A stretch of DNA of 64,000 bases from Bdellovibrio sp. NC01 (GTDB lineage: Bacteria; Bdellovibrionota; Bdellovibrionia; Bdellovibrionales; Bdellovibrionaceae). The stretch covers positions 620,001 through 684,000 of the forward strand of contig NZ_CP030034.1 of the NCBI RefSeq assembly GCF_006874625.1, read 5' to 3'. The notes beneath the pieces were generated by a model. That model was given only the letters and a program-made list of their open reading frames with translations, searched no databases and had not been told where the DNA came from. Within the stretch, counting starts at the first letter, position 1; each line of letters opens with the position of its first letter. Of this stretch, positions 1 through 64,000 are shown one piece after another. Position numbers and translations under genes: made by a program.

Positions 1-1
1 C

Positions 2-868
2 CGTAAGGACAAAGAAAATCCGTTCAAGCTTTTGGTATCAGGGCTTGGCACAGGGGACGATAAACAAATTACGTTCCCAAAAATTTATCTCTTGGATGGA
101 GATCAGGACATGTATTTCGATCAGTCCCGAGCTTCAAAAAATGCCAAGGTCAAAGTGGACGGGTTTGAAATTGAACTTCCGGAGAATAAGTCGACGAGCA
201 TTATTCCGGGTGTGACGCTTGATTTGAAATCGGCGGCTCCAGGAAAAGTGATCAACATGACTGTGAAAGAAAATTTAGAAGTCATCAGCGGTAAAGTGAA
301 AAGCTTTGTCGATGCATACAATGCGGCTTTGGCATTTATCCAAAAGCAGCATCAATTGCAACCGGGTGCAAAGGGTGGAAATCCATCTTTGGGTCCTTTG
401 GGTGGTGACGGTTTGCTTCGCACGATTGAAAGCAGCTTACGTAGCACGCTTTTGAATCCGGTGAATGGAGTGCAGTCTCCGGTCACTCGTATTAGCGAAT
501 TGGGTATTACATTTAATCGTAACGGTACTTTGGATTTCAGCCAGGACAAGTTCAATAAAGTTCTGAATGCAAATCCACAAGGAGTCGCTGCCTTCTTCAG
601 AGGAGACGGCTTCTCTACAGGTTTCGTAGCGAACGTGAAAAGAATGGTGACGAATTTGACGAATGGTCAATTCGGGGGCATCGCAAACCGTAAAAAAGGT
701 TTGGATTCTCAGATCAAGCAGATCAATTCACGTATTGATACGAAAGAACGACAGCTTGAAAGAAAAGAGGACAGCTTACGTAAAAAGTTTGCTGACCTTG
801 AAACCAAAATGTCAGAGATGCAGGCGCAACAAGCGAAGTTTGCGGCGATGTCTCGACAGGGTGGATAG
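2..868 (+). CDS. fliD: Flagellar hook-associated protein 2 (filament cap), C-terminal part
   Basis: The reading frame is open from the left edge, so the gene begins outside the window; 288 residues of the C-terminal half are present. FliD forms the pentameric cap at the filament tip and folds flagellin subunits as they emerge. The visible part starts with NPFKLLVSG, a typical FliD segment, continues through the domain that precedes SGKVKSFVDAYNAAL (a classic FliD helix), and ends in a charged coiled coil (about the last 60 residues, rich in K/E/Q) that in the family anchors the cap in the filament. fliS follows after 60 bases, the usual fliD-fliS order. Identity is secure; the start is not visible. 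Confidence 0.93.
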   Translation, partial: RKDKENPFKLLVSGLGTGDDKQITFPKIYLLDGDQDMYFDQSRASKNAKVKVDGFEIELPENKSTSIIPGVTLDLKSAAPGKVINMTVKENLEVISGKVKSFVDAYNAALAFIQKQHQLQPGAKGGNPSLGPLGGDGLLRTIESSLRSTLLNPVNGVQSPVTRISELGITFNRNGTLDFSQDKFNKVLNANPQGVAAFFRGDGFSTGFVANVKRMVTNLTNGQFGGIANRKKGLDSQIKQINSRIDTKERQLERKEDSLRKKFADLETKMSEMQAQQAKFAAMSRQGG

Positions 869-928
869 AATTAATTAGGTAATTAGTTTTTAGAAAATAG
901 TTTTCCGATTTAGGACGAAGAGGGAGCA

Positions 929-1342
929 ATGAACAAAAACGCATATCAACAGAAGTACAAAGCCACGTCGGTGCAAAGTGCAAGCAAAGAGAAAATCTTG
1001 CTTATGCTTTATGAAGGCGCAATCAAGTTCACAAAACTTGCAATCAAAGCCATCGAAGAAAAGAAGATCGCTGACCGCGGTATGAACATCGGTCGTGCAT
1101 TCGACATCATCATGGAACTGAACAACACTCTGGACCACAAAGTGGGAGGGGAAATCGCTTCTCAGCTTGAGCAGCTATACATGTTCATGATGGAACAGTA
1201 CACGAAAGCCAACATCCATGGCGATACAGCGCCATTGCATGCAAATCTAAAGCTTTTGCAAACGCTTTATGATGGTTGGGTACAAGCAGTAGAAAAAATC
1301 AAAAAAGAATCAGACAGCTCATCAGGACAGAAAGCAGGTTAA
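929..1342 (+). CDS. fliS: Flagellin export chaperone FliS
   Basis: FliS binds the C-terminus of unpolymerised flagellin in the cytoplasm and delivers it to the type III export gate. The 137-residue length matches the family. Hallmarks seen are the N-terminal YQQ segment, the ILLMLYEGAIKFTKLA helix with the conserved L-YxGAI pattern, and the RGMNIGRAFDIIMELNNTLD segment (family: NI-KAQ-II-EL--TLD). The start ATG is preceded by GAGGGAG, a good ribosome binding site. It lies between fliD and a FliT-position gene, consistent with one late flagellar operon. Confidence 0.93.
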   Translation: MNKNAYQQKYKATSVQSASKEKILLMLYEGAIKFTKLAIKAIEEKKIADRGMNIGRAFDIIMELNNTLDHKVGGEIASQLEQLYMFMMEQYTKANIHGDTAPLHANLKLLQTLYDGWVQAVEKIKKESDSSSGQKAG

Positions 1343-1359
1343 TTCTCATGGAGGAGAAC

Positions 1360-1785
1360 ATGACTAGAATCATCACGTTGCTGAACGAAAAGAATCACTA
1401 TTTGGAAAAGTTCTACTCATTGAATGAGGTTGAACTTGCGAACTTCGCGCAAGGTCAATTTGATAACCTGCAACACTTTTACCAAACACGTGAAAGAATC
1501 CTTGATGTCTTGAAATACGTTGATGCGCAAATCGATAAGGCGCAAAACGAAATGGGTCCTGATGTACAACTTGCCGAAGATATGCGCGCGCAAGCTTGTG
1601 AAGCATTGGCGATCAAAGATGAATACGTAACTCGTATCATTGAGCAAGATATCCAGGTCTTGGCATGTATCGAAACTGCAAAGAACTCTATTATTAAGGA
1701 ACTTCAGGAAGTGCGTCGTAATCGCAAAGGTATTAGCGGTTACAAAACGAAGACTTTCACAAACAGACTAGACGAAGAGGTCTAG
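1360..1785 (+). CDS. Small helical protein in the FliT position
   Basis: A 141-residue, almost wholly helical protein. In the fliD-fliS-fliT layout this position is held by FliT, the export chaperone for FliD, and the size suits that role. The N-terminal ITLLNEKNHYLEKFYSLNEVELANF resembles FliT and FlgN-type chaperones, which begin with a long helix ending near a small-residue turn. I chose ATG 1360 because GGAGG at 1350-1354 sits 5 bases upstream; ATG 1348 is in frame but has no binding site. Assignment to a FliT/FlgN-like chaperone is inference from position and fold style, not from a diagnostic motif. Confidence 0.7.
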   Translation: MTRIITLLNEKNHYLEKFYSLNEVELANFAQGQFDNLQHFYQTRERILDVLKYVDAQIDKAQNEMGPDVQLAEDMRAQACEALAIKDEYVTRIIEQDIQVLACIETAKNSIIKELQEVRRNRKGISGYKTKTFTNRLDEEV

Positions 1786-1807
1786 GAAATTTTTTCCCGA
1801 CAAAATA

Positions 1808-1859
1808 CTGACAGCAAGTTTGGTTGAAGAGTCAAATCCCACGACTAAACTTGCGTCAG
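1808..1859. other. Imperfect 13-bp inverted repeat between the FliT-position gene and the TPR gene
   Basis: CTGAC (1808-1812) plus GCAAGTTT (1814-1821) pair with AAACTTGCGTCAG (1847-1859), with a single bulged A at 1813. Inside, AGTC 1830-1833 pairs with GACT 1843-1846, leaving an 8-base one-sided internal loop. No T-run follows, so it is not a classical intrinsic terminator. It lies in a 156-base gap within an otherwise tightly packed operon, so a role as mRNA processing site, attenuator or leader is plausible but unproven. Confidence 0.6.
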
Positions 1860-1941
1860 AACTTCTCAGATTAAATTAAATCAAGAACGAAGCATTGGCA
1901 TCTGTGTTGCTCCATCAACTTCACGAAGGAGATCCAGTCAG

Positions 1942-3012
1942 ATGTTGGAAAATCAGTTCGTTCAAAAGTCCAGTGAAACCTTTGGCGATATTACGCCGCA
2001 AGAAAACCTCAGCGAAGGCGCTGGCAAAATCTATTTTGATACCGTACAGGCGATCAGCGATTTCGATGCTGAAACTCAGCAAGAAGTTGCAGCTTCTACT
2101 CTAACGAAGTCAGAGGGTAGACCAGATGCCAAGATTCCAACATATCTATTGAATGCGCGCGTGTTGGCGAAGCACAAAGAATACAAACTTGCGTTGAATC
2201 TTTTGCGTGAAGCTAGCAATCGTGACTCTCACAATCCAGAAACCTTGAAGTTGTTGGCGTTTTGCCTAGAAAAAACGTCACGCCACAATGAAGCGTTGAT
2301 CGTGCAAAAAACGTTGCTGTCTGTTGATTACGGCTTCGACAGCTTGTTCGGTTTTGCCACATCCCTGTACAAAATGGGACGTGATCAGGAAGCTTTGGAT
2401 AAATACTTTGAAGCTTTGTCTGTATTGACGGAAGAAAACGACAACTTGTTCGAGTTGTATAAAAACATGGGAAATATCTTCGTACGTCAAGGCGACTTCG
2501 ACGGTGCGGAAGAATACTACAATAAAGCATATACGGTGAACACGACGTCTGACGTTCTTTTGGTGAACTTCGGTACGCTAGAAGTGCAACGCAATGATTT
2601 CGATAAATCTTTGTATTGCTTCCGTAAAGCAGTCGAGATCAATCCAGAAAACGATAAAGCATGGGTTGGCTTGGCGATGGTTCATAACCAATTTGGTGAC
2701 AGTGAACTTGCTTGGGCCAATCTTGAGACGGCTCTTGATATCAATTCACAAAACAGAACGGCAGTGCACTTGGCTGCGAACTGGGGCTTGCGTGATGGTA
2801 AGACATTGAAGGCGATTGAAGCACTTCAAAACTATCTGGGCTCGGTGGAGGAAGACGAAGACATGTCGTTAGTGCTGATCAATCTTTTCTGCACGACAGG
2901 TCAAATCGAAAAAGCTCTTTTGGAAATTGAAAGAGTTCTTTTGTGGAACCCAGAACATAAAGAAGTACGCCAACTTAAAAAGAAACTTACATCATCGCAA
3001 AGGGCCGCATAA
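1942..3012 (+). CDS. TPR-repeat protein, probably linked to flagellin modification
   Basis: A 356-residue protein without signal peptide. The first 60 residues are acidic and low in structure; from about residue 75 to the end there are repeated helix pairs of TPR type, for example KALLAL/ALDKYFEAL, the repeat NMGNIFVRQGDFDGAEEYYNKA, the repeat YCFRKAVEINPENDKAWVGLA and LALDINSQN-type linkers. TPR proteins serve as scaffolds or carry O-GlcNAc-transferase-like partners. GAAGGAG stands upstream of ATG 1942. The next gene starts 2 bases after the stop, and glycosyltransferases follow, so a role in assembling or positioning a flagellar modification complex is likely; that role is inferred from context. 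Confidence 0.82.
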   Translation: MLENQFVQKSSETFGDITPQENLSEGAGKIYFDTVQAISDFDAETQQEVAASTLTKSEGRPDAKIPTYLLNARVLAKHKEYKLALNLLREASNRDSHNPETLKLLAFCLEKTSRHNEALIVQKTLLSVDYGFDSLFGFATSLYKMGRDQEALDKYFEALSVLTEENDNLFELYKNMGNIFVRQGDFDGAEEYYNKAYTVNTTSDVLLVNFGTLEVQRNDFDKSLYCFRKAVEINPENDKAWVGLAMVHNQFGDSELAWANLETALDINSQNRTAVHLAANWGLRDGKTLKAIEALQNYLGSVEEDEDMSLVLINLFCTTGQIEKALLEIERVLLWNPEHKEVRQLKKKLTSSQRAA

Positions 3013-3014
3013 TT

Positions 3015-3626
3015 ATGTCTATGATCACATTCTCTGAAAATCATGAATCTTCTTTGATCTCTTTTGAAGAAGGACAAGCCCTGGCTTCCTTGCGTGATCC
3101 TCGTGGTGAGGCTTTGAAATGGGTTTATTCATTAGGCCAATTCCCATCAAATCACGTTGTGGTTGTGGGTTTAGGTTCAGGCTTTCATATTTCTGCATTG
3201 GCAGATCTTGATCCAACTGTACAAATCACGGTTGTTGATTCACGCGAAGCTTTGCTTCCAGTTTTCAGAGCTCAGTTTCCAGAGCTTGAAGGCCGCGTAA
3301 ATATTTTGATCGCTGAAAACGTGCAAGATTTGATGAAATCAGATCTTTACGCGGATGTTGTTCGTGACAGAGCTTACGTGATTTCGTTCCGTGAGTGCTG
3401 GGGCAACCAAGTTGATTTGTATTCGCAATTTTTTGCTCACTTAACAGGCCGTACAGTGGAGTCAGTTCGTTTCCACTTCCAAGAGTTCGGTATCAACATG
3501 AAGGCGTTGTATTTCCAAAACAACAACCTTCTTTCTATTAACGATGTTCTGCCAGTGGTGGAAGCATCCGTTATGCCAGAACAGCAGAAACAAATGTTTC
3601 GTGCGTTAGGGGAATTGGTAAAATAG
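3015..3626 (+). CDS. Rossmann-fold protein resembling the N-terminal domain of motility accessory (Maf/DUF115) proteins
   Basis: A 203-residue cytosolic protein. The motif VVVVGLGSGFHISALADL followed by ITVVDSREALLPVF is a nucleotide- or SAM-type Rossmann beta-alpha-beta: a G-x-G-x-G loop after strand 1 and an acidic residue (D) ending strand 2. Motility accessory factors (DUF115), which attach nonulosonic acids to flagellin, have a similar front domain with a G-G-G-YH loop. Here only the front part is present; the glycosyltransferase core of Maf is missing and two separate GT9 genes follow. A methyltransferase-like function is also possible. It sits 2 bases after the TPR gene and directly abuts the next start, indicating co-translation. 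Confidence 0.6.
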   Translation: MSMITFSENHESSLISFEEGQALASLRDPRGEALKWVYSLGQFPSNHVVVVGLGSGFHISALADLDPTVQITVVDSREALLPVFRAQFPELEGRVNILIAENVQDLMKSDLYADVVRDRAYVISFRECWGNQVDLYSQFFAHLTGRTVESVRFHFQEFGINMKALYFQNNNLLSINDVLPVVEASVMPEQQKQMFRALGELVK

Positions 3627-5228
3627 ATGAAAATTCTAGTCGTATCTTTGCTTCGCTTGGGTGACATCATTCAACAAGAGCCGCTATTGCGTGGCCTTCG
3701 GGATAAATATCCTGAAGCAGAGATACATTTATTGGTGAATAAGCAATTCTCCAGCATCGAAAGATTGTTGAGCGGAGTCGTGAATCGTTTCATTACTTTT
3801 GATCGCGAAGCTTTGCAACGTGGCTTGGGTGAGGCGGAATTCAATATTCTGTGGTCTTATTCGCAATTGGAAAATCTGGTTCAGTCGCTAAATGCTGAAG
3901 GCTACGATCAGGTTTTAAATTTCACGCATACAAAATTAAGCGCCTATTTGATTGGGGCCATCGACGCGAAAGCGAAAAAAGGATTGCACCAAACAGACGG
4001 GAAGTTTGCCGGTTTGGAAAACAGATGGCTTCGTTATTTTAACGATCGCTTTTCTGCAAACCAAAAATCTTTGTTTCACTATGTTGAGCTTTTGGGAAAA
4101 TCATTCGATATCCCAGTGCCTAAAAAACAAAATGAACAAAGAGCCAAATCTAAAACAGTTCTTCTGCAATGCTTAACCAGCAATCAGAAAAAGAACTGGG
4201 GTCTTTTTAATTTCGCACGACTTAAACGCACTATTGAATCGGCACTGGTAGACTATAAAGTGCAGGTTCTTGGTGCATCTTTTGAACGCGCAGAATTGCT
4301 TGAGTACTTCAGCGATTCTGACCTGTTGATTTGTGATCTTCCAGACGCGCAAAAACATTTGCAGGCAGCTGCTTTGCTAGTGACGGGTGATACGAGCATT
4401 AAACACTTGGCTGCACAAATCGGTACGCCGATTGTTGAAATCGCCATTGGTTCCAGTGATCCGGTGAAAACGGGTGCCTATTCTGCGAATGCAGAAGTTA
4501 TTACGACAACGGTGCCGTGTGCTCCGTGTGGTCATGCTCAGGGTTGCACACAAAAATCTCATTTATGTGCGGAAGAAATCACGGTTGATCAAGTTTTCGC
4601 AGCCGTGTGGGATAAGCTGAGTGGTGAAAAGAAAAAGGTGATCTCTGGGCAACTGGACCTCGACCGTGCAGTATGGTCTTTGTACCTGGATAAAGAGCAC
4701 AAAGATCTAGAACCCTATTTTTTCCATGCCGCTCAAGAATTTGTACATCACACTGCAAATATGAAGGAACTTTTGGCTGAGTCACAACGACAAGGTCAGA
4801 TTCTGACTTCATGGTTAACAAGTGCTCTGAATGCGTTGCCAAGCAGAGAACAGCTTTTAACGAAACGCACTCTGCAAGCTTCAGAAATGTCAGAGCTCAT
4901 TCTTGTTGGACAAGACATTATTCGTTCCAAACAAGATGTGGGTGGATACTTTACCGGATTTTTAGAAAGTTTAATCAGCCGTTTTTCACATCCAGTGCAA
5001 TTACATGATCGCGTTTTGCAAGCATTGGAAGAAGCGCGCGAATTGTTAGAAATTCGCTCGACGTTGATGCGATATCTTGAATCGCTCTCCAAGGAGGGAG
5101 GCTACTATGCAACAGGAATTGGACAATTATCTATCGGTGGCTTTGAAGAGACTCGAACAGGCCTACAACGAACTGACGCAGAAGCAGTCTTACGACGAGC
5201 AGGCAGAGAAATTGAAACTTTTGAGTGA
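3627..5228 (+). CDS. GT9-family glycosyltransferase (heptosyltransferase-like) with a long C-terminal extension
   Basis: The N-terminal 330 residues are a GT-B enzyme of the ADP-heptose:LPS heptosyltransferase family: MKILVVSLLRLGDIIQQEPLL is the family's start, and LLVTGDTSIKHLAAQIGTPIVEI is the donor-binding motif (D-T/S-x-x-x-H-x-A). Cysteines at CAPCGHAQGC are also common in GT9 proteins. A helical extension of about 190 residues of unknown role follows. The last 41 residues before the stop at 5228 (Gly/Arg/Thr rich) look like an out-of-frame reading of the small gene that starts at 5107, so either a true 122-base overlap exists or a frameshift has extended the ORF. Flagellin or surface glycan transfer is inferred from the neighbours. 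Confidence 0.85.
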   Translation: MKILVVSLLRLGDIIQQEPLLRGLRDKYPEAEIHLLVNKQFSSIERLLSGVVNRFITFDREALQRGLGEAEFNILWSYSQLENLVQSLNAEGYDQVLNFTHTKLSAYLIGAIDAKAKKGLHQTDGKFAGLENRWLRYFNDRFSANQKSLFHYVELLGKSFDIPVPKKQNEQRAKSKTVLLQCLTSNQKKNWGLFNFARLKRTIESALVDYKVQVLGASFERAELLEYFSDSDLLICDLPDAQKHLQAAALLVTGDTSIKHLAAQIGTPIVEIAIGSSDPVKTGAYSANAEVITTTVPCAPCGHAQGCTQKSHLCAEEITVDQVFAAVWDKLSGEKKKVISGQLDLDRAVWSLYLDKEHKDLEPYFFHAAQEFVHHTANMKELLAESQRQGQILTSWLTSALNALPSREQLLTKRTLQASEMSELILVGQDIIRSKQDVGGYFTGFLESLISRFSHPVQLHDRVLQALEEARELLEIRSTLMRYLESLSKEGGYYATGIGQLSIGGFEETRTGLQRTDAEAVLRRAGREIETFE

Positions 5229-5280
5229 ATTAGCAAAGGAACAAATTAAAAATGAAAATCCTCATTCAGCAACTCGCTAG
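5107..5280 (+). CDS. Small charged coiled-coil protein overlapping two glycosyltransferase genes
   Basis: A 57-residue ORF beginning MQQELDNYLSVALKRLEQ and rich in K, E and Q with leucine heptads, predicted to be one long helix. AAGGAGG lies 8-9 bases upstream of ATG 5107, the best ribosome binding site in this operon. It overlaps the end of the first GT9 gene by 122 bases in another frame and the start of the second by 29 bases. Amino-acid composition in this frame looks normal, whereas the overlapping GT9 tail does not. It could be a free-standing helper subunit for the glycosyltransferases, or the true C-terminus of the first one if the assembly carries an indel near 5095-5106. Confidence 0.65.
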   Translation: MQQELDNYLSVALKRLEQAYNELTQKQSYDEQAEKLKLLSELAKEQIKNENPHSATR

Positions 5281-6712
5281 ACTTGGTGACATCTACATCA
5301 GTTGGCCGGCTGTGCGCGCTTTGCGCCGTCAGTATCCTGATGCAGAGATTCATTTTTTAACTCGTCCACGCTTTGAAGGCGCGGTTCAAGGTTTGACAGC
5401 TATTGATCGTCACATCTCGATGCCAAGCGGATCTATTTTAGAACCTCTTGTGCAAGAAAACCCTGATATCGCAGGTGCATTGGCGAAGTTGGAAAATTTC
5501 ATCGCTCCATTGAAAGCGGAAAATTATGATTGGATCATCAATCTGACATTCTCGCCGTTTTCGAGTTATTTGACTCACGCTTTGTCGACAGAAAATACAA
5601 GAGTGAGCGGTTATTCACGCTTTGATGACGGTTACTTCCGTCCTTGTGATGAGATGAGTGCGTATTTTTATGCACAAGTCGGAATCGGTAAGGCAAATCG
5701 CGTGCACTTGGCCGACATCTTTGCTTCGATGTTGAATTTAGAATATGTCGAAGCGGACTGGGCAACAGCAGAAGGTATTACTTCTGATATTCAATTGCCA
5801 GAAGGCTATATGGTTGTGCATGTGGGCGCGAGTGAAAGACAAAAAGCATTGTCATCATTCACGTGGGCTTCGGCTTTGAATGCTATCGCGGCAGAAAGAC
5901 CGAACACGGCTGTGGCTTTGATCGGTGCTAATAGCGAAGTGATTCAAGCACAAGAAATTATCGACCAATGTAAAAATCTTCGTTTCTTTAATTACGTTGG
6001 TAAAACGCAAATTTCAGATTTGTTTGCGATTATTCAAAAAGCAGATTTGTTGTTAGGTTGTGACAGTGCACCTATTCACGTGGCTTCATTGACGGATACG
6101 CCGACATTGAATATCAGCGTGGGGGCTGTGAACTATTGGGAAACAGGTCCAAAAGCAAGTTTGGCTTTCATCCTGCGTTCTGAACAGGAAACAGCGCAAT
6201 TAGGTGAAAAAATCGGTTCCGTTGTAAATCAGCTTTTAAGTGGTGTTGTCGATCAGGATCTGATCGTCAGAAGTTCGGGCCTTGCAAGCTATGCCAAGGA
6301 AGATGAAACCGCGGCTGATGCATTCCAATGGAATTTAGTGCAAGCGATTTACTTGGGCATGCCATATCCAATGGCAGACCGTGTGGAAATCGTTCAGGCG
6401 GCTTTAAAACTTAATGAAATTAATTCCTTCATTATGGACCAAATCGCATTAATCCCATCAGTGGGTTTAGAGCGTGTCGCGCCTCTTATCGAGCAAGGCG
6501 AAGAAATTATTAAAACGGTTAGCCGAATCGTCCCTGAGATGAGTCCTCTTATTAACTGGTACCATGCGGAAAAAATCCGTATTGCTCCAGGATCACAAGA
6601 GGAAATTCGCAGCGCAACTTTGCAGGTTCACCAAGCTTTTGCTCAACAGCTTCAAGTCTATATTCCTCAAGAAGAAGTTCAAATCGCGGAGGCAAAAGAT
6701 GGAACGCTTTAA
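5252..6712 (+). CDS. Second GT9-family glycosyltransferase (heptosyltransferase-like)
   Basis: A 486-residue paralogue of the upstream GT9 gene. MKILIQQLARLGDIYISWPAVRALRRQYPDAEI is the GT9 N-terminal domain and LLGCDSAPIHVASLTDTPTLNI is the nucleotide-sugar binding motif (D-S/T-x-x-x-H-x-A). MVVHVGASERQKALSSFTW is the G-x-S/A start of the C-terminal Rossmann domain. The GT part spans about residues 1-335; the remaining 150 residues form a helical extension as in the first gene. AAAGGAA precedes the start. Two enzymes of the same family in tandem suggest sequential addition of similar sugars. The acceptor could be flagellin or a lipopolysaccharide; flagellar context favours the former but does not prove it. 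Confidence 0.85.
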   Translation: MKILIQQLARLGDIYISWPAVRALRRQYPDAEIHFLTRPRFEGAVQGLTAIDRHISMPSGSILEPLVQENPDIAGALAKLENFIAPLKAENYDWIINLTFSPFSSYLTHALSTENTRVSGYSRFDDGYFRPCDEMSAYFYAQVGIGKANRVHLADIFASMLNLEYVEADWATAEGITSDIQLPEGYMVVHVGASERQKALSSFTWASALNAIAAERPNTAVALIGANSEVIQAQEIIDQCKNLRFFNYVGKTQISDLFAIIQKADLLLGCDSAPIHVASLTDTPTLNISVGAVNYWETGPKASLAFILRSEQETAQLGEKIGSVVNQLLSGVVDQDLIVRSSGLASYAKEDETAADAFQWNLVQAIYLGMPYPMADRVEIVQAALKLNEINSFIMDQIALIPSVGLERVAPLIEQGEEIIKTVSRIVPEMSPLINWYHAEKIRIAPGSQEEIRSATLQVHQAFAQQLQVYIPQEEVQIAEAKDGTL

Positions 6713-7382
6713 AGTGACGGGCGAAGAACTTCGCAATTTTTATAATGGCAATGTCGATCTTTCACGTGTGTTCACGGATATCGAAAATGATCTACGTTCG
6801 ACAAACCAAGTTGTTTGCCGTTATGTGGTGAACGGTCTTGAGATCAGCGAAGCCGATGAAAAACGTTTCGGAACTGTTTCTTTGGAACAAGTTGAAACTT
6901 TGGAGTATCTGACTGAAAACAGCCGCGATCTGATGGGTACAGTGCTTAAAGGGTGGATTGAAGCTTTGCCTGAATTGATTCAGCAAACAGAAAATCTATC
7001 GAAGCGCATGCGTGCTCAAGGGTTGAGCGGTCTTTTGAAGTCGATTCATGATCTTGTGCAAAATTGTGAGTTCTTAATCGATAGCGTTATGTCCCTTAAA
7101 GGTTTGATGGGGGATCAGTTTCTTGTGACGAGTCCAGTTGATTGGATGAAAGCGGAAGCTGAAAGTAAACGCACCGTTCTTGAAGCGTTAAACGCGCTCG
7201 AGAATAAGGATTTTGTTCTTTTAGCAGACGTCCTAGAGTATGATCTTAACAACGTATTGCAAATGTGGTTTGAACATCTGCAATTCTTGGAGAGATCTAT
7301 TAATGGGGAATACACAGGACCTACTATCCAATCCAACACGACTGGATCCAATTCTTTGGGTAGGAAACGTATCGCCAATTAG
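6699..7382 (+). CDS. Uncharacterised helical protein, flagellar glycosylation cluster
   Basis: I do not recognise the family. The 227-residue protein has no signal peptide or membrane segment; it is acidic and mostly helical, with a stretch at residues 75-120 (LTENSRDLMGTVLKGWIEAL onward) that looks like a helical bundle, and a Ser/Asn/Thr-rich C-terminal tail. ATG 6699 was chosen because GGAGG lies 7 bases upstream; it overlaps the end of the GT9 gene by 14 bases. Its own end overlaps the start of the sensor kinase gene by 80 bases in another frame, so the kinase may be co-translated with it. Confidence 0.75.
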   Translation: MERFKVTGEELRNFYNGNVDLSRVFTDIENDLRSTNQVVCRYVVNGLEISEADEKRFGTVSLEQVETLEYLTENSRDLMGTVLKGWIEALPELIQQTENLSKRMRAQGLSGLLKSIHDLVQNCEFLIDSVMSLKGLMGDQFLVTSPVDWMKAEAESKRTVLEALNALENKDFVLLADVLEYDLNNVLQMWFEHLQFLERSINGEYTGPTIQSNTTGSNSLGRKRIAN

Positions 7383-9342
7383 GCTGCCTCACTACTTTCC
7401 GTTTCAAAAACGGGAAGTAGAGATTCTAATTAAGGCTTCCGTTCAGGAGGCCTTGCCGCTTTTAAAGACCCAAAAATTTTCCTCGATCTTAGTCCAGGAT
7501 GATGGCGAAGGCACTGGCTTAGAGCTTTTAGTTCAAGCCCGCCTCTATCAACCAATGGCGCCGCGCTTTTATATTTCTGCTGACCTGACCGAAAGCGAAG
7601 TTCGCGAAGGCATCAACAAAGCCCAAGTGTATCGCTTTATTCGTTGGCCATTAAATGAACGCGAAATTTGGGAACAACTTGAACATGCTTTACAAACACA
7701 TTCCATGTTCTTATCCCGCTCAGTCTTGCTGAAAGAATCTTCCAATCAGAATAAAGAACTCGAAGGCCTGACCCATTCATTGGAAGGCATGGTTGAAGAG
7801 CGTACGCAATACATCGAAATGTCACATCAAGAAGAAGGCGACAAACTGAATCGTGAACGGCAGCTGTTGCGTTTCATTAAAGATCTTGCGACGCAAAATT
7901 CTTTTGAAGACATTCTGGTTATTCTAAGAAAAGAACTGCGTAAATTTCATAAAATCGGCGATCCGATTTTAGCGTATCGACTTGAAAGCAATAAAACCGT
8001 TTTCATGAGTTTCCAATTAGGAAATCTTACGCAAACAGAATCGAATCAAACTTTCGAATTTCCAAAGGCGGCCCAAGTGCCATCGCCTGAATTGATTCGT
8101 CACTTTGCCAATCACTTTGGTCGTCCGTTCATTAAAGCTTATGTCGTACCGTTTGAGCTGCGTTTGACCAGTCACCTTTTGGGTGGTGGCGAACAAGGCG
8201 AAGCCATCTTGTGTATCGAAAACTCTTTGAACGATAAAGAGATGGGACCGTTTGTTGATTTCATGACGGATCGTATGCGCCCGCTAAGCATGGCTTTGGA
8301 CCGTGTACTTTTAGAAAATCAACTGTCGGCCTTTTCATATCGTTGGGAAAAAACTTTCGATGGTATGCGTGATCCGATCGCGATCGTGGATATTGATTAC
8401 AATGTGGTTCGCGCCAATAGAAAATTCAGCGATAAATTTTTGCAACATAAATGCTTTGAAAGTTTCGCAGATAATAAAACCGTCTGTGAAGGTTGTCCGG
8501 TATCGCAAGCATTGAAAGAGGGCAAACCTCAAAGCGGGCAAATCCAAGTCGATGGCCGTATCTTCCAAGTGCACAGTTACCCGGTGCAGTTGGATCAAGG
8601 TGGCAATCCCACGAATGTGGTGAATCAGTACGTCGACATCACGCAATCACGCGAACTTTACCTGCGTATGTTGCAAAATGAAAAGATGGGTGCGATCGGT
8701 CTACTTGCGGGAAATATCGCGCATGAGCTGAACAACCCACTGACGGGTTTAAGATCATTGACGCAAGTTTTGTTACAAGAAGCGGATCAGAAAACTCATC
8801 TGTATTCAGATTTACTTGAAATTGAAAAAGCCGCAGCACGTTCACAAAGAATCATCAAAAATCTTTTGGATTTCTCTAAAGGCGAGGATCAACCTGCAGA
8901 GTATATCAGTGTGGATGAAGTTGTGGAAAGAACACTGCCGATGTTGAAATCGGCACTGCGCACTCATCGACTTGAGGTCGACTTACAAACGTTAGAACAA
9001 ACTGTGTTCGTCGAGCCACACTTGCTACAACAAGTCGTATTTAATTTGATCAACAATGCGTGCCAAGCGATGAAAGATCCAGGTCGCGTGCGCATCATTT
9101 CGCGCAGTGAAAATAATAAAGTTATCTTAGAGATCGAAGACTCGGGACCAGGGATTCCTGAAGATATTCAAAAACGTATTTTCGAGCCATTCTTTACGAC
9201 AAAAAAAGAAGGACATGGTACGGGTCTTGGGTTAAGTATGTCTAAATCGATCATTGAAAAATTCGGCGGTAAAATCGAAGCGCACAATAAGAATCCTGGT
9301 GCCTGTTTCGTGATTGAATTGCCGTCTGGTGGGACGCTGTGA
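7303..9342 (+). CDS. Sensor histidine kinase with degenerate receiver, PAS and kinase domains
   Basis: A 679-residue cytosolic kinase; ATG 7303 has GGAGAG 8 bases upstream. Residues 1-140 resemble a receiver domain: the third strand SSILVQDDGEGTGLELL keeps a possible acceptor Asp, but the first-strand acidic pair is absent. A coiled coil and GAF-like region follow, then a PAS domain (about 350-450) with the Cys motif KCFE and VCEGCPV, a pattern that could hold a metal or haem ligand or a redox switch. The kinase core has the H-box GNIAHELNNPLTG (His near 474), N-box NLINNACQAM, G1 EDSGPGIPED and G2 GHGTGLGLSMS. The response regulator gene overlaps its stop. Confidence 0.9.
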   Translation: MGNTQDLLSNPTRLDPILWVGNVSPIRLPHYFPFQKREVEILIKASVQEALPLLKTQKFSSILVQDDGEGTGLELLVQARLYQPMAPRFYISADLTESEVREGINKAQVYRFIRWPLNEREIWEQLEHALQTHSMFLSRSVLLKESSNQNKELEGLTHSLEGMVEERTQYIEMSHQEEGDKLNRERQLLRFIKDLATQNSFEDILVILRKELRKFHKIGDPILAYRLESNKTVFMSFQLGNLTQTESNQTFEFPKAAQVPSPELIRHFANHFGRPFIKAYVVPFELRLTSHLLGGGEQGEAILCIENSLNDKEMGPFVDFMTDRMRPLSMALDRVLLENQLSAFSYRWEKTFDGMRDPIAIVDIDYNVVRANRKFSDKFLQHKCFESFADNKTVCEGCPVSQALKEGKPQSGQIQVDGRIFQVHSYPVQLDQGGNPTNVVNQYVDITQSRELYLRMLQNEKMGAIGLLAGNIAHELNNPLTGLRSLTQVLLQEADQKTHLYSDLLEIEKAAARSQRIIKNLLDFSKGEDQPAEYISVDEVVERTLPMLKSALRTHRLEVDLQTLEQTVFVEPHLLQQVVFNLINNACQAMKDPGRVRIISRSENNKVILEIEDSGPGIPEDIQKRIFEPFFTTKKEGHGTGLGLSMSKSIIEKFGGKIEAHNKNPGACFVIELPSGGTL

Positions 9343-9692
9343 AAGTTTTAGTAATTGATGATGAGGCTTTGGTGCGTAGATCTTTAACTCGTGCTTTGCG
9401 CGCGAAAGGTCACGAAGTTTTCGAAGCTGTCAATGGAACGGAAGGCTTGGCGCAGTGGCGCGGCCTCCATCCCGATCTGATTTTTCTGGATGTATTGATG
9501 CCGGGCCTTAATGGACCGGAAGTTTTAAAAGAGATGGGTGCTGCCCGCACCGGCAAAGTTGTTTTAATGTCAGCATTTGCCGGAGAACATAATATGGAAA
9601 CAGCTCAACAAATGGGCGCCGATATTTTTGTTCCAAAACCGTTTGAAGATATTTTTGCTATTGTGAAGATGGCCGAGGACTTGTTGTCATGA
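9339..9692 (+). CDS. Single-domain response regulator (CheY-like)
   Basis: A 117-residue stand-alone receiver: acidic pocket IDDE near the N-terminus, phospho-acceptor Asp near residue 51 (FLDVLMPG), Thr/Ser position in VLMSA and the conserved Lys in PKPF. No output domain, so it acts by protein contact or as a phosphotransfer intermediate. The GTG start lies inside the kinase stop (GTGA overlap), so it is almost certainly the kinase's partner. The stop overlaps the rsmD start (ATGA). Confidence 0.92.
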   Translation: MKVLVIDDEALVRRSLTRALRAKGHEVFEAVNGTEGLAQWRGLHPDLIFLDVLMPGLNGPEVLKEMGAARTGKVVLMSAFAGEHNMETAQQMGADIFVPKPFEDIFAIVKMAEDLLS

Positions 9693-10282
9693 GAATTATT
9701 GCTGGTAAATATCGCGGACATCAGTTGGTCGCATTTAAAGCAGACCATATTAGACCGACGACAGATCGCGTGAAGGAAACTCTTTTCAATAAGCTGCAAT
9801 TTTTGATTGCTGATGCGAAAGTGGCAGACCTTTTCTGTGGTACGGGCAATCTTGGGATTGAATCCTTGTCGCGTGATGCAAGCTTTTGTACGTTTGTAGA
9901 AAAGAATCCGAAGTCATTAACGATCACTCGCCAAAATCTTGAAAAATTAAAAGTTCCTGCAGCATCTTACAAAATCGTGAACATGGACGTGATTGCCTTT
10001 TTGAAATCATACAAGGGCGAACCGTTCGATATTATTTTTGCCGATCCTCCATTTACGGAAAAGATGGCTCACGATGTAATGGAAGCGGCGCAGGTCAGTG
10101 AAGCTTTCGGCGTTCATACGCAGTTAGCCATTGAGTCGCAAGCTAAAGAGCGCATGGAAGATCGCTACGGGCACTTAGTACGCTTTAGTAAAAAAGAATA
10201 CGGTGACAAACATTTAAGTCTGTTTTGTCATGAAGATGCTCTGAAAGAAGAAGCTTCGGAAGAAGAGGACAATCATGAGTAA
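9689..10282 (+). CDS. rsmD: 16S rRNA (guanine(966)-N2)-methyltransferase
   Basis: RsmD adds a methyl group from SAM to N2 of G966 of 16S rRNA on the assembled 30S subunit. Seen: MRIIAGKYRGHQL, the family's N-terminal signature, RPTTDRVKETLFN (R-P-T-x-D-x-x-x-E-x-x-F-N), SAM motif I VADLFCGTGNLGIESLSR and catalytic motif IV ADPPF. The 197-residue length is normal; the last 15 residues form an acidic tail. It overlaps the response regulator gene (ATGA) and coaD by 8 bases. The rsmD-coaD pair is widely conserved in bacteria. Confidence 0.94.
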   Translation: MRIIAGKYRGHQLVAFKADHIRPTTDRVKETLFNKLQFLIADAKVADLFCGTGNLGIESLSRDASFCTFVEKNPKSLTITRQNLEKLKVPAASYKIVNMDVIAFLKSYKGEPFDIIFADPPFTEKMAHDVMEAAQVSEAFGVHTQLAIESQAKERMEDRYGHLVRFSKKEYGDKHLSLFCHEDALKEEASEEEDNHE

Positions 10283-10757
10283 AACAGCAGTCTATCCAGG
10301 AAGTTTTGATCCGATTACAATGGGCCACGTTGACATCATCAATCGTATGGCTCGTCTTTATGACCAAGTGATCATTTTGGTTGCGCAATCTTCTCAGAAA
10401 CAACAGATGTTTACACCGGAAGAACGTAAGACTCTAATCGAGCAATCACTCTCGCATTTGAAAAATGTAAAGGTCGATTTCTTTGTTGGTCTTACGACGG
10501 ATTATATGAAAAAACATAATGCACAGGTTATTGTCAGAGGCCTGCGCGCCGTTGTCGATTTTGAATACGAAATGACGATGGCAAATATAAATAAGAAAAT
10601 TGCGCCAGATATCGAAACGATGTTGGTGTTCGCAAGTCCTGAGTACTACTACATCTCTTCTCGAGGAGTGAAAGAACTTGCGATCAATGGTGGTGCGCTG
10701 ACCGATCTGGTTCCTGACGTAGTTATCAAGGCCATGGAAGCTAAATTGAAAAAATAA
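10275..10757 (+). CDS. coaD: Phosphopantetheine adenylyltransferase
   Basis: CoaD transfers AMP from ATP to 4'-phosphopantetheine, the fourth step of coenzyme A synthesis. The 160-residue protein has the nucleotidyltransferase motif YPGSFDPITMGHVDII (T/H-x-G-H), VRGLRAVVDFEYEMTMANIN and YYYISSRGVKELA, all diagnostic. Overlap with rsmD suggests co-translation; a TTG-started aminotransferase gene follows after 11 bases. Confidence 0.96.
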   Translation: MSKTAVYPGSFDPITMGHVDIINRMARLYDQVIILVAQSSQKQQMFTPEERKTLIEQSLSHLKNVKVDFFVGLTTDYMKKHNAQVIVRGLRAVVDFEYEMTMANINKKIAPDIETMLVFASPEYYYISSRGVKELAINGGALTDLVPDVVIKAMEAKLKK

Positions 10758-10768
10758 AGGAGTCCGCT

Positions 10769-11971
10769 TTGGTTCAACTTTCCAAAAGAGCTCAAAATTT
10801 AAAGACGTCTCCAACTTTGTTCCTAGTGGCGAAGGCAAAAGAACTGGCTTCGCAGGGACACGATGTGATCTCTTTAACGGTGGGTGAACCGGATTGGCCA
10901 ACTTTCGATATTCCGTCGAAGGCGGGTATTGAGGCAATTCAAAAAGGAATTACGAAGTACACACCAGCGAATGGCACCGTGGAACTTCGCCAAGCTATCG
11001 CCGCAAAAATTAAAAATGAATTGGGGCAGTCGTATTCGACAAAAGAAATTACTGTAGCGTCGGGTGCGAAGTATATCGTGTTTGCGGCGTTACAGATGAT
11101 TTGTTCACCTGGTGATGAAGTGATCATCGGGACTCCATACTGGGTCAGTTACCCAATGATGGTGGAGCTTGCTGATGGTGTTCCGCACATCGTGGAATGC
11201 GGTGAAGCGGAAAACTTCAAGATTACTCCCGAAAAACTTGAAAAAGCGATCAATGCAAAAACGAAAGCTTTCTTGTTCTGCTCGCCAAGTAATCCCACGG
11301 GCTTGTTGTATTCTGAAGATGAATTGAAAGCGTTGGCGGAAGTTTTCAGAAGACATCCTCAAGTCGTGATTATTTCTGATGATATGTACAATCGCTTGGT
11401 TTTTGATGGCAATAAGGTGGCTCCACACATCTTGCATGTGGCTCCGGACTTGCGTGATCGTACTGTCGTGGTGAATGGTGGTTCAAAAGCTTATTCAATG
11501 ACGGGCTGGCGTATTGGTTGGGCAGCAGGCCCTGAAAAATTGATTACGGCAATGGCCGATTATCAAAGTCAATCGACAGGTTCACCTTCAAGCATTTCTC
11601 AACATGCAGCTCTAGCAGCGCTTAAAGACTGCGAACCAGATATCGCTGAAGTTGTGAAAAAGCTGATTCAAAGACGCGATTCAGGCGTGACAGAGTTCGC
11701 GAAGATCCCTGAATTTAAAGTCTCTAAGCCTGAAGGTGCCTTTTACTACTGGGTTGATATCAAAGACTGCCTGGGTAAAAACTTCGGCGATCGTCACATC
11801 AGAACTTCAAAAGATTTCTGTGATATTTTATTGGAACAATTCTTTGTGGCGACAGTGCCAGGGGCTGAGTGCGGTTCAGAGGGATTTATGCGCTTAAGCT
11901 TCGCAGTTTCTGAAGAAACCATGAATCGGGCGATTCTTCGCATGAAGGATTTCGTTTCACAACTGGCTTAA
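10769..11971 (+). CDS. Class I pyridoxal-phosphate aminotransferase (aspartate aminotransferase type)
   Basis: A 400-residue fold-type I PLP enzyme likely making aspartate or aromatic amino acids from their 2-oxo acids. Seen: VGEPDWPTFDIP near the N-terminus, YTPANGTVELRQAIA, the asparagine of PSNPTG, the DDMYNRLVFDG segment, the PLP lysine in NGGSKAYSMTGWRIGW (near residue 241) and a final MRLSFA with the substrate-carboxylate arginine. The start is TTG 10769 with AAGGAG 7 bases upstream. It is the last gene of the run and is followed by a strong terminator. Confidence 0.9.
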   Translation: MVQLSKRAQNLKTSPTLFLVAKAKELASQGHDVISLTVGEPDWPTFDIPSKAGIEAIQKGITKYTPANGTVELRQAIAAKIKNELGQSYSTKEITVASGAKYIVFAALQMICSPGDEVIIGTPYWVSYPMMVELADGVPHIVECGEAENFKITPEKLEKAINAKTKAFLFCSPSNPTGLLYSEDELKALAEVFRRHPQVVIISDDMYNRLVFDGNKVAPHILHVAPDLRDRTVVVNGGSKAYSMTGWRIGWAAGPEKLITAMADYQSQSTGSPSSISQHAALAALKDCEPDIAEVVKKLIQRRDSGVTEFAKIPEFKVSKPEGAFYYWVDIKDCLGKNFGDRHIRTSKDFCDILLEQFFVATVPGAECGSEGFMRLSFAVSEETMNRAILRMKDFVSQLA

Positions 11972-11973
11972 AG

Positions 11974-12006
11974 AAAAAACTCCGGCTGAACACCGGAGTT
12001 TTTTAT
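11974..12006. terminator. Intrinsic terminator, probably bidirectional
   Basis: AACTCCGG 11978-11985 pairs with CCGGAGTT 11993-12000 around a 7-base loop, followed by TTTTTATT and preceded by AAAAAA. It serves the aminotransferase operon on the plus strand and the convergent MarR gene on the minus strand. Confidence 0.9.
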
Positions 12007-12497
12007 TATTTAAACGCTTGGATCATCTTTAGCAATTTTACTAAGTTTTTGTGATCGGTTTCGTTCATGCCTTTGAAAGTCTTTTCAATCGCATCGTAAT
12101 AATCAGGCATAATTTTATTAAGAAGTTTCTGCCCTTTTGCCGTTAAAGTGATCTCGTGAGCACGGCGATCTTTTTTGTTTACGGCACGCTTTACTAAACC
12201 TTCTTCATCAAGACTTTCCAACAGACGACTTAACGTCGCGCCAGTGATGCCCAGAAATTTAGTCAAATCTTGCGGAGATAGAGTTTTGTTTTCTTCACGC
12301 AGCAACATAACAAGAATCAACCAACGGTTCTGCAAAAGATTGTACTTCATTAAAAACTTATCAAGAGAAGTTGAAATTTCAGTAGCCGTGCGCAACAGCA
12401 AAAGAAAGCTGGTGATCGTCGTGTAATTCAACTGCGGATATTGCTTTTTCACCCTCTTCAGTTGCTCTTCAGAAGGTAAAATCAAAAGATTAAACAT
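12006..12497 (-). CDS. MarR/SlyA-family transcriptional regulator
   Basis: A 163-residue winged-helix regulator. The HTH recognition region reads LSPQDLTKFLGITGATLSRLLESLDEEGLVKR, followed by the wing KKDRRAHEITLTAKG, the family's signature D-R-R-x-x-x-I-x-L-T. N- and C-terminal helices form the dimer. Such proteins bind dyads as dimers and are usually released by small phenolic or oxidised ligands. It is divergent from an aldo/keto reductase with a perfect 18-bp palindrome between them, so it probably represses that gene and itself. Confidence 0.92.
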   Translation of the reverse strand: MFNLLILPSEEQLKRVKKQYPQLNYTTITSFLLLLRTATEISTSLDKFLMKYNLLQNRWLILVMLLREENKTLSPQDLTKFLGITGATLSRLLESLDEEGLVKRAVNKKDRRAHEITLTAKGQKLLNKIMPDYYDAIEKTFKGMNETDHKNLVKLLKMIQAFK

Positions 12498-12538
12498 AAA
12501 TTTCCTCGTTCCATAAGACTATCGCTGTGTCGGCCGCA

Positions 12539-12567
12539 TTGCAAATTATTTGAATCGGTGTTATTGT
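12539..12567 (+). promoter_or_regulatory. Predicted sigma70 promoter of the aldo/keto reductase
   Basis: TTGCAA (12539-12544) and TATTGT (12562-12567) are separated by 17 bases, close to the TTGACA/TATAAT consensus. The -10 box overlaps the left end of the palindromic operator. Confidence 0.55.
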
Positions 12568-12581
12568 TAGCATGCTAACAA
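12564..12581. promoter_or_regulatory. SlyA-like operator palindrome
   Basis: TTGTTAGCATGCTAACAA is a perfect 18-bp palindrome in the divergent MarR/reductase gap. Its centre TTAGCATGCTAA differs by one base from the published SlyA consensus TTAGCAAGCTAA. It overlaps the predicted -10 box, fitting repression. Confidence 0.8.
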
Positions 12582-12597
12582 ATTAGAAAGGTTTCCT

Positions 12598-13602
12598 ATG
12601 GAATTTATTAAGCTCGGTAAAACAAATGAGTCTGTATCTGCAATAGGTTTGGGCTGCATGGGGATGAGTGAGTTTTATGGCGACACAAACGACGTTGAAT
12701 CGCTGGCCACAATTGATAAAGCCTTGGATTTGGGAATTAATCTTTTTGATACAGCGGATATTTATGGTCCGCATACAAATGAAGTTCTGCTCGGAAAAGC
12801 CATGAAAGATCGTCGTCAGAAATTTTTCTTGGCAACGAAGTTTGGCATCGTGCGGGATCCTAACAATGTGACTTCGCGTGGGGTCAATGGCAAGCCAGAT
12901 TATGTCATTAGATCCTGTGAAGAAAGTTTGAAGAGACTCAATACCGATCACATTGATCTTTATTATTTGCACCGCATGGACCCCAATACACCGATCGAAG
13001 AAACTGTGGGAGCAATGGCGAAACTTGTGCAGCAGGGGAAGGTTCGGTATATCGGTCTTTCTGAAGTGTCTGCCGAAACTTTGCGAAAGGCGAATGCAGT
13101 TCATCCCATCTCGGCATTGCAAAGTGAATACTCGTTGTGGACTCGTGATCCAGAACAATCTGTTTTGAAAGAGTGTGAGGAACTTGGAATTACATTCGTT
13201 GCTTACTCTCCATTGGGGCGCGGGTTTCTGACGAACAAAGTGGATCCTGCGAAGTTACCAAGCAACGATTTCCGTAAATCTAATCCACGCTTTCAAGGTG
13301 ATAACTATCAACACAATCACGAGTTGGTGCAACGCTTGGAAGACTTCGCAAAACAAAAGAACGCGACACCAGCGCAAATCGCACTGGCGTGGTTGTTACA
13401 TCGCCCGCAGTCCCTGATGCCTATCGTAGGAACGAAACGCGAAAAGTACTTGGTGGAAAATGTTAAGGCTTTGGATGTGAAGTTAACGAGCGATGATCGT
13501 CGCTTTCTTAACGACCTGTTTGCGCCAGGAAAAGTTTATGGCGAAAGATATGCGGCAGAAGGAATGAAGCTTATGCCAAAAGAAAACAGAGATAGCTTTT
13601 AG
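12598..13602 (+). CDS. Aldo/keto reductase
   Basis: A 334-residue (beta/alpha)8 NADPH-dependent oxidoreductase reducing aldehydes or ketones. Seen: [12 protein letters not shown] at the N-terminus, [24 protein letters not shown] (catalytic Asp and Tyr), LATKFG (Lys), [12 protein letters not shown] (His) and the cofactor-binding [18 protein letters not shown] near the end. It resembles the YajO/Tas-like group. AGAAAGG precedes ATG 12598. Control by the divergent MarR-type regulator suggests a detoxification role, for example against reactive aldehydes or quinones; this is inference. Confidence 0.93.
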
Positions 13603-13615
13603 GGCTATCTCTGTT
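13585..13615. terminator. Hairpin at the end of the aldo/keto reductase gene
   Basis: AACAGAGATAGC 13585-13596 and GCTATCTCTGTT 13604-13615 form a perfect 12-bp stem with a 7-base loop that contains the gene's stop codon. The T-rich tract that follows on the plus strand is broken (GTTTAATTTTT), so termination strength is uncertain. The convergent lipoprotein gene ends 26 bases further. Confidence 0.7.
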
Positions 13616-13640
13616 CGTTGAGTTTAATTTTTAAGATTTA

Positions 13641-14870
13641 TTAGAACAAATTTTTGAAGAACGTAATGATTTTAGCGAAAATACCTTCTTCAGAAGCTTT
13701 TGGCAGAGCTTTCACCGAACTTGGTGCACGGGAATCTGCAGAGCATTGGTATTTAATGTCGACTTGGCGACCCGCTGGGATCGGCTGGCTAAATACCAAG
13801 TTCATACCTTGCACGGAAGCTGATACGACACCCACTGTTGGTGTGATCGTCACGCTTACTTCGCCAACCGGAGTACACTCAAGCGGGATAGAGCTTAAAG
13901 AGTCTGTGATTTTATCCACGAACAAATTCAAGTTCGTTGAGAAGTCGTTAGCACAGATGCTACCAACACCACCACCAGTCAGGTAAGACAATTCATTGTA
14001 TTTAACGCCGTAATGGCTTTTCGCGCCGCCAGCGTCCTGAGTTTTCATACACTCTGTATCGCCCGGTTTTACGATGATCGAATTCACTGTGAAGCGTTTG
14101 TCGTTACCGAAAGTTTCTTTTACGTAGTTAACGAAGTTCGCTGGTTGATCGTCATCTTCAAGCGGTTGCAATTCAGAGGCATAGTATTTTTGTGAAGCGT
14201 CGCCACCCACACTGCGTTCGTCTTCATCGGAAATGATAATGAAAGCGATCGCTGCATCAGCGCGATAGCAACCACTGGCATTAGAATAGTGGTAATCACC
14301 ATTATAAACGTGGTGATAAGCCGCTTTAATACCGCGCTCGTCATCAGTACCAGCCCAGCCGGCACCGATATAGTTAATAGTATTTGTGAACACTGATGAC
14401 AGACTTGATTGGCCTTTTTTCAAGATCACACTTAAAGACGAGCCACCTGTTTGCCAATAAATCGATGCACCCCAAGCTGTGTTCGTAGAGTTGATTGGAA
14501 GCGCACGAGTCGTCGTCACACACATTTGCCAGTCAAGATTTGCATTGGATTGAAGCGTGTTTACGAAGGGGGCTAATTTCGCAGCAAGCTTCTGGTTATC
14601 CGCAAGCATCGAGTTCGAATCGTCGACAACAAGTAAGATGTCGAGCTTATTATTAGATGCCGTGACCGTGTTTGAATAAGTCACATCGCGAAGATTTGTC
14701 GGAGTTACAGTTGGTGAAACGCCTGGAGTAGGGGTTGCAGGAGTTACAGGCACATCACCAGATGAAGTTGATGAATCCGCTGAAAATTTTACGGGTCCAC
14801 ACGCAGAAAGAGCTAAGAAAACCACCGCCGACGTTGCCGTCAGAGCCTTTCCAGTTAACGTTCTAAGCAT
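13641..14870 (-). CDS. Lipoprotein with von Willebrand factor A domain
   Basis: A 409-residue exported lipoprotein. ATG 14870 was chosen because it gives a lipoprotein signal (MLRTLTGKAL... LSAC, Cys 24) and has AGGGGG upstream; a longer in-frame ORF to 15005 lacks a signal. After a Ser/Thr/Pro-rich linker (residues 30-75), NKLDILLVVDDSNSMLADNQ carries the metal-ion adhesion motif D-x-S-x-S, starting a VWA domain; DEDERSVGG follows further on. Cysteines are spaced through the domain. The C-terminal part (VSVTITPTVGVVSA) looks like a small beta domain. Likely an outer-membrane or surface adhesion protein; the ligand is unknown. Confidence 0.85.
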   Translation of the reverse strand: MLRTLTGKALTATSAVVFLALSACGPVKFSADSSTSSGDVPVTPATPTPGVSPTVTPTNLRDVTYSNTVTASNNKLDILLVVDDSNSMLADNQKLAAKLAPFVNTLQSNANLDWQMCVTTTRALPINSTNTAWGASIYWQTGGSSLSVILKKGQSSLSSVFTNTINYIGAGWAGTDDERGIKAAYHHVYNGDYHYSNASGCYRADAAIAFIIISDEDERSVGGDASQKYYASELQPLEDDDQPANFVNYVKETFGNDKRFTVNSIIVKPGDTECMKTQDAGGAKSHYGVKYNELSYLTGGGVGSICANDFSTNLNLFVDKITDSLSSIPLECTPVGEVSVTITPTVGVVSASVQGMNLVFSQPIPAGRQVDIKYQCSADSRAPSSVKALPKASEEGIFAKIITFFKNLF

Positions 14871-15048
14871 ACTTAAATTCCCCCTAAGTGCAGGATAGCA
14901 TATAAGATGACGCCGTCTCAAAATTCTCCAGGTCCAGTCCTGGTTTGTCTTACCTTGAGACAATATGGACCTTGGTCTCATTGTTTGCGCGACCTTCGCC
15001 AGCATACAATTAAATCTGTATTGCCCGGATGTCTTGAGGGAGGCCTAG

Positions 15049-15936
15049 GTGAGTTTTTGGTTCTTACTACAATTGCTTGTGAACGTTATTCTGTTGGCGG
15101 GAATCGTGGGCATGTGGGTGCGTTTAAACCGTCCTCCAAAAGATGATCCTCGTCTAAGCAAAGGCCTTCAATTATTACAAAGCAAAATTGCTGTCCTTGA
15201 GGATCTTTCAGATCGCACTGAAACTCAGGTCAATCAATTAACGGCGTTGCTGGAACAAAAAGTAAAAGATATCCAAGCGAAAATCCAAGCTTCTGAAAAG
15301 CAAATCGCGAAGATTGATCAATCTATGCAGAAATCTTTGGAAGTTGCAAAAATCTTCCAAGATCGTATTCCGCATAATGAAATTGTTGAGCGCCAAAATA
15401 CTATTAAATATGTCAAAGCAGCACGCATGGCCCATCAAGGTGCTGATATCGAAGAAATCGCAGCTCAATGCCCAGAGCTTTCGCGTGGTGAAATTGAGTT
15501 CATCGCGAAAGTGAACCGCGATCAATTGATGTTCTGTGAAGAAAGCCTTCCAGAATGGGCAGCGCATACGGATGAAGAAACGGCGATGACGGATTCTTCT
15601 GATTTAAGTGATGTGGATAACATTTCTTTCGGTGCTCCTTTGCAGCGTGAGAAAACTTCTGACATCAGTTCTATCTTTGAAGTGCCAAGAAATGAAAACG
15701 ACCAATTGAAAAAATTGGGCGAAGCTTTCAAAGCGGCATGTCTAGAAGTTGAAGAGGAAGAAAAGAAGGCAGAACAAAAAGCTCCTTCCATCATGAATGT
15801 CACACAAGACATCGCGCAAAACTTCCTAGGTGAAAAACCTGCGCAACAAAAACATATTCCTAAGAAAAACATCGGTGAGCCTGTGATTCGCCCGGTGGAA
15901 TTCCGTCGCATCGATTTATCAAGAGACCTTGGATAG
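15049..15936 (+). CDS. Membrane-anchored coiled-coil protein, DUF2802-like
   Basis: A 295-residue protein with one N-terminal membrane helix (FWFLLQLLVNVILLAGIVGMW), a coiled coil (about 35-110), then KAARMAHQGADIEEIAAQCPELSRGEIEFI, which resembles DUF2802 (A-x-x-G-A-x-x-E-I-A-x-x-x-x-L-S-x-x-E-x-E). DUF2802 genes often lie beside flagellar or chemotaxis genes in other proteobacteria. The last 110 residues are charged and disordered. The start is GTG 15049 with GGGAGG upstream. The next gene starts 3 bases after its stop. Confidence 0.7.
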   Translation: MSFWFLLQLLVNVILLAGIVGMWVRLNRPPKDDPRLSKGLQLLQSKIAVLEDLSDRTETQVNQLTALLEQKVKDIQAKIQASEKQIAKIDQSMQKSLEVAKIFQDRIPHNEIVERQNTIKYVKAARMAHQGADIEEIAAQCPELSRGEIEFIAKVNRDQLMFCEESLPEWAAHTDEETAMTDSSDLSDVDNISFGAPLQREKTSDISSIFEVPRNENDQLKKLGEAFKAACLEVEEEEKKAEQKAPSIMNVTQDIAQNFLGEKPAQQKHIPKKNIGEPVIRPVEFRRIDLSRDLG

Positions 15937-15939
15937 TCA

Positions 15940-16182
15940 ATGGCAACGGCGGCCTTTTTAAATTCGCTTAAAAAAGGTCAAATACTTCGCGCTGTCGTAG
16001 AAGACATTTCTTCTTCGACAGGCGTTCTTCTAAATTTCCACGGTGATCTTCTTCGTATCTCTAATTTTTCTGGCCAACAAATTTCCAAAGGACAAAGCGT
16101 CACCTTGCAGGTGACAAGTGTTGATCCTCTTCGCTTTCAAGTTTTTGATTCTCGTAGTTCGCGCTTCGAAAGAGTTGTCTAA
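15940..16182 (+). CDS. Small beta-rich protein, co-transcribed with the DUF2802-like gene
   Basis: An 80-residue protein beginning MATAAFLNSLKKGQILRAVV and containing VEDISSSTGVLLNFHGDLLRI and GQSVTLQVTSVDPLRFQVF. The alternating pattern suggests a small beta barrel, and L-K-G-Q-x-L-x-A-x-V resembles the strand-rich domain seen before the hook-length control region in FliK-like proteins. No signal peptide. The 3-base spacing to the upstream gene indicates co-translation. Function unknown; a flagella-related role is a weak inference. Confidence 0.65.
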   Translation: MATAAFLNSLKKGQILRAVVEDISSSTGVLLNFHGDLLRISNFSGQQISKGQSVTLQVTSVDPLRFQVFDSRSSRFERVV

Positions 16183-16251
16183 ATACTTTCTGCTGCGAAT
16201 TCACAATCTTTAAGTGGTGACAAATATCTACTGCGCCAAGGACCAGAAGTG

Positions 16252-16266
16252 GTTCCAAGTTGGAAC
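16252..16266. promoter_or_regulatory. Palindrome upstream of the trypsin-like protease gene
   Basis: GTTCCA-AGT-TGGAAC is a perfect 6-bp inverted repeat 79 bases before the protease start, in a gap without coding sequence. It could be an operator; no regulator is adjacent. Confidence 0.4.
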
Positions 16267-16344
16267 TTTTCTTTGCCCGAATGTTTTAAAAACTCAAAAC
16301 TGATTAAGTTCTTTTTTGAAAGAATCAAAACAAGAGGGGAAAAA

Positions 16345-17124
16345 ATGAAAGTATTAAACCATCTAATCGTTTCAGGCCTTATCGTTGCAGCATCTTTGGC
16401 TCAAGCTGCTCCTGGTAAAGTAGGTATTAATATCGTTGGCGGTCAAGAAGCTGCTATCGGTGAATTTCCATATATCGTATCTCTTCAATCTAAATCTTAT
16501 GGTCACTTCTGTGGCGGTTCTTTGATTAAGAAAAACTGGGTATTGACTGCTGCTCACTGTGTAAAGGGCGGTTCAATTGATAAAGTTGTGATCGGTCTTC
16601 ACGATCAAAAACAACCACAAAATGCTGAAGCGATTGCTCCAAAACGCATCATCGCTAACCCACAATACAACTCTTCAACAACTGATTACGATTTCGCGTT
16701 GATCGAGCTAAGCAAAGATTCTTCTTATGCTCCAATCGCTTTGAACAAAACTGATATCGTTATCGCTGACGATGGCACACCAATCATGTCAACTGTTGCT
16801 GGTTGGGGTACAACTTCTGAAGGTTCATACTCTTTGCCAAATCTTTTGCAAAAAGTTGATGTTCCATTGGTATCTGCTGCATCTTGCAACAAATCATACG
16901 CTAACAAAATCACTGATCGTATGATCTGCGCTGGTTACACGACTGGTGGTAAAGATTCTTGCCAAGGTGACTCTGGTGGTCCATTGGTTGCTCAAGCTGA
17001 CGACGGTCAAACATACTTGATCGGTGTTGTAAGCTGGGGCCGTGGTTGTGCACGTGCTGGCTACCCAGGCGTATACAGCAAAGTAAGCGCTGGTTATGAC
17101 TGGATCATGGCAAACGCTCAGTAA
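16345..17124 (+). CDS. Secreted trypsin-like serine protease (S1 family)
   Basis: A 259-residue protein with a clear signal peptide (MKVLNHLIVSGLIVAASLAQA, cleavage after AQA), a short propeptide and the chymotrypsin-fold start IVGGQEAAIGEFPYIVSLQS. Catalytic triad: His near 70 in LTAAHC, Asp near 117 in DYDFALIEL, Ser near 210 in GDSGGPLV. SWGRGCARAGYPGVYSKV and KDSCQGDSGGP, with Asp six before Ser, predict trypsin-like cleavage after Lys/Arg. ATG 16345 has AGAGGGG upstream; the longer ORF from 16249 would bury the signal peptide. Probably periplasmic or released, suited to digesting prey proteins. Confidence 0.95.
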   Translation: MKVLNHLIVSGLIVAASLAQAAPGKVGINIVGGQEAAIGEFPYIVSLQSKSYGHFCGGSLIKKNWVLTAAHCVKGGSIDKVVIGLHDQKQPQNAEAIAPKRIIANPQYNSSTTDYDFALIELSKDSSYAPIALNKTDIVIADDGTPIMSTVAGWGTTSEGSYSLPNLLQKVDVPLVSAASCNKSYANKITDRMICAGYTTGGKDSCQGDSGGPLVAQADDGQTYLIGVVSWGRGCARAGYPGVYSKVSAGYDWIMANAQ

Positions 17125-17149
17125 TTTCTAAAAGAAATTATTAAAACTA

Positions 17150-17187
17150 AGAAGCCACGGTTTTACGACTGTGGCTTTTTTATTTTG
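17150..17187. terminator. Intrinsic terminator after the trypsin-like gene
   Basis: AAGCCAC 17152-17158 pairs with GTGGCTT 17171-17177, followed by TTTTTTATTTT. The minus-strand kinase gene ends at 17180, so it lies within that gene's last codons or just after them. Confidence 0.85.
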
Positions 17188-18349
17188 TGCGCGGCAAAGA
17201 GAATGAGAATTTCGAACCAATCCCCGGTTGTGAATCGCTCCAGATTGAACCGCCGTGAAGTTCGATGATGCGTCGACAAGTTGCAAGGCCGATCCCTGCG
17301 CCTTCTTTTGATTCTGAATTGATCTTTTTAAATAGAATAAAAATATCTTCCTTATATTTAGGATCGAATCCGACTCCGTTATCTTTAAAACTAATGATCC
17401 AATAATTCTGGGACTTATCCAAAGAACTCGAGATCTGAATAAGCGGCTGTTCGTCGCGATGAAATTTGATGCCATTCGCGATAAGATTTTGAAACACTAA
17501 ACCTAGTAGCGTGGGGTCTCCATAAACTGTGGGCAACTTCTGCGGAGCAAGAATCTTTGCATTTAAGCTATCGACGTTTTTTGAAATGCTGCTTAAGACT
17601 TCATTCAAAAGAGTATTTAAATCCACGGCGATAAACTGTGAAGGCGCTTTGGTGAGTTTTGAGTAATTAAGCAACGCTTCGATCAAGGCACTCATGCGCA
17701 CGGCCGTTCGCGAAATGATGTCGAAATATTTGGCGATGGCTTCTTTATTTTGGGGATGGGTTTCTAGCTCTTCTTTTAAAACTTCGACAAAACTGATAAC
17801 CGTACTGATGGGCGACTTTAAATCGTGTGCAGCAATTCCCGCAAATTGTTCCAAGTCCCGGTTGGACGAGCGAGCCGCTGCTAACGCAGCTTCGGTCTTT
17901 TGCGCTTGGATAGAGGCGAATTCACTAGCGGCATTTGAGCAAACCTTATCAATTTCGCGATTCACCAGCAGTTGCACTTCAAAGGTCAATACGTTGGCAT
18001 CCTTCAAGCACTGAAAAAGAACTTCGCGTAGCAGACTGTATTCTTTCAAAATCTGCGGCAGAAAATATCCTGCAATAGTGGCGCGATTTCCTCCGTAAGC
18101 GAAGGACATACCTTTGCTGCTGACGGTATCTACGGACTGTGGAGACTGATTTAATTTCTTTGCTAAGTCGTCCAAAAAAAGATCTAAAGAATTTAAATCC
18201 AGATTCAGAGCGGCTTCGTGGGGATATTCAGGAATTAAACTGCGCGCTTTGTTTTCCCAGATTTTTTTGATGGCGACCTTATGCTTCATCAAAAAATGCG
18301 CTGCTTTAGACAGCATAGGAGAATTGAATTCGGTATTTAACGAAGGCAT
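17180..18349 (-). CDS. Sensor histidine kinase without membrane segments
   Basis: A 389-residue soluble kinase. The first 130 residues are helical (FLMKHKVAIKKIWENKARSL) and resemble the RsbRD-type N-terminal sensory domain. Then come the H-box FAGIAAHDLKSPISTVISFVE, N-box GLVFQNLIANGIKFH, G1 SFKDNGVGFDP, F-box IFILFKKINSE and G2 GAGIGLATCRRIIELHGG; this pattern is typical of phytochrome-type kinases that feed single-domain regulators. AAGGAGAG lies 7 bases before ATG 18349. No response regulator is next to it, so it is an orphan here. Confidence 0.9.
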   Translation of the reverse strand: MPSLNTEFNSPMLSKAAHFLMKHKVAIKKIWENKARSLIPEYPHEAALNLDLNSLDLFLDDLAKKLNQSPQSVDTVSSKGMSFAYGGNRATIAGYFLPQILKEYSLLREVLFQCLKDANVLTFEVQLLVNREIDKVCSNAASEFASIQAQKTEAALAAARSSNRDLEQFAGIAAHDLKSPISTVISFVEVLKEELETHPQNKEAIAKYFDIISRTAVRMSALIEALLNYSKLTKAPSQFIAVDLNTLLNEVLSSISKNVDSLNAKILAPQKLPTVYGDPTLLGLVFQNLIANGIKFHRDEQPLIQISSSLDKSQNYWIISFKDNGVGFDPKYKEDIFILFKKINSESKEGAGIGLATCRRIIELHGGSIWSDSQPGIGSKFSFSLPRTK

Positions 18350-18438
18350 GCAACTCTCCTTTAAGAGGCTTCATGCCATTTTATTTCTGAAGATTTTTCG
18401 CGCAAGGTGAGAGCTGAATTCGTGTAGCTCGACACGAA

Positions 18439-18630
18439 TTATTTAACGAAAAGTTTCTTTCCGCAGTCCGTGCAGAAGGCATTGCGATTCTTTAGAAGTT
18501 GAGCGTGTTTTGCATTATCACAGCGAGATTTAAGAGTGGGATTAAGCTCTTCCCCACAATTGGGACAAAAGCGTATAGAAACGTTGGTTCGCCCGTGGTT
18601 CATATTAGGGCAGGTTTTTGATTTTAACAT
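18439..18630 (-). CDS. Small zinc-ribbon protein
   Basis: A 63-residue protein with three Cys/His clusters: KTCPNMNHGR, RFCPNCGEELNP and FCTDCGKKLF. The C-x-x-C pairs at either end of the segment 22-60 form a zinc ribbon. TTGGAG lies 6 bases upstream of ATG 18630. No catalytic domain is present, so a nucleic-acid or protein-binding role is likely but unknown. Confidence 0.75.
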   Translation of the reverse strand: MLKSKTCPNMNHGRTNVSIRFCPNCGEELNPTLKSRCDNAKHAQLLKNRNAFCTDCGKKLFVK

Positions 18631-18877
18631 TTTTCTCCAAAGTTAAGAATTCGAATCAGACTTAGTTATTAAGGGACGAAGATCCGACCTGCTGAGATCG
18701 GATCCTCATATAGCGACGAAACAAAGAATGGTGATAGAGTGTCGCGAAAGCTACGGTTCACTAGAACACTCATTCTATAGAATAGATATAGAGCATTCGG
18801 AAATAGGTGATTACTAGACCTGTCATAGGTCACTTTGAGAAATGGCTTTTTAGGGGCATTTGTAATAAACTAGCAGA
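18631..18877. other. Intergenic region with a hairpin and a palindrome
   Basis: No gene seen in these 247 bases between divergent genes. GATCCGA 18681-18687 pairs with TCGGATC 18698-18704 (10-base loop), and ATTCTATAGAAT 18772-18783 is a perfect 12-bp palindrome. Either may be regulatory for the hydrolase gene that follows; no promoter is clear. Confidence 0.45.
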
Positions 18878-19411
18878 ATGCAAAAGCCTACAGCTCTAAT
18901 GGTCATTGATGCGCAAGTGAATATGTTTGATCCCGAGAATCCTGTTCATAATGCCGAAGGTCTTCTGGGGAATTTGAAGAAGTTGGTTTATTTGGCCCGC
19001 GCTTCAGGCACACACGTCATTTACGTACAGAACAACGGTCAACCTGGAGAGCCCGATGAAACGCGCACAGAAGGCTGGATGATTCATCCCGAGCTTTCGA
19101 TTGAAGACGGCGATCTGATTGTGCAGAAGCATGAAAACGATGCGTTCACGAATCCTGAATTGCACTCACGCTTACAACAAAAAGGTATTAAGAAACTTAT
19201 TATCGCAGGTTTGCAATCAGAGTACTGTATTGCTGCGAACGTGAAAAAAGCGCATGCCCTTGGATATGAAGTTGTGTTGGTTGCGGATTCGCATTCGACA
19301 TATCACTCTAAATCAAAATCTGCGGAAGATATTTCCGCAGCTATTAATGAAGAACTTAAAGAACTTGTGACCTTGTGGGAAGTTCAAGAAGTGAATGTCG
19401 ATATTCCTTAA
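18878..19411 (+). CDS. Isochorismatase-family cysteine hydrolase
   Basis: A 177-residue cytosolic hydrolase. The catalytic triad is visible: Asp in ALMVIDAQVNMF, Lys in LIVQKHENDAF and Cys in GLQSEYCIAANVKKA, where the residue before the Ile/Ala after Cys suits the family's cis-peptide. Members hydrolyse amides or vinyl ethers such as nicotinamide, N-carbamoyl compounds or isochorismate. With no pathway neighbours the substrate cannot be named. A terminator follows directly. Confidence 0.9.
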   Translation: MQKPTALMVIDAQVNMFDPENPVHNAEGLLGNLKKLVYLARASGTHVIYVQNNGQPGEPDETRTEGWMIHPELSIEDGDLIVQKHENDAFTNPELHSRLQQKGIKKLIIAGLQSEYCIAANVKKAHALGYEVVLVADSHSTYHSKSKSAEDISAAINEELKELVTLWEVQEVNVDIP

Positions 19412-19417
19412 ATAAAA

Positions 19418-19441
19418 AAGCCGGTACAGACCGGCTTTTTT
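19418..19441. terminator. Intrinsic terminator
   Basis: AAGCCGGT 19418-19425 and ACCGGCTT 19430-19437 enclose ACAG, with a run of T after and A before, so it can act on both strands (the SDR gene ends at 19455 on the minus strand). Confidence 0.92.
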
Positions 19442-19454
19442 TGTATGCAAACTC

Positions 19455-20210
19455 TTACAAAAACATTCCACCTGAAGCTTCGATTCTTTGAGCTGTGATC
19501 CAACGATTTTCTTCGGAAAGAAGACCCGCAATCACGCCCCCAATATCATCGGGTTGACCGGCGCGGCCCAAAGCGGTGTTCGACACAATGACTTGGCGGA
19601 CTTGTGGATTGCCCAAAGAATTTTTTGTGAAGTCCGTTTCGATGGCACCGGGTGCAACGGCATTCACTGAAATGCCACGCGCGCCGAATTCTTTCGCCAT
19701 ATATTTCGTTAAAGTTTCAATGGCACCTTTCATCGCTGCATAAACTCCATAACTTGGAAGTGTGAAACGTGTAAGCCCTGTTGAGATGTTCACGATACGA
19801 CCGCCGTCGTTCAGTAGCGGCAACATTTTTTGAGTTAGGAACACGACCGATTTCAGTTGGATATTTACCAACGTATCGAATTGTTCTTCCGTCACTTCCG
19901 CAAGGGGAGCGTTGATACCAATGCCCGCGTTATTGATCAGGAAATCAAAACGTTCACGGTTGAATTTCATCTTTAATACTTCCGCAACTTGTGCCGCAAA
20001 TGCTGGAAAATTTTTGATTGATGAAACATCTAATTGCAGTGCAACCGCCTTACGTCCCAGCGATTCAATTGTGCGCACGACCTCTTCGGCTTCTTCTTTC
20101 TTGCTGTTGTAAGTAAGGATCACGTCGTGACCTTTTTTTGCCAAAGCGATTGAAGTGTTTTTACCAAGTCCGCGACTTCCACCTGTGATAACTGCGATTT
20201 TTGCATCCAT
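19455..20210 (-). CDS. Short-chain dehydrogenase/reductase
   Basis: A 251-residue classical SDR (Rossmann) oxidoreductase. Seen: cofactor loop VITGGSRGLGKNTSIAL (T-G-x-x-x-G-x-G), LQLDVSS, NNAGIG, the catalytic Ser in IVNISTGL, the Y-x-x-x-K motif in SYGVYAAMKGAIETLTK and VNAVAPGAIETDF. The basic residue after the glycine loop suggests NADP(H). The divergent LysR-type gene 121 bases away is its probable regulator. The substrate is unknown. Confidence 0.93.
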   Translation of the reverse strand: MDAKIAVITGGSRGLGKNTSIALAKKGHDVILTYNSKKEEAEEVVRTIESLGRKAVALQLDVSSIKNFPAFAAQVAEVLKMKFNRERFDFLINNAGIGINAPLAEVTEEQFDTLVNIQLKSVVFLTQKMLPLLNDGGRIVNISTGLTRFTLPSYGVYAAMKGAIETLTKYMAKEFGARGISVNAVAPGAIETDFTKNSLGNPQVRQVIVSNTALGRAGQPDDIGGVIAGLLSEENRWITAQRIEASGGMFL

Positions 20211-20260
20211 TGTCAGCCCCTTTCGGCTTTAAGTTCGTTCGTATGAGTTAAAGATAGTCG

Positions 20261-20278
20261 TTATCTAAATCTGGATAA
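20261..20278. promoter_or_regulatory. Dyad between the SDR and LysR genes
   Basis: TTATC (20261-20265) and GATAA (20274-20278) form an inverted repeat with 8 bases between, inside the 121-base divergent gap. The size and AT content suit a LysR-type binding site; this is inferred from layout. Confidence 0.5.
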
Positions 20279-20331
20279 AGTGGCATAAAATGGATATACT
20301 GTTCGTGATTTCTGAACAATGAGGTGGGGCT

Positions 20332-21228
20332 ATGGATTACGTTAACTCTATGAAAATATTCATGAATGTGGCTGATATGGAAAGCTTCACCCAGGCGGCT
20401 GAAAGCCTGTCCCTTCCAAAGGCCACGGTGTCGGCTGCCGTTCAGCAACTTGAAACGCAGTTGGGGGCGCGTCTTTTGAATCGCACAACAAGGCAAGTGA
20501 AGTTAACTCAAGACGGAGTGCTGTTTTACGAACGCTGTCAGAATGTTTTAGCCGACCTTGATGAGCTCGAGGGATTGTTTAAACAAGATCCAAAACAACT
20601 GACGGGGAAAGTGCGTATCAGTATGTCGACTCGTCTTGCGAAGAATCACATCATTCCGCGCTTGCACGAATTTTATGAACAGTACCCTAACATCGAAGTG
20701 GAGTTGTCGGTGTCGGATCAACTTGTCGATCTTGTGCAAGAGGGAATTGATTTCGTCATTCGCAGTGGTGAGCTGCAAAATTCAAATTTGATCGCCAAGC
20801 CGTTAAAGCCGATGGCAATCGCCAACGTTTGCAGTCCCTCCTATATCAAACGCTTTGGGAAACCTAAAAAAATCAGCGATCTTGCGAACCACTATGCCGT
20901 TCAATATGCTTCGCGATTGGGTGGTAAAACGGCTGATTGGGAATACCTTGAAAACGGCAAACTTCATTTCGTAAAAATGAAGGGATTAATCACAGTGAAT
21001 AACACTGACGCTTATGTCGAGTGTTGTCTGGCCGGTTTAGGAATGGTGCAAGTTCCCGAGCACGATATTCTGCCGAACTTGAAAGACGGATCATTAATCA
21101 GAGTCCTAGAAGATTTTCCTGCAGAGCCAATGCCGACAGCGATCGTTTATCCATCTCGCAAACACGTTTCACGCCGGGCCCAAGCGCTTATGCAGTGGAT
21201 AGAGCAAGTGATAAAGGAAATGCATTAG
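20332..21228 (+). CDS. LysR-family transcriptional regulator
   Basis: A 298-residue LysR-type regulator. N-terminal winged HTH: MKIFMNVADMESFTQAAESLSLPKATVSAAVQQLETQLGARLLNRTTRQVKLTQDG in outline, the family signature. The C-terminal effector domain (about 90-295) has the periplasmic-binding-protein fold, with GKVRISMSTRLAKNHIIPRL at its start. GAGGTGGGG precedes ATG 20332. It resembles the group that controls divergent SDR or quinone-reductase genes. Confidence 0.94.
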   Translation: MDYVNSMKIFMNVADMESFTQAAESLSLPKATVSAAVQQLETQLGARLLNRTTRQVKLTQDGVLFYERCQNVLADLDELEGLFKQDPKQLTGKVRISMSTRLAKNHIIPRLHEFYEQYPNIEVELSVSDQLVDLVQEGIDFVIRSGELQNSNLIAKPLKPMAIANVCSPSYIKRFGKPKKISDLANHYAVQYASRLGGKTADWEYLENGKLHFVKMKGLITVNNTDAYVECCLAGLGMVQVPEHDILPNLKDGSLIRVLEDFPAEPMPTAIVYPSRKHVSRRAQALMQWIEQVIKEMH

Positions 21229-21240
21229 TTTTTAAAAATA

Positions 21241-21271
21241 AAAAACCCGCTTGTTTCCAAACGGGTTTTTT
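21241..21271 (+). terminator. Intrinsic terminator after the LysR gene
   Basis: AAAAACCCG 21241-21249 pairs with CGGGTTTTT 21262-21270 around a 12-base loop, with a T-run included. The A-rich left side may let it act on the minus strand as well. Confidence 0.88.
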
Positions 21272-21297
21272 GAAATTTAAAATTTTTTGCGAAGCAA

Positions 21298-21807
21298 TTA
21301 CTTCGAGCTCTCTTTAATGAAAAGAGTCAGGTAGTGGCGAACCATGTATTCCAACTTTGCTGGTTGGCCTTGGTATGTCCAGATGATCTCGCCGAACGCA
21401 CCCCATTTTGCTTCAACGATATGTTCATCCATCACGTTCGTTGCAGCAGCTGTCGCCTCTGCACCCGGAGTTGGAATGTAGTTCGTACCGATGAAGTTAA
21501 AACGAATGCTGATTTGTCCCGGAGCTTTCAAAGAGAAGATCATTTTGAAGCCGTTACGGAACAACATGAAATCTGCGTGTGTCTTTGCGATACCGTAGAT
21601 TTTGATACGACCTAACGCCGAAGGTTTCAATTCGTTGAACGAGGTAGAAGCATCAACGAATTCTGTTTTTAGCTCGAGCAAAAACTGAATTGTTTCGTTG
21701 ATTAGAATCTTGTCTGCGTCGAAGCCAAAAGACATGTCGACCAAACCAGACTCTTCCATCTGTTGTTCAGCTTTCACAAGTTCTTTAATCCAGCTGATTT
21801 TTTCCAT
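21298..21807 (-). CDS. Uncharacterised protein
   Basis: I do not recognise this 169-residue protein. It begins MEKISWIKELVKAEQQM, has no signal peptide, and continues with INETIQFLLELKTEFVDA, an alpha-helical front, and a beta-rich back half (IKIYGIAKTHADFMLFRNGF, ISIRFNFIG). ATG 21807 was chosen because GGGGGGA lies 5-6 bases upstream; the longer ORF to 21861 has no binding site. The structured repeat element A lies just upstream. Confidence 0.7.
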   Translation of the reverse strand: MEKISWIKELVKAEQQMEESGLVDMSFGFDADKILINETIQFLLELKTEFVDASTSFNELKPSALGRIKIYGIAKTHADFMLFRNGFKMIFSLKAPGQISIRFNFIGTNYIPTPGAEATAAATNVMDEHIVEAKWGAFGEIIWTYQGQPAKLEYMVRHYLTLFIKESSK

Positions 21808-21922
21808 TAATTCCCCCCGCTTACAAAGAGCGCATCCATCGCTAGTTGTCGTTATCTTCAATAATTTCGAGTACCTCGCGCTTTGTCAAGACGGACCGGT
21901 TAGAACGGTGCGCCACTCGTTC

Positions 21923-22080
21923 GGTCATTTAGGGCAAGGGTCCCTGGTGAGGGCTTTAGCTCTGGGACACGCCATCCAGGCTCTGCCGTCGCCCGCCTTT
22001 GGCGGGTTCGCGCCATCGTGGCGCCGACGGAGGTCCCTGCCGCTAAATCCCTCCCCAGAAACCCTCACCCTAAATGACCC
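21923..22080. repeat. Structured palindromic repeat, copy A
   Basis: Outer arms 21923-21960 and 22042-22080 are a 38-bp inverted repeat with six mismatches, both ending in TTTAGC/GCTAAA on the inside. Within: GGGAC 21964-21968 with GTCCC 22033-22037; CCGTCG 21986-21991 with CGACGG 22025-22030; hairpin CCCGCC-TTT-GGCGGG 21992-22006; hairpin GCGCCA-TCG-TGGCGC 22010-22024. Four of the six arm mismatches become G-U pairs if the minus strand is transcribed. Copy B at 61278 has the same plan. Confidence 0.85.
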
Positions 22081-22349
22081 GCGACTTTCACCTTTCAATC
22101 GTCAGCTTGAAAAGGTGGGATCGAAAATATTTAAAATACGAAACTATGGGTGGTGGAATTTGTAATGGTTGGATTTTTGGAAACTGTTATTTGAATAAAA
22201 GGACGAACTTGTGAAGTTGTGAATGGAGTGAGTGGGGGAACTTCCCATCGCCCTTGGAGGTGGGGGACCTCTTTTTTGTTGGGCGATGGGGAAACCATCG
22301 TTTCTGTTTGTTAGATGGTTTTCCCTGCGGAAACGGTTAGTTCTTTTTT
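22081..22349. other. Intergenic region with nested hairpins
   Basis: No gene seen. CCCATCGCCC 22244-22253 pairs with GGGCGATGGG 22281-22290 and encloses GAGGT-GGGGG-ACCTC (22257-22271) followed by six T. Then AAACCATC 22292-22299 pairs with GATGGTTT 22314-22321. The inner hairpin with its T-run looks like a plus-strand terminator although both neighbours are on the minus strand; the third hairpin lies 29 bases after the end of the metallopeptidase gene and may end its transcript. Confidence 0.55.
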
Positions 22350-25301
22350 TTAGAAGCCTGAGACTTGGAGGGCTGAGCCTAAGACGACTTCGTTGCCTGA
22401 GGGGGCGTTGAAGGCGTTGTAAACTCCGACGACCAGGGTGACTGGTAACAAGTAACCGATTGTGGCTTCGCCTCTGGCTTCGATGCCGGCGCTCCAGAAC
22501 CAGCGTTTCATGTTTACTTGTTCAGCGCGACCCGTGTCGGTGTTGACGAAGATACCGTCTGTTGCGGCGCCGTCGCTGACTAAGGCTCCTGAGATTCTTC
22601 TTAAGAAGATCGGGTCTGTGCCCGAGCCGTTGTAGATATCGACGACAGGGAATCTGTACTCTAGATTTACGTTCACCATGTTTCGGCCGTAGATTTGCCC
22701 GCGTTGGTAGCCGCGCAAAATATATTCAGGCAGTGGATTGTCTGGAACGAAAACTAATGAATCTGTTGAGACACCATAAAGTGAAGGAATTCTTTCTGGA
22801 GTATAAACGCCTTTTGCGCGCACCATGATGGAGTTGTGTTTCGGCAAGAAATTGCTGAAGTATTTTTCTCCGCCGATTAAGTATTGCCAGTGTTGAAGAT
22901 AACCTTCGACAGCAAGATAATCATACACACCGAGATAAGCACCGCCGCCGCTTTCAGGGGCGATTTGTGCTCCTGATTTTGTGTAGTTCGTGTACGACAG
23001 CATCGTGAACGGGCCCATGCGTTTTGTTGTGGGGCTTGTTTCTGACGATCTTGAAAAGTACTCGTAACCAATTTGCAAACTTGTGTAGCGTGAAAAGAAA
23101 AACACGTCTGGTAGCAAAGCACCCGTGTAAGAGGTGTCATCGATTTCGTTGTTCACATCACCCAAATACGAAGATCTGCGATAGGCCGCCAACACGAATG
23201 GTAATGATGTTGTTTGATTCAAATACGAACCAGAAATACTGCCCTTGTTAATGCGCGTGTCCCACGAACCCAACAACGAGTACGAATGTTTTTTCAAAGG
23301 ATCGTAACCCGTCGTCATCGCTTGCAGCACCAGGCCTGTTTCGCTTGATGACGTCAGCACGAATGGAATCCAATATTGCGGCCACAAGTATCCGTAAGGA
23401 GAGTAATCATCAATCGTCGCCTTTGAAACGGATTCTTTCGCAGCGACATTGGCTTCTTCATCGTGCGCCACTTCTGAAGGCAGACGATCTTTTAGCAGTG
23501 CCTCGATTTTTGGAAGTTCAGAGGGAGTTTGTTGCCAGTCAGCTTTCAAGATCGATCCGACTTTATAACCTTGCGCCGTCATCACCGTCGCAAAGATATC
23601 TTTTCGTGATGGATCAATGTCTGCCATGAATAAACCCGTCAGCGTGTGCGAAACGGGGCGGGCCGATCCTAAACGTGAATCGGCTAGGTACAAATTATTG
23701 GCGCCATTTTTATTCGAAGCAAACAGCAAACCTTCTGATGTCATACGGGCGTAACGCGCATTCGGAAAGTCAGGCAGTATCTTTTCGACTTTCTTGGTGT
23801 CGAAGGAATACTTATGCAGGTACTCGTTGCCTTTGTTGTCACGCCAAGAAAAAACGATTTCGCGATCATTCACGTAAGTCGGATATGAAACGCGTTCTTG
23901 CATCGGAGCTGAAAATAAAACTTCGTAAGTCATCTCGGGCTTATCCAGTTTCAAAATAGCCAGATGAGTTTTACCACCTTCAAGCTTAACAAACGCGACA
24001 TTGAATCCATCCGGAGAAACCGCAGGCTCGCGACCACGCAGTCCCTTGCCTAAATTCTTAGTGACCTTGGTTTCAAGGTCATAGACGTGAAGATCAGAAA
24101 AACTTTCGACACGATTTACAAGATTGATTTTGTCATACACTAATTTTTTAGAATCGGGGAACCAGCTGACTCTTTGAATACTGCCTGACATCGGTTCGTC
24201 ATTGCTAAGTGGTGGGGCAAAGTTTTGATCGAACTTTTCAATGGTGTCAGCGGATTTGGAGTCCAAGAAGCTTTGCTGTAAATCTTCGCGCGACAACAAC
24301 TTCACCGACCGATTGTTGCTGTCATCTTCAGCGATCACGGCCAAGTGTTTGCCATTCGGAGAAATCGCCGGCGCCGTGATATATTGATAACTGTTTTTCG
24401 CGATCGCAATAGGCGTCGGTGTCACTTCACGTAAAGTTTTTAGTTGTACGTAAGCCAATTCAGAAACTTGCGATAAAGCGGTGCCATATTCCGTCGAGTA
24501 AGTGTGACCGAAAGTATCTTTTGCGGGGCCTTCGACGAAATAGGGAACTCTGCGACCATGACGTTGATTCAAATCATCGATCACTTTTTCGCCTTGATCC
24601 GCAATCATTTGATTCCACATCAACGAACCGAACAAGTACGGACGCATGCCTTCAGGCCATGTTGGAATCATCTCGTTGATTTCGGCAAGATCGAAGGTGA
24701 AGAAGTTCTTTTCATCGACCATCGCACGAATGGCGGCGTCTTGATACGTCGAACGCAAACGTCCATGATGACCCAAACGAGTTTCCGCATTCACGGCCAA
24801 ACCTTCCTTGTACCAATTTGGTAGCAACAGGTTCGGGGCAAGGACGTTACCAAAAATGTAGCGCAGCGGTTTCATCACTCCGCCAGCAGGTTCGAAGTTC
24901 AGAATATGCGTGTACTCATGCGCTAAAAGTTCAAAGGCCCAATCGCCCGTATCGGCCAAGCTGTCTTCAGGCCCTGGCAATACGGGGTAAGTCATGATGT
25001 AGGGATAAGGGATTCGAGTTGCGTAACCGTTGGTCAAATCGGTTTTGTCGTTAATCACAACCGGGATTCTTTCCGGGGCTTCGCTAAAGTAAGAACGTAA
25101 CTGATAATAGGCTTTCTCAAGTTTCTCGGCGTAAAGAAGCCCGAGGTCCTGCTGTTCCGCATTATAAATCACTTCAAAATGAGCCGTACGAATGACTTTC
25201 CATTTTATTTCGGGACGAACTTCCCACTGAGCTTGCGCCGGAGCACTAAGTAGGTTGAGGATTAGAAGGGCGAACCACAGGATGTTTGAACTTTTGTGCA
25301 T
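22350..25301 (-). CDS. Secreted metallopeptidase with beta-propeller and outer-membrane-barrel-like C-terminus
   Basis: A 983-residue protein; the signal peptide ends at APAQAQ and ATG 25301 was chosen for it. Residues 30-250 hold a gluzincin-type peptidase: the zinc site HEYTH near 127 (ELLAHEYTHILNF) and the third-ligand helix NWYKEGLAVNAE about 40 residues later. Residues 300-650 contain TolB/PD40 propeller repeats such as APAISPNGKHLAVIAE, SWFPDSKKLVYD and PAVSPDGFNVAFV. The last 320 residues are beta-rich and end in ALQVSGF, a terminal Phe typical of barrel proteins inserted by BamA. It is divergent from pal. A surface-anchored protease is the likely form; the substrate is unknown. Confidence 0.85.
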   Translation of the reverse strand: MHKSSNILWFALLILNLLSAPAQAQWEVRPEIKWKVIRTAHFEVIYNAEQQDLGLLYAEKLEKAYYQLRSYFSEAPERIPVVINDKTDLTNGYATRIPYPYIMTYPVLPGPEDSLADTGDWAFELLAHEYTHILNFEPAGGVMKPLRYIFGNVLAPNLLLPNWYKEGLAVNAETRLGHHGRLRSTYQDAAIRAMVDEKNFFTFDLAEINEMIPTWPEGMRPYLFGSLMWNQMIADQGEKVIDDLNQRHGRRVPYFVEGPAKDTFGHTYSTEYGTALSQVSELAYVQLKTLREVTPTPIAIAKNSYQYITAPAISPNGKHLAVIAEDDSNNRSVKLLSREDLQQSFLDSKSADTIEKFDQNFAPPLSNDEPMSGSIQRVSWFPDSKKLVYDKINLVNRVESFSDLHVYDLETKVTKNLGKGLRGREPAVSPDGFNVAFVKLEGGKTHLAILKLDKPEMTYEVLFSAPMQERVSYPTYVNDREIVFSWRDNKGNEYLHKYSFDTKKVEKILPDFPNARYARMTSEGLLFASNKNGANNLYLADSRLGSARPVSHTLTGLFMADIDPSRKDIFATVMTAQGYKVGSILKADWQQTPSELPKIEALLKDRLPSEVAHDEEANVAAKESVSKATIDDYSPYGYLWPQYWIPFVLTSSSETGLVLQAMTTGYDPLKKHSYSLLGSWDTRINKGSISGSYLNQTTSLPFVLAAYRRSSYLGDVNNEIDDTSYTGALLPDVFFFSRYTSLQIGYEYFSRSSETSPTTKRMGPFTMLSYTNYTKSGAQIAPESGGGAYLGVYDYLAVEGYLQHWQYLIGGEKYFSNFLPKHNSIMVRAKGVYTPERIPSLYGVSTDSLVFVPDNPLPEYILRGYQRGQIYGRNMVNVNLEYRFPVVDIYNGSGTDPIFLRRISGALVSDGAATDGIFVNTDTGRAEQVNMKRWFWSAGIEARGEATIGYLLPVTLVVGVYNAFNAPSGNEVVLGSALQVSGF

Positions 25302-25423
25302 ATCTTTTTCGTTCCGCGGTTTATAGCAACGCCGCAACTTAGGAAATCTAAGGTTTGACAATATTGTGCTATAAATTAAAGTTTTCATTAATCATAGCGA
25401 TTCGAACTTCATAGGAGGACATC

Positions 25424-25930
25424 ATGGTTCGTAAATTGGCTCTAGGTCTTGTTGCTTGTGCGCTTGTTGCAGGTTGCAAATCTAAACAAACTCAATCAAA
25501 CGAAAATATCGAAACTGCACCAACAGGTGGACAATCTACAGCGATCGACTCATCTCCATTGAGCTTCGACCCAATGGGTTCAGATTCAGGTAAAATCTCT
25601 GGTCTAGTAACTGTTCACTTCGGTTACGATAAAGCGAGCCTAGATTCATCTGCGAAAAAAGACATCGCAGCGAATGCTGACTGGATGAAGAAAAATCCAG
25701 GCGTGAAAGTACAAATCGAAGGTCACTGCGATAACCGTGGTACTATCGAGTACAACGTAGCATTGGGTGAGCGTCGTGCAAACGCAGTTAAGTCTTACAT
25801 GGTAAGCCTTGGTGTTGCTGCAGACCGTTTGAGCACTATCAGCTACGGTAAAGAAAAACCACTAGACACTGCTGACAACGAAGCTGCTTGGGCTAAAAAC
25901 CGTCGCGCTAACTTCGTACCAGCTCAGTAA
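25424..25930 (+). CDS. pal: Peptidoglycan-associated lipoprotein (OmpA/Pal type)
   Basis: A 168-residue lipoprotein: signal MVRKLALGLVACALVAGC (lipobox LVAGC), a short Ser/Gln-rich linker, then the OmpA-like domain with VHFGYDKASLD, QIEGHCDNRGTIEYNVALGERRANAVKSYMV in outline (the diaminopimelate-binding N-x-x-L-x-x-x-R-A) and ISYGKEKPLD. In the Tol-Pal system it ties the outer membrane to peptidoglycan. The typical neighbours tolQRAB are not here, but the cpoB-like gene is two genes downstream. AGGAGG precedes the start. Confidence 0.93.
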   Translation: MVRKLALGLVACALVAGCKSKQTQSNENIETAPTGGQSTAIDSSPLSFDPMGSDSGKISGLVTVHFGYDKASLDSSAKKDIAANADWMKKNPGVKVQIEGHCDNRGTIEYNVALGERRANAVKSYMVSLGVAADRLSTISYGKEKPLDTADNEAAWAKNRRANFVPAQ

Positions 25931-25946
25931 TCTGTAAAGGGTCGGG

Positions 25947-26255
25947 ATGAAGGCAACAAGACTACTCGTCGGAATTGCATTATTGGCAGCTATCGGTTGT
26001 CAGACTACGCCCGCACCTGTTGAAGATTATTCTCTAGCTCGGGCCGCTATCGATGCGGCCCGTTCTGTTCAAGCCGCTCGTCATTCGCCAGGATACTGGC
26101 ATCAAGCCGAAGAGGCTTACCGCAAAGGTCGCTTCTATTACGACGACCGCGATTATGCTAAAGCAAAAGAACAATTTGTACGTGCTCGAGTTTCCGCTGA
26201 AAAAGCTGAAAATTCCGCTCGTCTTATTCGTCAAAGAACCGGAGACGTCCTATGA
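25947..26255 (+). CDS. DUF4398-like lipoprotein
   Basis: A 102-residue lipoprotein with signal MKATRLLVGIALLAAIGC (lipobox AIGC). The mature part, YSLARAAIDAARSVQA followed by YWHQAEEAYRKGRFYYDDRDYAKAKEQF, matches the DUF4398 pattern: a helical hairpin resembling one and a half TPR repeats. Such genes commonly stand next to OmpA/Pal-type genes. It is 16 bases after pal and overlaps the next gene by 4 bases (ATGA). Likely an envelope partner of Pal; direct contact is inference. Confidence 0.82.
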   Translation: MKATRLLVGIALLAAIGCQTTPAPVEDYSLARAAIDAARSVQAARHSPGYWHQAEEAYRKGRFYYDDRDYAKAKEQFVRARVSAEKAENSARLIRQRTGDVL

Positions 26256-26962
26256 CAAAATATTCTTTCTTAAAAAACTCAGTTCTTCTAATTTCTGCCG
26301 CTTTCGCATTCACGGGATGTCTGCAAACTAGAAATGATGTTCGTGAAACCGAACAAAGATCCGTCATGCAACAACAAGTATCGACTATGCAAAGAGCAAA
26401 CGCCGATGCTTCAAATCGTTTTGCTGACGTGGATGAACAAATCAGATCTCTTACGGGTCGTGTAGATGTCGTTGAAAATCGTTTGGGTCAAAACAACTCA
26501 GGCGTTGAAAGCGCTCTAAAAAATTCTGCTCAACAGACTCAAGATTTGAATCAAAAAGTTGCTTTGCTCCAAGATGCTTTAAGCAAAATGGAAAAAGAAA
26601 ACTTCCAAATGAATCAAGAAATTCAAGCTTTGAAAGCAGCAGTGGCAGCGCAAGCAGTTGCGGCTTCAGCAGATCGTTCTGCGAAATCTGCTAAAAAAGA
26701 TGCCAAAGACGCTTATGAAGCGGGCCAGGAATACTTCACTAAGAAGGACTGGAAGCAAGCGATCCTTCAATATCAAAAATATCGTGATGAAAATCCAAAA
26801 GGCTCACATTTTGCCGATGCGACTTACAAAATCGGTGTTTCTTTCCAAGAATTGGGTATGAAAGACGAATCAAAAACCTTTTATGACGAGGTTGTGAACA
26901 AATTTCCTAAGTCAGAAGAGGCTCGTCGTGCTAAGATCCGTATCAAAGGATTGAAAAAATAA
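26252..26962 (+). CDS. CpoB/YbgF-like Tol-Pal accessory lipoprotein
   Basis: A 236-residue lipoprotein with signal ending AFTGC. The middle (about 35-130) is a coiled coil (RNDVRETEQRSVMQQQVSTM onward), as in the trimerising front of CpoB. The C-terminal TPR part is diagnostic: DAYEAGQEYFTKKDWKQAIL, YQKYRDENPKGSHFADATYK and VNKFPKSEEARRAKIRIK. CpoB coordinates Tol-Pal with peptidoglycan synthesis at division. Here it carries a lipobox, whereas the E. coli protein has a plain signal peptide. tsaD starts 1 base after its stop. Confidence 0.88.
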   Translation: MTKYSFLKNSVLLISAAFAFTGCLQTRNDVRETEQRSVMQQQVSTMQRANADASNRFADVDEQIRSLTGRVDVVENRLGQNNSGVESALKNSAQQTQDLNQKVALLQDALSKMEKENFQMNQEIQALKAAVAAQAVAASADRSAKSAKKDAKDAYEAGQEYFTKKDWKQAILQYQKYRDENPKGSHFADATYKIGVSFQELGMKDESKTFYDEVVNKFPKSEEARRAKIRIKGLKK

Positions 26963-26963
26963 G

Positions 26964-28001
26964 GTGATCGATAGAGTTTTAGCCATTGAAACAAGTTGTG
27001 ATGATACCTCGGTAGCGATTGTTGATCGCTCAGGATTTGTTCACTCTGTTGTGGCTGCTTCTCAAGATTTGGAACATGAAATCTATGGCGGCATCGTTCC
27101 TGAAATCGCCGCTCGCAATCACTCCATCGCCTTAATTCCTCTGATTGAGGAAGCCTTTAAAAAAGCCAACATGAATTGGAATGACGTACAAGGTATCGCC
27201 GTGACGAATCGTCCCGGTCTTATCGGTGCTTTGATTGTCGGCTTAGTGACGGCGAAATCTTTGGCTCAAGCAAAACATTTACCATTCTTGGGTGTGAATC
27301 ATCTGGAAGGTCATTTGCTTGCGCCCTTCTTAAAAGACATTCAACACCAACCACCTGAAGATTTTGATTATCCTTATGTGGGTCTTGCGATCAGTGGGGG
27401 GCACACAAGTCTTTACCACATCACAGGACTTGGTGAATACAAAGTGCTTGGAACAACTAAAGACGATGCGGCTGGCGAATGTTTTGATAAGTTCGCAAAG
27501 ATGGCAGGCCTTGGTTTTCCAGGTGGCGTGAAAGTCGATCAAATGGCGAAGCAGGGTGATCCACACGCGTTTGAATTTCCACGCAGCATGATTCATGACG
27601 ATACTTTCGATATGAGTTTTTCTGGTTTGAAGTCTTCTGGGCAACGTATGTTGGAACAGTTGGGACCAGAGCTTGTGAAAGAACGTCTTCCTGATTTGTG
27701 CGCTTCTTTCCAAGAGGCGATCGTCGATGTATTGATCGCGAAGCTTGAAAGAGCTGCAAAAGTATATAAAGCGAAAAGAATTATTTTAACTGGTGGGGTC
27801 AGTGCGAATTCCAGATTGCGTGCGCGCGCTGAAGAATTTGCTGCGAAGAAAAATCTTCGTCTGGTGATTCCTCCGATTCGTTATTGCACAGATAATGCTG
27901 CAATGATCGGTTACGTGGGTGCATTACGCATGGCTCGCGGTGAAAAATCGGAAATTGATTTGGGACCTTCTCCGCAAGCCTTGGCATCGGATTTTAGATG
28001 A
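26964..28001 (+). CDS. tsaD: tRNA N6-adenosine threonylcarbamoyltransferase
   Basis: TsaD attaches threonylcarbamoyl to A37 of ANN-decoding tRNAs (t6A), with TsaB and TsaE. The 345-residue ASKHA-fold protein shows AIETSCDDTSVAIVD, GGIVPEIAARNHS, the metal-binding NHLEGHLLAPF (H-x-x-x-H), GHTSLYHI, KFAKMAGLGFPGG, FSGLKSS and the ATP-site GGVSANSRLR with CTDNAAMIG. The start is GTG 26964. It overlaps rsmA by 4 bases (ATGA). Confidence 0.97.
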   Translation: MIDRVLAIETSCDDTSVAIVDRSGFVHSVVAASQDLEHEIYGGIVPEIAARNHSIALIPLIEEAFKKANMNWNDVQGIAVTNRPGLIGALIVGLVTAKSLAQAKHLPFLGVNHLEGHLLAPFLKDIQHQPPEDFDYPYVGLAISGGHTSLYHITGLGEYKVLGTTKDDAAGECFDKFAKMAGLGFPGGVKVDQMAKQGDPHAFEFPRSMIHDDTFDMSFSGLKSSGQRMLEQLGPELVKERLPDLCASFQEAIVDVLIAKLERAAKVYKAKRIILTGGVSANSRLRARAEEFAAKKNLRLVIPPIRYCTDNAAMIGYVGALRMARGEKSEIDLGPSPQALASDFR

Positions 28002-28831
28002 GCACAGCCCGCGAAAGATTGCAGGAAGCACTTGAAATTTTAGGTGTGACTGCAAAAAAATCTCTAGGACAAAACTTTCTTGTCAGTGATGTGGTCATTG
28101 GTCGCATCATAGATCAGGTCAAAGAATTTGCTCCTGAATACATGGTTGAAGTGGGGCCTGGTCCCGGCGCTTTGACTTTCTTCTTAAAACAAATGAACGT
28201 GCCATTGCAATTGATCGAACTGGATCATGTGATTGCCGAACACTGGCGCGGTCAAGGTTTGCCAGTTATCGAAGAAGACGCCTTACGCCTGGATTGGGAA
28301 CAATTCTATACGGCAGCAGCTGGCAAGAAATTAGTTTTCGTCAGCAATCTTCCGTATCAGATTTCTTCAAGCATTGTGATCGAACGTTCTTTGGAAGACC
28401 ACGGTGTTGAACACATGGTTTTGATGTTCCAAAAAGAAGTCGCACAAAGAATTCGTGCGGTTGCAAGTGACGATCACTACGGCCTTTTAAGTGTTATTGC
28501 GCAAGTTTTCTGGAAGATCTCGATGGTGACAGAGGCGGGGGCACGCGATTTTTCTCCGCCGCCGAAAGTGCAAAGCCGAGTCCTCGCTTTCACGCGCATT
28601 GTGCCGGAAGTGAAGAACCGCAAAGCTTTCCTGACGTTCGTTAAGAACGCTTTCGCACAAAGACGTAAGCTTCTTAAGAAAAATTTGGCTGGTCTTTTAA
28701 GTCAAAAGAAGCTAACTGATGAGCAGTTGATCGGGTGGCTTGCCGAGCTTGGTTTTAAAGAAACGGCTCGCGCGGAAGAGCTTAGCCCCGTTCAGTTTGT
28801 TAAGCTTTATCAGAAGTTTGGATTTGAGTAA
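27998..28831 (+). CDS. rsmA: 16S rRNA (adenine(1518)/(1519)-N6)-dimethyltransferase
   Basis: RsmA (KsgA) dimethylates two adjacent adenines in helix 45 of 16S rRNA. The 277-residue protein has KKSLGQNFLVSD, SAM motif I EVGPGPGALTFFL, the strand-2 acidic residue in LIELDHV, the catalytic NLPYQIS and the VQSRVLAF segment before the C-terminal helical domain. It overlaps tsaD by 4 bases; its stop and the smpB start share one base (TAATG). Confidence 0.96.
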   Translation: MSTARERLQEALEILGVTAKKSLGQNFLVSDVVIGRIIDQVKEFAPEYMVEVGPGPGALTFFLKQMNVPLQLIELDHVIAEHWRGQGLPVIEEDALRLDWEQFYTAAAGKKLVFVSNLPYQISSSIVIERSLEDHGVEHMVLMFQKEVAQRIRAVASDDHYGLLSVIAQVFWKISMVTEAGARDFSPPPKVQSRVLAFTRIVPEVKNRKAFLTFVKNAFAQRRKLLKKNLAGLLSQKKLTDEQLIGWLAELGFKETARAEELSPVQFVKLYQKFGFE

Positions 28832-29289
28832 TGACCGGTAACATCTTGATCATTCAAGAAAACAAAAAAGCTCGTTTCGACTACACGATTGTAGAAACAT
28901 TCGAAGCGGGTCTTATGCTTATGGGAAGTGAAGTGAAGTCTTTGCGTAACAAAGACGTTCAACTTAAAGATTCCTATATTAGTTTTCGTGGTGATGAAGC
29001 ATACCTGCAAAATGCCCATATCGCCGAATACAAAGCTTCTAGCTACAATAATCACGAGCCTGAAAGACATCGTAAGCTTTTGCTGAATCGTAAAGAGCTT
29101 GATGAAATCTATGGTGCTTTACGTGAAAAAGGGTACTCGTGTGTACCCCTTAAGATCTATTTTAAAAATGGTCGTGCTAAATTAGAGATCGCTCTTGTGA
29201 AGGGTAAAAAAGCCCATGACAAGCGTGAAGCGATTAAGAAACGCGACGTTTCTGATCAAATTCGCTCAACTCTACGACGCTCTCGTTAG
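28831..29289 (+). CDS. smpB: tmRNA-binding protein SmpB
   Basis: SmpB carries tmRNA to stalled ribosomes for trans-translation. The 152-residue protein has the family's KKARFDYTIVETFEAGLMLMGSEVKSLR core in outline, VQLKDSYI, ERHRKLLLN and the basic C-terminal tail KGKKAHDKREAIKKRD, which occupies the empty mRNA channel. No tmRNA gene is visible nearby. The last 56 bases overlap, tail to tail, with the minus-strand HAMP-domain gene, leaving no separate terminator. Confidence 0.96.
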   Translation: MTGNILIIQENKKARFDYTIVETFEAGLMLMGSEVKSLRNKDVQLKDSYISFRGDEAYLQNAHIAEYKASSYNNHEPERHRKLLLNRKELDEIYGALREKGYSCVPLKIYFKNGRAKLEIALVKGKKAHDKREAIKKRDVSDQIRSTLRRSR

Positions 29290-29893
29290 TAATAAATTCT
29301 TCTTTAATACCCAAACGAGATCTCTTGATCGCCAAAAGATTTTTCCAAGCGGCATAAGCTTCACGATTTTGTGGATCGATGCTTAACTTTTCAAGCAAGC
29401 GCAATTCTGTTTCCGTGTTTGCTTTCAATGAGCGATAGAAATAATCGTAAGTCATAGAAAGATCGCGGAAGTCATCTTCAGCAGGGATGTGGTAGTCAGG
29501 AATATTCCATTGTCCCAGCATCAGGTGATGCATGTGCTTTTCCATTGTCACCAGTGGCGACAACAAATTCTTCGTCATACGCATACTTAAGAACAACGTC
29601 ACGCTCGTGATCAGGACGAAAGCCGCGGCTAAGAAAACGCGCAACCACGTAATTTCACGCTCTAGATGTTGCACCAAATGAGGTTGTGTATCGTAAGCCA
29701 AAGTTTTGAAAAGCTCATAGTTCTGAGAAACGAAATAGAAAGTCGGAAGGAAAAATAGCAGAGCACCGCCGGCGACAGCCGTGATCATGTACCAACAGTA
29801 TTTATACTGAAAGGCTTTGTTCAAAATATAGCGTTTGGAACCTTGTCCATGGGGAACGCGTTGAGGCTCGATCACTCGTCTTCCGTAAAGCAT
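29234..29893 (-). CDS. Membrane protein with two membrane helices and a HAMP-like domain
   Basis: A 219-residue inner-membrane protein: helices YMITAVAGGALLFFLPTFYF and VFLAAAFVLITSVTLFL frame a short periplasmic loop, and the following SMRMTKNLLSPLVTMEKHMHHLMLG has the HAMP pattern (two amphipathic helices with a Pro near the first). There is no kinase, cyclase or chemoreceptor output domain, so it is a truncated-type signal protein or a structural paralogue. Similar HAMP-only proteins exist in related predators as far as I recall. The 3' end overlaps smpB by 56 bases. Confidence 0.75.
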   Translation of the reverse strand: MLYGRRVIEPQRVPHGQGSKRYILNKAFQYKYCWYMITAVAGGALLFFLPTFYFVSQNYELFKTLAYDTQPHLVQHLEREITWLRVFLAAAFVLITSVTLFLSMRMTKNLLSPLVTMEKHMHHLMLGQWNIPDYHIPAEDDFRDLSMTYDYFYRSLKANTETELRLLEKLSIDPQNREAYAAWKNLLAIKRSRLGIKEEFITNESVVELSEFDQKRRVS

Positions 29894-29984
29894 AGTCCTC
29901 TTATCGGCGGGTTGAGTTTTAGTAAGAGTCCAATTATTCTCAAATAAATACAGACTGAATGGAGTCTAATTTAAGGAGAACGTC

Positions 29985-30737
29985 ATGAGTGTAGCAGCCC
30001 CAAAACGTGTTGAGGCGTCCTGTTCTTTCAAAGCTTTGGCCTTAGGTCTGTGTGCAGCAGTCGGGATTTCATTCGCCACGCTGAAGACCTATGCGGCTGA
30101 TGACACTCCTCTTGTTGATGATAAGTATTCTTTGAAAGCAGATCGCGAAGCGCTCGAGGCTTTGCGCAAGAACATCCCCAAAGAAGTAAAAAAAGAAAAC
30201 GACGAAAAAGCCTTCATGGATCAAATGATGTCGGATCTTTCAAAACCGCCATCGGAAGTTCGCAATAATTTCCAATCAATCTTAAATAAAAAGCGTGAAG
30301 CCTTCAGCAAAGACATGACGAAGAAACGCGAAGACTTCAGCAAAACTCAAAACAAAGAGCGCGAAGAGTTTTCAAAAGATGCCACGAAGAAGCGCGAAGC
30401 TTTCGCCAAAGAAAAACATTCTTCCAGCGAACGCACGGAGTTCTTCGACAACTTAGAATCAAAACGCAAAGACTTCTATGAAGGACAACGTGAAAAACGT
30501 GACGCCTTTGAGGAAGAAATGCGCGATAAGCGTAAAAACTTCGACGACTATGCCCGCGCCAAAACCGATGAATTCAATCAGCTTCACCGCGATTATACAA
30601 AACGCTATGACGAACATAAAAAAGAGCTGGCGGATTTGAAAAAACAGGCAGAGCTAAAGAAAAAGAATATGGAAAAAGATCTCGATAAAGAATACGAAGA
30701 GATCAACAAGAAGCCCGCAGTGCCATTGGGCGAATAA
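29985..30737 (+). CDS. Exported or membrane-anchored coiled-coil protein with an 11-residue repeat
   Basis: A 250-residue protein with an N-terminal hydrophobic segment (ALALGLCAAVGISFATL), signal peptide or anchor. From about residue 95 to 205 it is built from an 11-residue repeat of the form K-K-R-E-x-F-S-K-x-x-x: KKREAFSKDMT, KKREDFSKTQN, KEREEFSKDAT, KKREAFAKEKH, then looser copies SKRKDFYEGQR, EKRDAFEEEMR and DKRKNFDDYAR. The spacing fits a hendecad coiled coil with one aromatic per turn. AAGGAGAA lies 7 bases before ATG 29985. It ends one base from the end of the convergent gene. Function unknown. Confidence 0.78.
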   Translation: MSVAAPKRVEASCSFKALALGLCAAVGISFATLKTYAADDTPLVDDKYSLKADREALEALRKNIPKEVKKENDEKAFMDQMMSDLSKPPSEVRNNFQSILNKKREAFSKDMTKKREDFSKTQNKEREEFSKDATKKREAFAKEKHSSSERTEFFDNLESKRKDFYEGQREKRDAFEEEMRDKRKNFDDYARAKTDEFNQLHRDYTKRYDEHKKELADLKKQAELKKKNMEKDLDKEYEEINKKPAVPLGE

Positions 30738-31253
30738 TTATTTGTCGGTTTTAGTTTCAGAGCTTTCGGTTTTATCCGTAGTCGGTGTGGCTGCTTTTTC
30801 AAGAGCAGCCTTTTTTTTGCCGTCGGCCTTAGCTGATTTTTCCGACTGAGCTTTTTCGTCGGCATCGCGATTTTGTTCTTTTTGATTTGCTTTCAAATTA
30901 ATCGCATCAACACGTAGATCGACAAGTTTATCGCAAGTCTCTTCATTGTCTTTGTCGTCTTGGCACGACAGATAAACTTTTTTGCGGATGTCACCCCAGC
31001 CTTCATACCATTCCGAAGCTTCATCCAATTGTGACTTGTTGAGTTTGCCTAAATTAGGAAGGTCCTTCGCCAGTGGAAGAACCTTATCTAGGTAAAACTC
31101 TTTTTGATCTTGTTGCAGATTTTTAAATTCATCGTAAGACGGCATGTAAAATGGCGGCTCGGACATATCGAGGAATTTTTCTTCAGCAAAACTCGTTGAA
31201 GCAAAACACAAGAGCAGTAAAGCCGCGATTTTCATAGGACGAGTGAATTTCAT
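30738..31253 (-). CDS. Uncharacterised secreted protein
   Basis: A 171-residue protein with a signal peptide (MKIAALLLLCFASTSFA, cleaved after SFA; ATG 31253 gives a slightly longer lead). The mature part is polar and helical, with two cysteines (LSCQDDKDNEETCDKL) that may form a disulfide; the last 60 residues are a Lys/Glu/Ala-rich tail. Its start and the stop of the upstream gene share a base (TAATG), so it is co-translated with the 3D-domain protein. I do not recognise the family. Confidence 0.72.
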   Translation of the reverse strand: MKFTRPMKIAALLLLCFASTSFAEEKFLDMSEPPFYMPSYDEFKNLQQDQKEFYLDKVLPLAKDLPNLGKLNKSQLDEASEWYEGWGDIRKKVYLSCQDDKDNEETCDKLVDLRVDAINLKANQKEQNRDADEKAQSEKSAKADGKKKAALEKAATPTTDKTESSETKTDK

Positions 31254-31963
31254 TATTGCACACCTTCGCTACCAGCTTCAGAAGAAGCAATCATCATACG
31301 ACCACCTGAAGTGTTGCGAGTCGCATCTTCGATAGCCACCAATGAATTTTGATAAGGTGCTGAGTTTCTGCGAATCACAGTAAATTGCTTGTTTGACGAA
31401 CAGTCCGTACCATCAATCATTTGTGTCGCTTCAGATGCAGAATATCCAAATGAATTTGTTCTGCTTTCTGGATCCATTGAGCCCGTGAAAAGATCGAAAC
31501 GGTTACGACCTTTAATTGCACCACCTGTATCGTGCACAATCAAATAACCTGGATGAACAAACGTTTTACCATTCGGCAAAGTCATCACTTTACCCTTTAA
31601 GTTAGGCATTTTAATGATATCGCCGATGCTATAGTAGCGTGGATCAGCAGCTACCGAGATATACGGAATCAAACAATCGCCACCAGCACCCAAAGCAGTA
31701 TCACAAGAGCCAAGACTGACTGTCTTACCTGTATATGTCAGAATTCTATTTCCGGAAAGAGTGCCGGAACCTTGCATGCGCACTTGCTTTTTAAAAGCCG
31801 CACATGGAGTTGAAGAGTGACAATAGTCTTTAATGTGCGGAATGAAATAAACGCTTGTTGTCGCGATATCACTGCGGCACATGCCAGCAGCGCCAAACGC
31901 GTGAGCAGAAACGAACAAAGAACCCATCAGTACAATTTTAGTGATACAGTTTTGTGTTTCCAT
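31253..31963 (-). CDS. Secreted 3D-domain protein (MltA-type catalytic fold)
   Basis: A 236-residue exported protein; signal METQNCITKIVLMGSLFVSAHAFG. The C-terminal half shows the 3D (Asp-Asp-Asp) domain found in MltA lytic transglycosylases and YabE/RpfB-like proteins: ISVAADPRYYSIGDIIKMP, then GYLIVHDTGGAIKGRNRFDLFTG. This double-psi beta barrel cleaves peptidoglycan in MltA. Most 3D proteins have further wall-binding domains; here only a short N-terminal part precedes it. Six or more cysteines suggest disulfides. A wall-remodelling role in predation or growth is plausible inference. Confidence 0.85.
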   Translation of the reverse strand: METQNCITKIVLMGSLFVSAHAFGAAGMCRSDIATTSVYFIPHIKDYCHSSTPCAAFKKQVRMQGSGTLSGNRILTYTGKTVSLGSCDTALGAGGDCLIPYISVAADPRYYSIGDIIKMPNLKGKVMTLPNGKTFVHPGYLIVHDTGGAIKGRNRFDLFTGSMDPESRTNSFGYSASEATQMIDGTDCSSNKQFTVIRRNSAPYQNSLVAIEDATRNTSGGRMMIASSEAGSEGVQ

Positions 31964-32106
31964 GCTTACTTAGAAAAGCAAACAAAGGACCAAGTGGACG
32001 TGACGTAAAACGTTCCTCACCGCATGCAAACTAGGCACTGTATGTAACTATCTACACATTCTCTGAATGAGACGTCGCGCGAGTGATAATTACTGGAACA
32101 GCGCTG

Positions 32107-32787
32107 TTAGTTGCGTTTGAAGATTTCTTTGTGGATTTCCATTGTGATCGCGAACAGGCGATTTTCAAGGATCGGGTTTAATGGAGTGAATTCGATACCG
32201 AAGGTTTGGATGACCTTGTTTTTATCGTCGACTTTGATGTGACGAACGATGCCTTCCAGTTCAATGCCTTCGCGCCCGCCGATGAACAGGTTGCCGTCAA
32301 GTTTATCGCCGACCTTCATAAGTGGGTTGTCCATGCGGTAAACAACTAAACAGCCTTGGCTGCTGAGGTTTGCAAGAATGCCTTTGATCGGTTGCGGTTG
32401 GCCATTCACTTTTAAGATGTCAAAGTGAGCACCGTAACTTTCTGGAACTTTCACGCGATAGTTTTGGCGGCGTTGCAGATGATAAAGCTCTTTTGGCAAA
32501 GCGATGGAATAGGCGCCATGCAAAACCTGAATATTGCCTTCGAAGTAGTATTTCTCGCCACCCAAGAAGAAGTAGCCTAAAAATTCTTCGCCATTTTTTA
32601 AAACGGTCGTTGAGTTGTTATTGCACTCAAGGAAATGTGTTTGGTCGTTGTAGGAATAAGCTTTTAATTTACAAAGGTTGTCTGAATCGCCTTTGCAGAT
32701 GACTTCTGCACGCGCATTAGCAAGATCTTGAAAGAGTTTTACTTTCTCTTTCTCTTTGCTAACTAGGGTGAAGATTTCCTTATCCAT
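32107..32787 (-). CDS. PilZ-domain protein (c-di-GMP receptor type)
   Basis: A 226-residue cytosolic protein with YcgR-like layout: an N-terminal beta domain (about 1-105) and a C-terminal PilZ domain with HLQRRQNYRVKVP (R-x-x-x-R) and ANLSSQGCLVVY in place of the classical D/N-x-S-x-x-G. Both c-di-GMP ligand motifs are present. The start lies inside the end of the methyltransferase gene (25-base overlap, GAGGT upstream). It could link c-di-GMP to motility or envelope behaviour. Confidence 0.88.
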   Translation of the reverse strand: MDKEIFTLVSKEKEKVKLFQDLANARAEVICKGDSDNLCKLKAYSYNDQTHFLECNNNSTTVLKNGEEFLGYFFLGGEKYYFEGNIQVLHGAYSIALPKELYHLQRRQNYRVKVPESYGAHFDILKVNGQPQPIKGILANLSSQGCLVVYRMDNPLMKVGDKLDGNLFIGGREGIELEGIVRHIKVDDKNKVIQTFGIEFTPLNPILENRLFAITMEIHKEIFKRN

Positions 32788-33662
32788 ACTGTGACCTCGT
32801 GCTTATTATGGTACAGGTGCCGAACACGTGCATTTTCTAATTTCTGAAATTCCGCAAGCGTTTCGAAATCAGTCTTACCTTGAAATTTTATAGTGCAAAC
32901 GAAGTTGGAGCATAGTCCTGAACTTTGCCAATTCTTTACGAGCTCTAAAAGTTTCTCGGGATAGCAGATGATGTCGGAAAAAAACCAGTCGATCGCGCCG
33001 ATGTCCTCAGGTTTCACGTTGAAGGCATTGGTCTTCATGAACTGGATGCGGGGAAGTTTTGCGATCTTTTCGTCTAATGGAGCGCGGTCAATACTGACGA
33101 CCTCACAACCCATTTGTTGTAAAACCCACGTCCATCCACCCGGGCAGCTACCGAAATCGACAACTCTTTGTCCTTTGCTAGGGCGAACGCCATCAACCGT
33201 AAATAGTTCCCACAGTTTTAAATAAGCACGCGATGGCGGAGTTTTTTTATCTTCATTAAACTGAATCACACCCAATGGAAACGGGGAGTCCGTTTCACTG
33301 GAACATAATAGCGTGTTTTTATCTAATAAAGTCCAGGCACCCAGTGGGTCCTTAGGAAGCTCACCCAAGAAATCAAGGATGCGAGGTTTTAGCTTAGGCA
33401 ATTGATCTTGAATAAGTTCGGTCCGGCGGTGATTTTCAACCGAGTAGTGTGCCCACAATTTACCACGCGCTTTTAAAGCTTTCGCAGCTTGTGAGATAGA
33501 CTCAAAGGCAATGGTTTCACAGTTCAACCAAATATTATGGGCCCAGACAGTTTGCTGTAAGGGCCCATCAGTTAGAACTAGGTTTCCATGAACGGAACGA
33601 ACATCTTTCAGTTCTTTCAAAAGTTCAGGAAGAAATTTTTCAATAGCTAAATACGCAATCAT
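32763..33662 (-). CDS. RlmM-like rRNA 2'-O-ribose methyltransferase (FtsJ fold)
   Basis: A 299-residue SAM-dependent methyltransferase. The catalytic half has RVVDFGSCPGGWTWVLQ (motif I of FtsJ/RlmM), VVSIDRAPL, then DWFFSDIICYPEKLLELV with the catalytic Asp, and FVCTIKFQGKTDF with the catalytic Lys; K-D-K-E type tetrad. The N-terminal part, containing LWAHYSVENHRRTEL, is RlmM-like but short compared with E. coli RlmM (366), suggesting a reduced THUMP region. Target C2498 of 23S rRNA is likely but not certain. Confidence 0.82.
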   Translation of the reverse strand: MIAYLAIEKFLPELLKELKDVRSVHGNLVLTDGPLQQTVWAHNIWLNCETIAFESISQAAKALKARGKLWAHYSVENHRRTELIQDQLPKLKPRILDFLGELPKDPLGAWTLLDKNTLLCSSETDSPFPLGVIQFNEDKKTPPSRAYLKLWELFTVDGVRPSKGQRVVDFGSCPGGWTWVLQQMGCEVVSIDRAPLDEKIAKLPRIQFMKTNAFNVKPEDIGAIDWFFSDIICYPEKLLELVKNWQSSGLCSNFVCTIKFQGKTDFETLAEFQKLENARVRHLYHNKHEVTVWIRKSSP

Positions 33663-33670
33663 ACAGTCCT

Positions 33671-33723
33671 ACTCCGACGAAGCCGGAGTGTAAGCCAGCC
33701 TTTAATACTCCGGCGGCGCCGGA
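33671..33723. repeat. Two short GC-rich hairpins of related sequence
   Basis: ACTCCG 33671-33676 with CGGAGT 33684-33689, and TCCGGC 33709-33714 with GCCGGA 33718-33723. Aligned, ACTCCGACGAAGCCGGA and ACTCCGGCGGCGCCGGA differ at three positions, so these are two tandem copies of one element. They fill the short gap between two minus-strand genes. Neither has a T-run. Confidence 0.6.
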
Positions 33724-33728
33724 ATGGA

Positions 33729-34028
33729 TTAGGCTGCCTTAGTTGCCACAGCTGGAGTCAGAAGTCCACGATTGTTCCAAGTCGTCATGGCGTCTGCCCA
33801 AAATTTCTCTTTAATTTTGATATCAGCGGGACCGAATTTCACTTTCGGATAATCCTGCTTTTCGAAATGCTCTGTGAACTTCGCTTCATCGCAGCCACGA
33901 ACGATCTTAAGCATAAGATTGAAGTGAGCTTCAGTGAACGGCTTGTTATCTACAAGCATTTTTCTGAGACCGGCCTCTGGCGTATGAAGAAGAAAGTTAA
34001 AGAGGTTCGGTACATCGTATTGACTCAT
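33729..34028 (-). CDS. Uncharacterised small protein
   Basis: A 99-residue soluble protein starting MSQYDVPNLFNFLLHTPEAG, with FTEAHFNLMLKIVRGCDEA in the middle and a helical end WADAMTTWNNRGLLTP. Mixed charge, no signal peptide, no cysteine pairs. AGGAGT lies 8 bases before ATG 34028. I do not recognise the family; composition and binding site support a real gene. Confidence 0.7.
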   Translation of the reverse strand: MSQYDVPNLFNFLLHTPEAGLRKMLVDNKPFTEAHFNLMLKIVRGCDEAKFTEHFEKQDYPKVKFGPADIKIKEKFWADAMTTWNNRGLLTPAVATKAA

Positions 34029-34206
34029 TTTGATACTCCTGTGTTGGATCTTTAATTAGTCACAACTCTTCTATCGGAGTTTCTAATTACGATCTTAAGT
34101 TTTCCCCTGGACCATAGTCTGAAGAGTTCCTGAATAGTAATTCGACGCTTTTTCAAACAAGACTTTTTGACAGGGAAAAAGGTCTAGGAAGCCTTAAGTC
34201 TTAGGA

Positions 34207-34226
34207 CCTAGCTCCGATCTAGGAGG
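34207..34226 (+). promoter_or_regulatory. Hairpin overlapping a ribosome binding site
   Basis: CCTAG 34207-34211 pairs with CTAGG 34219-34223, and the latter is the left part of the AGGAGG binding site (34221-34226) of the gene at 34228. Folding would mask the site, so translation could be temperature- or factor-controlled. Confidence 0.45.
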
Positions 34227-34227
34227 C

Positions 34228-35427
34228 ATGAAAACACATACTACGACAAACATCTTGGCTTCTATCTTGGTAACAACTTTGATCTCTTCAAACGGTTTCG
34301 CGATGGCGAAAGCTCCAGTGAAAGAGGACACTGCGAGTTCAACACCATCAACTCCATCACCGACTCCGTCAGCAACTCCGGTGCGTGAACCTGCGGCGAT
34401 CACAGGTTCAATCACTCCAGCAGATTTTAACGTGTTCAACGAAGTGTCTTATCCAGTAGGACAACTTGTTGATTCAAGATTCCAATCTTACCGTGAATTG
34501 ATCCCACAAAGAAATGCACAGGAAGGTCACTATACTGATAGCTGTGACACAACTCCTGATACTCAAGATCGTTTTTCAGATCGTATCGCTTACGCAGTTG
34601 AATTGAAAATGCATCCATTGCAAGCCGGTCTTGGTTATGTGGCTGATGCTTACGGGATGAATAGCAATGAAAACACTTATCTTGCAAACAGCTTGATCTC
34701 GCATCCCTTGTGTAATGTGACGGCAGATACTTTGAATACAACTTTGGGCGGAAAGAAAATTCCTTCTGCATCGACAATTAAAAAAGCAAACGAGTTCGCA
34801 AACAAAATGAATGAGTATCGTCGTCAAGCTTTGTCAGGTGATCGTGAAGGTTACGTGAAAGCTTCGAAATTGTGGTCGAAGTTCATGATGTGCACTTCAT
34901 ATACAGAGTCTTTGACGTCAGCGAATACTTCGAAATCCAACAGTGTCGCTTCAAAATATGCTCCGTCAGGTTATCGTAGACCAGCAGGTGTGTTGTTCTA
35001 TGAAGATCCTTATCAAGATGCAGCTTCGAAGTTGAACATTGGTTTGTTCCAATTCACTCCGAATTCAGGTGGTAACGTTCAAGCTTGTATTCGTGAATGG
35101 AATAAAATTTATCCGAAGTGCACGATCTCTACTAAAGCTTCACAAGCCGAGATGATTCGTATCACAGGTAGTTCGCTACAAACTTTCAACGCCTTCTGTG
35201 GTGCTTCAAAAGTAACGGGTATGTTCGCGGTGCAAGTGAATACGTCGAAGTCTTCTGCGACTCATCCGTATAACTTGGTGAACGGCAAACTGAAATTGCC
35301 AACAGATCGTTGCGTAAGTCCGCATTTCGCAGCAGGTAAGTCATACAATCACTTCGGTCCATTCCAAAATTCTGTTGGAACAAATCTCGAAGAAGTTCTG
35401 GCTTGTACTTTATCGGGCGACTACTAA
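34228..35427 (+). CDS. Secreted protein with a lysozyme-like (SLT-type) domain
   Basis: A 399-residue exported protein: signal MKTHTTTNILASILVTTLISSNGFAM, then a Ser/Thr/Pro linker (30-60) and a domain of about 330 residues. Two features match soluble lytic transglycosylases: FMMCTSYTESLTSA (Glu after a hydrophobic helix) and NIGLFQFTPNSGG, the counterpart of the S/G-x-G-L-x-Q motif. Six or more cysteines (SLICSHPLC-, IYPKCTIS-like) suggest disulfides in the periplasm. The fit is weak outside the motifs, so a catalytic role is inference. A strong terminator follows. Confidence 0.6.
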   Translation: MKTHTTTNILASILVTTLISSNGFAMAKAPVKEDTASSTPSTPSPTPSATPVREPAAITGSITPADFNVFNEVSYPVGQLVDSRFQSYRELIPQRNAQEGHYTDSCDTTPDTQDRFSDRIAYAVELKMHPLQAGLGYVADAYGMNSNENTYLANSLISHPLCNVTADTLNTTLGGKKIPSASTIKKANEFANKMNEYRRQALSGDREGYVKASKLWSKFMMCTSYTESLTSANTSKSNSVASKYAPSGYRRPAGVLFYEDPYQDAASKLNIGLFQFTPNSGGNVQACIREWNKIYPKCTISTKASQAEMIRITGSSLQTFNAFCGASKVTGMFAVQVNTSKSSATHPYNLVNGKLKLPTDRCVSPHFAAGKSYNHFGPFQNSVGTNLEEVLACTLSGDY

Positions 35428-35462
35428 ACCCAGCTGACAAAAAATAGTTTTGACCCAAAACT

Positions 35463-35494
35463 AAAAAAGCCCTGAGTGATCAGGGCTTTTTTTT
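35463..35494. terminator. Intrinsic terminator, bidirectional
   Basis: AAAAAAGCCCTGA 35463-35475 and TCAGGGCTTTTTT 35480-35492 enclose GTGA; flanking A and T runs let it work for the secreted protein gene and for the convergent MarR gene. Confidence 0.94.
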
Positions 35495-35497
35495 ATT

Positions 35498-36007
35498 TTA
35501 TTTAAGCAGATGGATATTTTGTGACATTCGTTCGAGCAGAGCGTTGAGTTTAGTTTTTTCTTCTGCAGTGAACTGTCCCCAGAAGTTCATGATTTTTGGA
35601 TACCATTCTGGAGCAATTTTTTTCAGAAGATCTTGGCCATTGTTAGTCAGCTTGATCACGAACGCACGGCCGTCTTTAATGTGTGTCTCTCTCGCAACAA
35701 GTTCAGCTTTTTCTAGGCTGTTAATAAGGCCAGAGATCGTTGCTTGAGTCACTCCTACCTTCTGCGCAAGCTCTGATGGCATAAGGCCTTCAGGGTTTTT
35801 CTTCAATAACATAAGGAGTGTGAAGCGTCCTGGAGACAAGTCGTATTTCGCGAAGAAATTATCGTAGTGAATCTCGATATCTGTCGCTACTTTTCGAAAC
35901 AATAAGTTGCTGTAAAGCGAGATCGGTTCGGCTTCAGGAAACATCTGACAAGCTGACGCGTGAAGTTCTTCCTGCGAAGGTAAGGTCGTAAGGAATAATT
36001 TAGCCAT
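35498..36007 (-). CDS. MarR/SlyA-family regulator of the efflux operon
   Basis: A 169-residue winged-helix regulator. HTH: LMPSELAQKVGVTQATISGLINSLEKAELVARE; wing: HIKDGRAFVIKLTNNGQDLL, a D-x-R-x-x-x-I-x-L-T pattern. ATG 36007 was chosen because GGAGAA lies 8 bases upstream; 36043 has none. It is transcribed away from a TolC-EmrA-EmrB type operon and a dyad matching the one beside the other MarR gene lies in the gap, so it very probably represses the efflux genes, as EmrR/MprA does in E. coli. Confidence 0.92.
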   Translation of the reverse strand: MAKLFLTTLPSQEELHASACQMFPEAEPISLYSNLLFRKVATDIEIHYDNFFAKYDLSPGRFTLLMLLKKNPEGLMPSELAQKVGVTQATISGLINSLEKAELVARETHIKDGRAFVIKLTNNGQDLLKKIAPEWYPKIMNFWGQFTAEEKTKLNALLERMSQNIHLLK

Positions 36008-36079
36008 AGGGCTTTCTCCTATCTGAGAAAGGGTTGCTTTCACCTAATTATCAAGAATGGACAAATGTGAAAGCGAACA

Positions 36080-36108
36080 TTGACAATAATTAGATACCTA
36101 ACTATATT
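36080..36108 (+). promoter_or_regulatory. Predicted sigma70 promoter of the efflux operon
   Basis: TTGACA (36080-36085) is a perfect -35 box; TATATT (36103-36108) is a good -10 box; the spacer is 17 bases. The start point would be near 36115, inside the operator. Confidence 0.75.
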
Positions 36109-36123
36109 AGTTAGTGTCCTAAC
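36098..36123. promoter_or_regulatory. MarR operator with three half sites
   Basis: CTAAC 36098-36102, GTTAG 36110-36114 and CTAAC 36119-36123. The last two form GTTAG-TGTC-CTAAC, the same dyad with the same 4-base centre length as the operator at 12566-12579. The first two make the palindrome CTAACTATATTAGTTAG across the -10 box. Confidence 0.78.
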
Positions 36124-36149
36124 AAAAATCAAGAAAAATTGGTGATCCG

Positions 36150-37451
36150 ATGAAAAGCTTAAAATTTATGGTTCTCACTCTGGCCTGCGTTTTCGCTCAG
36201 GCAGCGAGTTCGGCCGACTTATCGCTTACAGAGTCATTAAAGACGGCTGAAGACAGCTCTCCGCAGGTTAAAAAGGCGGAGGCAATGAAAGATGAAGCAA
36301 AGTGGAAGAAAGTTGAAGCATTCTCAGTCTTCTTGCCGAAGGTAAATGTTTCAGGTCTTCACCTTATGGATAACAAGTTCATGGTGGAGCAGATCGTATT
36401 TGCACCGAATACGCCGCCAACTTCAATCGCGTTGATTCAGCCATACACTCTTTGGAGTGCGCGTGCTGATTGGGTTTTCTTCGACGGTTTTGCAAACTAC
36501 GACACATATAGAGCTAACTCTTTAGCGGCTGATGCGGCAGAGAAAGAAGCTGACTGGGCTCGTTTCCAAGTAAGACAACAAACGAAACTTCAATTCTTCA
36601 AAGCTTTGTCGGCAGTCGAGTTGGAAAAAGTTTCTGATCAAAACGTCAAGACTTTGCAAGAACATTTGGATCGCGCCAAAGCTTTCCGTCAAAGTGGTGC
36701 GGGTACTAACTTCGACGTTCTGCGTGTGGAAGTTCAATTGAATGAAGCACAATCAGAAAAATTGAACATGGAAGATAATACTCTTCTTGCACGCCAAAAT
36801 CTTTTGAACAACTTGGGTGTTGATGATGAAGGTCAAAGTGTTACGGGTTCATTGCCAGTTCCTGACGCATCGAAAGTTAAGGATTTGCAAAAACCAACAA
36901 CGTTTGAACGCCTTGACTACCAAGCGACTCAAGATCGTGAGTTGAGTGCACACAAAGCACATTTAGCGGCGTACAAACACTGGTTCCCAAAATTTTCGGT
37001 GTTCGCGCAAGCTGACTATTACAATAACGTCAGCAGAGGCATTAACGAGCAAGATTATAACGATGCTTATTCAGTAGGTCTTGCTATGACATGGAATGCG
37101 TTTGACGGTTTTGCTTCTTCAGCAAGATCGGCGCAAGCGGATGCTCGTCAAGTTCAAGCGGCAGAGACAACTCGTCAAGCACGTTTGAAAAACAATTATG
37201 ACTTCGATTTCTGGAAACGCCGTTACCTTTACTCTGCTTCTATTTATAAAGCGAAATTGGTCGACGTTGAAAAAGCTCAAGAGAGTGTGCGCTTAGCCTC
37301 TCAATCATTCAAAGCGGGAACTCGTACAAGTTCTGAAGTTTTGGATGCAGAGCTTGATTTGTTCAGAGCCCGCGCCGGCGTTGTTAACGCTCAGGTGAAT
37401 GCGGCAGAAGCATTGGTAAATCTAGAATTATCCTTAGGGAAGGAATTGTAA
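36150..37451 (+). CDS. TolC-family outer membrane efflux protein
   Basis: A 433-residue outer membrane channel protein of the drug-efflux or type I secretion class. Signal MKSLKFMVLTLACVFAQAASSA; then two TolC repeats: long helical stretches such as LSLTESLKTAEDSSPQVKKA and LDRAKAFRQSGAGTNFDVLRVEVQLNEAQ, where the latter is the family's core motif, and beta segments YTLWSARADWVFFDG and YSVGLAMTWNAFDGFA. It precedes EmrA- and EmrB-like genes by 4 bases, so the three proteins form a tripartite pump. First gene of the MarR-controlled operon. Confidence 0.93.
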   Translation: MKSLKFMVLTLACVFAQAASSADLSLTESLKTAEDSSPQVKKAEAMKDEAKWKKVEAFSVFLPKVNVSGLHLMDNKFMVEQIVFAPNTPPTSIALIQPYTLWSARADWVFFDGFANYDTYRANSLAADAAEKEADWARFQVRQQTKLQFFKALSAVELEKVSDQNVKTLQEHLDRAKAFRQSGAGTNFDVLRVEVQLNEAQSEKLNMEDNTLLARQNLLNNLGVDDEGQSVTGSLPVPDASKVKDLQKPTTFERLDYQATQDRELSAHKAHLAAYKHWFPKFSVFAQADYYNNVSRGINEQDYNDAYSVGLAMTWNAFDGFASSARSAQADARQVQAAETTRQARLKNNYDFDFWKRRYLYSASIYKAKLVDVEKAQESVRLASQSFKAGTRTSSEVLDAELDLFRARAGVVNAQVNAAEALVNLELSLGKEL

Positions 37452-37455
37452 TTTT

Positions 37456-38316
37456 ATGGAAAAGCTTAAAGGTAAACGTAAACAGGTCATGATCGGCGGC
37501 GGTGTTCTTGCTGCGATCGTGGTGATCATCTTCGGCTGGTACGAATGGTCGCATGTTTCTACAGACAATGCGCAAATCAACGCGCACACATTGATGTTGT
37601 CATCAAAAGTGTCTGGTATCGTGATGGAAGTTTTAGTTCAAGAAAATGACGCTGTTAAAGCGGGCCAAGTTTTGGCGCGTATCGATAGCAAAGACTACAA
37701 CAACTCTCTTCGCGCTATCGAGGCAGATCTTGAATCAGCTCGCGTAAAACAACGTGACGCTGAAACGAACTACAATCGTATGGCAAGCTTGTACAAACAA
37801 AACGTTGTGTCTCGTCAACAATACGACACTGCTGAAGCAACGTTTCGTGAGTTAAGCAAACGTGTTGTCGCGATCCAAGCACAAGTGGCACAAGCTCAAT
37901 TGAATGCAAGCTACACTGAAATCAAAGCGCCATCTGACGGTCGTATCGCTCGTAAAGCGGTAGAACCAGGTATGGTGATTCCAGTGGGTCAGCCGTTGTT
38001 TGGTTTCGTAGATTCATCTCTTCGTTGGGTGACAGCGAACTTTAAAGAGACTGAAATCGCGAACATCACTAAAGGCAAAAAAGTGAAAGTCGAAGTTGAT
38101 GCTATTCCTGGTAAAGACTTCGAAGGCGAAGTTGAAAGCATGAGCCCATCTACAGGTGCCGTGTTCTCGCTTCTTCCACCAGACAATGCCACTGGTAACT
38201 TCACTAAAGTTGTTCAACGTGTTCCGGTTCGTATCAAACTTTTGAATCTGACTCCTGAAGATATCGAAAAATTGCAGGCGGGTTTGTCTGCGAATGTTGT
38301 TGTAAGAGTTCGTTAA
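37456..38316 (+). CDS. HlyD/EmrA-type membrane fusion protein
   Basis: A 286-residue periplasmic adaptor joining the inner-membrane pump to TolC. One N-terminal membrane helix (IGGGVLAAIVVIIFGWYEW) is followed by STDNAQINAH and the lipoyl half-motif VLVQENDAVKAGQVLARID, a coiled-coil hairpin (about 80-150), the second lipoyl half IKAPSDGRIARKAVEPGMVI, and the beta-barrel domain. The size and motifs match the EmrA group, shorter than E. coli EmrA (390). Spacing to both neighbours indicates an operon. Confidence 0.94.
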   Translation: MEKLKGKRKQVMIGGGVLAAIVVIIFGWYEWSHVSTDNAQINAHTLMLSSKVSGIVMEVLVQENDAVKAGQVLARIDSKDYNNSLRAIEADLESARVKQRDAETNYNRMASLYKQNVVSRQQYDTAEATFRELSKRVVAIQAQVAQAQLNASYTEIKAPSDGRIARKAVEPGMVIPVGQPLFGFVDSSLRWVTANFKETEIANITKGKKVKVEVDAIPGKDFEGEVESMSPSTGAVFSLLPPDNATGNFTKVVQRVPVRIKLLNLTPEDIEKLQAGLSANVVVRVR

Positions 38317-38362
38317 TTCGCGAAGAGAGGGAATTTTCCCTCTCATTGAAAGCGGCTGATGT

Positions 38363-39916
38363 ATGAATACTAAATCCAAATTGATAGTGCTAGTTGCCGT
38401 GATGGCGTCGCTGCTCGAGATTATCGACAGCTCCATCGTCAACGTCGCACTTCCAACAATGATGGGTAACTTGGGCGCCACACTGGAAGATATCAGTATG
38501 GTCGTTACAGGTTATGCCATTGCCAACGCCATCGTACTTCCGGTGTCTGCTTGGGCGGGTGAACGTATTGGTCGTCGTAAATACTTTTTGGGCTGTATCG
38601 GCTTGTTCACCATTACCTCGGTGGCCTGCGGTTTCGCTCCAAATCTTTACACGCTGATCTTCTTCCGTATCCTTCAAGGTTTAGCAGGGGGCGCTTTGCT
38701 TCCTACTTCTCAAACTTTGATTTACGAGCAATTCCCGAAAGAAAAAGCAGGTACTGCCGGAGCGATCTTCGGTATGTCCGTGATGATCGGCCCAACTTTG
38801 GGTCCGACATTAGGTGGTTGGTTAACAGATAACTTCGGTTGGAGATCGATCTTCAACGTCAATTTACCAATGGGTATCATTGCGATCCTTATCGGTTTGG
38901 CGGCGATTGAAAATCCTCCGTACGCAAGTGGCGGTAAAGAAAACAGAAAAGCTTTCGATACGTGGGGCTTGGTGCTTCTGGTACTCGGAATCGGCTCTCT
39001 TCAATACATGCTCGAGCGTGGTGAATCGAATGACTGGTTTGACTCTAAAATCATCACATTGTGCGGTATCTTGACTGTCGTGTGCTTGCCACTGTTTGCA
39101 TGGTGGGAAACTCGCGTGAAAGATCCAATCATGAATGTGCGCTTGTTTAAAAATGGTATCGTATTTAACGGTGCGATTTTGCAATTGCTACTTGGGTTCT
39201 TCTTGTACGGTCTGGTGTTCGTGTTGCCGGTGTTTGTTGCGCAAACATTCCACTACGATGCGACTCAAACAGGTATGTTGTTCATCCCGGGTTCAATTAT
39301 CACGGCGATGATCATGCCATTCGTTGGTAAAGCGATGGGTAAAGGAGTGAATCCAAAACTTCTGATCTCGATCGGTATTACAGGCGTACTTGGTTGTATC
39401 TATGCGATGACTTTGTTGACGCCACAATCGTCGAAAAGCGAAGTGTTGCAAGCGTTGTACATCCGTGGTTTTGCGATGGCCTTCTTGTTCGTACCAATTA
39501 ACTCGTCAATTTTGTCGCAGTTCACTGGTATTACAATGGGTCAGGTTTCCGGTATGTTGAATTTGTTCCGTCAAATTGGTGGTTCTATCGGTATCGCCTT
39601 TATCGGAACAATGATGACGAAGACTGGAAAACAGCATTACGCCGACTTGGCTCCGCACGTAAGTTTGTTGGACCATAACACGTGGTCGACGTACTTGCAG
39701 TCGATGGGCGGTGATAAACTTGCGACAAGCGTGGGTATGGCTTCAAAAGCTGACATTGCTTTGCGCAGTATCTACAACCGCGTGCAAGCTCAAGTCTTCA
39801 TGCTGAGCTTCCGTGAAATCATGTTCATCTTAGGTTTCGTCTTTATGTTCGCGTTCGTGCCTTTGTTCTTCTTAAAGTTCAAAGTGAAAACGACAAAAGT
39901 AGTAGACTCGCACTAG
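38363..39916 (+). CDS. DHA2-family drug:H+ antiporter (EmrB type)
   Basis: A 517-residue inner-membrane transporter with 14 predicted membrane helices. Seen: EIIDSSIVNVALPTMMGNLG (motif D1 of DHA2), WAGERIGRRKYFLG (motif A), RILQGLAGGALLPTSQTL (motif B) and GPTLGPTLGGWLTDNFGWRSIF (motif C, drug antiport). It expels hydrophobic compounds using the proton gradient and with the preceding genes forms an EmrAB-TolC-like pump. The terminator follows at 39950. Confidence 0.95.
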   Translation: MNTKSKLIVLVAVMASLLEIIDSSIVNVALPTMMGNLGATLEDISMVVTGYAIANAIVLPVSAWAGERIGRRKYFLGCIGLFTITSVACGFAPNLYTLIFFRILQGLAGGALLPTSQTLIYEQFPKEKAGTAGAIFGMSVMIGPTLGPTLGGWLTDNFGWRSIFNVNLPMGIIAILIGLAAIENPPYASGGKENRKAFDTWGLVLLVLGIGSLQYMLERGESNDWFDSKIITLCGILTVVCLPLFAWWETRVKDPIMNVRLFKNGIVFNGAILQLLLGFFLYGLVFVLPVFVAQTFHYDATQTGMLFIPGSIITAMIMPFVGKAMGKGVNPKLLISIGITGVLGCIYAMTLLTPQSSKSEVLQALYIRGFAMAFLFVPINSSILSQFTGITMGQVSGMLNLFRQIGGSIGIAFIGTMMTKTGKQHYADLAPHVSLLDHNTWSTYLQSMGGDKLATSVGMASKADIALRSIYNRVQAQVFMLSFREIMFILGFVFMFAFVPLFFLKFKVKTTKVVDSH

Positions 39917-39949
39917 TCGGCAGCCTTGAGATCTCGATTAGACAAATAA

Positions 39950-39982
39950 AAAAAGGGAAGCAAATGCTTCCCTTTTTCTTTT
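39950..39982. terminator. Intrinsic terminator
   Basis: AAAAAGGGAAGC and GCTTCCCTTTTT around AAATG at 39950-39977 with a further T-rich stretch; usable on both strands (the minus-strand gene at 40006 also ends here). Confidence 0.88.
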
Positions 39983-40005
39983 TAGAATCAACTTCTCAGC
40001 AACTG

Positions 40006-40404
40006 CTATTCGATCGTGTAAACTACGAATGACATGTTGTTTGGTTGGTTCAAGGCACGTTGCAAGCAGCCTTTTGCTGTTGCGTAGTCTGTGTTACCGC
40101 TTTCACGACCGAAAGTGATCAACAAAACACCGTTAGCAACTTCACCGTCAACGCGGCAGTTTGCTTCTTTATAACGAATCACGCCACCTTTTGAAGATGA
40201 AGTCTCAAGTGGTGATTTCAAAAAGTTGATAGCGCAGAAATAGAACGATTGTTCTTTTGAAGTATCGCCAGTCACGTTCTTTACACATGTGTCGTACATG
40301 TTTGGAACTTGTCTTTCTACCGCGATAACGTTTCCGATTTTACGATCTTCAGCGTGTGCTGAGAATGCGATCAAAGTTGCAGCCAATGCAAAAATAAGTT
40401 TCAT
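40006..40404 (-). CDS. Uncharacterised secreted protein
   Basis: A 132-residue exported protein with a good signal peptide (MKLIFALAATLIAFSAHA, cleaved after AHA). Cysteines at YDTCVKN, FYFCAIN, EANCRV and KGCLQRA suggest two disulfides. The rest alternates beta and coil (GVLLITFGRESGN, NMSFVVYTIE). AGGAGGA lies upstream. No family recognised; small cysteine-bearing periplasmic proteins of this kind are frequent in predatory bacteria. Confidence 0.78.
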   Translation of the reverse strand: MKLIFALAATLIAFSAHAEDRKIGNVIAVERQVPNMYDTCVKNVTGDTSKEQSFYFCAINFLKSPLETSSSKGGVIRYKEANCRVDGEVANGVLLITFGRESGNTDYATAKGCLQRALNQPNNMSFVVYTIE

Positions 40405-40500
40405 AAATCCTCCTTAAAAATGACGACTTAAGCGTTTCACCATTTTCTCAGAGATCCTAGCGTCGGGACGCCGTGTCGGATGATTTCTTGTTCGCTATGA

Positions 40501-41259
40501 TTACAAAATAATGTCGGGGACCGTAACAATGAGGGCGCGGTCTTTCAAAACCACCATCGTGTGTTCGAACTGTGCTGTGCGGTGTTCCGGGCCGGTGACC
40601 AGAGTCCATCCGTCCTTTTCCTCATCCACGCCCCATGCTCCTGTTGAAAGGAAAGGCTCAATCGTAATAACGTGGCCTTCTTTTAAGATGCGCTTGTCTT
40701 TTTTGTCATAGAAGCCCGCTATAAATTCCGGTTCTTCGTGAAGACTTCTGCCAACCCCATGACTTCCCAAGTTTTCGATAATTGAGAAACCATACTGATC
40801 GGCAATCTCTTGAATGCGTAAACCAATACCGTTGATTGGCGCGCCAGCTTTGACTCCCGAGATGGCATTGTACAAAGCCTTGTGAGTCGCCTCGAGCAAT
40901 TGGAAGTCTTTTTTGGTACCGGGGGGAATCACTGTCGAGCCGCCATTGTCAGCGTAGTAGCCATTCAGCTCTGCAGACACGTCCACGTTCAGCATGTCGC
41001 CCTTCTTGATTTTTTTGTCAGAAGGCACACCATGAGCCGCTTCGTGATTCAAACTAATGCAATTGAAACCAGGAAAATTATAAACAAGCTTTGGGCCCGA
41101 GCGCGCGCCATGTTTTTCAAGAAAAGCACCACCCAAGTCATCCAACTCTTTCGTTGTCATGCCGGGCTCTGCTGTCTTTAACATGTATTGAAGGCAATTG
41201 GCGACGATCTTGCCAATCTTTTTGATTCCTTCTAAATCTGCTTCGCTCTTGATAATCAT
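40501..41259 (-). CDS. map: Methionine aminopeptidase, type I
   Basis: Removes the initiator methionine from nascent proteins. The 252-residue protein lacks the N-terminal zinc finger of eukaryotic enzymes. Metal ligands: Asp in NVDVSAELNGYYAD (both Asp residues), His in HGVGRSLHEEP, Glu in TIEPFLS and the last Glu in the QFEHTMVV segment. KLVYNFPGFNCISLNHEAAHGVPSDK in outline carries the active His 79-type residue (N-H-E-A-A-H-G). It is 12 bases after the solute-binding protein gene. Confidence 0.96.
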   Translation of the reverse strand: MIIKSEADLEGIKKIGKIVANCLQYMLKTAEPGMTTKELDDLGGAFLEKHGARSGPKLVYNFPGFNCISLNHEAAHGVPSDKKIKKGDMLNVDVSAELNGYYADNGGSTVIPPGTKKDFQLLEATHKALYNAISGVKAGAPINGIGLRIQEIADQYGFSIIENLGSHGVGRSLHEEPEFIAGFYDKKDKRILKEGHVITIEPFLSTGAWGVDEEKDGWTLVTGPEHRTAQFEHTMVVLKDRALIVTVPDIIL

Positions 41260-41271
41260 GAACCCGTTATA

Positions 41272-42051
41272 TTACAGATTCTCATAGTAAGGAATATCTT
41301 CTTTGTCTAAATAAGGAAGAAGCAATTTCTTCAGTGTTCCGTCAGCCTTCATATCCTTAAAGGCCTGAACAATCATGTCGCGCTCATTTTTGTTAAGCTT
41401 CTTTTTGGAAAGATAAATCCCCACTTCCAGCTTATGAGTGTTGTCGCGAATGGTGCGAAATTCTTTTTCTTTCTCTTTGAAATAGTGATGAATCACGGGC
41501 GATACAAAGAACGCATCAATGCGCCCATCGGAAATCAATTTGTAACTGATCGTAGGGTTCGGCGTTTCAATCAAACGATTTTGTTTTTTAAACAGTTCCG
41601 TTTCATGGGGACGAAGCAAGAAGGCGCCACCAATTTGCGCGCCGAAAATGAGCTTTTTATTGTCGATATAATCTTGTACATCGCGATTGGGCAGAAATTT
41701 GTTTTTGCGTAAAATAAGAATGCGGGCTGTGCGATACAACGGCACATATTCACCCCATTGCGACAGCATTTGATTTTCTGGAACGAGGCCCGTCAGATCG
41801 GTGCGATAATTTGCGAAGTCATTGACCGCGCGGGGAGCAGCGACACTTTCCTCGACAAATTCACAGCCCAGACGTTTTTTGATTTCAGCATAAAGATCAT
41901 GAGTAAAACCTGCAGGCTTATTGTCTTTCAAATAAAACAGCGGAGCGTAGTCGTTGGTTGAAACACGAAAGATACGAATACACTTTTCAACTTGTGCAGA
42001 CGACAGCGAAGCAAACAAGAGGATTCCGAGAAATACGATTCGCTTAAACAT
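41272..42051 (-). CDS. Periplasmic solute-binding protein, family 3
   Basis: A 259-residue protein with signal MFKRIVFLGILLFASLSSA. It has the family-3 binding fold: IRIFRVSTNDYAPLFYLKDNKPAGFTHDLYAEIKKRLG in outline is the first lobe start with the typical D-x-x-P-L/F-Y, and KKKLNKNERDMIVQAF near the end. The long version binds amino acids for an ABC importer, but no permease or ATPase gene is adjacent, so it may act alone as a chemosensor partner or receive from elsewhere. A second member lies at 58374. Confidence 0.88.
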   Translation of the reverse strand: MFKRIVFLGILLFASLSSAQVEKCIRIFRVSTNDYAPLFYLKDNKPAGFTHDLYAEIKKRLGCEFVEESVAAPRAVNDFANYRTDLTGLVPENQMLSQWGEYVPLYRTARILILRKNKFLPNRDVQDYIDNKKLIFGAQIGGAFLLRPHETELFKKQNRLIETPNPTISYKLISDGRIDAFFVSPVIHHYFKEKEKEFRTIRDNTHKLEVGIYLSKKKLNKNERDMIVQAFKDMKADGTLKKLLLPYLDKEDIPYYENL

Positions 42052-42154
42052 GGGTCCATATTAGCATGTTCTGAACACGTTCCCAAGACGATGATTCATC
42101 TGTAATGAGCAATGCAGCTTTACCTCACATCGTCTCCGTCATAGAATTGTTCGC

Positions 42155-43003
42155 ATGAAGAAAGACGAAGCCGTTTTTAATTTCCGTCGCAAAGCTGCAG
42201 CAGCGTTTCTGCCGCCGCTTTCTATTAGCGACAACAAGGCTCGTCGAGGCCGAAGTCTTCTGCTAGCGGGAAGTGCGCGCTATCCTGGAGCGGGCGTTCT
42301 AGCGGCACGTGCGGCGTTAAGAATGGGCAGTGGTTATGTGACTTTGGCTCAACCTGATATTGCGATTTCCTCTCTAGAAAATCCGGATTTTTTGCTTTGT
42401 GATCTAAATGAGAAAAACTGGGAAACACTTCAGTTTGATGCGATCTTGGTGGGGCCCGGATTTGGTGTGAATAAATTCACAGCATCTGTGATCGAGAAAT
42501 TGAAAGAACGAAAAACCGAACGCGTGATTTTAGATGCTGATGCCCTTACGGTGTGTGCTGAAGAAAAATTATTTCCACTTCTGCCAACATGGATCGTGAC
42601 TCCGCATTCAGGAGAGCTCGCGCGATGTCTTGGAACTACCAGCGAGCAAGTGCAAGAGCAGCGCCTGAAGTCGATCATGCAAGCTCAAGAGTTGATGAAT
42701 TGTATTGTGCTTTTAAAAGGTCATCACTCGCTGGTGCAGGGGAAAGGGCGCACGTACAGAATTATGTCGGGCAATTCCGGCTTGGCAAAAGCGGGCACGG
42801 GTGACGTGTTAGCGGGAATGATTACGGCCCTGCGTGCACGTGATTTGAGTCCCGCAACTTCAGCTTGCTTAGGTGCCTATTTACATGGCGCTTGTGCAGA
42901 CTACTGGCGGGCTCTGCACCGCGATCCGCTATCCCTGATGGCTTCAGACGTTATTGAGCTTTTACCTTCGATAATTTATCAAATCCGATCTTCGACGCAG
43001 TGA
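42155..43003 (+). CDS. nnrD: ADP-dependent NAD(P)H-hydrate dehydratase
   Basis: Repairs damaged NAD(P)H hydrate using ADP. The 282-residue ribokinase-fold protein shows RRGRSLLLAGSARYPGAGVLAARAALRMGSGYVTL in outline, ILVGPGFGV, VILDADAL, WIVTPHSGELARCLG, ILKGHHSLV and the nucleotide motif NSGLAKAGTGDVLAGMI, all diagnostic of the YjeF C-terminal domain. Only this domain is present; the epimerase (NnrE) half seen in E. coli is absent from the same polypeptide. Confidence 0.94.
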   Translation: MKKDEAVFNFRRKAAAAFLPPLSISDNKARRGRSLLLAGSARYPGAGVLAARAALRMGSGYVTLAQPDIAISSLENPDFLLCDLNEKNWETLQFDAILVGPGFGVNKFTASVIEKLKERKTERVILDADALTVCAEEKLFPLLPTWIVTPHSGELARCLGTTSEQVQEQRLKSIMQAQELMNCIVLLKGHHSLVQGKGRTYRIMSGNSGLAKAGTGDVLAGMITALRARDLSPATSACLGAYLHGACADYWRALHRDPLSLMASDVIELLPSIIYQIRSSTQ

Positions 43004-43109
43004 ATATTTTTCAGCCGCGGTGCCCTTAATGAAAGCCTGACTTTCCTTTTGGGGTGCGAACAGATAGAAACTCGGGTGTTTCCAAAATCCAAAAAATCCG
43101 GAGATCTCG

Positions 43110-44081
43110 ATGACTAAAGCCTTTGTTTTTAGTGCCCTGCTTGGTCTGTCTTTGACAGCCAACGCTCAGACCTCAACAACGACTCTTTCATTACCTGCTG
43201 GTTCTGAGACTTCTGCTTCTTCTTCTGCAGATGCAACTCAAACTTCAACTCTCAAAGTTGGCGAGGCTTTAGGACAAAAAAAATTCGAAGACGATAAAGA
43301 GATCACGGATTCTAAAATGAAAGCGGATTCTGGTTCGCTATCTCGTTACTCTTTGAAATTTAGCTTGAGCTATTACGGCCCTCCAGTGGGTGACTTGAGC
43401 AACGAGATGCAACCGAAACCAGACGGTGGTGTTTCGACGAATCAAACATCTTTGGGTGGTTCGATTTCAGCGCGTCTTCGTATCGACTCTAAAAGTTCAG
43501 TGGGTGTTGGTACGGGTGTGAGTGCTTTGACTCCGGTTCAAGGTGCGAAACGTTACGACGTTAAAAATCCATTCTTGTCTTATGATCGCAATGCTCGCGT
43601 TTGGGATATGCAAATGCGCAACTCTTACGGTGTGACTGCGGTTACAAATCCTGACTACCGCGCGATCGGCGAATTCGCTGGCGTGAACTATTCAAACTCT
43701 TTGCTTTATAACTTGGGCACTTCAGGTGCGGCAGTCGGTGTTGATACGAACTTGGATTACTACTTGTACGATCGCGCTGCGAATCCAAAAAAGAAATTGG
43801 AAACAGGCACAGGCCGTTACAGCTTGGGTTTCTTCCCGCAAGTGAAATACAACTTCTCTGATAAATTCAGCGCTTACACTTCGCTTGCGATCAACTTCAT
43901 CAACCCTCGTGGTACTGAAGATCACTCGGTATTGTGGAATCGTACTTTGAGTTCACGTGTTGGTATGGGTTACGCATTCACGCGTGATATCTACTTGGCT
44001 CCGTACTTGAATTTCTATCCTAAAACGGCAGAGTGGGAATCGACGACATTCAATATCTCTACGACATTCTCGATCCTATAA
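43110..44081 (+). CDS. Uncharacterised outer-membrane-type protein
   Basis: A 323-residue protein with signal MTKAFVFSALLGLSLTANAQ, a Ser/Thr-rich stretch (21-55), and then a beta-strand-rich domain: LSRYSLKFSLSYYGPP, GVGTGVSAL, RYSLGFFPQVKYNFSDKFSA, SSRVGMGYAFTRDIYLAPYL. The protein ends TTFNISTTFSIL, with alternating residues typical of a barrel strand though without a terminal Phe. Likely an outer-membrane barrel or porin-like protein of unknown substrate. A terminator lies 28 bases downstream. Confidence 0.78.
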   Translation: MTKAFVFSALLGLSLTANAQTSTTTLSLPAGSETSASSSADATQTSTLKVGEALGQKKFEDDKEITDSKMKADSGSLSRYSLKFSLSYYGPPVGDLSNEMQPKPDGGVSTNQTSLGGSISARLRIDSKSSVGVGTGVSALTPVQGAKRYDVKNPFLSYDRNARVWDMQMRNSYGVTAVTNPDYRAIGEFAGVNYSNSLLYNLGTSGAAVGVDTNLDYYLYDRAANPKKKLETGTGRYSLGFFPQVKYNFSDKFSAYTSLAINFINPRGTEDHSVLWNRTLSSRVGMGYAFTRDIYLAPYLNFYPKTAEWESTTFNISTTFSIL

Positions 44082-44108
44082 TCTGATCTTACAGTCGTAA
44101 AAAAAGAA

Positions 44109-44142
44109 AAAACCAGGGAGCCTATTCTCTCTGGTTTTTTTA
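44109..44142. terminator. Intrinsic terminator
   Basis: AACCAGGGAG pairs with CTCTCTGGTT (one G-T pair) at 44111-44136, followed by TTTTTTATTT and preceded by A-rich sequence. Confidence 0.88.
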
Positions 44143-44175
44143 TTTCGCTTCTTTAAAATTAAAGAACCGGTGCAG

Positions 44176-44268
44176 TTAAGGTGGCCCTGTCTCAGTTCGA
44201 GAAGGCAATTCACGAATCTCCTTATTCCAGATGTATTCGTGACGTACTACATTTTTAGCCTTAGACAT
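44176..44268 (-). CDS. Thirty-residue small protein
   Basis: A short ORF not in conventional length ranges: it starts MSKAKNVVRHEYIWNKEIRE and ends ELPSRTETGPP. AAGGAGG stands 6 bases before ATG 44268, the consensus spacing, in a region between the terminator at 44109 and the Nudix gene. Composition (aromatic plus charged, Pro at the end) is not random-looking. It may be a leader or a stand-alone peptide; conservation in relatives would decide. It is on the same strand as the Nudix gene and downstream of it by 144 bases. Confidence 0.55.
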   Translation of the reverse strand: MSKAKNVVRHEYIWNKEIRELPSRTETGPP

Positions 44269-44369
44269 TCAAGGCCTCCTTCTTATAGGTAGTAAGCTTA
44301 TCGGCTGGACCTTTGGATAGTTGAGGCAAAATTTGCGAAATTTTAAAAAATCTTTGTCTTAGGCTGAAG

Positions 44370-44393
44370 CATTGCTGACTTGTTGGGCAAGTC
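44370..44393. other. Inverted repeat downstream of the Nudix gene
   Basis: GCTGACTTG and CAAGTCAGC form a perfect 9-bp stem with a short loop (TTGGG), 20 bases beyond the Nudix stop on the minus strand and upstream of the 30-residue ORF. No T-run follows on either strand, so termination would need other factors. Confidence 0.55.
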
Positions 44394-44412
44394 AGCGTCA
44401 CTTCTTGAAACA

Positions 44413-45009
44413 TCACAGAGAATTTTCGACGACTTGTTGTTTTTCCAGAAGATCCAATAGTTCCATCGTCATAATATAAGTCAGTCCCCACAACGGTTGC
44501 TCGTGATCTAAAGAAATCGCAGGTACATGCAAAGTCACACCATCGCGTTTCAATTCGTATTTCATTTGTCGTTGTGGATTGCGCAACTCATTTACTGACA
44601 CCCAAAAGAAATCAGAAACCTCACGCGGGTCGAGTGTGATATTAAAATCGCGTTCTGTGTAAAACACGAAAGGGCGGATAAAGAACTCAAGCATTGTTCC
44701 ATGCTTGCGTGCCTGTATATCGTTGATACGACCCATGAGTTCTTCTGGTAGAAGATCGACACCGATCTCTTCAAATGTTTCACGCAAGGCTGCGCCTAAA
44801 TCACTGAAGTCTGAATCTTCTTTTTTACCACCGGGAAAAGCGAGATGACCGGCCCAGCGATCACTGTCGTTGGCAGCACGTTCAATAAAGCCCACCTCTA
44901 GATTATCCATTGGTCCGCGCAGAATAATCGCGACACACGCATACTTATCAAGTTGCGTGGATAAATCAGTGGGGCGCTGTGAATGAAGGGCTCGGTAAAT
45001 TTCGTTCAA
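44413..45009 (-). CDS. Nudix hydrolase, CoA pyrophosphatase (NudL) type
   Basis: A 198-residue hydrolase that probably splits coenzyme A to 3',5'-ADP and phosphopantetheine. The NudL signature is present: AFPGGKKEDSDFSDLGAALRETFEEIGVD, where LRETFEEIG is the Nudix core with metal-binding Glu residues. N-terminal ACVAIILRGP and the back half LEFFIRPFVFY follow the family plan. GGAGTG lies upstream of ATG 45009. Nearby genes suggest no pathway. Confidence 0.88.
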   Translation of the reverse strand: MNEIYRALHSQRPTDLSTQLDKYACVAIILRGPMDNLEVGFIERAANDSDRWAGHLAFPGGKKEDSDFSDLGAALRETFEEIGVDLLPEELMGRINDIQARKHGTMLEFFIRPFVFYTERDFNITLDPREVSDFFWVSVNELRNPQRQMKYELKRDGVTLHVPAISLDHEQPLWGLTYIMTMELLDLLEKQQVVENSL

Positions 45010-45129
45010 GCTTCACTCCTTTGATCTATTTAGGATAGCACGGGTAGGGGCTTTTCCAAAGGATGACTCGAACAAAGAATCTGCCATAACACAAATCTGT
45101 TATGGCAGATCGTAAAAAACTTTAGAATA

Positions 45130-45558
45130 TTAACGGCATGAGCGACGAGACACTGTTTCAGAGTTTTCGTTGCAGCTAATAATGCGGCAGTTTTGGTAAC
45201 GGTATTGGCGTTGGCAAAGATCCATGACTTGGCGTTCTGTTTCGTAACGACTTGGTGCGCGGCCTTCCAAAGTCATTTTGTATCCACGGTAGTCTACGCC
45301 TTCTGCTTGGCAAGTGAAGTAAGAGGCTGAACATGTCTCTGTACAGTTGCCATGTTTTGCAACGCACTCACGACAATCTCTGTGACCGCCCCAGTGTTCT
45401 TCCCAGCCGTTATCACGTGCAGAACATGTGATGTTAGGACGACCTGGATTTGGTTCGTATGGGTTTGGTCTTCCTGGTTTAATCCAATCACCAAGTCCAC
45501 CAGCAAATGTGTTCACGGAAAAAAGTGCGATCAAAAGAATGCTTGCGATGTGTTTCAC
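45130..45558 (-). CDS. Small secreted cysteine-rich protein
   Basis: A 142-residue exported protein. I chose GTG 45558 because GGAGG lies 6-7 bases upstream and it gives a clean signal peptide (VKHIASILLIALFSVNTFAG); the longer ORF to 45723 lacks one. The mature part begins GLGDWIKPGRPNPYEPNPGR (Pro/Gly-rich) and has about ten cysteines (TCSARD, DCRECVAKHGNC, CSASYFTCQ, LCQRQYRYQNCRIISC, SCR), implying a disulfide-knit domain. No family recognised; the pattern suggests a secreted effector or binding protein. Confidence 0.75.
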   Translation of the reverse strand: MKHIASILLIALFSVNTFAGGLGDWIKPGRPNPYEPNPGRPNITCSARDNGWEEHWGGHRDCRECVAKHGNCTETCSASYFTCQAEGVDYRGYKMTLEGRAPSRYETERQVMDLCQRQYRYQNCRIISCNENSETVSRRSCR

Positions 45559-45656
45559 TAAATACCTCCATGTGGTTTGTTTCCGACAAAGGAAGTATTT
45601 ACAAAATGAGTGCCAAGCAAAGCAGAGCCGTTTTGACTCTGCTTCATTGACTCTGA

Positions 45657-46280
45657 CTAAATGAGATAAAATAAAATGCAGAAGTACTGACAGATGCTTC
45701 CACCCATCACAAACAAATGCCAAATGCCGTGGAAGTGACGGACTTTTTCATCGAACAAAAAGAACGCGACGCCACCCGTGTAAAGCACACCACCCAGAGT
45801 CAACCACACAAGTCCCGCAAATGGTAAAGCCAGTGCCAGTGGTTTCAATGCGACCACAATCAACCAACCCATTACAACATAAATGATCAGTGATGGAATG
45901 CGCGTGCGATGTGAAAGTGTCAGCTCATAAATAATTCCGAGTGCTGCCAGCGACCAATTAATTCCAAATAACCACCAACCCCAGGGACCACGCAAAGTGA
46001 TCAATGTAAATGGCGTGTAAGTTCCAGCAATCAAAAGATAGATCGAGATGTGATCGAGTTTTTGCAGAACCTTTTTCGCTCGGCCCTGCATGCTGTGATA
46101 AAGAGTCGAGATTGTGTAAAGCAAAACCAGCATTCCGCCATACACACTTGTGCCCACGATCTTCCACGCATCGCCTTGAATACTTGCAAGCGTGACAAGA
46201 ACAGAAGTCCCTGCGACAGAAAGAACTGCGCCTACTAAGTGACTGATGCTGTTGAAGCGTTCTCCGTGATAGATAAGCAC
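45657..46280 (-). CDS. Hemolysin III family (PAQR-like) membrane protein
   Basis: A 207-residue protein with seven predicted membrane helices. Motifs: GERFNSISHLVGAVLSVAG at the start (E-x-x-N-x-x-S/T-H), YTISTLYHSMQ, KLDHISIYLLIAGTYTPFTL with D-H-x-x-I-Y/F-x-x-I-A-G-T-Y-T-P, and FHGIWHLFVMGGSI, supplying the metal site of PAQR hydrolase-like proteins. The start is the GTG at 46280 with AAAGG upstream; the GGAGG close by overlaps the GTG itself, so the exact start is unsure. Function probably a membrane lipid-linked hydrolase; hemolysis is not implied. Confidence 0.85.
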   Translation of the reverse strand: MLIYHGERFNSISHLVGAVLSVAGTSVLVTLASIQGDAWKIVGTSVYGGMLVLLYTISTLYHSMQGRAKKVLQKLDHISIYLLIAGTYTPFTLITLRGPWGWWLFGINWSLAALGIIYELTLSHRTRIPSLIIYVVMGWLIVVALKPLALALPFAGLVWLTLGGVLYTGGVAFFLFDEKVRHFHGIWHLFVMGGSICQYFCILFYLI

Positions 46281-46403
46281 CTCCGACCTTTTAAAAGAAT
46301 AGCACAGTCATTTTGAAATGCAGAGGAATCAGTTGTGTTTTTGTCGGATAATCCATTACTGTCATCCAGAGTATTTCTCAGAATGGTTCATACCGAGGTT
46401 TAG

Positions 46404-47627
46404 ATGACGACGACGACTCAACGTGCCGCTAGTGTGCGTTTTATCTTTGCGACTATTTTCTTAGACGCGCTTGGCATTGGTTTGCTGATTCCCGTATTTC
46501 CTGAAGTGATTCGCCGCTTTGGCCACAATCCAGAATTTGTAAATCACTACTATGGTTACTTTATCTCTGTGTATGCATTGATGCAGTTTTTGGCTTCACC
46601 GATTTTGGGTTCACTGTCAGATCGTTTTGGTCGTCGTCCTGTGTTACTTGTTTCCCTTTTGGGAGCAGGTCTTGATTACATCTTAATGGCACTGGCGCCG
46701 ACGATGGGTCTTTTGTTTGCTGGACGTATTGTTTCCGGTTTAACGGGCGCAAGTATGACAGTCGCAAGTTCGTACATGGCCGATATTTCTGACGACAGCA
46801 ATCGTTCTGCAAATTTCGGAATGATCGGTGCAGCTTTTGGTTTAGGTTTCATCGTAGGACCTGGGCTTGGAGGTTTGTTGGGCGATTACAGTCATCAAGC
46901 TCCGTTCATCGCCGCTGCCGTTTTGAATTTACTTAACTTCGCGTTTGGTTATTTCATTTTACCGGAATCATTAGATGCAGAACATCGTCGTGATATTCAC
47001 ATCAGTAAATTGAATCCATTCAAATCCATCTTGAAAGTTTTGAAACCATCTTCAGCGATGGGTGTGTTGGTGTGGATTTATTTGTTGTTGTATCTTGCGG
47101 GGCAATCGCATCCAAGCGTGTGGACGTTGTATACGCAGTACAAATTTAAGTGGTCCGCGTTGCAAGTGGGTCTATCACTTTCGATGGTGGGTTTGATGGT
47201 CGCGGTGGGGCAAGGTTATCTGACTCGAATTATCATTCCAAAAATCGGCGAAGAAACTTCGGTGAAACTTGGGACCTGGATTAACTTTATCAGTCTTGCG
47301 GGTTACGCTTTAGCTCCTGAAGAATGGATGATTTGGGCGATCTTACCGTTGATTGCACTATCAGGTGTTGCCGGTCCTGCGTTACAGTCTTTGATTTCTA
47401 AAAATACTCCGCCTCAAGAGCAAGGGGAGTTGCAAGGTTCATTGATTTCTATCGCTAGTTTAACTGCGATTGTCGGGCCGTTGCTTTATACCGATTTATT
47501 TGCACGTTATACTGCTGCGGATAATCCTGTGCATATGCCAGGGGCCCCTTATCTGGCAGCCGCCGGATTCTGCGTCATCTGTTTGATTTTAGTGTATGTC
47601 GCAAAAGCAAAAGGAGCCCACGAATAG
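46404..47627 (+). CDS. MFS transporter, TetA-like drug efflux
   Basis: A 407-residue major-facilitator protein with twelve predicted helices. Helix 1 FIFATIFLDALGIGLLIPVFP has the Asp of the TetA group; the loop 2-3 motif GSLSDRFGRRPVLL is motif A; helix 4 RIVSGLTGASMTVASSYMAD and helix 5 GFIVGPGLGGLLG are typical of class-1 antiporters. It probably expels a drug-like or metal-chelate compound; tetracycline is not implied. The stop lies inside a hairpin at 47612-47634. Confidence 0.92.
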   Translation: MTTTTQRAASVRFIFATIFLDALGIGLLIPVFPEVIRRFGHNPEFVNHYYGYFISVYALMQFLASPILGSLSDRFGRRPVLLVSLLGAGLDYILMALAPTMGLLFAGRIVSGLTGASMTVASSYMADISDDSNRSANFGMIGAAFGLGFIVGPGLGGLLGDYSHQAPFIAAAVLNLLNFAFGYFILPESLDAEHRRDIHISKLNPFKSILKVLKPSSAMGVLVWIYLLLYLAGQSHPSVWTLYTQYKFKWSALQVGLSLSMVGLMVAVGQGYLTRIIIPKIGEETSVKLGTWINFISLAGYALAPEEWMIWAILPLIALSGVAGPALQSLISKNTPPQEQGELQGSLISIASLTAIVGPLLYTDLFARYTAADNPVHMPGAPYLAAAGFCVICLILVYVAKAKGAHE

Positions 47628-47634
47628 GGCTCCT
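47612..47634. terminator. Hairpin over the stop codon of the MFS gene
   Basis: AGGAGCCC 47612-47619 and GGGCTCCT 47627-47634 form a perfect 8-bp stem with a 7-base loop that contains the TAG stop. AAAGTTTTAAAG follows, giving a weak U-tract. The convergent lipase-like gene ends at 47641. Confidence 0.6.
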
Positions 47635-47640
47635 AAAGTT

Positions 47641-48633
47641 TTAAAGAATTTGATCCAGATACTTTGGCAAATCCATTTTGCGTTGTGGATGGGGTGCTAA
47701 GACCGTCGTATGGTCGCCTGGCAGACGTGGGAAGAATGTTTGCAATTCTTTTTTTACCATCTCTGCCGTTAGCTTTTGATCTTTTGAAAGAGTCATCAGA
47801 CTGACTTCGAAGTACGTGTACTGCGATGAACTTTTCAACGCTTTCCAAAAGTGCATCTCTGCCAAAGTTCCACTGACGTCTTTGCCGGTGTTGTAGTGAT
47901 CGGCAATTTTTTGCGGGATCATGCGAAGAGGACCTTCCGAATAATCCCAAGCTTGATCGCCTTCTTCTGCGAAGAACAAAGTTGTCGAGAATTTTTCTGG
48001 CAACTCGGTCGCGTAAAGACCTTTAAAGAAATCAGAGCAGGAGCGCATATCAGCAACAGCTGCTGGCAAGAATAACTCGACAAAGTTATCAATGCGAGAC
48101 CCTTTCATGTCGCAGTTGCGTGAACTGCCACCATGCCAAGGCGAATCGATCGCGATGACATGAATTTCAGGCAAAAATTCAGGTTGTGCAGACTTGGCCA
48201 AAAGGTTCAAAGCTTCACGAGTCACCAAACCACCCATGCTGTGTGCAAGGATCGTCACACGCGGCGAGCGCAGTTTACGAATACCGCGAGCAAGCTCAAG
48301 GGCTGAGCGTTTTAACGAACGGTGAAGATCGTCATAAGCGAAATAAAATAATTGATATTGAGAAATTTTTTGCACAGCCGGCAGCAAGTTCACGAAGTTC
48401 TGTGCTGAGCCTGACATCCCGTGAACTAGGATCATCGGATCTGCGTCTGTCAGTGCTTGCGCGTGGCTGTCGGTTTCAACCGGAACCAAGCGTCCCTCGT
48501 AGTGAGGTCCCAGCAAGCGTCGTTCTGTGCTGCGATCCATAGAGTTGATTTGCTTTGCATGCACCGGTGGTGCAAGGACAAAGCTTAATGTCGAGACTAA
48601 AGCAGTAATTGGAAATTGTGCCGTCGTTTTCAT
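47641..48633 (-). CDS. Secreted alpha/beta-hydrolase, lipase-like
   Basis: A 330-residue exported hydrolase; signal MKTTAQFPITALVSTLSFVLAPPVHA. MILVHGMSGSAQNFV is the oxyanion-hole segment (H-G), and VTILAHSMGGLVTREAL is the nucleophile elbow (A-H-S-M-G), Ser near 133. A third-acid and His are expected at SPWHGGSS and AEMHFWKA. ATG 48633 was preferred to 48648 because it begins the signal directly, though neither has a strong binding site. Substrate likely lipid or ester in periplasm; triacylglycerol lipase activity is inferred. Confidence 0.82.
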   Translation of the reverse strand: MKTTAQFPITALVSTLSFVLAPPVHAKQINSMDRSTERRLLGPHYEGRLVPVETDSHAQALTDADPMILVHGMSGSAQNFVNLLPAVQKISQYQLFYFAYDDLHRSLKRSALELARGIRKLRSPRVTILAHSMGGLVTREALNLLAKSAQPEFLPEIHVIAIDSPWHGGSSRNCDMKGSRIDNFVELFLPAAVADMRSCSDFFKGLYATELPEKFSTTLFFAEEGDQAWDYSEGPLRMIPQKIADHYNTGKDVSGTLAEMHFWKALKSSSQYTYFEVSLMTLSKDQKLTAEMVKKELQTFFPRLPGDHTTVLAPHPQRKMDLPKYLDQIL

Positions 48634-48695
48634 AGACGGCAGTTTCAAAGACGAACGCAGATGCGTCCAGTTACCGAAAATTCATGACTGAATTT

Positions 48696-50132
48696 TCATT
48701 CTAGATCGAGGATAAGCTCTTTCATTTTGCTGCGAATTCTTGCGAAGTCTTCAGGAGCACCGCGCGCATGAATTTTGACACCAGTCCCGTCGTAAGACTC
48801 TGACAAAACTTTAACACGATTGCGGATTTCGCCCATGATGCCGTTTTGAATCTTGTACGGTACGATGATGTCCTCATCGACCATATCTTCTTCAAAGAAA
48901 TCAACCAAACGTGCACGAAGATCTGCAAGATCTTGTGGATCACGAGTTGAAAGTTGAATCGCTTCAGGGAATTCCTGTTTCAACGCTTCTGCTTCTTCCA
49001 CCGACAAACGATCGCGTTTATTCAGAATCAAGAAGCTTGGAGTCTCTTCAACGCCGACTTCGGCAAGAACCTTCTTAGTGACTTCCAGTTGTGAACGGAA
49101 TGACGGATCGGAAGAATCCACCACATAAAGTAGCAACGAAGCATTGTGGGCTTCATCCAAAGTTGATTTAAATGATGCCACCAGATCATGCGGAAGCTTT
49201 TTAATAAAGCCAACAGTATCTGATAACAAAATCTTAGGCTGCGTTTCAGGATGTAGCGAGCGCACCGTCGTATCAAGAGTCGCAAACAATTTATCGGCCA
49301 CTAAAACTTCACTGCCAGTCATTGCACGCATAAGCGATGACTTACCAGCATTCGTGTAACCAACAAGGGCCACACAATTTTCCTGAGCACGGCGTGAACG
49401 TCTTGTCAGATGTTCTTGGCCGATGGCGCCCAATTCAGTTTTAAGTTCTTTAATGCGATCGCGGATTTTACGACGATCAAGCTCAATGCTGGATTCACCG
49501 GCACCTTTACCGCCACCACCGCCTTGGCGATCTTCCAGTGCGCCCACTTCACGAATACGCGGAGCCACGTAAGTCAGGCGAGCAATCTCGACCTGCAAAC
49601 GAGCGGCACGTGTACGCGCATGGCGACTGAAGATTTCAATGATCACACCAGTACGATCAAGAACCGATGCACCTGTCGCACTTTCCAAGTTACGTAATTG
49701 TGATGGTGAAAGATCACAGTCGAAAATAACGATATCGGCTGTTTCTTTTGGTTTTGCCGAAGACGATTCAAGATCGGAATCGCTTTCCGCTTCTTCAACG
49801 AAATCTTCTTCAACAACTTCTTCGAATTCGTCGGTGTTAAGATTGAAGCGCATTGCTGCTTTATGTTTTTTCTTAACAAACATCGCAGCCACTTTACCAG
49901 TGCCACCAGTCCATTCAGAAAGTTCCTGCAACTTACCATCGCCCAGAACCGCAGCGCCCTTTGTTGAAGAGCGACGTTGTGACATACGGCCGATAACATC
50001 ATAACCCAAGGTCGTCACAAGACGTGACAGTTCATCAAGTGAACTGTTGAGTTCCTGATCTGTCGTGCGGCCCAGTTGCACACCAACTAGGACAGCTTTC
50101 AAAGTTTTTGCTTGGGTTGAATGTGTACTCAT
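48696..50132 (-). CDS. hflX: GTPase HflX with an acidic insertion
   Basis: Ribosome-splitting GTPase that rescues stalled or heat-damaged 50S subunits. The 478-residue protein has the HflX N-domain ([34 protein letters not shown]) and ADRT-like signature, a coiled region [12 protein letters not shown], and G-domain motifs: G1 [14 protein letters not shown]3 [21 protein letters not shown] and G4 LNKRD. Between the N-domain strands an acidic low-complexity insertion ([21 protein letters not shown], about residues 105-130) is unusual. It overlaps the rhlE stop by ATGA. Confidence 0.93.
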
Positions 50133-51433
50133 TTTTTCTTAGCACTCTTTTCGAATGTTGGAGCTTTTTTACGCGGATTGAATCTGCGACGTTTTTGGAT
50201 TTTACCACCGCCACCACCTTCACGCTCGCCACGACCTTCGATGATCGCTTTCGCTTTACCTTTAGACATGACCGCCGCTTTTTCCACATCTTCAGAGTGG
50301 TAGGGCTGATCTTTAATCACAGGAATCGATTTGCCGATAAGCTTTTCGATTTCGCGAAGGAAAGATTTTTCTTCTGCATCACAGAACGCGATCGCTTGGC
50401 CTTGTTGACCCGCGCGAGCTGTACGACCGATACGGTGCACGTAGCTTTCTGTTTCGTGAGGAAGTTCAAAGTTAATTACGTGCGTGATGTTATCGATGTC
50501 GATACCACGAGCAGCGATATCAGTAGCGACCAGCACGCGGATACGGCCTTCACGCAAATTTTCTAAAGCACGTTGACGTGCGTTTTGAGATTTGTTGCCG
50601 TGAATTGCTTCCGCAGGAATTTGATTCTTTTGAAGAGTTTCAACGACACGGTTCGCACCATGCTTTGTACGAGTGAACACGATCACGCGTTGGAACGCTT
50701 TGTCTTTCAAAAGCGTGCGCAATAAATCGCGTTTTTTGCTCTTATCAACGAACATCACGGATTGTTCGATCATTTCGGCCGTTGAAGAAACTGGATTGAC
50801 TTCAACACGCACAGGATTTGTTAACAACGAGTCCGCAAGTTTCTTGATATCGTGGGGCATCGTCGCAGAGAAAAACAAATTCTGACGTTGTGCTGGAAGC
50901 AATTGCACGATTTTGCGGATATCGGGCAAGAAGCCCATATCCAACATACGATCCGCTTCGTCTAAAACGAAAACTTCAAGTTTGTTCAAGTGCACGTATT
51001 TTTGTTGGATCAAATCCAACAAACGACCCGGCGTCGCGATCAAGACATCAACACCTGCTGCGAGTTCTTTCGTTTGTGGACCTTGGTTCACGCCACCAAA
51101 AATCACAGAATAGCGCATGCGAATGTGCTTGCCGTAAGTTTTGAAGCTTTCGTGAATTTGAATCGCCAATTCACGTGTTGGTGAAAGAATCAAAGCGCGC
51201 GGATGTTTCGGTTCCGGGCGACGGTGATTTTTGTAAAGAGTTTGAAGCATCGGCAACGCAAAGGCTGCCGTCTTGCCAGTTCCTGTCTGCGCAGAACCCA
51301 AAAGATCGCGTCCCTCCAACAAGTGGGGAATGGATTGGATCTGAATCGGAGTTGGGTTTGTATAACCAGATTCTGCAACAGCTTTTTGAAGAGGCTCAAT
51401 CAAAGGAAGATCAGTAAATTTCGTAGTCTGCAT
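50129..51433 (-). CDS. DEAD-box RNA helicase, RhlE type
   Basis: A 434-residue ATP-dependent RNA helicase. Motifs: Q motif FTDLPL...[17 protein letters not shown], Ia PTRELAIQI, Ib [52 protein letters not shown] and [15 protein letters not shown]. The C-terminal 65 residues are basic, with a Gly-rich stretch ([11 protein letters not shown]) and a Lys/Arg tail for RNA contact. ATG 51433 was chosen because it starts the Q-motif domain. It is co-transcribed with hflX (ATGA), so both probably serve ribosome assembly or stress repair. Confidence 0.93.
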
Positions 51434-51524
51434 AAGACCCGGGAAGCTACAGGTCGGCCCGGGGAAGGGCAAGGGTTTCCGGCTCAAATGTCTAAAAATA
51501 CAGGGTATTTTTCCCTCTAAAGCA

Positions 51525-52073
51525 TTAGGTTTCTTTTAAAAGTTTAGCTAAGCCTTCAGATGCTGAAAAACTGAGCTCAAAACCCTTGGCCGTTTCGGGT
51601 TTTACTAAACCGACTGCCGTTGCATGATCCACGAATTGTTGCAGGTGCGAATAGAAGCCATCGACATCAATGATAGCAATAGGCTTTTGGTGATAACCGA
51701 TTTGGGCCCACGTCAGAACTTCGAACAATTCTTCCAGAGTACCGAAGCCTCCGGGCAAGGCGATAAAGGCGTCAGCTAATGCTGCCATTGTCGCTTTTCT
51801 TTCGTGCATGTCGTTGACGATTCGAAGATCAGGAAGATTTTTGTGAGCCTTTTCAATGTCGACTAATTTCTGTGGCATCACCCCAATGACTTTGCCGCCT
51901 TTTTCCATCACCGCATCCGCCAGAATGCCCATGATGCCAACATTCGCTCCACCATAGACAAGTTCAATATTTTTCTGTGCAAGCAAGTGGCCTAGTTCTT
52001 TTGCGACTTTTGCGAAGTTAGGATTGGTACCAGTGCTGGAAGCGCAATACACACAGATTCTTTTGATCGCCAT
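51525..52073 (-). CDS. LOG-family nucleoside monophosphate phosphoribohydrolase
   Basis: A 182-residue protein of the TIGR00730/LOG family: [21 protein letters not shown] near the start, [28 protein letters not shown] and the catalytic [22 protein letters not shown] (P-G-G-x-G-T-x-x-E). Members remove ribose-5-phosphate from AMP or cytokinin nucleotides. Whether this one makes cytokinins or recycles nucleotides cannot be told. GGGAGT precedes the start; the next minus-strand gene is rhlE. Confidence 0.92.
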
Positions 52074-52220
52074 TGGGGACTCCCGTTCTGGCTCTAGATT
52101 TAAACTTTCGACGTAAAAAAGGCTAGGCCTTTTTATGCTTTCCTACAAGACTCGGTCTTCGCGTTAACGGTCTTTGTGGGGCGGGCTTAAAATGTAAAAG
52201 TGAAGCGAAAGGAGAACATC

Positions 52221-52745
52221 ATGGCAAGCGCTCATACTCAGGCCAAAAAGAATCTGACTAAAGCGGAGTTCAAATTATTCAGTGGCAGTTTTCCTACAGA
52301 AATCAAAGCGTCCACTCGCAGACATTTGAATTCAGCCATCTTCCAGCTTGAAAAGTTACTTAGAAAATATCGTACTGCCAGAAGTACGGCGGGCGAGAGG
52401 GACATGCGACTTGTTGAGTTTCGTTTGAAAAGTCTTGCTCAAGCACAGCAACGCTATCAGAAAAAATTAGATCGCATGGATCAGGACACGAAAAAATTAT
52501 TATATCCAAGAAAAAAATCGTTAACGGTGCAGCCAAAAATGAAAGTGGAGTTGAAGGATTCTCCTCGCGATCACTTTCTATACCAAGATAAACAGAAAAT
52601 TTATGATAATTCTAATAAGGCTCTACGTGAAAAACATGCTTTTGAAAATGCCAACATGAAACGTGTCGCCGGTTATTCAAAAGCTCGTTCGCGTAAAGCG
52701 CAAGTGGCAAGGGACAGAGTAACTTCTGCGAAAGAAAGCGCTTAG
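52221..52745 (+). CDS. Basic, lysine-rich uncharacterised protein
   Basis: A 174-residue protein with pI clearly basic and no signal peptide. ATG 52221 has AAGGAGA 6 bases upstream; the earlier GTG at 52200 has none. The sequence is helical and lysine-rich: MASAHTQAKKNLTKAEFKLF, then SAIFQLEKLLRKYRTARSTA and SLAQAQQRYQKKLDRMD, with a disordered back. The composition suits a nucleic-acid- or ribosome-binding protein; the function is unknown. Confidence 0.72.
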   Translation: MASAHTQAKKNLTKAEFKLFSGSFPTEIKASTRRHLNSAIFQLEKLLRKYRTARSTAGERDMRLVEFRLKSLAQAQQRYQKKLDRMDQDTKKLLYPRKKSLTVQPKMKVELKDSPRDHFLYQDKQKIYDNSNKALREKHAFENANMKRVAGYSKARSRKAQVARDRVTSAKESA

Positions 52746-52832
52746 CTCTTGTGACGAATCTTTACATATTAGAGAGTCGTAACTTCTCTTATTTTGGGTG
52801 AATGGATACTGTCTGGGCCTCAGGAGAAATCT

Positions 52833-53972
52833 ATGAAGCACGGACAGTTTCTTTTTGCGTTACTGCTTGCACCGCTATGGGCGTCGGCTGACAGTTCGTC
52901 TAAAGACATTAGTTTTTCAACAAAGTGTGATACCCGCAATGATATTGCGACGGTTTCGTTTGTTGGCGATGTGCTGATTCATAAGCCACTGTATGAAATC
53001 GTGGTGAATGATACTAAAAAATTCTCTCAAATCTGGAAGCGCACTAATCCATTGATTCAAAAAGCGGACTTGTCACTTGCGAATTTAGAGGGGCCCGCTG
53101 CGATGGGCATTGATCGCAAGGGTCGCGATCATGGCGACATCGGCTTTGTCTATGACGGCGAAGTCTATTCTGGCACGAACATGTTGTTCAATTATCACCC
53201 ACAAATTTTAAAAGACCTGAAGGACTCTGGTTACGATCTGCTAACTGTCGCGAATAATCACAGTTTGGATCGTGGCTCGATGGGTATTGATAAAACTCTT
53301 CAAGCGGCTCGAGCTATTGGTTTGCCAACTGTAGGCACTCGACTTTCTTCGGAACGTAATGCCGATTTTTATCAGATCGCAAAAGTAAAAGGTCTGAATG
53401 TGGCCGTTGTCGGTTGTACGGAAATGACGAATGGGAGTTTTGATTCCAAGGATCAGATTTTAAATTGTTATAAAGACGGGCGTGCGGTGCAAATCGTTAA
53501 GGATCTTGCGGCTCGCAGTGATGTTGATGCAGTGATTGTATTCCCGCATTGGGGGCAAGAATATCAACCGTTGCCAGATTCAAGTCAGGTCGTATTTGCC
53601 CATCGCTTTTTAGAAGCGGGAGCTGTTGCCGTTGTGGGTTCGCATCCTCATGTGGTGCAACCTTGGGAAAAGTATGTCACTCAGGATGGGCGTGAAACTT
53701 TAGTGGTTTACTCGCTGGGAAATTTCGTAGCCGCCCAAAAAGATGTTGAACGTAAAACCGGCCCGATTGTGTATTTGGGTTTAAGTAAAGAGGGAAGCCA
53801 GAAAGCCAAAGTTTTTGGTGTCGCTTATACGCCGACGTTCCGCGTTTCCGCTGAACTTTTTCCAGTAGGAAAAGATGGCAACAAGGACGTCTTGGCCTAT
53901 GCCGCGAAAAACTTCGGAACTGTCAATCGTTTAGAGCCTTCTTCAAATCTTCTAGAAAAAATCTGCAAATAA
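52833..53972 (+). CDS. CapA-family exported metallophosphatase-like protein
   Basis: A 379-residue exported protein; signal MKHGQFLFALLLAPLWASA. It matches the CapA/PgsA family (poly-gamma-glutamate or capsule synthesis, calcineurin-like fold): VSFVGDVLIHKPLYE, DLSLANLEGPA, LLTVANNHSLDRG, VIVFPHWGQEYQPLP and AVVGSHPHVVQPWEKY. The metal-binding His/Asp set is visible. PgsBC are not adjacent, so it may hydrolyse or anchor a polymer instead. ATG 52833 has AGGAGA upstream; the longer ORF hides the signal. Confidence 0.9.
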   Translation: MKHGQFLFALLLAPLWASADSSSKDISFSTKCDTRNDIATVSFVGDVLIHKPLYEIVVNDTKKFSQIWKRTNPLIQKADLSLANLEGPAAMGIDRKGRDHGDIGFVYDGEVYSGTNMLFNYHPQILKDLKDSGYDLLTVANNHSLDRGSMGIDKTLQAARAIGLPTVGTRLSSERNADFYQIAKVKGLNVAVVGCTEMTNGSFDSKDQILNCYKDGRAVQIVKDLAARSDVDAVIVFPHWGQEYQPLPDSSQVVFAHRFLEAGAVAVVGSHPHVVQPWEKYVTQDGRETLVVYSLGNFVAAQKDVERKTGPIVYLGLSKEGSQKAKVFGVAYTPTFRVSAELFPVGKDGNKDVLAYAAKNFGTVNRLEPSSNLLEKICK

Positions 53973-54009
53973 GTTGCGATCTTAAGCGGGGCAGTTTAAA
54001 TCTGCCTCG

Positions 54010-54660
54010 ATGTCATCAATCAATCCGCATTTCACATTCAATTACTCGCAACCGGAAGAATACCGATTTTCTCACGATTCGGTATTTTTGGCGCGTCGGG
54101 TGTTTGAGTTATTAAAGCCTTCTGAGCTTGACGGAATGCGCGGATTAGATTTGTGTTCTGGATGTGGCATCATCGGTTTAGATTTCTTGTTTCACTGTCA
54201 GAAAGAATGGCAACGAACACCGCAGATTTTTGATTTCTTAGAAGTGCAAAATGTTTATTTGCCTCACTTCATGGAAAATAAATCACGCCTAGGATCAGTT
54301 GCTTGTGATCTGAATTTTGTGAATGAAAATTATGAGTGTTTAAGTGCTCCGGAATTTGCGCAAAGATATGACTTGATCTTATGCAATCCGCCTTATTTTT
54401 TCGCGGATAAGGGGAGCTTGTCTCCTTCGGAATTCAAAAATCGTTGTCGCTTTTTTATCGATTCTGGTTTTAAAGAATTACTGTTTGCGATTGCCAATAG
54501 TTTGTCGGCGCGCGGGCAGGCCTATTTACTTCTTCGTGATCTCTCGGAACACGGTTGGAATTCCCTCAAAGAGTGTGAAAAAATTTTGCAAGGCAAAGCG
54601 CTTGTGGAACGCCTGGGTGATATTCGTGGGACCCATTTCGTTCGCCTCATTCCTGCATAA
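54010..54660 (+). CDS. tRNA1(Val) adenine-N6-methyltransferase-like (TrmN6 family)
   Basis: A 216-residue SAM-dependent methyltransferase. Seen: YRFSHDSVFLARRVFELL, typical of TrmN6 (F-x-x-D-x-x-L-L/L-A), motif I GLDLCSGCGIIGLDFLF, and the catalytic LILCNPPYF (N-P-P-Y) of N6-adenine methyltransferases. E. coli TrmN6 methylates A37 of tRNA1(Val); this member could act on another RNA. Start ATG 54010 lies 37 bases after the CapA-type gene. Confidence 0.85.
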   Translation: MSSINPHFTFNYSQPEEYRFSHDSVFLARRVFELLKPSELDGMRGLDLCSGCGIIGLDFLFHCQKEWQRTPQIFDFLEVQNVYLPHFMENKSRLGSVACDLNFVNENYECLSAPEFAQRYDLILCNPPYFFADKGSLSPSEFKNRCRFFIDSGFKELLFAIANSLSARGQAYLLLRDLSEHGWNSLKECEKILQGKALVERLGDIRGTHFVRLIPA

Positions 54661-54781
54661 ATTGGTTATTGGCCCACGCTTCAGGCAATTGGTTTTCATT
54701 TATTCATCGTAAAAATGCTGCGGATGACTTTGTTTAGGGATTTGGTTACTTCATGGGCCTTCCAAAAACGAGGTTATTTCC

Positions 54782-55666
54782 ATGAAACTTCTTTTATACG
54801 TACTTTTGACTTTTGCTCCTATCGCTTCAATGGCTTGCCCATTGGGTGCTAAAGATGACCATTTGACGATTCAACGTGTGATGATCAACTTCGGCAAATA
54901 TGTTGGCCAAGCTGATCACATTGCATTGTTGGGCGCAAAATATCCAAATGAAACTGTGACGGATGCGGATATCCAAGATGCGATCACTAAAATCGGTCTT
55001 GCAATGTCTTGCGCTCAAGCGGTTGTTGATAATCCAACAGGTGATATGCTTCCTGGTAAAGCCATGTTCTTAGAAGGTGACGAGCTTAAAGAATACGTTG
55101 AAGACTTCGTGTACTTCATGGCTGAATTCAAAGACCAGTTGGCTCACTACCAAGCAAGTTTCCAAGCGATGCTTGCGACTAAAGCTGCTGACAGAAAATG
55201 GGATCCTTTGTATGAAGAAAGCGAAAAGTTAAACGACTTCATCGATCACGCTCACCGTAAGACTTCTGTTAATGCCAATACGAAGTTGATGTCGGCTCAA
55301 GTAGCAGCGTTCGACGTACAAACTGGCAGCTTGAAGCAAAACATGAAGGCGGCAGAGAAGAATTTGAAAGCTATCGCAGCTTCAATCAATGATTCTTCTA
55401 AAAACGAAGCCAACGCGGCTTTGGCTTACGATGCGGCTTTGTATTTCCGTGCCACTTACGATCAAGTTCCTGAAAATATCAGTGATCTTCCAAGCAGCCA
55501 ACAAGCGGCAGCGATGCAAGGCTACCAAGCAGAGATTCGCAAAGTTGTTGAAGCTTGCGTCAACTTGCAAAAAGCACTGTTGGCGGGCGACACAGCGACT
55601 GCAACCCAACTTCTTAAAGATTTGTCTCATCTAAAAGATACAGGTCATGATGAGTACAATCACTAG
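54782..55666 (+). CDS. Uncharacterised secreted helical protein
   Basis: A 294-residue exported protein with signal MKLLLYVLLTFAPIASMA and one early Cys (CPLGAKDD). The mature part is alpha-helical and Ala-rich, with long amphipathic segments such as QAAFDVQTGSLKQNMKAAEK and EANAALAYDAALYFRATYDQ. No domain recognised. A gap of 121 bases before ATG 54782 shows no clear promoter. A terminator follows at 55694. Confidence 0.72.
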   Translation: MKLLLYVLLTFAPIASMACPLGAKDDHLTIQRVMINFGKYVGQADHIALLGAKYPNETVTDADIQDAITKIGLAMSCAQAVVDNPTGDMLPGKAMFLEGDELKEYVEDFVYFMAEFKDQLAHYQASFQAMLATKAADRKWDPLYEESEKLNDFIDHAHRKTSVNANTKLMSAQVAAFDVQTGSLKQNMKAAEKNLKAIAASINDSSKNEANAALAYDAALYFRATYDQVPENISDLPSSQQAAAMQGYQAEIRKVVEACVNLQKALLAGDTATATQLLKDLSHLKDTGHDEYNH

Positions 55667-55693
55667 GGCTTCTTTCTAACCAGTGATTCAAAT

Positions 55694-55727
55694 AAAAAAG
55701 CCGCTGTTTCCAGCGGCTTTTTTTTAT
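55694..55727. terminator. Intrinsic terminator, bidirectional
   Basis: AAAAAAGCCGCTG 55694-55706 and CAGCGGCTTTTTT 55711-55723 around TTTC, with T-run; it serves the secreted-protein gene and the convergent M3 peptidase gene at 55745. Confidence 0.93.
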
Positions 55728-55744
55728 TTTGTCTGTTTCAGAAA

Positions 55745-57553
55745 TTAAGAGTTCGCAGTGAGCTTTTCGAAGTTCGCGATCTTTTCTTTGATCACGTCGA
55801 TCGATTTTTGCCAGAACTGTGGTTTTGTGATGTCTTCGTTCAAATGCTTTTTGATCAAATCTTCAGCGGTCATGCGGCCTGTGTCGCGCAAGATCGCAAC
55901 ATAAGTCTTCATGAAGTCTGCACCCAGCTCTTTACGACGAGCATAGATGCTTAAGCTGAACAAGTAACCAAACGTGTATGGGAAGTTGTAGAAGCTAATT
56001 CCCGCGAATGAGAAATGCTGCTTATGGGCCCAATACAGATCATCATTTTTTGAAAGACTTGTGCCGTACCATTCTGTCCAAGTTTCATCCATTAATTGGC
56101 GAAGCTCTTTAGAATTCAACATACGTTCTTTGCGACGTTCGTAGAATTTTCTTTCGAATTCAAAACGGCTTGGGATGTTTAGTAGCATCGCCATGGCGTT
56201 TTCCATGTCACTCCATGCGAATTCAACTTTTTCTTCCGGAGTCGCTGCATTCTTCACCAAAGCATCGTGCAACACAGTTTCAGCAAAGATGCTGGCCGTT
56301 TCTGCAAGAGTCATTGGATAATTCATTTCACCACGGGACATGTCGCGCATTACCCACGAGTGGAAAGCGTGACCCAATTCATGTGCTAGCGTCGAAACGT
56401 CATTGGCAGAGCCCATGTAAGTCATGTACACGCGTGGCTCAAGACTTTTAGCAAAGCCCGTGCAGTATGCGCCAGTGCCTTTGTTAGGCAGAACACGGCC
56501 TTCGATCCATTGGTTCTTCACCATCATTTTAACGAAGTCGCCCATGTCAGAAGAAACTTCACCGAATGATTTACTGATAAGATTTGCGCCTTCTTCAAAC
56601 GTCAACTCTTTACCAGAACCAGAAATTGGGCTTGGGGCCAACAAATCCCACGGATCTAATTTTGGTTTCTTCATCACTTTCGCCATCAACAGCGGAGCTT
56701 TTTGAATGTCAGCGATATTATTACGACAAGCGGTCATCAACGCATCCAAAGTTTCACGTTTGATGTGATTGTCCCACAAAGGTTGATCCAGGAAGGTCAT
56801 TGTTTTGTTGCGTGAACGTTTGCCATTCACTTCATGGCGCCAGCCCGCAAGCGCGTTCAGAATCGCCGCGGCTGTTTCTTGATGTTCAGTCCAAGCGGCT
56901 TGAATACCTTCCCATGCGACACGACGATCTTGTTCATTCGATGTGCGTGTCATCGAGTGCGCTTTTGCCAAACCCACTTCTTCTGTGCGATCTGGATATT
57001 TCAATTGCACACGCAATTTACCACTGAGGTCTTGATACAAACCGTGCCACGCGCTGTGACCCGAAACCGAAAGACCTTCAAGCAACGTTTCTTCAGCTTC
57101 GGTCATTTGATAAGCGGCACGTTCACGACGTTGCTCCCAAGTAAAACGGTAACCACTGAGCTTTTCGTTCGCGGCAATTTTTTCGAAATGCGTTTTATCG
57201 CAAGACTGCATGAACAAATCAATCGGCGTCATGATTTGTGAGCCTTTAGAGTAAAGAACTTCTAATTCTGAACTTTTACTTTTCGCAGCCGCATCCGTCG
57301 CATCGACAGAAAGCATGCAGTGCAGATACGTCCATAAGTTGCCAACCAGGATGCCACATTGTTCGTTGGTGATAAGCAACTTCTGAACTTGTTGAAGAGT
57401 GCCCTCGCTAGGATTAGCCAAATCCTTTTTAATTTCTGCGACACCTTTTTCAAGTTGGTTCATATAACCAACGACGCTTTCCCAATCGGCGTTAAAGGCT
57501 TGTGAGTTAATAGACGGGTATTCTGATTCGATATTCCATGCTGGTGTTGTCAT
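55745..57553 (-). CDS. M3-family oligoendopeptidase (PepF type)
   Basis: A 602-residue cytosolic zinc endopeptidase that cleaves short peptides. Zinc site HELGHAFHSW near residue 390 (H-E-x-x-H) and the third ligand Glu in the following SIFAETVLHD helix. ATLAHELGHAFHS is preceded by the MTYMGSANDVS segment, as in PepF. Around the active site, YMTYMGSANDVSTLAH and FAGISFYNFPYTFGYLFSL match the group. It would digest peptides imported from prey. The convergent gene pair shares the terminator at 55694. Confidence 0.93.
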   Translation of the reverse strand: MTTPAWNIESEYPSINSQAFNADWESVVGYMNQLEKGVAEIKKDLANPSEGTLQQVQKLLITNEQCGILVGNLWTYLHCMLSVDATDAAAKSKSSELEVLYSKGSQIMTPIDLFMQSCDKTHFEKIAANEKLSGYRFTWEQRRERAAYQMTEAEETLLEGLSVSGHSAWHGLYQDLSGKLRVQLKYPDRTEEVGLAKAHSMTRTSNEQDRRVAWEGIQAAWTEHQETAAAILNALAGWRHEVNGKRSRNKTMTFLDQPLWDNHIKRETLDALMTACRNNIADIQKAPLLMAKVMKKPKLDPWDLLAPSPISGSGKELTFEEGANLISKSFGEVSSDMGDFVKMMVKNQWIEGRVLPNKGTGAYCTGFAKSLEPRVYMTYMGSANDVSTLAHELGHAFHSWVMRDMSRGEMNYPMTLAETASIFAETVLHDALVKNAATPEEKVEFAWSDMENAMAMLLNIPSRFEFERKFYERRKERMLNSKELRQLMDETWTEWYGTSLSKNDDLYWAHKQHFSFAGISFYNFPYTFGYLFSLSIYARRKELGADFMKTYVAILRDTGRMTAEDLIKKHLNEDITKPQFWQKSIDVIKEKIANFEKLTANS

Positions 57554-57585
57554 GGGAAAAATCTAACAGTGGGTTTTAACTTTTC

Positions 57586-58251
57586 CTATTTAATTCGTGG
57601 CTGACCCGATGCGCGTATATGCTTGTAATTCAGTTCAGCGCGATGTTTCAGCTTCCTTTGTTCGGAAACAATATTGGGAGGATTCAAATCAAACTCTTTT
57701 TCCAATACTTCCAAGTCATGCAGACGACCTAAAGATTTTTGCAGAGTCTTTAAAGGCATTGATTTGATGCCCAAGTGTTCAAGACGGTAAATTGCTTTTT
57801 TTGTCGTGATGCGAATTTTGTGCAATTCCTTTTTATCAACGGGCAATTGTGTTGGCCACTTCTTCAATGGTTTTAAAATCCGTTTTTGCAATTCTTTTTT
57901 ATGATCCGTGAAGAATGCAATTTGTGTTTGCCGTGTGATCGCTTTATCAATTTTTTTAATTTCTAGATCTTCTAAATATTTGTGAAGCTTTTTATAACTT
58001 TTATCGCGAGTTTTTTTGATGGCGGTGGTTTTGAAGCCATAAGTCTTTGCGTCTTTTAAAAGGACGTCGTTCTGGCGGCAGTCTCCGAGTAAATTACCAA
58101 GCTTGCGTAACACTTTGTATTCGTGAATTTTGGTGCTGTCATGAAGCCACAATGCAGCTCGGGCTTGGCGAGTTAAAATGCGTAAACGATGGATTTTTCC
58201 AGGTTTGGCATCCTTTAAAACTTTGTGAATTAAGTCGGCGAAGCTTTCCAT
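57586..58251 (-). CDS. CHAD-domain protein
   Basis: A 221-residue basic helical protein of the CHAD family, which binds inorganic polyphosphate through conserved His and Lys/Arg residues. HRLRILTRQARAALWLHD and LHKIRITTKKAIYRLEHLG are the two characteristic H-x-x-R-x-x-x-R/K-x-x-R motifs. About a third of CHAD proteins sit with polyphosphate kinase or a CYTH phosphatase; neither is visible here. ATG 58251 follows a divergent gap from the solute-binding gene. Confidence 0.85.
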   Translation of the reverse strand: MESFADLIHKVLKDAKPGKIHRLRILTRQARAALWLHDSTKIHEYKVLRKLGNLLGDCRQNDVLLKDAKTYGFKTTAIKKTRDKSYKKLHKYLEDLEIKKIDKAITRQTQIAFFTDHKKELQKRILKPLKKWPTQLPVDKKELHKIRITTKKAIYRLEHLGIKSMPLKTLQKSLGRLHDLEVLEKEFDLNPPNIVSEQRKLKHRAELNYKHIRASGQPRIK

Positions 58252-58373
58252 TCATATTCAACTTTCGCCGAAGCAAAAGATCGGGTCTAGGGGCGCGGTT
58301 AAATACAGACAAGTGTAGGAAAGCAAGAATAACTGTTAGACGCCCTTCGCATTTGCAATTAGCATAAACATCT

Positions 58374-59129
58374 ATGCGTATAATTCTATTCATCGGGATG
58401 ATGTTTTTTTCTGTCCACTTCGCTATGGCAAAGACCACTTTTCGAGTGGGGCTTGTTGAGGGTGGTCCTATGGCTGTTTTCAAAGCCGGAGAAACGAATC
58501 CAGGTGGAGTCGGTCCGTTATTTCTGAACACATTTATTTTTCCCGAAGTTGAAAAGAAATATGATCTCAAGGTTGTTTGGGATTTATCACCGACGGCACG
58601 TCTCTTTAAAGAACTTGCGAATGGCAATCTGGACATGATGTGCTTTGTTGCTAGAACTTCAGAGCGCGAGAAAATTTTTGCGTTTAGCTCGGTCGACATG
58701 TTTAACGAAGCCGGTGGTCTTGTTGTCAGAAAAGATCGTTATGCAGGTAAAGATACGATCACACCGCAAGAATTAGCGGGTAAAACCATTGGTCAACTGA
58801 TTGGAACTTACGTTCCCGGCTTTTATGAGAAATACAAAATTAAATCGTTTCAGGTGTCGGGCGAAGACGTGCCTCAACGAATCTCTGATTTAGTTGAAAG
58901 CAAAAGAGTCGATGGTGCCTATATTCATGTGCATGCAACTGCACAATATTTGGTGAAGACAAGTAACTTAAAACAGTTAAAGGCGGTCAAGGTCGTAGGT
59001 TGGCCACCGCTTTCAATCACGGTGGCCTATCGCAAGAATATTGATCCAGCTTTGAAGAATGCGATCGACGAAGCTCTTCGCAAGAATAAATTCCACTTCG
59101 ATGAGATGATCAAAAACTTCCTAAAATAG
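58374..59129 (+). CDS. Periplasmic solute-binding protein, family 3
   Basis: A 251-residue exported binding protein: signal MRIILFIGMMFFSVHFAMA. The fold is family 3 (bacterial extracellular solute-binding proteins): FRVGLVEGGPMAVFKAGETN for the first lobe, RLFKELANGNLDMMCF and LAGKTIGQLIGTYVPGFYEK for the second. No ABC permease gene is near. It ends one base before the convergent proline-rich gene. The ligand is unknown; amino acid or organic acid is the family's usual range. Confidence 0.88.
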   Translation: MRIILFIGMMFFSVHFAMAKTTFRVGLVEGGPMAVFKAGETNPGGVGPLFLNTFIFPEVEKKYDLKVVWDLSPTARLFKELANGNLDMMCFVARTSEREKIFAFSSVDMFNEAGGLVVRKDRYAGKDTITPQELAGKTIGQLIGTYVPGFYEKYKIKSFQVSGEDVPQRISDLVESKRVDGAYIHVHATAQYLVKTSNLKQLKAVKVVGWPPLSITVAYRKNIDPALKNAIDEALRKNKFHFDEMIKNFLK

Positions 59130-59429
59130 TTAATTGCTTATTGGTGGTTGCTCTCCAGGAACGGGTGGTTCCGTTGGTGGCAACTTCTTCATTTTCTCTG
59201 GCTCCGTCACGGGCTTCGCAATAGGTGGCTCCATATTGTGGGGCTTCGGAGTTTTGCGAGGTGGCGGCATGTTCACTGGTTTTTCTTTTGGTTTTTCGCT
59301 TTTAGGTTTCGGCGCCTGCATCGTGTTTTTGGTTTCATTAATTTCGTCAGGCGTATTCATGGCGTGTGCATAGGAAAGACCGATAAGGCTCGCTGACAGG
59401 GCAAGAATAAATCTGTGCTGCATTTTCAT
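59130..59429 (-). CDS. Secreted proline-rich small protein
   Basis: A 99-residue exported protein; signal MKMQHRFILALSASLIGLSYAHA. The mature part is almost only Pro, Lys, Glu and Thr (QAPKPKSEKPKEKPVNMPPP, TEPPVPGEQPPISN), like polyproline spacers of envelope proteins. The start is ATG 59429, 4 bases after AAGGAGG, or ATG 59423 with a 10-base spacer. No enzymatic motif. It may be a periplasm-spanning linker or a calcium/wall-binding peptide; function unknown. Confidence 0.72.
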   Translation of the reverse strand: MKMQHRFILALSASLIGLSYAHAMNTPDEINETKNTMQAPKPKSEKPKEKPVNMPPPRKTPKPHNMEPPIAKPVTEPEKMKKLPPTEPPVPGEQPPISN

Positions 59430-59448
59430 TGGGCCTCCTTTTAAAATG

Positions 59449-59480
59449 CGAAAAGCTGCCATGCTGTAGGCAGCTTTTCG
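59449..59480. terminator. Perfect 12-bp hairpin before the proline-rich gene
   Basis: CGAAAAGCTGCC 59449-59460 pairs with GGCAGCTTTTCG 59469-59480 around 8 bases. On the minus strand it follows the DUF883-like gene by 16 bases and is trailed by CATTTTAAAA, a broken U-tract; 12 bases later comes the AAGGAGG of the next gene. It could be a leaky terminator or an mRNA stabiliser between the two genes. Confidence 0.65.
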
Positions 59481-59496
59481 TAATCCGTTAGGGTAC

Positions 59497-59763
59497 TCAG
59501 TGTCTTCTTCGCGCGATCATGCCCGCTAGGAATCCCACTGCAGCCGCACCTAACACAACTCTAAGGGGTCGTGCTTTGACGAAATCCTCAGAGCTGCTGA
59601 TTGCTGTTTGAGCTCTTGATTGAACATTCGACCACATGCCTTTCAAATCAACTTTACTGGCAATTTCATCAAGAGGTTTTTTAAGTGACCGTTGATTTAT
59701 CGGACCTTTTGATGAACGAAGTCCAGAATCGCTAGAGCTTGTAGTACTTGTGAAATCAGCCAT
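59497..59763 (-). CDS. Small membrane protein, DUF883/ElaB-like
   Basis: An 88-residue protein with a Ser/Thr-rich front and one C-terminal membrane helix followed by basic residues (LRVVLGAAAVGFLAGMIARRRH), the layout of ElaB/YqjD-type (DUF883) proteins that bind ribosomes at the inner membrane. ATG 59763 has AAGGAGC 6 bases upstream; the earlier ATG 59793 lacks one. Family assignment rests on layout and the G-x-x-x-G-x-x-x-R-R-R end, so it is tentative. Confidence 0.7.
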   Translation of the reverse strand: MADFTSTTSSSDSGLRSSKGPINQRSLKKPLDEIASKVDLKGMWSNVQSRAQTAISSSEDFVKARPLRVVLGAAAVGFLAGMIARRRH

Positions 59764-59883
59764 ATTTATGCTCCTTTCACTTTGAACTAACATCTGTCCT
59801 CATTGTGCTCCTGATTTTGGCAATGTGCGATCTGCGTTTCGTCTTGTTCGCCATGAAATTTTCGTAAGCAATCGGGTCATACT

Positions 59884-59927
59884 TTGTCCTCTGAACTAGA
59901 TTTTCATATTAAATAGTATCAAATACT
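59884..59927 (+). promoter_or_regulatory. Predicted promoter and dyad of the luciferase-like gene
   Basis: TTGTCC (59884-59889) and TATTAA (59907-59912), 17 bases apart, form a fair sigma70 promoter. The dyad AGTAT-CAA-ATACT (59915-59927) covers the expected start point and may be a repressor site; no regulator gene is adjacent. Confidence 0.5.
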
Positions 59928-59941
59928 GTTACATTAAAAAT

Positions 59942-60946
59942 ATGAAGAAACTCGTTGATACAAAACTCTCAGTTTTAGATTTGGCTCCAGTCGCGCAAGG
60001 TATGTCTATTGCCGATTCATTCAAACACACTTTGGATTTAGCACAACACGCTGAAAAGTGGGGCTATGAGCGTTTCTGGATGGCAGAACATCACAATCTT
60101 GATGGTATTGCGAGCGCCGCGACGGCGGTGTTGTTAGGCTATGTTGCGGGCGGTACGAAAACGATTCGTGTGGGTTCGGGTGGAATTATGCTGCCGAATC
60201 ATGCGCCTCTTGTGATTGCAGAGCAATTCGGAACTTTAGAAACTTTGTATCCCGGCCGTATCGATCTTGGATTAGGACGAGCACCAGGCACAGATGGACT
60301 GACGATGCGCGCTTTACGTCGTGAAATGACGGGGCGAGAAGCCGAGTTTTCTGATCTTGTTCAAGAGCTGCAATATTATTTTGCCGAAGTACAACCCGGT
60401 CAAAAAGTTCGCGCTATTCCTGGCGCGGGTTTAAAAGTTCCATTGTGGTTATTGGGCTCAAGTCTTTACAGCGCACAACTGGCTGCTGTTTTAGGATTGC
60501 CATATGCCTTTGCAGGACACTTCGCTCCTGAACTGATGATGAGAGCGATTGATCTTTATCGCGTCGGCTTTCAGCCCTCTGATGTTTTGAAAGAACCAAA
60601 AGTGATGGTCGGAGTTCAAGTGGTCGCTGCGGATACAGATGAAAAGGCGGAACGTTTAGCTACGTCATTGTATATGCGCTTCCTTGGTATCATTCGCAAC
60701 GAGCGTGTGAATTTGCAACCTCCCGTTGAAAACATGGATGCGGTTTGGAATCCGATGGAAAAAGAAATTGTTCTTTCTAAGCTTCGCACGTCTGTGATTG
60801 GTGGACCTGAAAAAGTAAAAGCAGGTTTACAAAAACTGATTGATGAAACACAAGCTGATGAATTGATGATTGTGTCAGATGCCTTTGATCATAACGATCG
60901 TCTGCGTTCATTCGAATTGATTTCTCAGGTGCGTGGGGCGAAATAA
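59942..60946 (+). CDS. Luciferase-like flavin-dependent monooxygenase
   Basis: A 334-residue TIM-barrel enzyme of the LLM class: [19 protein letters not shown] at the start, [16 protein letters not shown] with the family's [47 protein letters not shown] in outline, and [16 protein letters not shown] near the end. It uses FMNH2 and O2 to oxidise a small organic compound. It resembles the MsnO8-type subgroup common in proteobacteria. Light emission is not implied. Start ATG 59942 is 14 bases after a dyad. Confidence 0.93.
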
Positions 60947-61083
60947 CGCCAAAGAGTGAAATTGCCCCAACCTTCAAGGTAAAAACTAATTTGCTTTAGC
61001 TCACGTCGGAACACTTCTTGAATCTTTAAGCGGCAGTGACACCTCACTTCGAGGTCCGTCCGTCTTAAGACAAGGAGGATTTT

Positions 61084-61251
61084 ATGGCTATCGACAAAAA
61101 TGAGAAAGAATCCCTCTCTCACAAAGTGGGCGATAAAATTGAAAGAGCCGGCCAGAAAATTTCTGAGAAAGCGCCTAAAACTGGCAAAGCTATCTATGAT
61201 GCTGGCGATAAAATCGAACATATGAATGACAATAAGAAGAAAAAAGTTTGA
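61084..61251 (+). CDS. Fifty-five-residue charged helical protein
   Basis: A small ORF: MAIDKNEKESLSHKVGDKIE is followed by RAGQKISEKAPKTGKAIYDA and GDKIEHMNDNKKKKV, so the G-D-K-I-E segment occurs twice. AAGGAGG (61072-61078) stands 5 bases before ATG 61084, which is excellent. It is highly charged, with an amphipathic pattern and a Lys-rich end. The size, strong binding site and internal repeat argue for a genuine gene; it could be a stress or desiccation protein like CsbD/LEA-type peptides, but no family is recognised. Confidence 0.78.
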   Translation: MAIDKNEKESLSHKVGDKIERAGQKISEKAPKTGKAIYDAGDKIEHMNDNKKKKV

Positions 61252-61513
61252 TTCAGTAGATCGGTAGTAATGCGGGGATTTGCGGGAGAAGTTAATTTAA
61301 CTTTAGCTTCTTCGGCACGCCTTCCTGGCTCGGTCGTGGCCCACGAGCCTTTGGCTCGCGGGTGCGCGCCATCGTGGCGCCCACGAAGGCCTCATGCGCT
61401 AAAGTTAAATTAACTTCTCCCGCAAATTTTGCCTTCGACGGATCTGGTGGAATTTTTTTTCTTTTATTGGTTGGGTGTGTTGGTTTTGTAGCGCTGTTTT
61501 TTTTCAGCGTTTT
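61252..61513. other. Intergenic region between convergent genes, carries repeat B
   Basis: No gene seen. The repeat copy B occupies 61278-61427; the remaining 86 bases to 61513 are AT-rich with T-runs (61450-61518) that could help end transcription from the left. Confidence 0.6.
61278..61427. repeat. Structured palindromic repeat, copy B
   Basis: Outer arms 61278-61307 and 61398-61427 are a perfect 30-bp inverted repeat. Inside: TCGTGG 61334-61339 with CCACGA 61381-61386; hairpin CGAGCC-TTT-GGCTCG 61344-61358; hairpin GCGCCA-TCG-TGGCGC 61366-61380. As in copy A the second hairpin abuts the right strand of the central helix, and the inner ends read TTTAGC and GCTAAA. The arm sequences share nothing with copy A beyond that end. 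Confidence 0.9.
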
Positions 61514-62650
61514 TTATTTTTGTAGGAGTTTTATTAGTTCTTCTTTGTGGGATAGGCCGTCTTTGCGGCCTATTTCTATTAGGTCGGCGCAGAAGGTTGG
61601 TTCGAAGAGTAAATAGCTGATTAGTTCGCTGGCGTCTTGGAGGGAGCCTAAGCCCTTCAACAGATAGCGAACGACTCTTGGGAGTTTTTGGGCTTTTTGG
61701 ACTGCCATTTCGCCGATGTCTTCGGATGGAGAGATGAACAAATGGTCAATGGGTCTTAGAGAGACTGCTCGTTGTTGTTCTGGTGGGATGGCGATGGCGT
61801 AGTCGTTCAGACGACGTAATCTTTCGACGTCTTGTTCTACCGCGTCCATCAGTGCACCGTTTAGAATTGTGTTTACGACTCTGGCTACGCTGGGAGCTGT
61901 TGCGTATTGAGCGGCTCTTTGTTCGTAAGCTGTTGTCGAAGATTGTAAGCGTACGCCGATCACTAATAATTTTTCAGCACCAAGATAAATCACCGGGCTG
62001 CATGGGGCGTGATTGCGGATGGCGCCGTCGCCGAAAAATCTGTCGTCGACTTTTACTGGCGGGAATAGCAATGGAATTGCTGAAGAGGCCATGATGTGAT
62101 CTGTAGAAATTGTTGTGCGTTCGCTGCGCTTGCGACCCTTATCCCATGAAGGCAAAACGTTTTTGCCTTGGATAAAAGTTGTCGTTGCAGATTTTGCGTA
62201 ATCAATCGAAGTAATTGCTAATGCTGTTAAATGGCCGTCGTCGATATTTTTTTCGACTTTGGCGTAATCCATATTTGAATGAATCAATTGGCGAAGGGGA
62301 GCCGTATCCATCAACGCTTTACCGGGAGTAGTTCCCGTCATACCGCCTAAAGATAACTCACTCATCCATTGCAGACCAATTTTTCCCATCGTCATTGAAT
62401 CCGTGGAAAAAACTTTTTCGAAAGAAACGTCACTCCAAAGTTTCGCGAGTGATTCAGTTGCAACTTTTAAGTTATCGGCATTGGAAGCAAGTGAACTTGC
62501 ATTGATCGCACCGGCACTGACACCAGATAAGAAGTCATACTTGACGGGAACACCGGATTTTTCGCTGATTTCTTGTACGGCTGCAAGTACACCGGCTTGA
62601 TAAGCACCGCGGGCTCCGCCACCAGATAAAACCAGTCCCATTTTCTTCAT
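61514..62650 (-). CDS. Patatin-like phospholipase
   Basis: A 378-residue hydrolase with Ser-Asp dyad. LVLSGGGARGAYQAGVL is the oxyanion G-G-G-x-R/K, DFLSGVSAGAINA is the nucleophile elbow G-x-S-x-G (Ser near 46) and FFGDGAIRNHAP is the D-G-A/G with the catalytic Asp. It has no signal peptide, so it would cut host or own phospholipids from inside or leave by another route; patatin enzymes of predators may attack prey membranes. GGAACA precedes ATG 62650. Confidence 0.93.
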   Translation of the reverse strand: MKKMGLVLSGGGARGAYQAGVLAAVQEISEKSGVPVKYDFLSGVSAGAINASSLASNADNLKVATESLAKLWSDVSFEKVFSTDSMTMGKIGLQWMSELSLGGMTGTTPGKALMDTAPLRQLIHSNMDYAKVEKNIDDGHLTALAITSIDYAKSATTTFIQGKNVLPSWDKGRKRSERTTISTDHIMASSAIPLLFPPVKVDDRFFGDGAIRNHAPCSPVIYLGAEKLLVIGVRLQSSTTAYEQRAAQYATAPSVARVVNTILNGALMDAVEQDVERLRRLNDYAIAIPPEQQRAVSLRPIDHLFISPSEDIGEMAVQKAQKLPRVVRYLLKGLGSLQDASELISYLLFEPTFCADLIEIGRKDGLSHKEELIKLLQK

Positions 62651-62864
62651 TTGTGTTCCCTCAAAATTGCATCGTGCATTTTCAGTTTATCGATATTTGA
62701 CAACAATTGATAAGTTGCGCCGAAACGAGCCTATTGGATTTGGCCCTTAGTCCTTTGCTTAAATTGCTTATGGATGCGAACCAATAAAATTTAAAAATTT
62801 TGATTTTCCCGTTAACCGACGAGGCACCTACCAAGGTCTAAGTAATAACAGAGGGAGAGCAAGG

Positions 62865-63083
62865 ATGCGCTTCTTAATACTGGCAGTAATTACGATGTTT
62901 ATAGGTACTCAACCAACGCTGACAAAAACAAGTCAGTCATTCACGAAGGAGGCTTCTGTTTCTGACAAAATTCTAAGAAGAAGACTCTTACAGAGTCTGC
63001 AAAAAATAGAGATTTCGATTGCAACTTTTCGTGGAGGCAAACACCGGAACACTGAAAATCTAAATAAAGAAATTAACGCTTAA
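62865..63083 (+). CDS. Small secreted or anchored uncharacterised protein
   Basis: A 72-residue protein with a hydrophobic start (MRFLILAVITMFIGTQPTLT) that is a likely signal peptide or membrane anchor. The mature part is polar and basic (RRRLLQSLQKIEISIATF, GGKHRNTENL). GGGAGAGCAAGG lies upstream. No family recognised; support comes from the binding site, signal and following perfect terminator. Confidence 0.6.
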   Translation: MRFLILAVITMFIGTQPTLTKTSQSFTKEASVSDKILRRRLLQSLQKIEISIATFRGGKHRNTENLNKEINA

Positions 63084-63101
63084 TAAAATTTAAAAACTTA
63101 T

Positions 63102-63143
63102 AAAATAAAAGGAGCTCCTTGGAGGAAGCTCCTTTTATTTTTT
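63102..63143. terminator. Perfect 15-bp intrinsic terminator
   Basis: AAAATAAAAGGAGCT 63102-63116 and AGCTCCTTTTATTTT 63127-63141 pair completely around a 10-base loop; T-run included. Confidence 0.92.
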
Positions 63144-63211
63144 GTACATTCGCATTTTGTATTAAACCAAGTCTGGTCGACGGAAACTTTAAGACTTATT
63201 AGCCTTAAAGT

Positions 63212-64000
63212 ATGAAAACACTTTCCATTTTTTTAAGTCTTTTTATCGCAATTCCTGCCATTCCGTGCACACGCGTGATGTGGGATCATAAAAATCAAGA
63301 TGTCATTGTTGGGCGCAATATGGATTGGTCGGAAGAGACCGGCTCTAACATGTGGCTATTCCCACGAGGCATTGCTCGTGATGGTCGAGTCGAAACGAAT
63401 CCACTGAAGTGGACTTCAAAATATGGCAGCGTCGTTATCTCGATGTACGACATCGGCACCGCTGATGGAACTAACGAGAAGGGATTGACCGCGAATATTT
63501 TGTATCTGACTGAAAGTGATTTCGGTCCCCGCGATGCGAATTTACCAGGTTTGTCCGTCAGTCTGTGGGCGCAATATTTCTTGGATAACTTTGCGACGGT
63601 GAACGAAGCGATCGAAGCCATGTATGATAAACAGTTTCAAGTCGTCACGGCATCGGTGAACACCGCAATGGGACCGCGTTCTGGCCATGTTCACCTTTCA
63701 ATTTCGGACAAAACGGGTGATACCGCGATTATCGAATACATCGATACACAGCGGAAGGTGTATCACGATCGCAAATACACAGTGATGACGAACTCTCCTC
63801 CGTTTGATCAGCAATTGGATTCTCTGAAACGTTATAAAGGTTTCGGAGGTGATAAAGATTTGCCAGGAACCACTGCCGCTGCCGATCGCTTTGTGCGAGC
63901 TGCTTATTATTCACAACAATTGCCAACACCCGCAGACTATAGAGAATCCGTGGCTGGAGTTTTAAGTGTGTTGCGAAATGTTTCACAACCTTTTGGCAAG
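63212..64000 (+). CDS. Choloylglycine hydrolase/penicillin V acylase family, truncated by the window edge
   Basis: Frame open from ATG 63212 to the window end (263 codons, no stop). Signal MKTLSIFLSLFIAIPAIP is followed directly by Cys (PCTRVMW); removal of the signal would expose Cys as N-terminal nucleophile, the defining feature of this Ntn-hydrolase family. Family residues: Arg next to Cys, RNMDWSEE (R-x-x-D), GLTANILYL and the N-x-P segment MTNSPPF. Members hydrolyse amides such as conjugated bile salts, penicillin V or acyl-homoserine lactones; the latter would suit a periplasmic Gram-negative enzyme, but this is speculation. It lacks an obvious binding site. Confidence 0.85.
   Translation, partial: MKTLSIFLSLFIAIPAIPCTRVMWDHKNQDVIVGRNMDWSEETGSNMWLFPRGIARDGRVETNPLKWTSKYGSVVISMYDIGTADGTNEKGLTANILYLTESDFGPRDANLPGLSVSLWAQYFLDNFATVNEAIEAMYDKQFQVVTASVNTAMGPRSGHVHLSISDKTGDTAIIEYIDTQRKVYHDRKYTVMTNSPPFDQQLDSLKRYKGFGGDKDLPGTTAAADRFVRAAYYSQQLPTPADYRESVAGVLSVLRNVSQPFGK

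Follow-up and report, generated by a model that had tools for sequence, protein, structure and literature searches.

REP sequences and REPINs are dispersed, intergenic, palindromic repeats that form inverted doublets, with conserved ends around a variable self-pairing stretch, and their proposed active form is folded single-stranded DNA (PMC3116915, PMC6006769). Compensatory changes are known in the variable stretch of REPINs too (PMC3116915). The repeat described here, two copies of which (A and B) lie in the window, i.e., the whole 64,000-nt stretch of DNA that was analysed, has the same dispersed intergenic placement, conserved ends and compensated variable stretch, and its fold may likewise be one of single-stranded DNA. 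A single unit is in itself a long inverted repeat, and every one of the 14 independent close pairs is inverted, as in REPIN doublets. Unlike REPs, the element has a 72-nt conserved three-hairpin tip in a unit of about 150 nt, reaches at most about 30 copies where REPs reach hundreds, lies beside none of the eight RAYT-type loci examined, and occurs in some genomes where no Y1 transposase was detected. As for the REP foot GTAG/GTGG, TCGTAGTGCGGGG is present in some copies of the source genome (e.g., L011, L014 and L015) and absent from most, with no consistent GTAG foot. The element resembles REPINs in style and, by the tests run, is not a member of that group.

TIRYT transposases and their TIRtrons (PMC3733652, PMC6006769) provide a second comparison, as tyrosine-transposase genes of this kind (PF01797, RAYT/TIRYT type) are found in 21 of 24 Bdellovibrio genomes, with up to 12 per genome. 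In contrast to this shared occurrence, the terminal inverted repeats at TIRYT-type loci differ from the element. Five of the eight PF01797 loci examined carry short inverted repeats of their own (AGGTACCTGCTT or GGTGCCTGCC types) that are unrelated to it and TIRtron-like (among L137-L144). None of the eight, including the source genome's own gene at 1181412, has an element within 1.5 kb, the nearest copy to that gene being about 1.8 kb off, and two genomes with elements (G012 with 10 copies and G016 with 6) have no Y1_Tnp match at all. We rejected a RAYT/TIRYT-linked repeat because the genes are present but carry other repeats, with the element not beside them.

Integron attC sites (PMC3053210) are used as a folded single DNA strand, as is proposed for the element, keep their fold while their sequence varies, and have an asymmetry that picks the folding strand. 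Unlike attC sites, the inspected copies have no GTTRRRY/RYYYAAC core and form no cassette array; they are dispersed single sites, and the spacers between paired copies hold no conserved genes. MITEs are short, non-autonomous and intergenic with terminal inverted repeats, as is the element, which differs in having neither a target duplication nor a parent transposon that we could find, and in its inner arms, which are unrelated between copies.

Architecture and distribution of the repeat

The preliminary description of the window had presented A and B as two copies with a shared fold plan. Every helix it named was found in place, and both strands of both copies fold far better than shuffled sequences (z-scores of -8.7 on the plus and -9.8 on the minus strand for copy A, and of -10.3 and -12.5 for copy B); its hairpin count was one short, having missed the third and smallest hairpin of the tip. 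From the outside inward, a long outer stem is followed by a short GGC/GCC helix (in copy A, GAC/GTC), a small hairpin GCC-ATCCN-GGC and a central 6-bp helix, within which lie a variable hairpin 1, a three-base linker and a nearly constant hairpin 2. Hairpin 2 (GCGCCATCGTGGCGC) is exact in both copies (61366-61380 in copy B), while two matches with up to two mismatches arose in only 1 of 100 shuffles. Outside the variable arms, most copies, copy B included, carry conserved motifs, TAGTGCGGGGATTTGC on the left and GCAAATTTTGCCTTCGA on the right; the ends of copy A match these motifs poorly.

Table 1. Positions in the window of copies A and B and of their parts
Feature	Position	Strand	Basis
Copy A, whole	21923-22080	+	Base-by-base confirmation
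Copy A, outer-stem left arm	21923-21960	+	I1 inverted repeat of 38 nt; 84% complementarity with 22042-22079
Copy A, outer-stem right arm	22042-22079	+	Inverted repeat I1
Copy A, conserved core (three-hairpin tip)	21966-22035	+	Match to covariance model at G000:641966-642035 (85 bits, E 8.7e-13)
Copy A, small hairpin 0 (GCC-ATCCA-GGC)	21971-21981	+	Model helix 2
Copy A, central helix CCGTCG/CGACGG, encloses hairpins 1 and 2	21986-21991 with 22025-22030	+	Helix 3
Copy A, hairpin 1 (CCCGCC-TTT-GGCGGG), varies among copies	21992-22006	+	Helix 4
Copy A, hairpin 2 (GCGCCA-TCG-TGGCGC), nearly constant	22010-22024	+	Exact match; helix 5
Copy B, whole	61278-61427	+	Base-by-base confirmation
Copy B, outer left end motif TAGTAATGCGGGG, conserved	61265-61277	+	Common to most copies in genome
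Copy B, left arm	61278-61307	+	Inverted repeat I2, 30 nt, 100% complementary
Copy B, conserved core (three-hairpin tip)	61314-61391	+	Covariance model match G000:681314-681391, 80.9 bits
Copy B, right arm	61398-61427	+	Inverted repeat I2
Copy B, outer right end motif TTTGCCTTCGA, conserved	61428-61438	+	Common to most copies in genome

The repeat had also been set apart from transposons on the ground that its terminal repeats are not shared between copies. This holds for the arms, which are unique to each copy as judged from one arm searched (26 nt of the copy B right arm, unique in the genome at up to three mismatches), and fails for the outer ends, which are conserved in most copies of a repeat whose presence varies between species. 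For that one copy B arm, a guide to another locus was rejected, as the genome has no second match at up to three mismatches. The genes flanking A and B encode a PD40-repeat protein, a protein without a Pfam match and a patatin-like protein. In the gap that separates copy A from the PD40-type gene there is another hairpin with a T run, probably a terminator (22262-22300).

A and B belong to a dispersed repeat family. Further copies with pairing arms, on which the preliminary description had staked its reading beforehand, do exist: hairpin 2 occurs 14 times exactly in the 3.98-Mb genome, a first covariance model of the 72-nt core has 24 matches there, and a refined model, built from 83 aligned matches, has 26, including a subfamily with a different tip. 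In one copy (L070, G000:2549050-2549152), hairpin 2 contains a further, inner hairpin that is about 30 nt long. With the refined model, 22 of the 24 Bdellovibrio genomes carry 3 to 30 copies, the other two having none (G004) and at most one weak match (G003). Of 19 other genera of the family, 2 have copies (4 and 1), and in 23 genomes from the remainder of the order the first model had no match. An exact core match was also found in a Bdellovibrio MAG in a named genome collection. The viral contigs, phages and plasmids searched contained no match to the element, and a phage, plasmid or viral origin was rejected as far as those sequence sets go. No published Bdellovibrio repeat of this kind was found in the open-access literature, subscription journals being outside the scope of that search.

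Maintenance of base pairing

Selection on base pairing had been proposed from the two copies in the window, and with the whole family at hand it is strongly supported, both within the genome and at orthologous sites, that the pairing itself is maintained. Across 82 distinct cores (23 pairs, 1868 cells), 98.4% of the cells are paired. Both partners have changed together in 316 cells, spread over 20 of the 23 pairs (shuffled controls give 79.5, and controls with slid partner columns 4-41), and only 9 changes are one-sided. Broken down by helix, the small hairpin (helix 2) is paired in 99.6% of its cells with double changes at all three pairs, its GCC/GGC being flipped on both sides to GGC/GCC in other copies; the central helix (helix 3) is paired in 98.5% with double changes at five of six pairs; and hairpin 1 (helix 4) has them at all five modelled pairs.

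As a more stringent test, the arms were compared at 46 loci whose orthology was established by flanking sequence, yielding 1849 Watson-Crick arm pairs. At these, 121 pairs have changed on both sides where permutation predicts 27 (none of 2000 permutations exceeding 43), and in 110 of these 121 the new pair is Watson-Crick too. The same site therefore keeps its stem while the sequence of the stem is replaced. One-sided changes number 114, some of them probably alignment noise since the arms were aligned mechanically.

The loop and linker bases of the core are conserved across the genus. One unpaired linker base follows the orientation of a central-helix pair, with TGC accompanying CC in 16 of 17 cases and TTC accompanying CG or CA in 106 of 108. 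This association could reflect a tertiary contact or, alternatively, the spread of two core subfamilies.

Folded DNA versus folded RNA

Covariation is usually taken as proof of a structured RNA, and the helices of an RNA normally change by way of G-U. In the core, G-U makes up 0.7% of the cells and A-C 0.3%. At the 14 columns with transition-type double changes (G-C and A-T, or C-G and T-A), G-U fills 1 and A-C 5 of 1140 cells, as compared to G-U in 5 of 63 pairs in three tRNAs met by chance in the same loci, which is a small control. Arm mismatches were counted in 106 non-orthologous copies. Read on the plus strand of the element, they are pyrimidine-pyrimidine in 176 cases and purine-purine in 16. 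T.C or C.T accounts for 152 of them, mostly in the context 5'-RTC-3' opposite 5'-GCY-3', and such mismatches are therefore G.A on the minus strand. The most stable DNA neighbour stacks for G.A are GA/CG and GG/CA. When the same 106 copies are folded with DNA parameters, the minus strand folds better in 95, by a mean of 4.4 kcal/mol, and with RNA parameters the count of minus versus plus is 66 to 38.

Because the mismatches and the DNA folding energies are biased toward the same strand, the minus strand would be the one whose fold is preserved, and that fold looks like one of single-stranded DNA. The preliminary description had pointed to the minus strand as well, and this part of it stands, for a reason other than the G-U pairs that it gave: the plus-strand mismatches are overwhelmingly C.T and T.C, and the DNA energies favour the minus strand. 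It had offered a folded RNA or a DNA cruciform, and between these, folded DNA is favoured by the sequence patterns and folded RNA disfavoured by the scarcity of G-U and the lack of a consistent gene direction. One-sided changes at orthologous loci (33 G.T and 20 A.C) gave no clear signal, in a direction opposite to that of the arm-mismatch counts, and a plus-strand RNA with G.T mismatches was rejected on those numbers. The strong covariation of this element comes with the marks of folded DNA, and the combination of low core G-U, one-strand mismatch bias and DNA-energy polarity offers a sequence-only way of separating folded DNA from RNA.

Should each copy instead encode a functional structured RNA, either an sRNA or a processed RNA, the extreme folding z-scores would be in keeping with it, but the near absence of G-U from the core would not, and we consider this reading quite improbable. 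Gene context, scored for 152 copies with mechanical ORF calling, is convergent for 65, divergent for 11 and same-direction for the rest of those assigned, 39 copies lying sense and 33 antisense; transcription direction is without preference and promoters are avoided. This inconsistent gene direction argues against an RNA, as does the position of several to many copies directly 3' of an intrinsic terminator. On the same evidence of unbiased orientation in same-direction gaps, a cis-regulatory RNA was rejected. Nor is there an Rfam match in the window at the gathering score, the best sub-threshold matches for five copies being far below it, and a known RNA family was rejected accordingly. A further point in favour of an RNA comes from B. 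bacteriovorus HD100 (G005, in whose coordinates the c-di-GMP-I riboswitch falls inside the published merRNA interval on the matching strand), where one copy (L275, G005:1339161-1339234(+)) falls within the attack-phase sRNA APsRNA6 (1338787-1339441(+), Table 2 of PMC3627812). At least that copy is therefore transcribed, and an RNA role is possible at single copies. Against a general role, no listed copy is overlapped by any of the seven remaining attack-phase sRNAs that have been published.

Placement, inheritance and proposed role

Copies less than about 700 bp apart are convergent in 14 of 14 independent loci, and in more when orthologues are counted. Their spacers, about 90-540 nt in length, have no common sequence except between orthologues and no conserved ORF, and we therefore rejected a cargo carried between paired copies. 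Close species hold many copies at common sites as judged by flanking sequence (24 for G011 and G022, 22 for G001 and G018), and present mobility is therefore low. Ten sites that G011 and G022 do not share were each traced in the genome of the other species. Two proved to be missed orthologues in which hairpin 2 holds a nested insertion; among the others, several have internal deletions that leave arm remnants, and the rest are decayed or rearranged. None of the ten is a precise empty site, and neither a target duplication nor a linked transposase was found for the element. Mobility in the past is instead suggested by its dispersal and by the occurrence of identical cores in unrelated arms.

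Two further readings were considered. One holds the palindromes to be decaying and functionless, their complementarity kept by a mutation bias in which one arm is copied onto the other, either by intrastrand template switching or by mismatch repair acting on an extruded hairpin. The double changes do come in blocks with few single intermediates (9 double and 0 single between G001:C7:53224 and its orthologue), the mismatches that repair recognises best, G.T and A.C, are rare, and copies are lost by deletion. However, pure correction would be strand-symmetric, yet the mismatches are 176 to 16 on one strand and context-dependent, despite copies occurring in both orientations on both chromosome halves. 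The genus-wide conservation of core loop and linker bases also speaks against it. We regard this reading as doubtful. According to the other, the element is a host DNA site, such as a nucleoid, replication or transcription boundary, retained for the cell's own use. Old sites common to close species fit such a site, and so does placement right behind gene ends, the stop codon being a median of 68 nt away from the core where the left gene is directed at the element, although avoidance of promoters explains that placement equally well. A copy number ranging among species from 0 or 1 (G004, G003) to 30 speaks against it, as does the fact that no orthologue of A or B was seen next to the corresponding flanking gene of other species, some of which have an element elsewhere near the PD40-type gene. 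A host site seems improbable to us.

The explanation that we prefer, with our confidence evenly balanced, is that these are non-autonomous intergenic DNA repeats, REPIN- or MITE-like, which are specific to Bdellovibrio and its near relatives and function in the form of folded single-stranded DNA. The element would be exposed or extruded as a single-strand hairpin with a three-hairpin tip, and a strand-specific DNA enzyme or binding protein would recognise the folded minus strand by its tip and its end motifs. The arms would be a sequence-free stem of which only complementarity is kept, and the family would have spread as REPIN- or MITE-like mobile DNA and now be inherited mostly at old sites. 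A more specific version, which we put forward tentatively and think unlikely in its full form, is that the element is the substrate of a strand-specific Bdellovibrio DNA enzyme, new to science, that recognises a tertiary-folded ssDNA cloverleaf, with hypervariable arms that need only be self-complementary and T.C (G.A) mismatches positioned to favour the folding of one strand over the other. The pattern of changes suggests that these DNA-processing or mobile elements form a family that has so far gone unrecognised, which would make this a DNA hairpin system in a predatory genus whose model strain, HD100, carries about 14 copies. If an enzyme acts on the element, it would add to the small group of systems that use folded single-stranded DNA.

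The nested insertion in the two G011/G022 orthologues is a second palindromic element of about 75-80 nt that ends in AAAAATAGCATCCTGCTATTTTTG (L293 and L295 of G011 as compared to G022:2220669 and G022:3470269). A similar hairpin is present in the core of G011:1637129 and also beside L030. At another locus (G011:3547654 as compared to L285 of G022), the element starts at the 3' end of an smpB-like gene in one species, and in the other species it is absent together with the last codons of the gene.

Follow-up and report, generated by a model that had tools for sequence, protein, structure and literature searches.

What kind of element places two perfectly complementary arms between the ends of two convergent genes, and what keeps these arms paired? 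The question is raised by a locus in the window analysed here, a stretch of 64,000 nucleotides from Bdellovibrio sp. NC01 (contig NZ_CP030034.1, positions 620,001 to 684,000), for which a preliminary description had proposed an element, copy B, with 30 of 30 bases complementary in its outer arms. Positions 61278-61307 and 61398-61427 are indeed fully complementary across a spacer of 90 nt, a perfect inverted repeat of 30 bp with a spacer of up to 200 nt being expected approximately 1e-11 times per 64 kb of random sequence. Folded as RNA, 61270-61435 reaches -92.3 kcal/mol (z = -8.9), and none of 200 shuffled sequences folded as well.

Anatomy of copy B and extent of the family

As to its surroundings, copy B does lie between convergent neighbours, as previously claimed. 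On the plus strand, gene calls based on coding score place a 55-codon open reading frame (MAIDKNEKES..., 61084-61251), preceded by AGGAGG at 61073-61078, that ends 20 nt upstream of the 5' foot of copy B, which is oriented in sense behind the 3' end of this frame. On the minus strand, the neighbour is a patatin-like gene (61514-62650) with orthologues in the genus, the name reflecting a GGGxxG...GxSxG-type reading of the sequence rather than a family search. In 11 relatives possessing a patatin-like orthologue (71-77%), the neighbourhood of that gene is not syntenic with the copy B locus and is without the element. Downstream of copy B, a possible intrinsic terminator, weak with its 5-bp stem, can be read on the plus strand at 61490-61515 (CGCTG ... 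CAGCG, then T6).

The element itself consists of a foot, a stem and a head, all on the plus strand. The 5' foot, GCGGGGATTTGC (61272-61283), is made of k-mers common to many copies in this genome whose arms are otherwise unrelated, and its pairing, written as GCGGGGATTTGC / GCAAATTTTGC with G.T wobbles, continues beyond the ends originally quoted; the 3' foot, GCAAATTTTGCCTTCGA (61422-61438), is likewise common to many copies. The 5' arm (61278-61307) is a locus-specific stem strand of 30 nt, and the 3' arm (61398-61427) is its perfect complement. Between them, folds, alignments and covariation define a conserved head (61308-61397) comprising an internal loop TTCTTC/TCATGC, a helix (61314-61316/61389-61391), a small hairpin (61319-61329), a stem (61334-61339/61381-61386), a variable hairpin at about 61340-61361, and a conserved hairpin GCGCCA-TCG-TGGCGC (61366-61380). 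The claim that the inner plan is that of copy A (21923-22079, plus strand) is borne out. The covariance model described below matches copy A at 21944-22058 with 96.6 bits and copy B at 61292-61413 with 110.7 bits. The core had also been suggested to switch between two folds, and this is not supported. A hairpin of TCGTGG (61334-61339) with CCACGA (61341-61346) is impossible, with one base between the two, and when CCACGA is forced to pair with the other TCGTGG (61372-61377), the resulting fold is 4.6 kcal/mol worse, with a probability of about 0.001. Moreover, of the 16 copies aligned first, only two, copy B and one other (L008), have CCACGA inside the variable hairpin.

A BLAST search with the head of copy A retrieved 16 copies in this genome, and a covariance model built from these retrieved 26, along with 2-30 copies in 21 of the 23 other genomes of the genus (up to 31 when selected genomes were searched again). 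Outside the genus, traces were detected in only five of 116 further genomes of the family and order. The genus set includes two genomes that we take to be Bdellovibrio bacteriovorus HD100 (G005) and Tiberius (G002), and the coordinate frame of G005 is supported by a c-di-GMP-I riboswitch match inside the published HD100 merRNA coordinates. In Rfam, the 701-nt region of copy B has no match at gathering score (one sub-threshold match, 16.5 versus 86 bits) and the HD100 loci have no match on the element, while PLSDB and INPHARED hold no match to the element as plasmid or phage cargo. Pattern matches in two viral contigs were rejected as G+C-rich sequence that does not follow the further plan of the element. 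A pattern scan of named genomes gave 12 matches, mostly in unrelated genomes and probably due to chance, one of them, in a Bdellovibrio metagenome-assembled genome (JABWCO010000040.1, L019, ~940-1015), being a partial match to a relative of the head that is either incomplete or diverged. A literature search found no paper on palindromic repeats of Bdellovibrio. The hairpin repeat family is real, genus-wide and undescribed, similar to REP/BIME in placement and different from them in size, head and stem behaviour.

All copies follow one plan, in which the foot is joined by a stem of 25-30 bp whose sequence is particular to each locus and by a conserved head. The head is built of short helices, which folds and alignments order as closing helix, small hairpin, stem, variable hairpin and conserved hairpin. 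In an alignment of 50 head copies, drawn from 20 genomes, 91.3% of the cells are paired and both sides have changed in 25 of 32 pairs, with 403 double-changed cells versus 137 in shuffles and a covariation score of 0.569 versus 0.155 in shuffles and no more than 0.198 when the register is slid; head changes are both-sided, with almost no one-sided ones. Two further observations concern head variety. A second head subfamily, CACGGC.TCCTGCCTC, is represented by five copies in this genome (L048-L052, G000). A nested mini-element, about 66 bp long and composed of two hairpins, GGGCTCCTGCCC and CAAAAATAGCATCCTGCTATTTTTG, lies within head hairpins of some copies (L296, L299, L300, L301, L304, L307, L310, L312, L280) and also occurs in terminator-like hairpins elsewhere (L295, L303); it is present in 13 of the 24 genomes of the genus, this genome having none.

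Turnover of the stem

The 13-mers that copies of this genome have in common come mainly from the foot, so the stem arms are specific to each locus. Left arms score a median of 35 against the reverse complement of their own right arms versus 8 with swapped partners, the median hairpin span being 220 nt. Within three sets of closely related species (G001/G018, G011/G022 and G002/G005/G023), most copies occupy orthologous sites, with 22 and 23 pairs orthologous on both flanks in the two main species comparisons. Some of these orthologous copies are identical, some combine the same stem with another head (one example is G001_C3_211824/G018_C8_331743, among others), and some share flanks and head and possess another stem. 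In 16 orthologous pairs the left arms are dissimilar, in eight of them nearly to the random range, and in all 16 the complementarity of the arms within a copy (27-29) exceeds that across copies (8-10).

Between orthologues, species-level counts, made on aligned fast-changing arms and including related copies more than once, give 193 both-sided stem pair changes, 15 single changes via G.T and 121 pairs broken in one partner. Of the both-sided changes, 109 fall in runs of two or more and 90 are of the transversion type, unreachable through G.T. Single-sided changes and mismatches also occur in the stems: in well-aligned arms of close orthologues, A.C outnumbers G.T among single changes (32 to 11), while in stems overall G.T is the more frequent (379 versus 226). 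The ratio of 193 to 15, the transversions making up about half of the double changes, and the excess of A.C over G.T are unlike what would be expected of RNA selection acting via G.U intermediates, and the pattern fits template switching in which one arm is copied from the other. Template switching is known to make and repair hairpins and has been inferred for rRNA stems (PMC8794818). Perfect arms had been taken as a sign of recent formation, but arms have been repeatedly re-paired in place at orthologous sites. What the stem inherits is complementarity rather than sequence, and this is the most interesting part of the system.

Placement, transcription and mobility

The placement of 166 copies was analyzed against coding-score gene calls, which only three copies overlap. 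Among the 142 copies with both neighbours assigned, 69 (49%) are at convergent and five (3.5%) at divergent sites, versus 20 (22%) and 27 (29%) of 93 intergenic regions overall, and at convergent sites the copy is nearer to the sense stop codon in 62 of 69 cases (p = 4e-12). In about 60% of the copies, the 5' foot abuts, in sense, either the stop codon or the terminator T-run of the upstream gene. Fifty-five copies start directly behind the stop codon; in a far class, an intrinsic terminator lies between stop codon and element in 36 of 43 copies, shuffled sequence giving none. The two docking points share the same offset, the model start being 19-54 nt from the stop codon or 27-66 nt from the T-run, and the foot lying about 20-45 nt further out than the model start. 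Distances on the antisense side are broad, and 38 copies (~23%), situated between two opposite-strand genes, do not follow the sense rule. Inverted pairs of copies 200-600 bp apart are also observed, often where genes converge and with each copy in sense to its own gene, examples being G000 588959+/589357-, G001 C19 154728+/155169- and G006 3431386+/3431698-.

The position between two convergent gene ends had prompted the suggestion of a bidirectional terminator, which the data do not support. The hairpins are followed by no U-tract (3.46 T per 10 nt versus a background of 3.50), separate terminators follow 25 of the 166 copies, in addition to those preceding the far-class copies, and one copy is transcribed through. 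The latter lies in the attack-phase-specific APsRNA6 of HD100 (1,338,787-1,339,441, plus strand; PMC3627812), which includes a plus-strand copy (1,339,140-1,339,255) and ends within its inverted partner (1,339,416-1,339,488); as the transcript runs past the plus-strand copy, that copy is no end for it. APsRNA6 also holds a 92-codon open reading frame for a small membrane-like protein (L288 514-792; G005 1,338,813-1,339,091), and given this frame it may be an mRNA, with the element possibly in its 3' untranslated region.

As to mobility, we infer it from copy number and spread, and the earlier notion of a non-autonomous mobile element remains plausible in this respect, but sites in close species pairs show no clean target-site duplication. 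No transposition event was directly seen among the occupied and empty sites compared, and sites not shared by close pairs are mostly deletions leaving remnants of the arms, or replaced regions. The sole clean empty/occupied pair (G001_C1_119993 versus G018), compared without an outgroup, has TATTTT at both ends, and deletion explains this repeat as well as insertion. Of the 26 copies in this genome, 10 are matched in another examined genome by an element that follows the same neighbour gene, so that part of the set is old and many copies are unshared. A RAYT-type gene had been proposed as a partner to look for. Eighteen of the 24 genomes carry Y1_Tnp genes, without linkage to the copies: the nearest is 2.1 kb from a copy and the others, among those measured, are at least 12 kb away, four genomes with no Y1_Tnp match possess 6-19 copies, and Y1_Tnp number shows no significant correlation with element number (Spearman 0.32, p = 0.13).

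Competing explanations and known systems

On balance, we lean, if only slightly, toward placing copy B in a family of long-hairpin repeats found across the genus, REP/BIME-like in their position at gene 3' ends and probably non-autonomous, whose stem is kept by template switching. Stem complementarity would be maintained chiefly in the DNA, where template switching during replication would copy one arm onto the other, and the head would be held by selection or by recombination among copies. Copies would spread rarely as a non-autonomous repeat; behind transcription units they would be tolerated or retained, and palindrome deletion would remove them. Transcription through a copy would produce an RNA with a very stable 3' hairpin. 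A bolder version, which we regard as rather unlikely, is a new class of mobile elements that dock at the 3' ends of transcription units, with a stem devoid of fixed sequence, its complementarity inherited via template switching, and a head that travels or is converted.

A possible, though doubtful, alternative is a functional RNA at mRNA 3' ends, a hairpin that would stop 3'-to-5' exonucleases or influence ribosomes at the stop codon, RNA-pairing selection keeping the stem. Sense orientation, the closeness of the foot to the stop codon (a few nt) in the 55 directly docked copies, the copy within HD100 APsRNA6 (in the frame checked by the merRNA riboswitch) and the overall excess of G.T over A.C in stems all speak for such a role, but the terminator preceding the element in most far-class copies means that these would seldom be transcribed from that gene, close orthologues reverse the G.T excess, and half of the double changes bypass G.U. 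The preponderance of convergent over divergent sites, together with palindromes that persist with complementary arms free of fixed sequence, would also suit a DNA structure at the ends of transcription units, such as a cruciform or a candidate site for gyrase or a nucleoid protein. It would manage the supercoiling that arises where genes converge, a role proposed for BIMEs; sense orientation and docking by the 5' foot only are unexpected of a symmetric DNA device, and we consider this explanation improbable. An intrinsic bidirectional terminator would likewise be positioned behind genes and between convergent ones, but the background T content after the hairpin, the separate terminators before 36 of the 43 far-class and after 25 of the 166 copies, and the continuation of APsRNA6 beyond its plus-strand copy make it very improbable indeed.

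The preferred reading, of a REP/BIME-like repeat with a template-switched stem, bears on the old puzzle of how long perfect stems keep pairing via compensating changes. With each genome carrying dozens of copies, at sites orthologous between close species, and with whole stems turning over while still paired, stepwise compensation and template switching become separable by counting, making the family a natural test bed for long-stem evolution. For the model predator Bdellovibrio, it is also a repeated feature, in part transcribed, that Rfam does not contain and that literature searches did not turn up.

Among known systems, the REP/BIME sequences of E. coli, Pseudomonas and Stenotrophomonas are similar in being extragenic palindromes, in many copies, at gene 3' ends and in opposite-orientation pairs, and in that other small insertions target them (compare PMC1525189). 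The REP/BIME-like character originally claimed stands as a resemblance (extragenic, palindromic and multi-copy, at gene 3' ends, with inverted pairs in some cases), but membership is not supported. REP/BIME are 20-50 nt long and occur in hundreds of copies, whereas the family here measures 150-220 nt (copy B ~150-170 nt), with 26 copies in this genome and at most 31 in any, and it differs in its unconserved, locus-specific stem sequence, in its multi-helix head and in the lack of a RAYT adjoining the copies. As to the GTAG-type tetranucleotide at the foot of REP sequences, GTAG, by eye, precedes GCGGGG in some copies of this genome (G000), not in others or in other species. MITEs are also short, non-coding, palindromic and dispersed; unlike in MITEs, the locus-specific arms leave no conserved terminal inverted repeats, and one TATTTT repeat is a candidate for a target-site duplication. 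The RNA hairpins maintained by template switching (PMC8794818) share multi-base compensating stem changes, consistent with one-step copying of an arm, but those are short stems in rRNA genes, whereas here a dispersed repeat has stems of 25-30 bp that turn over completely between close species. Finally, APsRNA6, published as a single sRNA (PMC3627812), contains one member of this hairpin family.
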